Assembly (NCBI GenBank): GCA_937920545.1
Contig: CAKZUG010000102.1
Coordinates: forward strand, 1 to 36,319
Length of the DNA: 36,319 bases
Direction of reading: 5' to 3'
DNA from: an uncultured Saccharophagus sp.
GTDB lineage: Bacteria; Pseudomonadota; Gammaproteobacteria; Pseudomonadales; Cellvibrionaceae
The notes under the pieces were generated by a model. That model searched no databases. It saw nothing but the letters and a program-made list of their open reading frames with translations, and was not told the DNA's origin. This document shows, one piece after another, positions 1-36,319 of this stretch (position 1 is the first letter of the stretch; every line of letters begins with the position of its first letter). A program made the translations under genes and the position numbers.

Positions 1-585
1 GAAGATGCAACTGCTGTTGATTTGGGTGTGTTTGACCCTGCAGGTGCGCTTACATATACGCTCATTAATTCAAAAATTGAGTTAGGTTTAGAGATTTCGG
101 CTCTTGAGCAAGCTGGTTATGGCGAAGTTGTGTCTCAGCCCAAGGTCATTACAGGTGATAAACAAAAAGCAACGATCTCATCGGGTACAGAAATTGGCTT
201 CCAAAGTGAGTCTGCTAGTGGTGGTACTACAGTTGCTTTTAAAGAAGCGGCCCTAAAGTTAGATGTTGTTCCGCAGATCACACCAGACAACCGCATCATC
301 ATGGATTTAATTATTGAGCAAAACTCTGTTGGTGAAATCGTTGCGGGTATTCCTACTCTTGATATTACTGAGTTAACGACACAAGTACTTGTTAATGACG
401 GTGAGACTGTTGTGCTTGGCGGTGTTTATACTACCAACACATTTAAGCAAGAAACAAAGATCCCTCTTTTAGGTGACATCCCGTATCTTGGTCGTCTATT
501 CAGAAAGAATACGCAGCAAGATAATAAAAGCGAAATTCTTATTTTTGTGACGCCTCGCATCATGTCTGAAAAGATACGTAACTAA
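1..585 (+). CDS. pilQ: Type IV pilus secretin PilQ, C-terminal part (truncated by window edge)
   Basis: Frame open from base 1; secretin C-terminal signatures (VVSQPKVITGDKQKATISSGTEIGFQ, VPQITPDNRI, VLVNDGETVVLGGVY, IPLLGDIPYLGRLFR, LIFVTPRI); followed by aroK as usual. Confidence 0.95.
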   Translation, partial: EDATAVDLGVFDPAGALTYTLINSKIELGLEISALEQAGYGEVVSQPKVITGDKQKATISSGTEIGFQSESASGGTTVAFKEAALKLDVVPQITPDNRIIMDLIIEQNSVGEIVAGIPTLDITELTTQVLVNDGETVVLGGVYTTNTFKQETKIPLLGDIPYLGRLFRKNTQQDNKSEILIFVTPRIMSEKIRN

Positions 586-587
586 CT

Positions 588-1106
588 GTGAAAGAACATA
601 TAATATTAATTGGTCCTATGGGAGCAGGTAAATCTACTATTGGTAAATTACTTGCTTCCAAGCTCTCGACCAGCTTTGTTGATACTGATCATATTATTGA
701 GCAGAGAACAGGTGCTGATATTCCTTGGATCTTTGATGTTGAGGGGGAAGAGGGTTTTCGAGCTCGTGAAGTCGCTCTGCTTAAAGAGTTGGTTGATGCG
801 CCTGCCACAATAATTTCAACTGGTGGCGGTATTGTTGTTAAGCAAGAAAATAGACAGCTTTTAGCAAGGACCAGTTTTGTTGTTTATTTAACAGCAGATA
901 TTAACCATTTAGTCGAACGTACCCACAAAGACAAAAAGCGCCCGCTATTACAGGTTGATGACCCAAAACAAAAAGTTATCGACCTATTTAATGAGCGCGA
1001 CCCTCTTTATCGTGAGGTTTCTGATTTAATAGTTAAAACCGATAGTCGTTCGCCTAAGCATGTCGTACAGCGTATTGTTGACGAATTAGGCCTTTGTACA
1101 GATTAA
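588..1106 (+). CDS. aroK: Shikimate kinase
   Basis: GTG start; Walker A GPMGAGKSTIG, DTD motif, STGGG motif; position between pilQ and aroB. Confidence 0.96.
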   Translation: MKEHIILIGPMGAGKSTIGKLLASKLSTSFVDTDHIIEQRTGADIPWIFDVEGEEGFRAREVALLKELVDAPATIISTGGGIVVKQENRQLLARTSFVVYLTADINHLVERTHKDKKRPLLQVDDPKQKVIDLFNERDPLYREVSDLIVKTDSRSPKHVVQRIVDELGLCTD

Positions 1107-1542
1107 TATTGAATTTTAACGGGTACTTTGCTGATGCGAATGCTCGTTTTTATATTTTAAATATATAATATATGTATAACCAATGCCCTGTACTGTTTGT
1201 TCTGTCAACCGAGAAATGTTGCGGAATATCAACGTGGCCTCAACGTAGTCTTTTTGTTGTCTGGCTTTGGTTTTGTAAGCTGAATTACTCTAACAGTGCT
1301 CAGTTCGCTGGGCTTGAATCAAGGGCGATGTATATTCCTTGACTTTTTTTGCTGGTACCACAGGTATTATTTTTGTGTTTTTAAAATTTTAATTGATCGA
1401 ATTTGTGCTTGTCTAGTATACATGTGGCCCTAATTTGAGATGCCTTTACTTATCTTTCTTGTTTTTCTCCTATCATTTTATGGTTGTCTCCAGTTACATA
1501 TAGCTTTTATACTGCATAATAAATAAATATTTGGAAAGTTTT

Positions 1543-2619
1543 ATGCATACTGTTGAAGTTGATCTCGGGGTAAGAAGCTACCCAATACACATCGGCCCTA
1601 ATCTATTATCTCAAGTTGATATTTTATTTCCGTATATTAAAAGCCAAGTCATGGTTGTCTCTAATACCACGGTTGCGCCTCTATACATGGAAACAGTGGT
1701 TGCGCAGTTAAGTGTTTCTTTTCGTGTGGATACTATTGAGCTGCCAGATGGTGAGTCTTATAAGCATTTGGATACCATTAATAAAATTTTTGATGCTTTG
1801 CTGACAAAAAAGCATAATCGTTCAAGTACGATTGTTGCGTTAGGTGGTGGTGTTGTGGGTGATATGGCTGGGTTTGCAGCAGCAGCGTATCAGCGTGGTA
1901 TTAATTTTATTCAGATCCCAACAACGCTTTTATCTCAGGTTGACTCTTCGGTTGGCGGTAAAACGGGAGTTAATCATCCTCTTGGTAAAAATATGATCGG
2001 TGCTTTTCATCAGCCACAGGCTGTTTTGATTGATACGCTGGTGCTATCGACACTAAGCGACAAAGAATTGCGTGCAGGTTTTGCCGAAGTGATTAAATAT
2101 GGCCTCATTATTGATTATCCATTTTTTGAATGGCTTGAAGATAATATGGATAAGGTGTTGGCACGCGATCCAGATGCGCTAGCTTATTGTATTAAGCAAT
2201 CATGCATATCTAAAGCCGATGTTGTTTCTCAAGATGAAAAAGAGTCGGGCATTCGTGCTATTTTAAATTTAGGTCACACGTTTGGTCATGCCATTGAGGC
2301 GCATCAGGGTTATGGCAATTGGCTACATGGTGAGGCGGTTGCTGCCGGAATGGTTATGGCCAGTGATCTATCGTTACGTATGGGTTGGATTACGTCTGAT
2401 TTTCATGAACGAGTTATCGCTATTATTAAGCGTTCAGGCCTTCCTGTTAATCCGCCCGAAAATATGACAGAGAATGATTTTTTACATTATATGTCTGTTG
2501 ATAAAAAAGTATTAGATGGGAATTTAAGGTTGGTATTATTAAAAGAGCCTGGCAAAGCTGTTGTGTGCGATAACATTGATGCAAAACTATTGTCTCAAAC
2601 ATTCAATCATAAAATTTAG
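1543..2619 (+). CDS. aroB: 3-dehydroquinate synthase
   Basis: [50 protein letters not shown] at 1543 preferred over TTG at 1531. Confidence 0.96.
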
Positions 2620-2632
2620 CTTAATTAAGTGA

Positions 2633-4111
2633 GTGCTCATAGTGTCTAACTCTCCGTCAAACTTTTTTACAACACCGTTGCTTAACGGTTTACTTGCACA
2701 GGTTGTGCAACTGGTTCGGTTTGGTGATGGCTTGCCTATTATTTATGGTGAGCAGGGTATAGGCAAAAGTGCAGTAGCATTAGAAGTGTCAAACCGTTTG
2801 GCATCTGATGGTGTGGTTGTTTGTGTTGACTGTCGCGAGTTTATAACAGACTTTACTGTTTTCTTAACGTTCGCGCTTTCTGAGTTGGGTTATGCCAGTG
2901 ACGATGTAACAAGTGCTGGCGAAGGGCTGTCACAGCTACGTAATTTCTCGCGCCTGTTACTTAAAAGCCAACGTTTGGCTGTTTTAGTTTTAGATAACGC
3001 TGGCGTTTTAGATGATATGTCGCTGGCTGCGCTGCTCAGTTTGGCGCAGGGACAAGGTGACAATGGCGTAGGGTTGCGCTTTGTTTTCACTGGTAGCGTT
3101 GATTTAGTTGACCGTATCGATAAACTGGATATCGTCGACGTGGGCGTCTATGATTTTGAGTTATCTAGCCTGTCCCCTATAGAAGCTGAAGACTTTATTG
3201 CTTTTGTTGCTGACGAACGTGGTGTTAGTTTATCCAAAGAAAGCGCAGCTAGTTTGTGGTCAGCAAGTAAGGGTAACCCAAGTAAGATCTTGGGGCTTAT
3301 TGAACAAACACCGTTAAGTGTAGCGGCTGAATCAACTAACGTTTTTTCACCCAGTATGCCTGATCTTAAGAAAATCCCTATTTGGCATGCGGCTACGGTC
3401 GTTGTGTTGCTTATCGCTCTCATCTGGGTGTATAGCTCAAGAGATCATGGTGCGCCAAAAACGGTGGCTGTTGAAATTATTGATTTACCGCAAAGTATGG
3501 CCCAGACTCGTGAGAAGAAAGCCGCTGTTACTTCCGCGCCCATTGTTCAAGATTCGTTGGTTGGCGAGGGACGCTTGGATTCGATGGTTTCTGGTGTCGC
3601 TGATGTTGCTTTGCCTGAGCGCGCATCATTACCAAAAGAGTTACCTGTTCAAAATCAACAGACAGACGTTGTGCCATTAGTGGATGAACCCCAAAAAATA
3701 TCTGCGCTAAATGAAAAGGCCATTGACACATCAGAGCCGGTAGTCGTCACGCAGATCGCTAAGCCGCCATTGGATAAAGTGCCTAATGTTGCTCCTCAAT
3801 CGGAGTTGAGTCGCCTTCTACAGCAAAGCCGCAGTTATATCAGTAAGCAATCACCATCACATTATGCTTTACAGGTGCTTGCTCTAAGTAATGAGACGGC
3901 TCTTTTGCAATATGTACGTCGCCAGCCAAATAAGAATGTATTGCGTGTGATTAATGTAAGGCGTGGGGATACAGAATTATTTATTGTTATTACTGGGGCT
4001 TACGCATCAAAAGAAGCGGCTCAAAAAGCCATTTCTGGTTTGCCTTTAGTGCAGCGTCAAGCAAAGCCATGGCCGAAAACATATGGTTCCATACAGGCCG
4101 ATATGCAATAG
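2633..4111 (+). CDS. damX: DamX-like protein: N-terminal AAA ATPase, single TM, C-terminal SPOR-type domain
   Basis: Walker A YGEQGIGKSAVA; TM AATVVVLLIALIWVY; C-terminal HYALQVLALSNETALLQYV...ITGAYASKEAAQKAISGLP resembles SPOR; aroB-damX-gltB synteny. Confidence 0.85.
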   Translation: MLIVSNSPSNFFTTPLLNGLLAQVVQLVRFGDGLPIIYGEQGIGKSAVALEVSNRLASDGVVVCVDCREFITDFTVFLTFALSELGYASDDVTSAGEGLSQLRNFSRLLLKSQRLAVLVLDNAGVLDDMSLAALLSLAQGQGDNGVGLRFVFTGSVDLVDRIDKLDIVDVGVYDFELSSLSPIEAEDFIAFVADERGVSLSKESAASLWSASKGNPSKILGLIEQTPLSVAAESTNVFSPSMPDLKKIPIWHAATVVVLLIALIWVYSSRDHGAPKTVAVEIIDLPQSMAQTREKKAAVTSAPIVQDSLVGEGRLDSMVSGVADVALPERASLPKELPVQNQQTDVVPLVDEPQKISALNEKAIDTSEPVVVTQIAKPPLDKVPNVAPQSELSRLLQQSRSYISKQSPSHYALQVLALSNETALLQYVRRQPNKNVLRVINVRRGDTELFIVITGAYASKEAAQKAISGLPLVQRQAKPWPKTYGSIQADMQ

Positions 4112-4521
4112 CGCTTTTATGTTTGCTTCGCCACTTTGCATGAAGTCGGTCTACGGTGCGCATGAATATTGATTTTAGGCTGCGATGCCTATAAAATAGA
4201 CGCTAATTTCGTGGCGCTTAATATTTCTTCTTTCATATTGTTATTGCAAACCTTGCCTTAGCAGGTAACTAGAGTTACTATCTCGCGCCAAATTATTCTG
4301 TGCGCTTTTCCTAAAGTGCAAAATCTTATGGTTTTGATTAACCATACTAGCAGCTGTTTAAATGTTACATACAAATATGCCGCTCTCAATATCAAATTAA
4401 ATACATTGAAATTTGGGCAAAGCTCAGCATTCATTTAGAGATGCCTTTAACGGCGTAATCTCTAACGCATATGATTGTGTTGTGTGCTCTTGCCCTCCTA
4501 AAAATTTTTGTTTTAAATTAA

Positions 4522-7500
4522 GTGAATAAGCCTATGAGTACTGGTCTGTATCAGTTGGATGAATTTAAAGATAATTGTGGTTTTGGTCTAATTGCTAATT
4601 TAGAGGGCAAACCAAGCCATTCATTATTACAAACAGGTATCGAGTCATTAACCTGTATGACTCACCGTGGCGGTATTGCTGCAGATGGTAAAACAGGTGA
4701 TGGCTGTGGATTACTTATTCAAAAGCCGGATGCATTTTTGCGCGCTGAAGCTCAAAAACTCGGCGTGAAGCTAGCCGAAACGTACGCAATTGGCTCGTTT
4801 ATGTTTTCGCAAGACGAAAGCGCATTAGACGCCAGTAAAGCAACAGTTGAAGCTGCATTGACTGCACAGGGCTTTGGTCAATTAACATGGCGTTTGGTTC
4901 CAACTAATTCGGCGTGTTTAGGGCCTATTGCATTAGAATCTGCGCCCATTTTGTATCACCTCTTTATAGATGTGAAAGATCTGGCTGAAAAAGATATTAA
5001 CGCCAAGTTGTTTTTTGCTAGACGTAAAATAGAAATCGCCTTTAGCGATGATATCGATTTTTACATCAGCAGTTTGAGCTTACAGGTATTGTCGTACAAA
5101 GGTCTTATGATGCCTGTCGACTTACCGCAGTTTTATCCTGATCTAGCTGACCCAGAACTAAAAACAGGTATTTGCGTATTCCACCAACGCTTCTCAACCA
5201 ACACATTGCCACGGTGGCCGCTTGCTCAACCGTTTAGAATGTTAGCGCACAACGGTGAAATCAACACCATTACGGGTAACCGCAACTGGTCAATGGCGCG
5301 TACAAGCAAATTTAAGTCAGATTCATTACCTGACCTTGAATCCATCGCACCTCTTGTTAACCGCACCGGCTCCGATTCATCTAGCTTAGATAACATGTTT
5401 GAGTTGTTAGTGATTGGCGGCGTCGATATTCACAGAGCATTGCGTATGCTTGTTCCACCTGCTTGGCAAAATGTTGAGCACATGGACCCAGAGCTAAAAG
5501 CTTTTTATGAATACAACTCAATGCATGTTGAGCCTTGGGATGGCCCCGCTGGTTTGGCATTAACAGATGGCCGCTACGCGGTGTGTACGCTTGATAGAAA
5601 CGGCCTTCGCCCATCGCGTTGGGTTATCACAAAAGATAATAACATTACTGTTGCATCAGAAATTGGTACATACAACTACAAGCCAGAAGATGTTGTTGCT
5701 AAAGGCCGCTTAGGGCCAGGCCAAATTTTATCGGTTGATACCCAAACGGGTAAACTGCATCACACCGATGACATCGACAATATGCTTAAAAGCAGCCAGC
5801 CATACATTACATGGTTAAAAGATAAAGCGCTCCGCATCGAGTCAAAATTATCTGGCGACACCACAGAAACCGAAATGGATACCGACGAAGTCAAAACAGC
5901 CATGAAGCTGTTTCAGGTATCGTATGAGGAGTGCGATCAAGTATTGCGCCCCTTAGTTGAATCAGGTCAAGAGGCTGTCGGTTCAATGGGTGATGATACG
6001 CCAATGGCGGTACTTTCTGCTAAAGAGCGTTCGTTATATGACTACTTCCGCCAGCAGTTTGCGCAGGTAACCAATCCGCCTATCGACCCGCTACGCGAAG
6101 CCATTGTGATGTCGTTAGAGACGTGCATTGGTCGTGAGTTATCGGTATTTGAAGAAACAGCCGATCATGCCGATCGTGTGATTTTATCAAGCCCTGTTTT
6201 ATCGCCCACTAAATACCGCTCTCTGGTGGGCTTGTCGCGCGAAGAGTATAAATCTGACGTATTCTCACTGCAGTATAACGCCAGCGAAACCAACCTTAAA
6301 GCCGCTATCGAAACACTGCTTGATAGCGTGGTTGCCTCGGTTAAAGCGGGTACAACCTTGGTTGTGCTAGATGAAAGCGATATCACAAAAGACAGCGTAC
6401 CGATTCATGCATTGTTAGCCACAGGTGCGGTTCACCACCACCTAACAGCGCAAGGCTTACGTTGTGATGCCAACATTATTGTTAAAACCGGCACAGCACG
6501 TGATTCACACCAAATTGCGACCTTAATTGGTTATGGTGCCACTGCAGTATACCCATGCTTGAGTTACTACGTGATTAACACTCTCACTGAGTCTGGCGAT
6601 ATCGTCATGGACAACGGCGCGGCATACCGTAGTTACCGCAAAGGTATCGATAAAGGTTTATTAAAAATCTTATCTAAAATGGGTATTTCAACGATTGCTT
6701 CTTACCGTGGTTCTCAGTTGTTTGAAGCGATTGGCTTATCAGAAGAAGTGATCTCTCTTTGCTTCAACGGCACGCCAAGTAAGATCAAAGGTGCTGAATT
6801 TGTCGACCTTGAAACCGACCAAATTAAATTAGCAAAAGATGCGTGGAAGCAACGCAAACCTATTAGCCCCGGTGGCCTACTCAAGTATGTACACGGGCAG
6901 GAATATCATGCCTACAACCCCGATGTGGTCTCAACACTACAAAGTGCAGTCAAAACAGGCGATTATTCACACTGGCAAAAATATGCCACCTTAGTGAACG
7001 AGCGCCCAGTGGCTACACTACGCGATCTACTTGGCCTAAAAAGCGGCGTACCCATTTCGATAGAAGATGTCGAGCCAGTAGAAAGCATCTTAAAACGCTT
7101 TGATTCGGCGGGTATGTCTTTGGGTGCATTAAGCCCAGAAGCGCATGAAGGCTTAGCTGAGGCCATGAACTCGTTAGGTGGCCGTTCAAACAGTGGTGAA
7201 GGTGGTGAAGACCCAGCCCGTTTTGACACAGCCAAAATGTCTAAAATTAAACAAATTGCTAGTGGCCGTTTTGGTGTAACCCCGCATTATTTAGTTAATG
7301 CCGAAGTACTCCAAATTAAAGTAGCGCAGGGTGCAAAACCCGGTGAGGGCGGACAGTTACCTGGCGGTAAAGTGAATGAGCTTATCGCAAAGCTGCGTTT
7401 TTCTGTGCCGGGTGTGACGCTTATTTCACCGCCACCGCATCACGATATTTACTCTATCGAAGATTTAGCTCAGCTTATTTATGACCTTAAGCAAGTCAAC

Positions 7501-8976
7501 CCAACCGCGTTAGTCTCGGTTAAATTAGTGTCAAGGCCGGGTGTGGGTACGATTGCCGCAGGTGTGGCAAAAGCCTACGCCGATTTAATTACTATATCGG
7601 GGTACGATGGCGGTACAGCAGCAAGCCCCTTAACGTCAATACGCTATGCTGGCTCGCCTTGGGAGCTAGGTTTATCCGAGACACACCAAACGCTGAAGGC
7701 CAATAACCTACGCGATAAAGTGCGTGTACAAACCGATGGTGGTTTAAAATCAGGTTTAGACGTAATTAAAGCGGCTATGTTAGGTGCCGAGAGCTTCGGT
7801 TTTGGTACAGCGCCCATGGTTGCTCTTGGTTGTAAATACTTACGTATTTGTCACCTTAACAACTGTGCAACCGGTGTAGCCACTCAGCAAGATAAGTTGC
7901 GTCGTCATCACTACATTGGCACCAAAGAAATGGTGATGAACTTCTTTAACTTTGCGGCACAAGAAACGCGCGAATGGCTAGCCAAGCTTGGTTTTACATC
8001 GCTAGATCAAATTATTGGTCGCGTTGATTTGCTTGAGCTATTAGAAGGTAAAACGCAAAAGCAAAACAAGCTAGATTTAAGCCCCATCATCTATACCGAT
8101 GATTTCTTAAAGTCTAAGCCTCAGTCGTGTGCCGTTGAGCGAAACGAACCATTCGATAAAGGCTTACTTGCAGAAGACATGGTTAACCAAATTTTGCCAG
8201 CTATTAATAGTAAATCGGGTGGTGAATTTAGCTTTGATATTACCAACTGCGATCGCTCAATTGGCGCTCGTATTTCTGGTGAAATCGCTAAACGCTACGG
8301 CAATAATGGTATGTCTGGTTCGCCCATTACGCTTAACCTTAAAGGTATTGCAGGTCAAAGTTTTGGTGTTTGGAATGCTGGCGGCTTAAACTTGATTCTC
8401 GATGGCGATGCCAACGATTACGTAGGTAAAGGCATGGCCGGCGGCAAAATCGTTATTCGCCCGCCTGCGGGTTCGCAGTTCGAGAGCCACAAAACCAGTA
8501 TCATGGGTAATACCTGCTTATACGGTGCAACGGGCGGTAAAGTCTTTGCCGCGGGCGGTGCCGGTGAGCGCTGTGGTGTACGTAACTCGGGTGCGCATGT
8601 TGTTGTTGAAAGCGCAGGTGATCATTGCTGCGAGTACATGACCGGCGGTGCTGTAACCGTCTTGGGTGATATCGGGATTAACTTTGGTGCAGGTATGACC
8701 GGCGGTTATGCGTATGTGCTTGATGAGAACAACACGTTTGTTGACCGTTATAATCATGAATTGGTGGATATTTCACGTATTCATACCGAATCACTAGAGG
8801 CGCATAAAAACAACCTGCGAAACATTATTGAAGAGTTCGTCGAAGAGACGCAAAGTAAGCGCGGTATACATTTACTTGAAAACTTCGATAGATACATTAC
8901 ACGTTTCTGGTTGGTGAAGCCTATTGCGGCAACATTTGATTCGCTGTTAGCAAATGTAAAAGATCGCGGTGAGTAA
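4522..8976 (+). CDS. gltB: Glutamate synthase large subunit
   Basis: 1484 aa; class II GATase Cys in [25 protein letters not shown]/Fe-S region [14 protein letters not shown]-terminal GXGXG repeats. Start GTG 4522 or ATG 4534. Confidence 0.97.
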
Positions 8977-9002
8977 CGCACCTCGTTTATGTACTTCGCT
9001 AA

Positions 9003-10514
<1,512 letters not shown>

Positions 10515-10552
10515 GCGTCTTATTGAGTAATACGCATATAAACGGAGGCCAC

Positions 10553-11626
10553 ATGAGCCCATTACAAAACGACCGCTTTCTTAAAGCGTTAATGCGTGAG
10601 CCAGTTGACCAAACCCCCGTGTGGATGATGCGCCAAGCTGGTCGTCATCTACCCGAGTACCGTCAGGTTCGCCAAACGGCAGGCAGCTTTATGGATTTAT
10701 GTACTAATCCTGAGCTTGCCACCGAAGTGACTATGCAGCCGCTAGAGCGTTACCCGCTCGATGCAGCTATTTTGTTTTCAGATATATTAACCATTCCTGA
10801 CGCGATGGGTTTGGGCTTATATTTTGAGACAGGCGAAGGCCCTAAGTTTAAAAAAACCATCAGCACTGAAGCCGACGTCGCTGCGTTAAATGTGATCAAC
10901 CCGCACAAAGATTTAACCTATGTGATCGATGCTGTAGCCAGTATTTCGCGTGAGTTAAATGGCCGCGTACCGCTGATTGGTTTTTCTGGTAGCCCCTGGA
11001 CGCTTGCTACCTATATGGTTGAGGGCGGCTCAAGTAAAGGTTTTCACAAAACCAAAGCGCTTATCTATAACCAGCCAGAAGTCGCTGACCAGCTTTTAGA
11101 TGTGCTTGCCGACTCGGTAATTGTATATCTGAATGCGCAAATAGAAGCGGGCGCGCAGGCCGTGCAAATATTTGATTCTTGGGGCGGTGCCTTATCGCAC
11201 GATGCTTATATTCGCTTTTCGCTTAACCCCATGAAAAAAATCATTAACGGCTTGAAGCGTGAACATAATGGGCGAAAAGTCCCTGTTATTATGTTTACCA
11301 AAGGTGGTGGGCAGTGGTTAAACGTTATGGCCGACAGTGGTGCCGATTGCTTAGGCCTAGATTGGACAACCGACTTAGGCATGGCACGCAACCAAGTGGG
11401 TAACCAAGTTTCATTGCAAGGTAACATGGACCCGTCGGTTTTATTATCGAACCCCACGGTGATTCGCCACGAGGTTGAGCGTATTTTAGCGTCGTACGGC
11501 GCGCATAGTGGTCATGTATTTAACTTAGGCCACGGTATTACACCGGACGTAAAACCTGAAAGCGCCAAAGTTTTTGTTGAGTCTGTGGGAGAGCTGTCAC
11601 AAAAATACCACGCCAATATAGACTAG
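10553..11626 (+). CDS. hemE: Uroporphyrinogen decarboxylase
   Basis: [42 protein letters not shown] 10553 preceded by GGAGG. Confidence 0.97.
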
Positions 11627-11735
11627 TGCTCTTTGTTACGAAAGAGTCCTCTATTATTTAAGGGTTCTCAGCTTAAATGCACCTTTAAGTTTACACACTG
11701 TCAAACCGACAATAGTGTTAAATAGAGTTTTTTCT

Positions 11736-13070
11736 ATGCCGATAAAACAAGTACAAATTGATGTGAGTGAACTAACAATAGGTATGTTTATATCGGCGTT
11801 AGATTGCACTTGGTCAAAAACGCCTTTCCCGCTTCAAGGTTTTTATATTCGTGATGTTAACGAAATAAAAGATATTAAAGCGTATTGCCGTCATGTATTT
11901 ATTGATGTGCGTAAAGGCGCATCTCCTCTCGAGCAAAAAGCGTCTCGTACACTGTATAAAAAAACTCCGGTTAGCCGTAGCGATACTTCGCGTACGCCTA
12001 GTGGCACGATAGCTGTATCGGTCAATACAATTAAAATAGACCGCACAGTTTATAGTCGCACCATACCGTTAAAGTCTGAGCTTAAACAAGCTAAGGCTTT
12101 TTACAGCGATATCGCGGCATCGCTTGAATCGGTGTCTAGCCAAATTAGTCGCCATCAAGCTATCTCTTCATCGGAATTGAAAATAGCGGTAAGCAATATG
12201 GTAGGCAGCGTTTTGCGCAGCCCAGATGCCTTCACGTGGTTAAGTCAAGTCAACAGTAAAGACACCCATACCTATACTCATGCGCTGCGTTGCGCGGTCT
12301 GGTCGGTAATTTTTGGTCGGCATATGGGGTTGACTAAAGGTGATTTAGATATACTCGCAGCAGGCGTGATATTAAAAGATATCGGCAAAGTTAAGTTGTC
12401 GACACCGCTGCTAGAAAAAGACACGCGAACCACAACAGAGCAGCAAGAGTACGAACGTTTTGTCGAATACGGTGTAGGTATGCTGAGTGAATCGCAAGGC
12501 ATGCACCCTAAAATTATCTCTGTCGTTAAAACCCATTGCGAGCGTGTTAATGGTAGCGGTTATCCCCAGTTTTTACGTGGCGATAAAATCCCCCTGCTTG
12601 GTAAAATGGCCGGGCTTGTGACCTTTTACGACGAAACCGTTAACCCCCGTGGCGCATCTCAACCGTTATCACCTTCAAATGCCGTGAGCGTATTATACAA
12701 AACCCGTAACCAAGACTTTCAAGAGCAATTAGTTGTCGAGTTTATACGCGCCATAGGCTTATATCCAACGGGCACCACAGTTGTTTTATCCACAGGTGAA
12801 GTGGGCGTAGTAGTGGAACAAAACTTTGAGCAGCGCCTGCACCCGAAAATATTGGTGCTCACCAACCCAGAAAAAAAGCGCCTAGACAAAGCCATACTCA
12901 TAGACCTAGCCGAAGAATACACCCGCAGTAAAAAAAGCAAACAACCAAAAGTCGAAATCAAAAAAGACATCGAACCCGGCGCCTACGGCATAGACGCCCA
13001 AGAAGCCCGCGATATTTACTTCGAATTAAACAGCCCAAAAGGCTTCTTAGCTAAACTCTTTAAAGCTTAA
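11736..13070 (+). CDS. HD-GYP domain protein with DUF3391-like N-terminus; HD dyad altered to KD
   Basis: N-terminal PIKQVQIDVSELTIGMFISALDCTW; THALRCAVW, GVILKDIGKVKL (HD->KD), THCERVNGSGYPQFLRGDKIP (GYP motif). Confidence 0.85.
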   Translation: MPIKQVQIDVSELTIGMFISALDCTWSKTPFPLQGFYIRDVNEIKDIKAYCRHVFIDVRKGASPLEQKASRTLYKKTPVSRSDTSRTPSGTIAVSVNTIKIDRTVYSRTIPLKSELKQAKAFYSDIAASLESVSSQISRHQAISSSELKIAVSNMVGSVLRSPDAFTWLSQVNSKDTHTYTHALRCAVWSVIFGRHMGLTKGDLDILAAGVILKDIGKVKLSTPLLEKDTRTTTEQQEYERFVEYGVGMLSESQGMHPKIISVVKTHCERVNGSGYPQFLRGDKIPLLGKMAGLVTFYDETVNPRGASQPLSPSNAVSVLYKTRNQDFQEQLVVEFIRAIGLYPTGTTVVLSTGEVGVVVEQNFEQRLHPKILVLTNPEKKRLDKAILIDLAEEYTRSKKSKQPKVEIKKDIEPGAYGIDAQEARDIYFELNSPKGFLAKLFKA

Positions 13071-13075
13071 GAGAA

Positions 13076-13366
13076 AGGTTGTCACTTTGTGGCTTTAAGG
13101 CGCTACGCTTTTAGGACGCGCTTTGCGCTTGCTGGTCGGCCTACGGCCTTGCAGGATGTAGGAAAGGAAGGCGCTGCGCTTTTAGGGCGCGCTGCGCGCT
13201 TGCAGGGCGGCCTACGGCCTTGTAGGGTTTAGGAAAAGGCAGGCATTCGCTATTTTGTTTTACTTTACTTTATGTTTTGACTTTGCCTTTCCTAAAAGCA
13301 GCGAAGCTGCGCCCACAAGGCCGCCCTTAAAGCGCAGCGGCTAAAAGCCTCGTAGAGGCGTCCTGT
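13076..13366. repeat. Modular mini-hairpin repeat, copy A (tandem left arm, core, inverted right arm)
   Basis: Mini-hairpins with 3-nt loops: GTCAC-TTT-GTGGC (13081), GCG-CTA-CGC (13100), GCGC-TTT-GCGC (13118), GGCC-TAC-GGCC (13138), GCG-CTG-CGC (13171), GCGCG-CTG-CGCGC (13187), GGCC-TAC-GGCC (13209); TAGGAAAAGGCA (13230-13241) inverted against TGCCTTTCCTA (13284-13294); right arm GCAGC-GAA-GCTGC (13298), GCCTC-GTA-GAGGC (13347). Confidence 0.85.
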
Positions 13367-13372
13367 GTTCCA

Positions 13373-14701
13373 CTAAATAACTAAGTCGTTGTCTTTCAGC
13401 TCGTCTTTTGTTTCGTCGTGCATCGATAGTGCAATACCAAATGTGAGCAGGCCAACTCGGCCCATAAACATTAATATAATTACAATAGTTTTGCCTAAGT
13501 TAGATAAGTCGCCGGTTAACCCCATGCTCAAACCCACTGTGCCTAGTGCCGATATAACCTCAAAAAGAACCACTTCAAAGGCGGCGGTTTGTTCTAGCGT
13601 TAGTAGCAGCAAGGTGGCTAAAAAAGTAATACTGCAAAAATACGCAAAGCTGGCCGTGGCAATTTGCATGCGGTTAAGTGATAAGCGCCGTTTGTTATAG
13701 CGCACCTGCGATCGCTCTTTAAGCGTACTGCGCATAAGTGCCCACAAAGCTGCAAAGGTGGTTGATTTAAGCCCGCCTCCTGTCCCCGATGGTGACGCAC
13801 CAAATGCCATTAAAAATAACACAACCAAAATTACCGCCGACGACAAGACGCCAAAATCAACGGTGTTAAAGCCGACTGTGGTGGTAGCCGTCATAATTTG
13901 AAAAAATGCAGCTAATAAACGCTCCCACGGTGCGAGGTTGGCAATATGTGGCTCGGCAATAAATAAAAAAAGTGTACCCAAAAATGAAAACCAGAATGTA
14001 ATTTCAACAATCACTTTACTAGTAAAATGCAGGTTATCTTGTTTTTTGGTTAAGGTGTGCCAAATATCAACCATCACAATAAAGCCAATGGCGCCTAAGT
14101 AGCTGGATACCGCAATCGTCATGACAAGATAAGGGTTGTTAGCGTAATTGACAAAGCTGTTTGTGTTTAGGCTAAAGCCTGCCGTACAAAAAGCCGAAAT
14201 ACTATGGAATATTGCCGACTAAATAGGGTTCGGTTCATTGTTGTAGACAAAAATGCTATACAAAAACATAGCGCCCACTAGTTCACAAATAAAGGTAAAC
14301 ACTATCACTAGTTTAATAAAGCGCTTAATGCTGAAATCTTCAGGGAGCGAAAACGTTTTTTTACAAATGTCCTCACGCATACCCGACATACGGTTTTGAA
14401 TAGACAACACCACAAACGAGCCAAACGTCATATACCCAATACCCCCCAACTGAATCAGCAGTAAAATCACTAACTCGCCAAAAAAGGTATAACTTTCGCC
14501 CACATTTACCGTAACCAGCCCCGTAGTAGATGCCGCCGACGCCGCACTAAATAAGTTATCGAGGGCTCTCACATTCATACTTTGTGAAAAAGGCAAACAC
14601 AACAAAAGCCACCCCAGCAAAATATAAGACAAATACCCAAAAATAAGGATTTTAGTGGGTTTAATATTCGAGATAATCTCTAACGCATTCAGGTTTTTCA
14701 A
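13373..14701 (-). pseudogene. KtrB/TrkH-family potassium uptake channel subunit, interrupted by one in-frame TAG at 14219-14221
   Basis: ORFs 14219..14701 and 13373..14122 share a frame; the 32 intervening codons continue the family sequence (...NNEPNPI*SAIFHSISAFCTAGFSLNTNSFVNYANNPYLVMTIAVSSYLG...). Selectivity-filter-like STTGLVTV and TTVGFNTVD present. Confidence 0.85.
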
Positions 14702-14784
14702 AAGGTTTCAACTTAATTAAAATGATAGTTTTTGACTAATGTAACTACTACGTTAATTGATGTCGTTGGGTTTGTATAGTAGGG

Positions 14785-15021
14785 AAAGGTCGCCACGTTG
14801 TGGCTTCAAGGCGCTACGCTTTTAGGGCGCGCTGCGCGCTTGCAGGACGGCCTTTGGCCTTGCAGGATTTAGGAAGAGATTAAGAGCATGCAAGTATTCG
14901 TGATTTTGTTTTTTCTTTTGACTTTGCTTTTGCCTTTCCTAAAAGCAGCGAAGCTGCGCCCACAAGGCCGAAGGCCGCCCTTAAAGCGCAGCGCTTACAA
15001 GCCTCGTAGAGGCGCCCTGTT
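14785..15021. repeat. Modular mini-hairpin repeat, copy B
   Basis: Left arm GCCAC-GTT-GTGGC, GCG-CTA-CGC, GCGCG-CTG-CGCGC, GGCC-TTT-GGCC, then TAGGAAGAG; AT-rich core; TGCCTTTCCTA (14931-14941), GCAGC-GAA-GCTGC, GGCC-GAA-GGCC, GCG-CAG-CGC, GCCTC-GTA-GAGGC. Confidence 0.85.
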
Positions 15022-15253
15022 TTAATTTTATTTTTTGTTGTTTGGTCAGTTTTTTGATCGCGGCTTCGCGTTTGCAGGCGCTTGATCTGTCGGGGTGGGG
15101 TTCGCTATAAACCAAAGTAACTGGGCGGCGGGTGCGAGTGTATTTTGCGCCTTTGGTTGTATAATTGTGTTCGTGTAGTCGGCGGGTAAGGTCGGTGGTT
15201 ACACCGCAATATAGGGTGTTATCTTGGCATTGGAGTAGGTAAGTGTGCCACAT
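14981..15253 (-). CDS. Stand-alone GIY-YIG domain nuclease (UPF0213/COG2827-like)
   Basis: MWHTYLLQCQDNTLYCGVTTDLTRRLHEHN...KGAKYTRTRRPVTLVYSE...ACKREAAIKKLTKQQKIKLK; last ~12 codons lie in repeat copy B. Confidence 0.9.
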   Translation of the reverse strand: MWHTYLLQCQDNTLYCGVTTDLTRRLHEHNYTTKGAKYTRTRRPVTLVYSEPHPDRSSACKREAAIKKLTKQQKIKLKQGASTRLVSAAL

Positions 15254-15329
15254 GGTGGGGTCGTTTTTTGTGATGAGTAGGTTTAAGGTTGGGTGAATAC
15301 TAGCATGTTTTAAAAGTATAAGGTTTGAG

Positions 15330-15490
15330 GGGAAGGTTTTAGGGCGCGCTCTACGCTCTTGTGGGGTTTAGGAAAAGATTAAAAACATACAAGCGTTTAC
15401 TCTTTGGTTTTTGGCTTTGCTTTTTCTAAAAGGAGCCAGCCTGAATCAATAAGGCTGTAGGTCGGCCTAAAACAAGCCATATAATGGCGT
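15330..15490. repeat. Modular repeat, copy C (degenerate)
   Basis: TTTTAGGGCGCGCTCTACGCTCTTGTGGGGTTTAGGAAAAGATTAAAAACATACAAGCG...TTTTGGCTTTGCTTTTTCTAAAAGGAG aligns with the inner arms and core of copy B; outer hairpins decayed. Confidence 0.65.
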
Positions 15491-15760
15491 TCTTTTTTTC
15501 ATGCTTTTGCGTGAAAGTGCCAGTGCTTAATTGTATTGTGAGCGGGTGTTTTGGGTGTTTATTTGATGGGTTTGTTTACTTATTTAACAGTAATATATTG
15601 TTGTAATATTGTGCGAGTGAAAATGTGCATACCATACTTAGTCGTGATAAATGGTATTAACAATTGCAGTGATTTAATTTAACGATGGTTGTGTTTATTA
15701 TATTGGGGATGGTATGTAGCTATTTAGGTGTGATATTAGGTTGGTTAGCTATCTATATAT

Positions 15761-15784
15761 ATTCCCATGCGTGAGCATGGGAAT
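15761..15784 (-). terminator. Hairpin downstream of pilA, likely terminator
   Basis: Perfect 10-bp stem ATTCCCATGC-GTGA-GCATGGGAAT, 40 bp past the pilA stop. Confidence 0.6.
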
Positions 15785-15823
15785 GTTGTAAGATTATATC
15801 TTACTAATTTATAGTAAAAATTA

Positions 15824-16324
15824 TTAACCATCATTAGCAGCAGCAGCTTGTGTAGGTGCTGCCGGTGTATTACGACACTCAGATGGTAAGAATCGGAAGC
15901 TATCAGCTTCAGCACCACACTGCCACGCCACGCCAGAAGTGAATATAGCCGGTGTCATTGTAATAGTTTCACCGTCTAAATCTTCTGAACCTGTATTTTG
16001 GAGTGTTACTACAATTGCAGCAGTTGTAGTTGTTATTGTTAGGCCACTTACTATATCGCTTCTAATATCGCCGCTCAAACCTACCTCTGCAAGAGTATCG
16101 CAGTCACCAAGTGTTCCCTCAGAAATCAAACATTCAGAAACTGAAGTTTTAGCTGATGCAGCATAACCAATAGCTTCTGTTACTTTCGCACGCACTGTGT
16201 AATCTTGATAAGCAGGTAATGCAACCGCTGCCAAAATACCGATAATCGCAACTACGATCATTAATTCGATTAGTGTAAAACCTTTTTGTACTTGTGTTTG
16301 TACTGTTTTCATTTGCTTTTTCAT
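15824..16324 (-). CDS. pilA: Type IV major pilin
   Basis: Prepilin leader and class III site QKG^FTLIELMIVVAIIGILAAVALPAYQDYTVRAKVTEA; two C-terminal Cys (CGAEADSFRFLPSEC). Confidence 0.93.
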   Translation of the reverse strand: MKKQMKTVQTQVQKGFTLIELMIVVAIIGILAAVALPAYQDYTVRAKVTEAIGYAASAKTSVSECLISEGTLGDCDTLAEVGLSGDIRSDIVSGLTITTTTAAIVVTLQNTGSEDLDGETITMTPAIFTSGVAWQCGAEADSFRFLPSECRNTPAAPTQAAAANDG

Positions 16325-16410
16325 GGTGTATCTCCAAGTTTATAAAATGATGCTCTTTGTAAAGCTGATGTAGCCGCAAAGACGCGTTACTAAAAGCTTA
16401 ATAAATATAT

Positions 16411-16427
16411 AGCATGGTGTGTGCCAA
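16411..16427 (-). promoter_or_regulatory. Putative sigma54 (RpoN) promoter of pilA
   Basis: Minus strand TTGGCACACACCATGCT: GG-N10-GC spacing, resembling TGGCAC-N5-TTGC, ~85 nt upstream of the pilA start. Confidence 0.7.
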
Positions 16428-16567
16428 CTTTTTGCTTGTGCTTTGTAGCGCTTGTTATGCCTTGGTTTTTACTTTTTTTAATGTGTTTTAGCTTCGGTTT
16501 TTTTGTTTTTTTGGCTGTGTTTCTTTTAGTTTTTTATGTTGCTTTGGGTGGTATCTGACCATATTTG

Positions 16568-17428
16568 TCACTCTGATTCGTGGTTTAATCTCATGGATAA
16601 ATCCACCGCTTCAATATGCTTTGTCAAGGCCCCTATAGATATATAATCCACGCCTGTTTTTGCCACGTTTAGCAGTGTTTGTGCTGTTATATCCCCTGAT
16701 GCTTCTAGTTTTGTTTTTTGCTCGCCGCGTTGTTCTACGGCTTTTTCCATGTCGGTTAGGCTAAAGTTATCTAGCATGATGATGTCGGCTTGGGCGTTGA
16801 GTGCTTCTGTGTATTCTTCTTGTGTTTCTACTTCTACTTCTACGGGTTTGTTGGGGGCGATACTGCGTGCTTGTTGTATGGCGTTTGTGATGCCACCGCA
16901 GGCGGCTATGTGGTTTTCTTTTATTAAAAAGGCGTCGTATAGCCCTATACGGTGATTATGGCCGCCGCCGCAGGTGACGGCGTATTTTTGGGCGTTACGC
17001 AGTAGGGGTAGGGTTTTGCGGGTATCGAGTAGTTTAACTTGGGTGTTTTTGACTAAATTGGCGTAGTAGGCGGTGGTGGTGGCGGTGCCGCTTAAGGTTT
17101 GGTAAAAATTAAGGGCGCTGCGCTCGCCGGTTAATAAGCTGCGTGCATTGCCTTTTAGGGTAAATAAGGTTTGGTTGGCCGTAACACTATCGCCATCTTG
17201 CACATGCCATTGTATGGTTACGTTTTTGTCTATTTGCTCAAACACACTCTCAACCCAAGCGCGGCCGCATACAACGGCATCTTGCCGTGTAATGACTGTG
17301 GCTGTGGCTTCTTGCGTGGCAGGTATAAGTTGCGCGGTAATATCGCCAGTGTGGATATCTTCTTGTAATGCATGCGCCACGCTTTGGTGTAAATCACGCA
17401 TCGCGTAATCAGGGAGAGTATGAGTCAT
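16568..17428 (-). CDS. nadC: Nicotinate-nucleotide pyrophosphorylase (carboxylating)
   Basis: [91 protein letters not shown]. Confidence 0.96.
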
Positions 17429-17502
17429 AAACAGCCTTAAATATCGCTAAAAATAAAAACCGTTATTTTGCGTTATTTGCTATTCAAAAGATAGAGTAAG
17501 GG

Positions 17503-17716
17503 AGAGGTGCTGCGCTTTTAGGGTAAAACAAAGGCGCTACGCTTTTAGGACGCGCTGCGCGCTTGTAGGTAAAACAAAGGTAGGGCGGCCTACGGCCTTT
17601 TGGGATGTAGGAAAAGATTTAAAACAGGAAGATGTTGAGTTGGGTGTTTTGGCTTTTGACCTTGCTTTTCCTAAAAGCCTCGAAGAGGCGCCTTGCGTTT
17701 AACAAGGCACCTTGCT
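17503..17716. repeat. Modular repeat, copy D (left arm split by two copies of GGTAAAACAAAGG)
   Basis: GTGCTGCGCTTTTAGG, GGCGCTACGCTTTTAGG, GCGCG-CTG-CGCGCTTGTAGG, GGCC-TAC-GGCC, ATGTAGGAAAAGAT...TTTTGACCTTGCTTTTCCTAAAAGCCTC-GAA-GAGGCG; GGTAAAACAAAGG at 17522-17534 and 17568-17580. Confidence 0.75.
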
Positions 17717-17721
17717 GTTAC

Positions 17722-19587
17722 CTAGTAGGCTTTTACTTGTATAAATTGGCAGTTGTTATTGGCGTTAAAGGTCACGGTGTTGCCTGTAAAGCCTGTGCCT
17801 TTTATAAAGTTTCTATTAACGTCAACGGTGTTGCTGCCGTCGGTTGCGTTGCCTCTAAAGTCGCAGTTGCGGTGGGTGTCGCTGTCTTTAATAGAAACGG
17901 TGCCGTTATCCAGTGCTTGGCTAAAGGTAACGCAGTTGCTTTGGCTAAGGTCTAGCTCGGCACTTGTTCTAAAGTCAACTAACTGACAGCTCGCGCTAAC
18001 AGGTACAACGGGTTCAGTTGGTGTATCTGGTGTTGGTTCTTGTTCAGGTTCTTGTTCAGGTTCTGTTGGTGCAGTTGGAGCTACCGGTGTTGTAGGTGTT
18101 GCATCAACGGGTGTTTCCGGTTGTGTCGGTTGCGTTGGCATTTCTGGTGTGGTTTCGCTACCCATAATACCGCCACGGTCGGCTGGTTGGTTGTTGGTGC
18201 AGGCGTCGCGGCTAATACATGATTCGCCATTTTCAAAACCCCAACCACTTTGGTCGTTTTCACAGAGTGTGGTTCTGTCTCCGTACCAGTTACAGTATGC
18301 GCCGCTGTGGGTGTTAATAGGCGTTTCTTCGGGTGTTGGGTCTTGCTCGGGGGTGTCTACAGGTTGTGGTGTTTCTTCTGGAGTTTCTTCTGGTGTAATA
18401 GGAGCGGGCTGCGCTGGAGTAGGTGTGGGCACTGTTGATGGTTCACTGCCGCAACCGCTGGTTAGTTCGTCAAAGCACGCGTAAGGCCCAAGGTTGGGCT
18501 GTTCAATGGCTGGGTCAAGTGTATAGCTAATGTTACGTACCGCATAGCTACGTGTAACTAGCTCGGTGCCGCCGTCTAAACGTACATTGTTAGATATATT
18601 GAGGGTTTCTTCCTGCGCTCTAAACGTCCCCGAATCGCGGTTTAAGCGTATTTCATTATCGTAAATATTTGAGCGGCGGTGTTCTCTGAAGGTATAAATA
18701 GCATGGTCTACATCAGTATCGCCGCCCCAGTCCATATAATTGTTACGTACGATAACGTCGGTACCTTTTAAATCGATAAAGCTATCGGCTTGGGGCGAGC
18801 CTGCGGTGCCTATAATACCGTCAGCTAATAGGTGGTTGTATTCAATAACGGTACCCGTGGTGCCCGCTTTTACGTCGATGCTTTCTGCGGTAATACCCGG
18901 GCCAATTTTACATCCTGCAATGCGGTTGTAGTCGCTAAAGTCTTGCTTGTCGGCTTCATTACCTTTATTTGTACCTATGTATACGCCCTCAGCTGAGCCT
19001 TCATAACCTACACGTTTACCTGTGCTATGAATGTAGCAGTTTTTAATGGTGTTGTATGAACTGCTATTGCGAAAGTGGACGGCTTCTTGGCCTGTGTTGT
19101 ACACCTCGACATTGTCCATGACGTTATGGTTGGCACCTTCTAACATGATGCCTTTTTGCGTGCCGGAAAATTTTAAATTTTTAATAATCCAGTGGTCACC
19201 TTCGAGTAAAAATACATACCCAAGGTTAATATTGTCGCCTAGTAGAGTTTGTTTGTTGTTTTTATTGGCCGATGTCAGTGTAATGGGTGCATTACGGGTG
19301 CCGTTTTTATTGCTATAAAAATAGGCACGGCCAAAACCGTCGTCATAAAAGCGACGAGTCTCACCGCTTGTGGCGCGGCTACCGATATAATTTCCTGGGT
19401 GTAGAGTAATTATATCGCCAGGGCTGGCTGTATTAAGGGCTGTTTGTAGCTGGGTTGTGTCGTATACATTTACTGTGTTTGCGGTTGCTAAACCACTTGC
19501 CGTAGTGAAAACAATAATCGTTGTGGTTTTTTTTGTGATTATTGATATTAGGGTTGAAAGTGCTGTTGGCGTGATTTTTTTAATCAT
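17722..19587 (-). CDS. Secreted multimodular right-handed beta-helix protein (pectate-lyase-like fold) with CBM10-like module and a C-terminal Cys-containing domain
   Basis: Signal-peptide-like N-terminus; beta-helix repeats (WIIKNLKFSG, NVMDNVEVYNTG, NTIKNCYIHSTG, VIEYNHLLADG, IVRNNYMDWGG); CBM10-like YCNWYGDRTTLCENDQSGWGFENGESCISRDAC; P/T/E linkers. Confidence 0.8.
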   Translation of the reverse strand: MIKKITPTALSTLISIITKKTTTIIVFTTASGLATANTVNVYDTTQLQTALNTASPGDIITLHPGNYIGSRATSGETRRFYDDGFGRAYFYSNKNGTRNAPITLTSANKNNKQTLLGDNINLGYVFLLEGDHWIIKNLKFSGTQKGIMLEGANHNVMDNVEVYNTGQEAVHFRNSSSYNTIKNCYIHSTGKRVGYEGSAEGVYIGTNKGNEADKQDFSDYNRIAGCKIGPGITAESIDVKAGTTGTVIEYNHLLADGIIGTAGSPQADSFIDLKGTDVIVRNNYMDWGGDTDVDHAIYTFREHRRSNIYDNEIRLNRDSGTFRAQEETLNISNNVRLDGGTELVTRSYAVRNISYTLDPAIEQPNLGPYACFDELTSGCGSEPSTVPTPTPAQPAPITPEETPEETPQPVDTPEQDPTPEETPINTHSGAYCNWYGDRTTLCENDQSGWGFENGESCISRDACTNNQPADRGGIMGSETTPEMPTQPTQPETPVDATPTTPVAPTAPTEPEQEPEQEPTPDTPTEPVVPVSASCQLVDFRTSAELDLSQSNCVTFSQALDNGTVSIKDSDTHRNCDFRGNATDGSNTVDVNRNFIKGTGFTGNTVTFNANNNCQFIQVKAY

Positions 19588-19930
19588 TTGGAGCCTCTAC
19601 TTTATTTGTATTATTTTTTATTTTTTATTTTTTTTGTTGCGTTTTTAGGGTTTTTTATATTTCTTATTATTATAAAGTGAATGGTTAACGCGTTTTTTTT
19701 GGCGCGATGCTTTCGTCTTGTTGTGTTAAACGTAGACAATATTGTTTATTTGGCAATATTTTTTTATTTTTTTATTTTTTTTGAAGCCGTTGGTGTTTTG
19801 TCGGCACTTTTTTTGTATAAGAATAAAAGTTTTAGTGTTAATTTGGTCTAGCTTTTTTTTGTATCTGTTTTGACGCTGTAAATTCACTTAACTAGCATTA
19901 AGTTAGATAAAGACATAGCGAAAAAACGTA

Positions 19931-21697
19931 ATGATAAAAAATAAAGTAAAAGGTTCTAGCCCTATTAATATTTTACATGTTGAAGATTCATCTATTGATG
20001 CGAAAATTATTGCTAATACGCTTCAAGAGTCTGGCGTTAATATTAATTCAATAGAATTGGTAACGAGTTTAAAGGGGGCGGTGGCTCATCTATATGCGCA
20101 CGACGTGGATGTTGTGCTGCTCGATTTACATGTGGATGACTCGTTTGGTTTGGCTTCAATTGAGGCCATACATGCTCATTTTTCCGATTTGGCAATTATT
20201 GTTTTATCTGGCGCTAGTGATGAAGCGCTTGCTCTTAAAACAATAAAGATGGGTGCGCAAGATTACATAATCAAAGATCATATATCCAAGTATACGTTAG
20301 CTCGTAGTATTGATTATGCTTTGGAGCGCAAGGGTTATGAACGGCAGTTATTTGCTTTGGCGAATACCGATGTTCTTACTGGATTGCCTAATCGTGGCGC
20401 TATGATGCGGTTTTTGAAAACGCACTTTGCTCGGCCGCCTATAGATAACAGTAAGCTGTGTTTAATCTATATTAACTGCGATAAATTTAAGGTGCTTAAT
20501 GATTCGATGGGGCATATGGTCGCTGATGATTTCTTGAGGTGTTTTGCGCGTAAGCTTCAGGATTTAGCTTCGCCATCTGATTTTGTTGCACGTATAGCGG
20601 GCGATGAGTTTGGTGTGGTATTAAATGTTGATGATCGTGAGGTTCAGCCCTTTATACAATTTTGCCGTTCCGTTTTGTGTTTGTTTAATACTGGTATTGA
20701 ATCTGAAAATAAAGAGTTGTTGAAGGTTTCGTGTAGTATTGGTGTCGCACAAACTGATTTTATTCATTTAGATAAACCCGTTGAGACGCTGATGAACCAT
20801 GCTGTTACAGCCATGTATAAAGTTAAGAATGATGGCGGTGACAATGTGTCCGTTTATGACAAGATATTAGAAGATTCTTCTATTCGTCGTGCTAGTTTGC
20901 TGAAAAAAGCGAGTGGTGCATTTAAAAAGGGTGAGTTTTATTTAAATCATCAGGTGATCATTGATGCCGAATCAAAAAAGCCAATGGGTATGGAGAGTTT
21001 GTTGCGCTGGAAAACATGCCAGGGTGAGCATATATCGCCGTTTGAGTTTATCCCTATTTTAGAGGATACCAAGCTTATTTTTTCTGTGGGCTTGTGGGTT
21101 GTTCGTCAGGCTTGTTTGGATTATTTGGAGTTAATTAATAAGAATCTGTTGCCATCTAATGCTTGGGTCAGCGTTAATGTCTCGCCGTTGCAGTTACAAG
21201 ATCGGCGCTTTAGTCATGGTGTTGAGCAAATTTTAAATTCAACCAATATGCCATCTAACTGTTTGCATCTAGAGTTAACCGAGACATTAATGATTGAACG
21301 TAAAGATATTTTAATGCGTGAGCTTTTAAAACTTAAGGCTTTAGGTTGTCGTTTATCCATGGATGATTTTGGTGTGGGGCAATCGTCTATGAGCTACCTT
21401 AAGGATTTGCCTTTTGATACGCTGAAAATTGATCAGTCTTTTATTTTACCGTTTTCGAGTAAGAAATCTGAAAAAGCTATTTTAAAAGCCATGATTGCAC
21501 TTGCCCACAATTTAGGTAAGAAAGTGGTGGCAGAGGGTGTCGAGAAAAAAGAGGCTGCTGAATTCTTAATTCAAGAAAAGTGTGATTATTTGCAAGGGTA
21601 CTATTTTTCAAGGCCAGCGGAACTTGCTGTGGTTATCTCTAATCTTGAGCCAAGTGGCAATCTGGTTGCGCGCTGTAATACCGTAAGTGGGTTGTGA
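19931..21697 (+). CDS. Response regulator with REC, GGDEF (AGDEF) and EAL (ESL) domains
   Basis: REC: HVEDSSIDA, VVLLDLHVDD, VLSGASDE, IIKDH. GGDEF: DVLTGLPNRGAMM, RIAGDEFG. EAL: MGMESLLRW, LHLELTETLM, DDFGVGQSSMSYLKDLPFDTLKIDQSF, VVAEGVE. Confidence 0.93.
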   Translation: MIKNKVKGSSPINILHVEDSSIDAKIIANTLQESGVNINSIELVTSLKGAVAHLYAHDVDVVLLDLHVDDSFGLASIEAIHAHFSDLAIIVLSGASDEALALKTIKMGAQDYIIKDHISKYTLARSIDYALERKGYERQLFALANTDVLTGLPNRGAMMRFLKTHFARPPIDNSKLCLIYINCDKFKVLNDSMGHMVADDFLRCFARKLQDLASPSDFVARIAGDEFGVVLNVDDREVQPFIQFCRSVLCLFNTGIESENKELLKVSCSIGVAQTDFIHLDKPVETLMNHAVTAMYKVKNDGGDNVSVYDKILEDSSIRRASLLKKASGAFKKGEFYLNHQVIIDAESKKPMGMESLLRWKTCQGEHISPFEFIPILEDTKLIFSVGLWVVRQACLDYLELINKNLLPSNAWVSVNVSPLQLQDRRFSHGVEQILNSTNMPSNCLHLELTETLMIERKDILMRELLKLKALGCRLSMDDFGVGQSSMSYLKDLPFDTLKIDQSFILPFSSKKSEKAILKAMIALAHNLGKKVVAEGVEKKEAAEFLIQEKCDYLQGYYFSRPAELAVVISNLEPSGNLVARCNTVSGL

Positions 21698-21722
21698 GGC
21701 CAAACTTGGCATGATAAAAAGC

Positions 21723-21799
21723 GCGACTAGCAGCTCTTGGTGTGATCTTGGATAGAGCTTGGGTAGATCTGAGGTAGACCTTGGAGCTGCTTTAGTCGC
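21723..21799. repeat. 11-bp imperfect tandem repeat (5 units) bracketed by an inverted repeat, between convergent genes
   Basis: Units cttggtgtgat, cttggatagag, cttgggtagat, ctgaggtagac, cttggagctgc (21736-21790); outer gcgacta-gcagctc / gagctgc-tttagtcgc. Confidence 0.7.
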
Positions 21800-21803
21800 T
21801 ACT

Positions 21804-22910
21804 TTAATATGGGCTGTATGCAATAGTATGTAAGCGTGCAAGCTCGGTTTTCGTTTCGGCTTGCGAATGCGTCATAACGGTAATATGGCCAAGTTTTCTT
21901 TTGGGTTTTGTGGCCTTGCCGTACAGCGTTAGAAAGTTATTGGCCCCTTCTACTTGGCGTGCGGTGACGGTAACACCCAATAGGTTTAGCATGCCGCAAG
22001 GCAATGTTTGCTCAGTGTTACCAAGCGTCAAACCGCTAATTGCTCTAATATGATTTTCAAACTGACTTGTTGGCACGCCTTTCGATGTCCAGTGGCCACT
22101 GTTGTGAACACGTGGGGCAATTTCATTAATAATCAGTTTGTCATCAATTAAAAAGCACTCCATGCATACCAATCCAACATAATCGAGCGTTTCGCACACG
22201 CGTTTTAGGTAGGTTTGACCTTCTTTGTTTATTGCATCAGGCAGGTTTGGAGCAGGTGCAATCGATTTTATCAGTGTGCCATTGTGATGCTCGTTCTCAA
22301 CACAAGGGTAAAAGGTGATATCACCTTTTGTGTTGCGAGCAGCTAAAAATGATATTTCTCGGTCGAATGCAACAAAGCTTTCTGCTACCCAAGCACCAGG
22401 GAAGGTAATCTCTTGTGTGATTGTGTGTTGGTTATCTTCTGTGATTTTAAATTGATTGTAGCCGTCGTAACCTTCTTCTTGCGTTTTAAGAAATATTGGC
22501 TTTTGAAGAGTGCTTATCGCATGCTCTAGGCTGGCTTTATCAGTAACAACTGCGTAGTCGGCTATAGGAATCTGCTGTTTTTGTAAAAAAGCTTTTTCAC
22601 TATGGCGGTTTTTAAATGCCTCAAGTGCGCGCGTGTTTGGTGCCACATTGGTGAGTTTGCTTAGCGCTGTAAGTAGCTCGATGTCGACATGTTCTTTCTC
22701 GACAGTAATTACATCGGGTTCACCCAGTTGGCTAAAGAGGGTGTGAGGTGTTTGATCTGTACGTATGATGGTGTCGCCCAAACCTTTTACGCAGGTGATG
22801 TCATCGGTTTGTTCGGCTAAAAAGCTGAATGTAAAACCCATTGGGCGTCCACTTTGCGCCATCATTTGGGCTAGCTGACCTGACCCAACAATGGCTATGT
22901 GTAAGCTCAT
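21804..22910 (-). CDS. purK: 5-(carboxyamino)imidazole ribonucleotide synthase
   Basis: [47 protein letters not shown]; 4-bp overlap with purE. Confidence 0.95.
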
Positions 22911-23389
22911 TCCACTGACTCCAATACGCTTTCAGTTTGTTTGGCGCGCCATGTCTGTAATCTTTTTTGAAGATCCGGATCAGATGTGGCCAATATTTGG
23001 CTGGCTAGTAGGCCTGCATTGTAAGCGCCAGCTTCACCAATGGCTTGTGTTGCTACCGCAACGCCTTTTGGCATTTGCGCCATGGAGAGTAAGCTGTCCA
23101 TGCCTTTTAAATGCTTACTAGCCATTGGACAGGCAATAACAGGTAGCCATGTCATTGATGCGGCCATACCCGCAAGATGTGCTGCGCCGCCTGCACCGGC
23201 AATAATCACTTTGGTGCCGTTGGTTTCTGAGTTTTTGCAAAACTCGACTAATCGGTGGGGGGTTCGGTGTGCTGAGACAATACTGACTTCAAACTCTACC
23301 CCAAGTTCTTTTAAAGGTATAAGCGCAGCTTGCATAGCCGGCCAGTCAGAACGTGACCCCATAATAATTTGAACGGGTGCTTTAGACAT
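22907..23389 (-). CDS. purE: 5-(carboxyamino)imidazole ribonucleotide mutase
   Basis: [76 protein letters not shown]. Confidence 0.97.
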
Positions 23390-23599
23390 GATATTTACCT
23401 GTGCGTATGTACGCTGCGTTTATTTGAAAAATAGCAATACAGCCAAAATGGGTATTTGGGCTACGTTTTAAGGGCGTTTAATATCAGGCCGATATAGCTG
23501 AAACATTACCCCAATTTTTGAGGGTGCATACGCTATCACGCCTTATAAAGTGATTCAATATAAACTTGGTGGTCGCGATGAATTAACTGACAGATATTA

Positions 23600-23720
23600 A
23601 CAAGACACAACGAAAGAGTACCTCTGGGTATGAGGCCGTCGGAGGCAAGGCGCCGACGCAGAGTGTATAGTGGTATATTTGCAGCGTGCCCCATACACAG
23701 GGGGGTGTTCTTTTCAACTG
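23600..23720. repeat. Possible structured or repetitive intergenic element upstream of DUF3429 gene
   Basis: GGCCGTCGGAGGCAAGGCGCCGACGCAGAG with CGTCGG/CCGACG stem, and CCCC-ATACACA-GGGG; GC-rich island in AT-rich spacer. Single copy here. Confidence 0.3.
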
Positions 23721-23901
23721 TCTCAGTAGTAAGTACAGCAGTATCTTGAATTGGGGGTGGCTATAGGCAATAAAATGTGTAAGTTTTGTATCTATGCCAT
23801 TATATGTGATCGTAATTTGGCCCTTAGCGTAGATACCTTGTGGTAAAAAGTTGCACTGATTATTTGTTATTTTCATCTATTGAGGTTTAAGGCGTTTAAA
23901 T

Positions 23902-24351
23902 ATGAGTCATGCATTACATATTCAAACTGAGCGAGAAAAGAAAGTGATGGCGGGTTTGGGCTATGCTGGCGTCATTCCGTTTGTTCTTTGTGTATTAGCC
24001 GCTTTTTTTGACGTTAGTTTTTTAGATTTAAAACCTAGCATTGTTTTTTGCACTTACTCCGTTGTTATTGTAACGTTCTTAAGCGGGACTATTTGGGGTA
24101 AAAGCTTGTATTGCGATGATAATAAATTGTTTTATTTGTTATCCAGTAATATTTTTACGCTAATAGCGTGGGTATGTTTACTGACGGTGCATATTTTGGT
24201 TGCACTGCTTGTTTTGTCGCTTTCTTTTGTTGCCTTATTATTTATTGAGACAAGGCAGCCTAATGTCATGGGTAAATATTATTTGATTATGCGTATATCG
24301 CTCACATCTATTGTGGTCTTTTTACATGTTCTTATGGCGTTTGCGCTTTAA
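23902..24351 (+). CDS. DUF3429-family membrane protein
   Basis: 149 aa with several TM segments; GLGYAGVIPFVLCVLAAFF, GTIWG resembling DUF3429. Confidence 0.7.
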   Translation: MSHALHIQTEREKKVMAGLGYAGVIPFVLCVLAAFFDVSFLDLKPSIVFCTYSVVIVTFLSGTIWGKSLYCDDNKLFYLLSSNIFTLIAWVCLLTVHILVALLVLSLSFVALLFIETRQPNVMGKYYLIMRISLTSIVVFLHVLMAFAL

Positions 24352-24437
24352 GCCTAATGTGAATTTTGATTGCACTTCTCTTCTTATGTATAGTCCAATG
24401 TTAAAGGCTTTTAGCCTAAAAGCATAAGAGGTGTTTT

Positions 24438-25031
24438 TTGATAGATTCGTTGGAACAATTGGCTCAAAATCCCTGGTGGGTTTTTTTTGGTGTGCTGACA
24501 TTTGCTTGGCTTTGGGAGGATGGCGCTCTTATATCTGGGGCGTTGCTTGCTGCTGATGGGGCGATTCATCCCGTATGGGGGGCGCTGGCAGTATTGTTGG
24601 GTATATGTTCTGGCGATGCCGGGTTATATTATATGGGTGTGCTGGCAAGGCGTGTACGTGCTTTAAGGGCGCGTTTATACAAAAAGAAGAACTTCCGTCA
24701 AATGCGCTATAAATTTTCTGAAAAAACCTTTTCTAATATTCTTCTTATTCGTTTTATACCGGGTTTGCGTACTATTGGCTTTAGTTTTTGTGGCTTTGTA
24801 GGCGTAGGATTCATTCGTTTTATGATTGCTATGACATTGGCTGGTGTGGTGTGGGTGAGCTTACTTTATATGCTTATTTATTTTTTAGGCTCTAGTGACT
24901 GGTTCGTGGATTCATATTGGAAATGGTCCTTTGCTTTAGTGGCGGTAGCGCTCTTATTTATTAATAACCGACCTCGTACAGCGTCAACTCTGGCCTCAGT
25001 ACGTGCTCCAACAAAAATACCTGTAGAGTAA
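24438..25031 (+). CDS. DedA-family membrane protein
   Basis: TTG start after AAGAGGTG; WLWEDGALISGALLAADG, GDAGLYYMG, RFIPGLRTIGFSFCGFVGVGFIRF typical of DedA. Confidence 0.82.
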   Translation: MIDSLEQLAQNPWWVFFGVLTFAWLWEDGALISGALLAADGAIHPVWGALAVLLGICSGDAGLYYMGVLARRVRALRARLYKKKNFRQMRYKFSEKTFSNILLIRFIPGLRTIGFSFCGFVGVGFIRFMIAMTLAGVVWVSLLYMLIYFLGSSDWFVDSYWKWSFALVAVALLFINNRPRTASTLASVRAPTKIPVE

Positions 25032-25102
25032 CCAGATTCACTAAACTTTTCGTGCTGTTAGTGTTCTCTACTTCTCCTTTTTTATTTGAATAAGTTTTTT
25101 AT

Positions 25103-26224
25103 ATGTCGTTATCGCTAATCAAGCATGGCCCCAATGCAGGGCTACCGCATTTAAATGAGCAAAAGCGCTCTGCTTCTTTTTATGAGTTTTGGCCTGTTTG
25201 GGTGCTATACATCCCGGTTGTTTTTTACTGGTTATGGCTAGCTATACGTTACCGTGGTTTTGGCTTACCTTTAGCGGCTAACCCGAATGTGTTTTTGGCA
25301 GGTATGCTAGGCGAATCTAAAATTGATTTGTTGGCGTCTGCGGGGGAAACGGCACAGGCGCATATTTTACCGTTTGTTTCTTTTGTTGTTGAGCCTGATG
25401 GCGTGCCTGGCAATGCTAATACGATAAAAGCTCAAGCGTTACTTGATCGGGCTGGACTTACTTATCCTTTAGTGGCGAAGCCTGATGAGGGCTGTCGTGG
25501 TGCAGGCGTGCAAATTGTGGCATCCGAGTCTGAGTTGGAGCGGTATGTTAGGGCGTTTCCGGTAGGTGAAAAGCTTATGTTACAGCGTTTAAGCCAGCAT
25601 AAAGCCGAGGCCGGTGTCTTTTATGTGCGTATGCCTAATGAAAACCAAGGTAAGGTGGTGTCCATAACATTAAAGTACCGCGCGACCGTAACGGGAGACG
25701 GTAAGCGAACAGTTGCCGAGCTAGTTGAAGCCGATAGGCGTGCCTGTAAATTGCGCGATTTATATCGTGAGCGTTTGGGTGATACATGGCGCAGCGTGCC
25801 ACAACGCGGTGAAGAAGTACCGTTGGTTTTTGCGGGTAGCCATTGTCGTGGTGCTATTTTTAAAGATGGGTGTGAGTATATTACGCAAGCACTAAGCGAT
25901 AAAATTGATGCCCTTATGCAAGATTTTCCGGCGTTTTATTATGGTAGGCTCGATATTAAATTTGATAATTTAAGTGATTTTATGGCGGGGCGTACTTTTG
26001 ATGTTATTGAGCTTAATGGCGCAAGCAGTGAGCAAACTCATATCTGGGACAGTAAAACGCCTGTCTTGGTCGTAGTGAAAACATTGTTATTGCAATACAA
26101 AACGCTGTTCATTATTGGCGCTGACTTACGCGATAAAGGTGCGGTTGTACCTTCGTTATTGACGCTTATAAAAGTATGGTGGCGTGATATAACGTCTAAA
26201 ACGACGTATCCTCACACACACTAG
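25103..26224 (+). CDS. Membrane-anchored ATP-grasp ligase-like protein
   Basis: N-terminal TM VWVLYIPVVFYWLWLAI; ATP-grasp-like PLVAKPDEGCRGAGVQIV, MLQRLSQHKAEAGVFYVRMP, YGRLDIKFDNL, FDVIELNGASSE. Confidence 0.75.
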   Translation: MSLSLIKHGPNAGLPHLNEQKRSASFYEFWPVWVLYIPVVFYWLWLAIRYRGFGLPLAANPNVFLAGMLGESKIDLLASAGETAQAHILPFVSFVVEPDGVPGNANTIKAQALLDRAGLTYPLVAKPDEGCRGAGVQIVASESELERYVRAFPVGEKLMLQRLSQHKAEAGVFYVRMPNENQGKVVSITLKYRATVTGDGKRTVAELVEADRRACKLRDLYRERLGDTWRSVPQRGEEVPLVFAGSHCRGAIFKDGCEYITQALSDKIDALMQDFPAFYYGRLDIKFDNLSDFMAGRTFDVIELNGASSEQTHIWDSKTPVLVVVKTLLLQYKTLFIIGADLRDKGAVVPSLLTLIKVWWRDITSKTTYPHTH

Positions 26225-26387
26225 AGTGTACCGTGACTTAAAATTGGCATCTCCCCAGTTTTAGCCGCGGCTAAATGAAAGGGCACTTTTGGGTGAAGGC
26301 CATGTCTGATGTGTTTTAACCTGCTACTATCTATTTTTGGTTATTTACTCTGTAGATAGCCCACCTTAACTTAAGTGATTAATTGTA

Positions 26388-26981
26388 ATGATGACAACAT
26401 CGTCAATGTTGACAGAAGCTTCTGCTACGCCTGCTGCTCATTTGCAACCCATTATAGTGGGTGCGCTTGAGTCTTTGAGTCAAGTTCATAAGCTGCTAAG
26501 TGATATATCCCAAGAGCAGTACGTGCATATATGTACGCCTCATATGCAAAGCCCAATGGGAAGTCATGTTAGGCATGTGCTAGATATGTTTTATGCGTTT
26601 AAATTGGGTGTAATCAATGATGAAGTTATTGATTATGATTTAAGGCGGCGTGGTGCGGCCATTGAGACGTCGCTTGTTGCGGCATTGGTTGATATTACTC
26701 ATACCATTGAGTGGATCGATAGTATGTTTTCGTCTGCGGGTACGCTAAGTACGGCCCTAGAGCAGGTTGTTAGTGTTAAAACCGAGGTGTGTTTGTCGTG
26801 TACGGTTTCTGTTCATGTTGAATCAAATCTGGGGCGTGAATTAATATTTGTGGCTAGCCATGCTGTGCATCATTTTGCGCTGCTGGCCACAATCGCTAAA
26901 TTACAGGGTGTTTGTCTTGACGACAACTTCGGTGTAGCGCCCGCCACACGTACTTTTTTGCGCCAAGAACGGGTCGAATAA
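26388..26981 (+). CDS. DinB-like (YfiT/DinB superfamily) protein
   Basis: GSHVRHVLDMFYAF and SHAVHHFALLATIAKLQG, His pattern of DinB metal-binding four-helix bundles; 1-nt stop/start overlap with next gene. Confidence 0.72.
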   Translation: MMTTSSMLTEASATPAAHLQPIIVGALESLSQVHKLLSDISQEQYVHICTPHMQSPMGSHVRHVLDMFYAFKLGVINDEVIDYDLRRRGAAIETSLVAALVDITHTIEWIDSMFSSAGTLSTALEQVVSVKTEVCLSCTVSVHVESNLGRELIFVASHAVHHFALLATIAKLQGVCLDDNFGVAPATRTFLRQERVE

Positions 26982-27724
26982 TGTGTACTTTAAGCTGGCT
27001 ATATACTCCAGCAGGTTGCGAGATATTTTTTAACCGTGATGAGCAGCGCGCCCGTGCTGATGCTTTGCCGTTAACGGTTAAAAATGGTGCTGCGTACCCT
27101 GTTGACCCTCAAGGCGGGGGCACATGGATAGGTGCTAATGCTAGTGGTTTAGCTTTTGCATTGCTTAATTTTTATCAGGGTTGTTTGCCTAACGGTAAAG
27201 ATGGCAAAGTATCTAAGCTCATTTCTCGTGGGGCGATTATTACTCGGCTGGTAAAGTGCGAGAGCCTTTGCGATGTTAAAATGACGTTTGAAGTGTTTGA
27301 TCTGACTCAATTTGCGCCTTTTTCGCTATGCGTGTTTACGCCTATTTCGCAAGTATTATGGCAGTGGACAGGGAGTAAACTGCATATTGACCCAACTATT
27401 GTCAGCCCAATGACGTCGTCGTCGGTGCATTTTGACGAAGTGCATGCTTCACGGTTGCATGAGTATGCACGGCTGCCTGCTATTACTCGCCAATCTCTTT
27501 TTGAGTACCATACGCGACATCAGCCCGAAAAAAGTTATAAAAGTGTCTGTATGCATCGTAGGGACGCTAAATCAGTTAGTTTTACGCACATTAATTTGCA
27601 GCCAAATCAGGCTGTTATGCGTTACCACAACCATTCTCCATGCACGCTAAACAGTTATGATACGTTTTTAGCGCTTAAACCCGAAGTGTTAGAGCGCTGC
27701 TTGGTCGATCACGAGCAAGTGTAG
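26981..27724 (+). CDS. NRDE-family (TANGO2-like) protein
   Basis: MCTLSWLYTPAGCEIFFNRDEQRARADALP, PVDPQGGGTWIGANASGLAFALLN; Cys2 as in NRDE proteins. Confidence 0.85.
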   Translation: MCTLSWLYTPAGCEIFFNRDEQRARADALPLTVKNGAAYPVDPQGGGTWIGANASGLAFALLNFYQGCLPNGKDGKVSKLISRGAIITRLVKCESLCDVKMTFEVFDLTQFAPFSLCVFTPISQVLWQWTGSKLHIDPTIVSPMTSSSVHFDEVHASRLHEYARLPAITRQSLFEYHTRHQPEKSYKSVCMHRRDAKSVSFTHINLQPNQAVMRYHNHSPCTLNSYDTFLALKPEVLERCLVDHEQV

Positions 27725-27729
27725 TTTTT

Positions 27730-28566
27730 CTAGATGGTTACAATTGCGCCCTTTGCTATGCCTTCATACGCCTTAACGGTAAAGTTATCTTGAGGGTGTT
27801 GGTGTTTGAGGGTGCTGGCAATGTGAGATGCAATAAATTCGACAGTGGTGTCTGTGTCGATAATATCGACACAGCTTGCAGGTAGGCTTAGCGTGAATTC
27901 ACCTTGGTCGGCGCGGTAGGCAAAATCAATTTGGCTACTTGATTGCTGAAGGATGTCGCTACGCGTTGCAATATAAATATCCGCCCAATTGGATGCCTGC
28001 TTTTGCATATCCGTTACCGATAGCTCACCATTGCGCCATATTTCAATTTTAGATCTGTGGCCGTGAGCGATGCGCTGACAATTACCTTTGTGCTTTTTTA
28101 GTCCGTGACTGTAGTGGTAAAAGGGGGTGGCGATCGCTTCTGGTTCAAAACTTAACGTAATGTTGGCCACACCCTCGCCAAAGTGATCGCGTAGAGCGCG
28201 CTTGCAGTGTTCTGCAATGCTATGCGGGGTGATGTCTGTTGCATCAACAAGTGTTATGGCTTGGTGGGGGCTACTAATTGCAATATGCTTGTTATCGTAA
28301 CGCCATTCTAGGCTTGTGTTTAACGTGTTTTGACTCAGATTTTGTGTGCAATTTGATGTTTTGGGTACAAGTAGGCAATGGTCAATATACGTGTCTAGCC
28401 ATGTGCGCAGTGTTTTTTTAACAATACCAAAATCGCATACCATACCGTTACTATCCAGCTCGCCATCAAGCACAATACTGGCAAGCCATGTTTCGCCAAT
28501 AAGGCCACGAGTTGGGTGGAAATAACTGAAATCGACATTGGTTAAGTTGTTAACAAATAATTGCAT
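27730..28566 (-). CDS. Tandem 6-pyruvoyltetrahydropterin synthase / QueD-like protein
   Basis: N-half GMVCDFGIVKKTLRTWLDTYIDHCLLV; C-half FYHYSHGLKKHKGNCQRIAHGHRSKIEI (Zn/Cys and HGH motif). Confidence 0.75.
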   Translation of the reverse strand: MQLFVNNLTNVDFSYFHPTRGLIGETWLASIVLDGELDSNGMVCDFGIVKKTLRTWLDTYIDHCLLVPKTSNCTQNLSQNTLNTSLEWRYDNKHIAISSPHQAITLVDATDITPHSIAEHCKRALRDHFGEGVANITLSFEPEAIATPFYHYSHGLKKHKGNCQRIAHGHRSKIEIWRNGELSVTDMQKQASNWADIYIATRSDILQQSSSQIDFAYRADQGEFTLSLPASCVDIIDTDTTVEFIASHIASTLKHQHPQDNFTVKAYEGIAKGAIVTI

Positions 28567-28677
28567 AGCTTGCGGGTATCTTTAGATCTGTTTTATGGGG
28601 GAGTAATTGTAGCGTATTCGGCTTTAATTGCGCAGCGAATTTTATGGGTAGTGCGAGTTTAAGCTATAGCAAAGTAA

Positions 28678-28700
28678 AGCGATGCGGTGATTGCATCGCT
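28678..28700 (-). terminator. Hairpin downstream of DUF3135-like gene
   Basis: AGCGATGC-GGTGATT-GCATCGCT, perfect 8-bp stem; on minus strand followed by TTTACTTT. Confidence 0.45.
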
Positions 28701-28750
28701 AGTGGCATCTAGACCGCTATTGTATTTGAGGTATTTTTTGAATGTGTGTG

Positions 28751-29107
28751 TTAACACGCTTTAATTTCAGGCGCGGATGGAAAGTTTAATACGACTGCGT
28801 TCACGATGGTTTGTCTGGGGGGGGGCGTGCTTTGTTTTTTGTCCAGGTTTAATCCTGCTAGAGCATCATTAAGTTCATGTAATGATTCATGCATCTTTTT
28901 AGAGATCGCAATGCATCTGCTCAATGGCGTTTTATGGCGCCTACGCTCACCGTCTATTTGAAATTGTAAACCGCGTAAACGTTGTTGTTGTTCGGTTGGG
29001 GCGTTGTCGATAAGTTTCTCTATTTCACTTTTCCGCCAGGCTTCTAATTGTGCCGGGTTGTTTTGTGCAAGATCTTTAAGTTCATCAAATGATGGCCAGT
29101 TAGACAT
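28751..29107 (-). CDS. DUF3135-family protein
   Basis: PSFDELKDLAQNNPAQLEAWRKSEIEKLIDNAP..RLRGLQFQIDGERRRHKTPLSRCIAISKKMHESLHEL. Confidence 0.78.
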   Translation of the reverse strand: MSNWPSFDELKDLAQNNPAQLEAWRKSEIEKLIDNAPTEQQQRLRGLQFQIDGERRRHKTPLSRCIAISKKMHESLHELNDALAGLNLDKKQSTPPPRQTIVNAVVLNFPSAPEIKAC

Positions 29108-29409
29108 GGTGTGCCTCCAAAATAGACATAAATAAAATGTAAGAGTATGTATCTTTGGTCGCTTAGATTGGCGCGATAATCATCTCTCGTTGATTAAAAA
29201 TGATACTATCAGAGTTGTGCATGTTATGTGAGTAAAGAATGCTAGATCGGTAAGTTATATGTCGAAATTTGCAAAGAGGTTCTCAAGACATATATTTTGT
29301 CTTATTTCTTTTGTTATTCTGAGTGTCTTGTCATCCAGTTGTCCCTATAAATGCCGTATCTTGTTTGTGTATTTACCGTTTTTACAGTGTATAAATAAGG
29401 GGTGTGGAG

Positions 29410-29973
29410 ATGCATGTTCAGCGTCGTGCAGCGGTTATTGTCTTAATTAAAAATATCAATGGGCAGGATTGTGTACTGTTAACTAAGCGTGCCGTGTCTT
29501 TGCGTTCGCATTCGGGTGAAGTTGCACTGCCAGGTGGTAAGTATGACGATACTGACATCAATCTGCGTGCAACGGCATTACGCGAGGCGCATGAAGAGGT
29601 AAATGCTAATCCCTGCGATGTGGATATATTCAAGGCGCTAGCGCCTAGTTATTCACGGGCGAATATTTACGTTAAGCCTTTTGTGGCAAGGCTAAATAAA
29701 GATGAGCACATTAAGGCAAACCCTAGTGAAGTGGCCGATATTTTTTGGGTGCCTATTGCTTTCTTCTTGGAGGATCAGCGCCTGCGTACCGATACAGCAT
29801 GTATTAAAGGGCGTGACTTTTGGGCACCCGCATATGCCTTTGGTCAGCATGTTATATGGGGGTTAACGGCGCGAATTATTGTCGATATGTTAAATAAGTG
29901 CTACAGAGCGAATATTGTTAAACAGCAAAAGCGGCCTGTTGAAATGAGTCGGGCGCTGATGCTGGCGAGCTAG
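29410..29973 (+). CDS. NUDIX hydrolase (CoA-pyrophosphatase-like)
   Basis: RSHSGEVALPGGKYDDTDINLRATALREAHEEVN, slightly divergent Nudix box; start 29404 GTG or 29410 ATG. Confidence 0.85.
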   Translation: MHVQRRAAVIVLIKNINGQDCVLLTKRAVSLRSHSGEVALPGGKYDDTDINLRATALREAHEEVNANPCDVDIFKALAPSYSRANIYVKPFVARLNKDEHIKANPSEVADIFWVPIAFFLEDQRLRTDTACIKGRDFWAPAYAFGQHVIWGLTARIIVDMLNKCYRANIVKQQKRPVEMSRALMLAS

Positions 29974-30074
29974 CCGTTAATGATTATTTTACTTGCACTG
30001 AGAGGGGTTTTTTGCATGTCGTCCTTATCTGCATGGGCGATGGGGTGGAGTCTTTACCCGCTTAGGTTTATTCG

Positions 30075-31346
30075 TTAATGCATCGTTACTTTTACTTTTT
30101 CTATCCGCGTTTCTGATATGTCTGTAAGCTCAAAGCGGTAGCCTGCAATTTCAAAACTAACAATAGCGTCTGGTATGTTTTCTAAGTGCTCTAATATAAT
30201 GCCGTTAATCGTTTTAGGGCCGTCAATGGGTAAATCCCAGTCTAGGTGTTTATTTACCTCTCTTATCGACGTTGACCCATCAATTTTGTACCACTTGTTG
30301 CTCAACGGCACAATATCTTCTTCTTCTTTATCGTCGGCTGCATCTGTTGAGAAGTCGCCTACAATTTCTTCTAGTAAGTCAACTAGGGTGGCAATACCCA
30401 CCACTTCGCCGTATTCATTCACCGCAATCGCTGTGCGCCGCTTTTCTTTTTGAAAATTCAGAAGTTGCGTGGAGAGCGAGGTGGACTCGGGTACAAAATA
30501 AGGGGTGCTTAGGTTATCGCGTATAGCTTCATGTGTGATGGTGTCGTCACTGCCGTTAATAAATCGTGCAGCGTTGCGAAGATGTAAAATGCCAATGACA
30601 TTGTTAATGTCGCCTTCAAAAACAGGTAGTCGAGTGTACTCGGTTGTGCGGATGAAGTGCATGATGTTTTTTATGTCATGTGTCATATCGATGCCGACTA
30701 CGTCGTTACGCGGCACCATAATGTCCTCAACTGTCGCTTTAGCCAAATCCAGCACATTAAGCAGCATGCCTTGGTGTTGGTCGGGTATCAGTTCGCCAGC
30801 TTCGTTAACGACTGTGCGCAATTCTTCTGGGTGCAGGTTGTCTGATAAATTACTGTTGTTGAGGTCTATGCCCAACACTTTTGCCAGCGCCTTGGAAATT
30901 ATATTCACTAAAAATACAAACGGAAAAAGTACAATTAATAAAAAGTGCAGGGCAAAGCTAGCAGGAAAAGCGATTTTTTCTGGGTAAAGCGCTGCAATCG
31001 ACTTGGGAGTGACTTCGGCAAAAATAAGAATAATAAAGGTTAATAAAATAGGCAGTAATGCAATAACCAATGCTTCGCTTAAAAAGCGTTCAGCAATAAC
31101 GGTCGCGACCATGGTAAGTAAAATATTAACAAGGTTGTTTCCAATTAAAATAACGCCTATGAGCTTGTCGGGCTTGGCAAGCAGGCTGGATGCTTTAATT
31201 GCTGCGCGGTGCTCTTGATTCACCATATGCCGCAAGCGATATTTGTTAAGTGAAAGCATGCCTGTTTCTGAGCTAGAGAAAAAAGCAGAGCTAAAGATAA
31301 GGGCAATAAACAGACCGACTAGTAACTCGGTAGAGACAGCGTCCAA
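30075..31346 (-). CDS. CNNM (DUF21)/CBS/CorC_HlyC transporter-associated protein (CorB/YfjD-like)
   Basis: FSSAFFSSSETGMLSLNKYRLRHM, FAEVTPKSIA, ATVEDIMVPRNDVVGID, AVNEYGEVVGIATLVDLLEEIVGD. Confidence 0.93.
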   Translation of the reverse strand: MDAVSTELLVGLFIALIFSSAFFSSSETGMLSLNKYRLRHMVNQEHRAAIKASSLLAKPDKLIGVILIGNNLVNILLTMVATVIAERFLSEALVIALLPILLTFIILIFAEVTPKSIAALYPEKIAFPASFALHFLLIVLFPFVFLVNIISKALAKVLGIDLNNSNLSDNLHPEELRTVVNEAGELIPDQHQGMLLNVLDLAKATVEDIMVPRNDVVGIDMTHDIKNIMHFIRTTEYTRLPVFEGDINNVIGILHLRNAARFINGSDDTITHEAIRDNLSTPYFVPESTSLSTQLLNFQKEKRRTAIAVNEYGEVVGIATLVDLLEEIVGDFSTDAADDKEEEDIVPLSNKWYKIDGSTSIREVNKHLDWDLPIDGPKTINGIILEHLENIPDAIVSFEIAGYRFELTDISETRIEKVKVTMH

Positions 31347-31444
31347 TGTGGTAGTAACCTATATAATTTGAGTGCGTTAATCTTGAACCAGAAATCGTTA
31401 TCAAGCAAGGTGAAAACATGTTTTATATGGGGAGGTTAACACGC

Positions 31445-32254
31445 TCAACTAGTTGTTAATATCAACTCCAAAACAAATTTGGTGCCAAAATAAGCGAGCA
31501 TCAGTAAGCAAAAGCCAGAAAGTACCCATTTAGTTGCTGTAGTGCCTCTCCAGCCATAACGAAATCTCCCCCAAATGAGTACGCTATATATTGCGGCAGA
31601 CATAATAGAGAAAAGTGTTTTGTGGGCAAGTTGTTGCGCAAAGAGGTTGTCAATAAAAATAACACCTGTGGCCACTGATACACAAAGTAACCCAGCCCCC
31701 AAGCCAATTACCTCAAATAAAAGTTTGTCCATTGTTTGCAGTGGAGGGAGTACGCGCAATACTTTGCGCGCAGTGTGGTGTTTGAGTTGGTACTCTTGGT
31801 AGGTAAGGAGTAAAGCTTGAAGTGTTGCGATGGTTAAAAGGCTGTATGCCAATATTGACGATAATATATGTGCTGCAATACCCGCTGATAAATCAATAGG
31901 GTGCTCGCTCGTTTGCCCCAGTAATGTATGGGCTAAAATCGCTATCACGTTAAGTGGGAGTAACAGTATAAAAAGCGAGAAAACTGATTTTTTTAGGCTG
32001 CTAATTAACAGCAGTAAGTTAATGACAACAAATAGCAGTAGAACCATTTTAAAAAAACCAAAATCAAAACCTTGGTGCTCTGTGATGCTAGAGGTTGTTA
32101 TGTAGCAGTGTAAAGCGATAGCTAAGGAGACGCCAAGTCTTAAGTATTTGGGTGGGAGCCGTAGATTTTGCGTTGTAGGCAATATCATTGATAGCCATAA
32201 AATACCATATAGGCTTGCCGTGCTCAGGCTTAGAAAAGTCATCCTAACGTCCAA
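31445..32254 (-). CDS. ypjD: Inner membrane CcsA/YpjD-like cytochrome c assembly family protein
   Basis: Eight or so TM segments; AHILSSILAYSLLTIATLQALLL, KTLFSIMSAAIYSVLIWGRFRYGWRGTTATKWVLSGF; divergent to ffh. Confidence 0.85.
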   Translation of the reverse strand: MDVRMTFLSLSTASLYGILWLSMILPTTQNLRLPPKYLRLGVSLAIALHCYITTSSITEHQGFDFGFFKMVLLLFVVINLLLLISSLKKSVFSLFILLLPLNVIAILAHTLLGQTSEHPIDLSAGIAAHILSSILAYSLLTIATLQALLLTYQEYQLKHHTARKVLRVLPPLQTMDKLLFEVIGLGAGLLCVSVATGVIFIDNLFAQQLAHKTLFSIMSAAIYSVLIWGRFRYGWRGTTATKWVLSGFCLLMLAYFGTKFVLELILTTS

Positions 32255-32656
32255 TTATTTTGCTTAGTGGTCTACGCATTGATTTAAGGAGCATTGATTA
32301 CGCAACATTGATTACATAATAAAAATGGCAAAGTGTATAAATGTTGTTTTAAATGGGTTTCATTTTAGTGCGGTTAGCGTTATATGCTGACAAGATTAAC
32401 TATTGTGGAGCAATAATGCTATAGGAAATGTCATTTCGCGCAAAGCGCAATGCCGCTTGATTGTCAGACAGGTTAAGGGTTTATGCTTTTGTTGTTTTTT
32501 CATGTTATTCGGTGTGGCCTCAAGTACGGTGTATTTTACTATAGTTATAACTCGCCGATATGACTATAATCACCCCACATATTTGGGGCGGCGTCATTTT
32601 CATGCGCTATAGTTCGCCTCTGTTATTAATCGATAATTTAAAAAGATGCCTGTGTT

Positions 32657-34036
32657 ATGTTTGAATCTCTATCGGAACGCTTGTCTAAATCACTTAAAAA
32701 AATAACCGGTAAAGCCCGCCTTAATCACGATAATATCCAAGAGGCGCTGCGCGATGTGCGTAAAGCATTATTGGAGGCCGATGTTGCATTACCTGTTGTT
32801 AAAGAGTTTATTAACCACGTGCGTAAGCGTGCTCAGGGTGTTGAGGTGTCACAAGCTCTTAACCCAGGCCAACAATTTTTAAAAATTGTAGAGGGCGAGC
32901 TTACTAGTATTATGGGTGAGGCGAACGAGTCGCTTAACCTAGCTGCTCAGCCGCCCGCGGTTGTGCTTATGGCGGGCTTACAAGGTGCGGGTAAAACCAC
33001 ATCGGTGGCCAAATTAGCCAAGTACTTAATCGAGCGTGAAAAGAAAAAAGTCATGGTGGTGAGTGCCGATGTTTATCGACCAGCAGCCATCGAGCAGCTT
33101 GATACTCTCGCTCAAGAAGTTGGCGCGGTGTTTTACCCCTCCACGCCCGATCAAAAGCCTGTCAATATTGCTAAAGATGCATTAGCGCAAGCTAAAAAAG
33201 TACATGCCGACGTGTTGCTTGTTGATACCGCAGGCCGTCTGCATATTGATAGTGACCTAATGGACGAAATTCAGCAAATTTATAGCGCTGTTAACCCTAT
33301 TGAAACCCTGTTTGTCATTGATGCCATGATTGGTCAAGATGCCGTTAATACGGCTAAAGCGTTTAATGATGCTTTAGCGCTAACCGGTGTGATTCTAACC
33401 AAAACAGACGGCGATGCACGCGGCGGCGCGGCGTTATCGGTACGCCATATTACGGGTAAGCCAATTAAGTTTTTAGGTGTAGGTGAAAAAACCGATGCGT
33501 TAGAGCCTTTCCATCCCGAGCGTTTAGCGTCTCGTATTTTGGGTATGGGCGATATTATGTCGCTTATCGAACAGGCCGAGCAAAAAATAGATAAAGACAA
33601 AGCCGAAAAGCTGGTTCAAAAAGTTAAAAAAGGCCAAAAGTTCGACTTAGAAGATTTGCGTGATCAGTTAGAGCAGATGCAAAATATGGGCGGTATGTCG
33701 TCTATGTTAGAGAAGTTACCGGGTATGGGTAACATGGCCAAAATGGCCGAGGATACCAAGGTCACAAGCCAGTTTGGCCGCATGACTGCACTTATAGATT
33801 CTATGACGCCAGCAGAGCGCCGTAATCCAGATATTCTAAATGGCTCACGTAAGCGCCGTATTACTGTAGGCTCTGGGACGCAGATTCAGGATCTTAATCG
33901 ATTACTTAAGCAGCATAAGCAAATGAGTAAAATGATGAAGAAAATGAAGGGCGGCGGCATGCAAAAAATGATGCGCGGAATGGGCGGCATGTTGCCCGGC
34001 GGTGGCGGTGGTTTGCCCCCTGGATTTGGCCAGTAG
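32657..34036 (+). CDS. ffh: Signal recognition particle protein Ffh
   Basis: GLQGAGKTTSVAKLA, DTAGRLHID, TKTDGDARGGAALS, Met-rich C-terminus. Confidence 0.98.
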   Translation: MFESLSERLSKSLKKITGKARLNHDNIQEALRDVRKALLEADVALPVVKEFINHVRKRAQGVEVSQALNPGQQFLKIVEGELTSIMGEANESLNLAAQPPAVVLMAGLQGAGKTTSVAKLAKYLIEREKKKVMVVSADVYRPAAIEQLDTLAQEVGAVFYPSTPDQKPVNIAKDALAQAKKVHADVLLVDTAGRLHIDSDLMDEIQQIYSAVNPIETLFVIDAMIGQDAVNTAKAFNDALALTGVILTKTDGDARGGAALSVRHITGKPIKFLGVGEKTDALEPFHPERLASRILGMGDIMSLIEQAEQKIDKDKAEKLVQKVKKGQKFDLEDLRDQLEQMQNMGGMSSMLEKLPGMGNMAKMAEDTKVTSQFGRMTALIDSMTPAERRNPDILNGSRKRRITVGSGTQIQDLNRLLKQHKQMSKMMKKMKGGGMQKMMRGMGGMLPGGGGGLPPGFGQ

Positions 34037-34175
34037 GCTATATATTCTACATTGCTGTAAATTTGCTCTATACAAAGCGTAATGTTTGCATTAATATACG
34101 CCGCCTTTCGTGGCTGGTTAGTTTTTATCAGCTTTAACGATAACAGAATTTTTTATCAAAATAGGAAAGACTTAC

Positions 34176-34427
34176 ATGGTAAGCATCAGATTATCACTTG
34201 GCGGTTCAAAGAAGCGTCCATTTTATCATTTTACAGTTTCTGATAGCCGCAAATCACGCGACGGTCGTTTTATTGAGCGTTTAGGTTTTTTTAACCCTAT
34301 CGCACGTGGCCAAGAAGAGCGTATTCGCATCGATACAGACCGTTTAGACTTCTGGGTTAAGCAAGGCGCTCAGTGTTCTCCACGTGTTCTTAAGCTCGTT
34401 AAAGACGCAGCTAAAGTCGCTGCTTAA
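34176..34427 (+). CDS. rpsP: 30S ribosomal protein S16
   Basis: [41 protein letters not shown]. Confidence 0.98.
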
Positions 34428-34468
34428 TACTGTTTAGCCTCAGCTAATATCATTTTTAAAGGTTGCAT

Positions 34469-35008
34469 GTGAATAATCCGCGCTCTAATTTAATTGATGT
34501 TGGCCGTATTTGTGGGGTTTACGGTATTAAAGGCTGGGTAAAAGTTAAATCATTTACTCAGCCAACAGATAACCTGTTTAATTATCCAGCGTTATTTGTA
34601 AAAACACAGCATGGCGTCAAGCCTTGTAAAGTATTATCGTATGAGCAGCGGCCTAAGGGGCATGTTGCACAGTTCGATTTTATAAAAAACAGAACTGACG
34701 CCGAGCATTTAGGCAATGCAACTATTGCAATAGAAAAATCAGCCCTTGTTGAACTGGGTGATGATGATTTCTATTGGCATGATCTTATTGGTCTAAATGT
34801 GATTGCATCGCCCACTTATGATGGTGTGCCATTAGGTGTTGTACACAGCCTAATAGAAACGGGTGCAAATGATGTGCTGGTTGTCAAACCAAATGACCAA
34901 AGTATTGATACGCGCGAGCGTTTGATTCCTTATGTTTTTGGTCAATATATTCAACAAGTGGATGTGCAAGCCAATCAGGTGCATGTCGACTGGGATCCAG
35001 AATTTTAA
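34469..35008 (+). CDS. rimM: Ribosome maturation factor RimM
   Basis: [44 protein letters not shown] 34469 with AAAGG upstream preferred over TTG 34463. Confidence 0.96.
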
Positions 35009-35031
35009 CGCACGAATTCTTTAAGGGCTTG

Positions 35032-35826
35032 ATGCCAATGAATGTCGCGATTATTACGCTGTTTCCTGAGATGTTTGCTGCTATTACCCAATACGGTATT
35101 ACCAGTCGGGCACTCAAAGACGGGTTAGTCAATTTACATTGTTTTAACCCAAGAGATTACACAACCGACAAGCACCAGACAGTTGACGATCGCCCATATG
35201 GTGGCGGCCCTGGTATGGTAATGAAAGTTGAGCCTTTGAAAAAGGCATTGGATGCGGCTTTAAATTGGCACGTTCAGGTAGTTACAGATAAAAACAGTGA
35301 GCCTCCAACTGTTATATATATGTCACCGCAGGGCAAGGTTTTACGCCACAGTGATGTAGATGCAACAACGGTTCAGCGCAGTATGATTATTATTGCTGGG
35401 CGTTATGAAGGTATTGATCAGCGTTTTATCGATAATTATATCGATGAGCAATGGTCGATTGGTGATTTTGTATTAAGCGGCGGTGAGCTACCCTGTATGG
35501 TGATGCTTGACGCGATGATACGTAAGTTACCCGGCGCAATGGGTGCCAGTGAGTCTCACGAGCAAGATTCTTTCGAGAATGGTTTGCTTGATTGCCCTCA
35601 TTACACACGCCCTGTGAGCCTAGTTGGTTTAGAGTGTATCGAACCAGCCATACAACAGAACAACCAAAAGTGTGATGTGCCCAGTGTGTTATTAAGTGGT
35701 AATCACAGTGCTATAGCCCAGTGGCGAAGAGAGCAATCTTTACTGGCTACAGCTAATGCAAGACCTGATCTTTTAGATGGTGCGACATTATCGAAAAATG
35801 ATCAAAAAGTATTGGCTAAAAAGTAG
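35032..35826 (+). CDS. trmD: tRNA (guanine-N1)-methyltransferase
   Basis: [52 protein letters not shown] 35032 or 35038. Confidence 0.97.
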
Positions 35827-35887
35827 CCGCAAAACATGTATTTATTATTTCTAGCCGCGAGGCTATATTGCTAAGTAGGAGCAAGTC

Positions 35888-36244
35888 ATGAGTTCTAAGA
35901 ACAAAATTATTCAAGAGCTTGAAGCTGAACAACTTAAAAGCGACATTCCTGAGTTCAGCCCAGGCGATACCGTTGTTGTGCAAGTTAAAGTAAAAGAAGG
36001 CAACCGTGAGCGTTTACAGGCGTTTGAAGGCGTTGTTATTGGTAAGCGTAACCGTGGTTTAGATTCTGCGTTTACAGTGCGTAAAATCTCACACGGTATT
36101 GGTGTTGAGCGTACGTTCCAAACTCACAGTAAGCAAGTCGACAGCCTAGCTGTTAAGCGTCGCGGTGATGTTCGTCAGGCTAAGTTGTACTACTTGCGTG
36201 AATTAACAGGCCGTGCTGCACGTATTAAAGAAAAGTTGGGCTAA
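35888..36244 (+). CDS. rplS: 50S ribosomal protein L19
   Basis: [59 protein letters not shown]. Confidence 0.98.
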
Positions 36245-36319
36245 TTTAAGATTGGTTTCTCGGATTAGTTTTCGGCTTGATTTTGGTTAAGTCGAAATTA
36301 TAAAACCCCTTAAATATTT

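Follow-up and report, generated by a model that had tools for sequence, protein, structure and literature searches.

A gene set that travels with ornithine-lipid enzymes in Gammaproteobacteria, and its probable OlsF-less version in an uncultured Saccharophagus sp.

The window, the whole 36,319-nucleotide stretch of DNA from an uncultured Saccharophagus sp. analyzed here, includes a run of five plus-strand genes that meets a convergent gene on the opposite strand (Table 1). ORF calls placed the five genes where the first-pass annotation had put them, and two details of spacing given there were also borne out: the DinB stop codon TAA and the NRDE start codon ATG have base 26981 in common, and the convergent PTPS gene ends 5 bp from the NRDE stop. 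The family names proposed for the DUF3429, DedA, NRDE/TANGO2 and PTPS genes score above their Pfam cut-offs; "DinB-like" and "ATP-grasp" fall below the cut-offs by sequence, but appear correct by predicted fold. A gap of 163 bp separates the ATP-grasp and DinB genes. A promoter and terminator scan of the locus returned sites at a frequency no higher than expected from shuffled sequence. No OlsF, YHS or DoxX gene was found in the locus, nor was the pair OlsB plus OlsA.

Table 1. Genes and features of the locus, numbered from the first base of the window. Scores are Pfam bits.
Feature	Position	Strand	Basis or remark
DUF3429 gene	23902-24351	+	74.5 bits, cut-off 39.1; neighbor, outside conserved set
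DedA/VTT-domain membrane protein, 197 aa, TTG start	24438-25031	+	PF09335, 53 bits, cut-off 33.9
Predicted ATP-grasp carboxylate-amine ligase, 373 aa, N-terminal hydrophobic helix	25103-26224	+	Model fold and PDB matches
DinB/YfiT-fold putative metalloenzyme, 197 aa	26388-26981	+	Predicted model and invariant His columns
NRDE/TANGO2-family protein, 247 aa, putative Cys-Ntn hydrolase fold	26981-27724	+	PF05742, 31.4 bits, cut-off 22.6
TAATG stop/start overlap, DinB/NRDE	26979-26983	+	Direct sequence reading
Tandem PTPS/QueD-like gene	27730-28566	-	PF01242, 56.5 bits, cut-off 22.4; convergent neighbor, outside conserved set

The DedA protein, which resembles lipid transporters, reached the cut-off of none of the equivalog profiles compared (for UptA, 13.5 against 250 bits). 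Likewise, no Pfam ATP-grasp model matched the adjacent ligase candidate above its cut-off, the best being Dala_Dala_lig_C at 11.9 bits against 24. Its predicted model (pLDDT 91) matches cyanophycin synthetase, GshAB and D-Ala-D-Ala ligase (Ddl) in the PDB with a Foldseek probability of 1.00, and its best fold matches are amino-acid or peptide amide ligases. Catalytic-type residues K126, D284, E303 and N305 are invariant. The window protein thus has the ATP-grasp fold and catalytic motif residues in common with cyanophycin synthetase and Ddl, but identity to the PDB matches is only 10-21% and it carries an extra hydrophobic N-terminal helix (residues 32-50). Its best 19-residue hydropathy is 1.71, against a family mean of 1.36, and a location at the membrane is plausible.

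The DinB protein, with 16.4 bits to DinB_2 against a cut-off of 24.8, is on its sequence a divergent subfamily. The best PDB matches to its predicted model (pLDDT 93) are all DinB/YfiT proteins (Foldseek probability 1.00, E about 1e-3), and His60, His63, His158, His161 and His162, putative metal ligands, are invariant in 57 DinB sequences. The combination of DinB, Ntn and ligase proteins resembles the EgtB/EgtC/EgtA pathway to ergothioneine. A DinB sulfoxide synthase pathway of the ergothioneine or ovothiol type was rejected, since the protein consists of the DinB fold only and has no fused FGE-sulfatase domain.

In the NRDE protein, residues M1, C2, N18, R19, D20 and E21 are invariant in 18 sequences, including the conserved Cys2 noted at first reading. 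The family profile matches the human TANGO2 structures 8sv7 and 9bwa (E 3e-6), which share with the window protein the NRDE motif, Cys2 and a PF05742 score above cut-off. The profile alignment covers the N-terminal half only; the C-terminal half diverges, with Asn157 and Lys166, the C-terminal catalytic residues of TANGO2, outside the aligned region. TANGO2 binds acyl-CoA via NRDE (PMC11867700), and its structure is that of a Cys-Ntn hydrolase for which fatty-acyl substrates have been proposed (PMC13044924).

A contig scan with an ATP-grasp alignment as query yielded related loci; a scan with a single DinB protein as query gave no match. We compared 80 named ATP-grasp loci, the best matches to one query. 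Most come from Vibrionaceae and Marinomonas, so that the counts, drawn from a single query, are not independent. OlsF is found within 10 kb of the ATP-grasp gene in 75 of these loci (Vibrio, Marinomonas, Endozoicomonas and others), DinB in 60, DedA, directly upstream of ATP-grasp, in 58, NRDE and YHS in 53 each, and DoxX in 28. In relatives the genes frequently form a single run of DedA, ATP-grasp, DinB, NRDE, YHS, (DoxX) and OlsF, with median spacings of about -10 bp (an overlap) for DedA and ATP-grasp, -8 bp for ATP-grasp and OlsF, and +2 bp for DinB and NRDE. Elsewhere the order is shuffled and the content kept, as in ATP-grasp-OlsF pairs alone, DinB-NRDE-OlsF alone, and divergent arrangements. 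The core is therefore not confined to close relatives, the case that the first-pass annotation named as refuting its model, but spans the Gammaproteobacteria.

The pairing of DinB with NRDE holds in 19 of the 29 DinB loci of the window's order, often as an overlap, and in 53 of the 60 named loci with DinB, drawn from the best 80. Nineteen of 20 high-scoring NRDE loci adjoin DinB, whereas none of ten generic NRDE proteins (L224-L233) adjoins DinB, OlsF or ATP-grasp; similarly, none of eight loci of a second ATP-grasp subfamily (L159-L166) adjoins Ols genes. These counts argue against chance adjacency as the explanation, and the DinB-NRDE adjacency is in excess of chance.

Only part of the neighborhood first proposed is conserved. 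DedA, ATP-grasp, DinB and NRDE recur across Gammaproteobacteria, but DUF3429 and PTPS do not. DUF3429 appears in none of the 80 named loci and none of 28 loci of the order; PTPS is likewise missing from the 28, and its one occurrence among the 80 is in the nearest relative, Alteromonadaceae bacterium Bs31. The description of the PTPS-like protein as tandem was nevertheless correct, the domain being matched in two stretches of the gene; against the QueD equivalog TIGR03367 it scores 51.2 bits, below the cut-off of 89.25. The first-pass annotation had suggested a peptidyl, thiol or pterin cofactor as the product. A pathway of this kind, with PTPS and DUF3429 as members, could draw on ATP-grasp, DinB and PTPS folds known from such pathways and on the DinB-fold domains of EgtB and OvoA. 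It is nonetheless very improbable, given that PTPS and DUF3429 are not conserved neighbors, that the DinB protein is missing the FGE-sulfatase domain, and that what recurs beside the set is an Ols acyltransferase (75 of 80 loci). Because this constant partner is an ornithine-lipid synthase, a modified membrane aminolipid is the most likely product.

The closest known systems are the OlsF ornithine-lipid synthase loci (VCA0646 and VC0489 of V. cholerae; profile NF052615), and the acyltransferase linked to the set in relatives is a two-domain OlsF homolog, scoring 433 bits in V. anguillarum. Locus-type OlsF proteins score about 355-435 bits against NF052615, below its cut-off of 620, and form a group of their own. 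This type is present in 13 of 15 genomes with the ATP-grasp gene and in 7 of the 131 others (146 genomes in all); any full-length OlsF is present in all 15. Full-length OlsF is absent from 8 of 29 DinB genomes, some of which have OlsBA or split genes, and two genomes without it (G050 and G084) carry an ATP-grasp2/MFS variant instead. The partner may also be exchanged: in other lineages DinB-NRDE or DinB occurs with OlsB plus OlsA, a pair of different construction, at four loci (L039, L040, L042 and L053), and DinB, NRDE, ATP-grasp, OlsB and OlsA are found together at another (L240). In one genome TANGO2 is fused to Acyltransf_2, the OlsF-type O-acyltransferase, in a 550-aa ORF that is followed by the GNAT half. 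Comparison of gene order shows that the set clusters with OlsF or OlsB plus OlsA across many families. Its linkage to aminolipid synthesis is very probable.

Unlike these OlsF loci, the window locus has no OlsF. The genome encodes one on another contig (C46; 751 bits against the cut-off of 620), which falls in a different, unlinked OlsF group; OlsF is likewise unlinked in Bs31, the nearest syntenic relative. With a locus lacking OlsF and a genomic copy from the unlinked group, we infer the OlsF partnership in this organism from its relatives, and we call the window locus an accessory locus rather than an OlsF locus because neither OlsF nor OlsBA lies within it. A weak search of the incomplete assembly found no DoxX homolog.

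The counterpart set in Vibrio cholerae is VCA0651-VCA0646, as determined by synteny and by mapping published primers onto V. mimicus; a published 2-kb upstream primer for V. cholerae and the VC0489 primers gave no useful mapping. The assignments are DedA VCA0651, ATP-grasp VCA0650, DinB VCA0649, NRDE VCA0648, YHS VCA0647 and OlsF VCA0646. All six genes are down together in an iurV mutant (PMC7600106). HapR activates vca0646-0649, which were treated as genes of unknown function (PMC11573629); ATP-grasp and DedA lie upstream of them. The set might be a stress, cell-death or defense module, in which an altered lipid acts as a weapon or as the trigger of quorum-controlled self-lysis. HapR activation is consistent with such a role, as are the T6SS-independent death caused by overexpressing vca0646 and vca0647 (PMC11573629) and the fall of the locus alongside cpxP, copper and redox genes in the iurV mutant (PMC7600106). 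Yet deletion of vca0646-0649 left cell death unchanged (PMC11573629), the outcome of overexpression may reflect the toxicity of excess lipid, and in marine MAGs a bare ATP-grasp-OlsF pair lies beside housekeeping genes, which suggests a role at the membrane. We regard this explanation as unlikely. The window, moreover, lacks counterparts of vca0646 and vca0647, the pair that causes the phenotype. Since VCA0648 and VCA0649 are dispensable for the effect (PMC11573629), NRDE and DinB may be peripheral.

We propose, with a probability of roughly 0.58, that positions 24438-27724 of the window are an OlsF-less version of a gammaproteobacterial ornithine-lipid accessory locus that tailors aminolipids. 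OlsF, here encoded on the other contig, would form the aminolipid by two acylations of ornithine or a comparable amino acid. The ATP-grasp protein, which its N-terminal helix would keep at the membrane, would convert a carboxylate into an acyl phosphate and form an amide on the headgroup: either an amine would cap the free alpha-carboxylate, or the delta-amine would receive an amino acid. DedA may move or position the lipid across the inner membrane. The NRDE protein, as a TANGO2-like Cys-Ntn protein, may bind or cleave fatty-acyl amide or thioester intermediates, and the DinB-fold metalloprotein may act on the same substrate, the two together editing, recycling or detoxifying a lyso-lipid or acyl donor. 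YHS and DoxX proteins would join the set in other species.

Alternatively, the set may serve aminolipid homeostasis, with no further modified lipid: ATP-grasp would make an amino-acid or dipeptide substrate for OlsF, and NRDE and DinB would degrade lyso-ornithine lipid. The minimal overlapping ATP-grasp-OlsF pairs are as compatible with an enzyme that supplies substrate as with one that tailors the lipid, and cleavage of amide bonds is typical of Ntn hydrolases as a class (PMC13044924). The lipid reported for VCA0646 on TLC was plain ornithine lipid, and no modified species was described, which also counts against tailoring; however, VCA0646 made it alone in E. coli (PMC12186959), so that plain ornithine lipid needs no ligase. 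Window-type genes are also absent from most OlsF-bearing genomes of the order, and the hydrophobic helix and DedA neighbor would suggest a lipid substrate. Homeostasis therefore seems the less probable account, though a more serious one than a cell-death module.

The tailoring proposal differs from known aminolipid systems. Glycine, glutamine, lysine and sulfur aminolipids are made by N- and then O-acylation with OlsB/OlsA- or OlsF-type enzymes (PMC11631085), two-step acylation enzymes shared with the Ols partners described here. No pathway in that account includes an ATP-grasp ligase or DedA, ATP-grasp appearing solely in the title of a reference. The OlsF papers searched name none of ATP-grasp, DedA, DinB and NRDE as a partner, and no description of the set turned up in literature searches on these families in combination or on ornithine lipid together with ATP-grasp, DedA or TANGO2.

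The gene set is thus conserved yet undescribed, and it travels with ornithine-lipid enzymes. Its linkage ties four orphan families, the DedA, divergent ATP-grasp, DinB and bacterial TANGO2 subfamilies, to membrane aminolipid synthesis; beyond clustering, this has two further and independent lines of support, the OlsF/OlsBA exchange and the domain fusion. It also joins three separate reports from V. cholerae, on an ornithine-lipid synthase, quorum-controlled cell death and the iurV regulon, and offers a simple bacterial system for the disputed biochemistry of the TANGO2 family, which includes a human disease protein. More speculatively, and with considerable doubt on our part, the ATP-grasp enzymes may produce ornithine lipids of a class not known before, extended through an amide by an aminoacyl group or an amine cap, with the TANGO2-like subfamily as Cys-Ntn amidases or acyl carriers dedicated to this lipid. 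In that case human TANGO2 would descend from proteins whose biochemistry was the processing of acyl-amide lipids.

The first-pass annotation had joined the DUF3429, DedA, ATP-grasp, DinB and NRDE (TANGO2-family) genes and a convergent PTPS gene into one candidate metabolic neighbourhood. The predicted ORFs and strands agree exactly with the sequence, as do the TAATG overlap of DinB and NRDE and the gap of 5 bp between NRDE and PTPS. DUF3429, DedA/VTT, TANGO2 and PTPS score above their Pfam cut-offs. The ATP-grasp and DinB proteins fall under every Pfam cut-off, but structure prediction (pLDDT 91 and 93) gives folds that match those of ATP-grasp ligases and of DinB/YfiT proteins, respectively. 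Catalytic-type residues K126, D284, E303 and N305 of ATP-grasp and H60, H63, H158, H161 and H162 of DinB are invariant among 55-57 aligned relatives, and C2 and N18-R19-D20-E21 of NRDE are invariant in 18 sequences. Elsewhere in the window is the gene of a large secreted protein; judged by eye, its N-terminus is beta-helix-like, its long linkers are rich in Pro, Thr and Glu, and it may be a polysaccharide lyase bearing carbohydrate-binding modules.

Coordinates of the features discussed
Feature	Sequence	Position	Strand
Large secreted protein	window	17722-19587	
DUF3429	window	23902-24351	+
DedA	window	24438-25031	+
ATP-grasp	window	25103-26224	+
DinB	window	26388-26981	+
TAATG overlap	window	26979-26983	
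NRDE	window	26981-27724	+
PTPS	window	27730-28566	-
PTPS, DUF3135, NUDIX, CorC block	window	27730-31346	
Stand-alone OlsF N-half	L062 (contig C152, window organism)	8077-8934	
3' end of YHS gene, VCA0646 start-primer site	L137 (V. mimicus)	12824-12896	
Broken OlsF frame	L137 (V. mimicus)	13301-15101	

The order was sampled with 146 genomes, 29 of which encode relatives of the DinB protein, and these 29 neighbourhoods were clustered for neighbour counts. NRDE adjoins DinB in 19, an ATP-grasp protein is present in 17 (3 of them a shorter divergent form), a YHS-domain protein in 13, a DoxX/MauE-like protein in 12 and DedA in 9. An acyltransferase of OlsF/OlsB type occurs in 21: as the full-length two-domain ornithine-lipid synthase OlsF (580-637 aa) in 16, as OlsB-like and separate OlsA-like genes in 4 (L039, L040, L042, L053), and as the GNAT half alone in genome G005. 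The latter lies downstream of an NRDE/O-acyltransferase fusion of 550 aa (P0001; TANGO2 1-90, Acyltransf_2 267-517), a single example from a genome of one contig. G119, of the same family as the window organism, keeps ATP-grasp, OlsF and DinB together.

Named genomes were also scanned with the ATP-grasp alignment, and the best 80 loci of more than 530 relatives were retained with flanks of up to 10 kb. Among these best 80, OlsF is found in 75, DinB in 60, DedA in 58, NRDE and YHS in 53 each, DoxX in 28, PTPS and DUF3135 in 1 each, and DUF3429 in none. Thus the core of the proposed neighbourhood (DinB, NRDE, ATP-grasp, DedA) recurs, but its PTPS and DUF3429 edges were misplaced. The usual order in Vibrio, Enterovibrio and Marinomonas is DedA, ATP-grasp, DinB, NRDE, YHS, (DoxX), OlsF, on the same strand with short gaps. 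In Agarivorans and certain Marinomonas the arrangement is ATP-grasp, OlsF, DinB, NRDE; in Endozoicomonas OlsF and DinB are convergent; several marine MAGs retain just ATP-grasp and OlsF, with an 8-bp overlap, next to housekeeping genes; and L240, from a different order of the class, has DinB, NRDE, ATP-grasp, OlsB and OlsA grouped. Gene content is therefore kept through rearrangement and even where OlsBA, a differently built pair, stands in for OlsF; this favours a shared pathway over inherited synteny. ATP-grasp with OlsF is found without DinB-NRDE, and DinB-NRDE with Ols genes without ATP-grasp, so that the set probably comprises these two sub-modules.

Occurrence across the 146 genomes follows the same associations. 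DinB is present in all 20 genomes with a high-scoring NRDE and in all 15 with the window-type ATP-grasp; locus-type OlsF is found in 13 of those 15 against 7 of the 131 others, and some full-length OlsF in 15 of 15. Fisher p values, descriptive because relatedness is ignored, are 5e-18 (NRDE/DinB), 7e-13 (ATP-grasp/DinB) and 6e-12 (ATP-grasp/locus-type OlsF). None of 8 loci of a sister ATP-grasp subfamily (L159-L166) and none of 10 generic NRDE proteins lies near Ols genes. This second, unlinked subfamily is of the same ATP-grasp type (157-190 bits), has an N-terminal EFW motif much like that of the first, and is present in several genomes of the order. In a wider sample of the class the window-type ATP-grasp is patchy, with few strong matches among 274 genomes. 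Eight variant loci (L031-L033, L170, L172, L247, L249, L252) carry a different ATP-grasp pair and an MFS transporter, and may represent a sister pathway with another product; L031-L033 also have YHS, DoxX and DinB, with NRDE in 2 of 3, and no nearby OlsF.

The window locus itself has no OlsF, YHS or DoxX. The organism's genome (84% complete) encodes an OlsF over the curated cut-off on the unlinked contig C46, and 3 YHS proteins elsewhere. In the most similar locus, that of Alteromonadaceae bacterium Bs31 (L064), the window order is shared, including PTPS, DUF3135, NUDIX and CorC, a DoxX gene sits between ATP-grasp and DinB, and OlsF is again unlinked. With two aberrant rows omitted, the OlsF tree places the locus-linked OlsF proteins and the canonical, unlinked group on opposite sides of a long branch (99/100 support, canonical side). 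The window lineage appears to have lost its local OlsF, and the unlinked copy may serve instead. The PTPS to CorC genes, ordered as in Bs31, form an independent conserved block beside the cluster. Contig C152 of the window organism carries a stand-alone OlsF N-half, a GlsA-like acyltransferase of 285 aa, directly 3' of a glycosyl phosphorylase-like gene in a sugar-phosphate/glycerate-type gene run.

The cluster corresponds to VCA0646-VCA0651 of Vibrio cholerae. One published primer, whose end lies 51 bp into VCA0649, maps with 3/18 mismatches to V. mimicus (L137), where it reaches exactly 51 bp into the DinB gene; the VCA0646 start primer falls within the 3'-terminal part of the YHS gene. These positions identify VCA0649 as DinB, VCA0648 as NRDE, VCA0647 as YHS and VCA0646 as OlsF; by synteny VCA0650, annotated as a D-Ala-D-Ala ligase, is the ATP-grasp protein and VCA0651 is DedA. 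In another frame the VCA0646 start primer encodes the YHS C-terminus (WEKDRAHHI vs WDKERVHHI), which may mean that the start of VCA0646 was annotated too far upstream. The V. mimicus record has its OlsF frame divided between two overlapping ORFs, one of 132 and one of 505 aa. Ornithine lipid is synthesised by VCA0646 both in E. coli and, at low salinity, in V. cholerae (PMC12186959), which establishes this synthesis for one locus-type OlsF. HapR activates the vca0646-0649 operon, and vca0646 overexpressed together with vca0647 drives cell death (PMC11573629); VCA0646 to VCA0651 are all down by about 2-3 log2 units in an iurV mutant (PMC7600106). In the passages covered, neither the cell-death paper nor the iurV paper identifies them as lipid genes.

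Given the established linkage to Ols genes, the product of the cluster is most likely a membrane aminolipid. ATP-grasp would form an amide on the aminolipid or its precursor, and DedA may move the lipid. NRDE may handle acyl groups, as acyl-CoA is bound by human TANGO2 through NRDE (PMC11867700) and the TANGO2 structure is that of a Cys-Ntn hydrolase (PMC13044924); DinB would be a metalloenzyme acting on the same substrate. The cluster is an undescribed extension of a pathway type already known.
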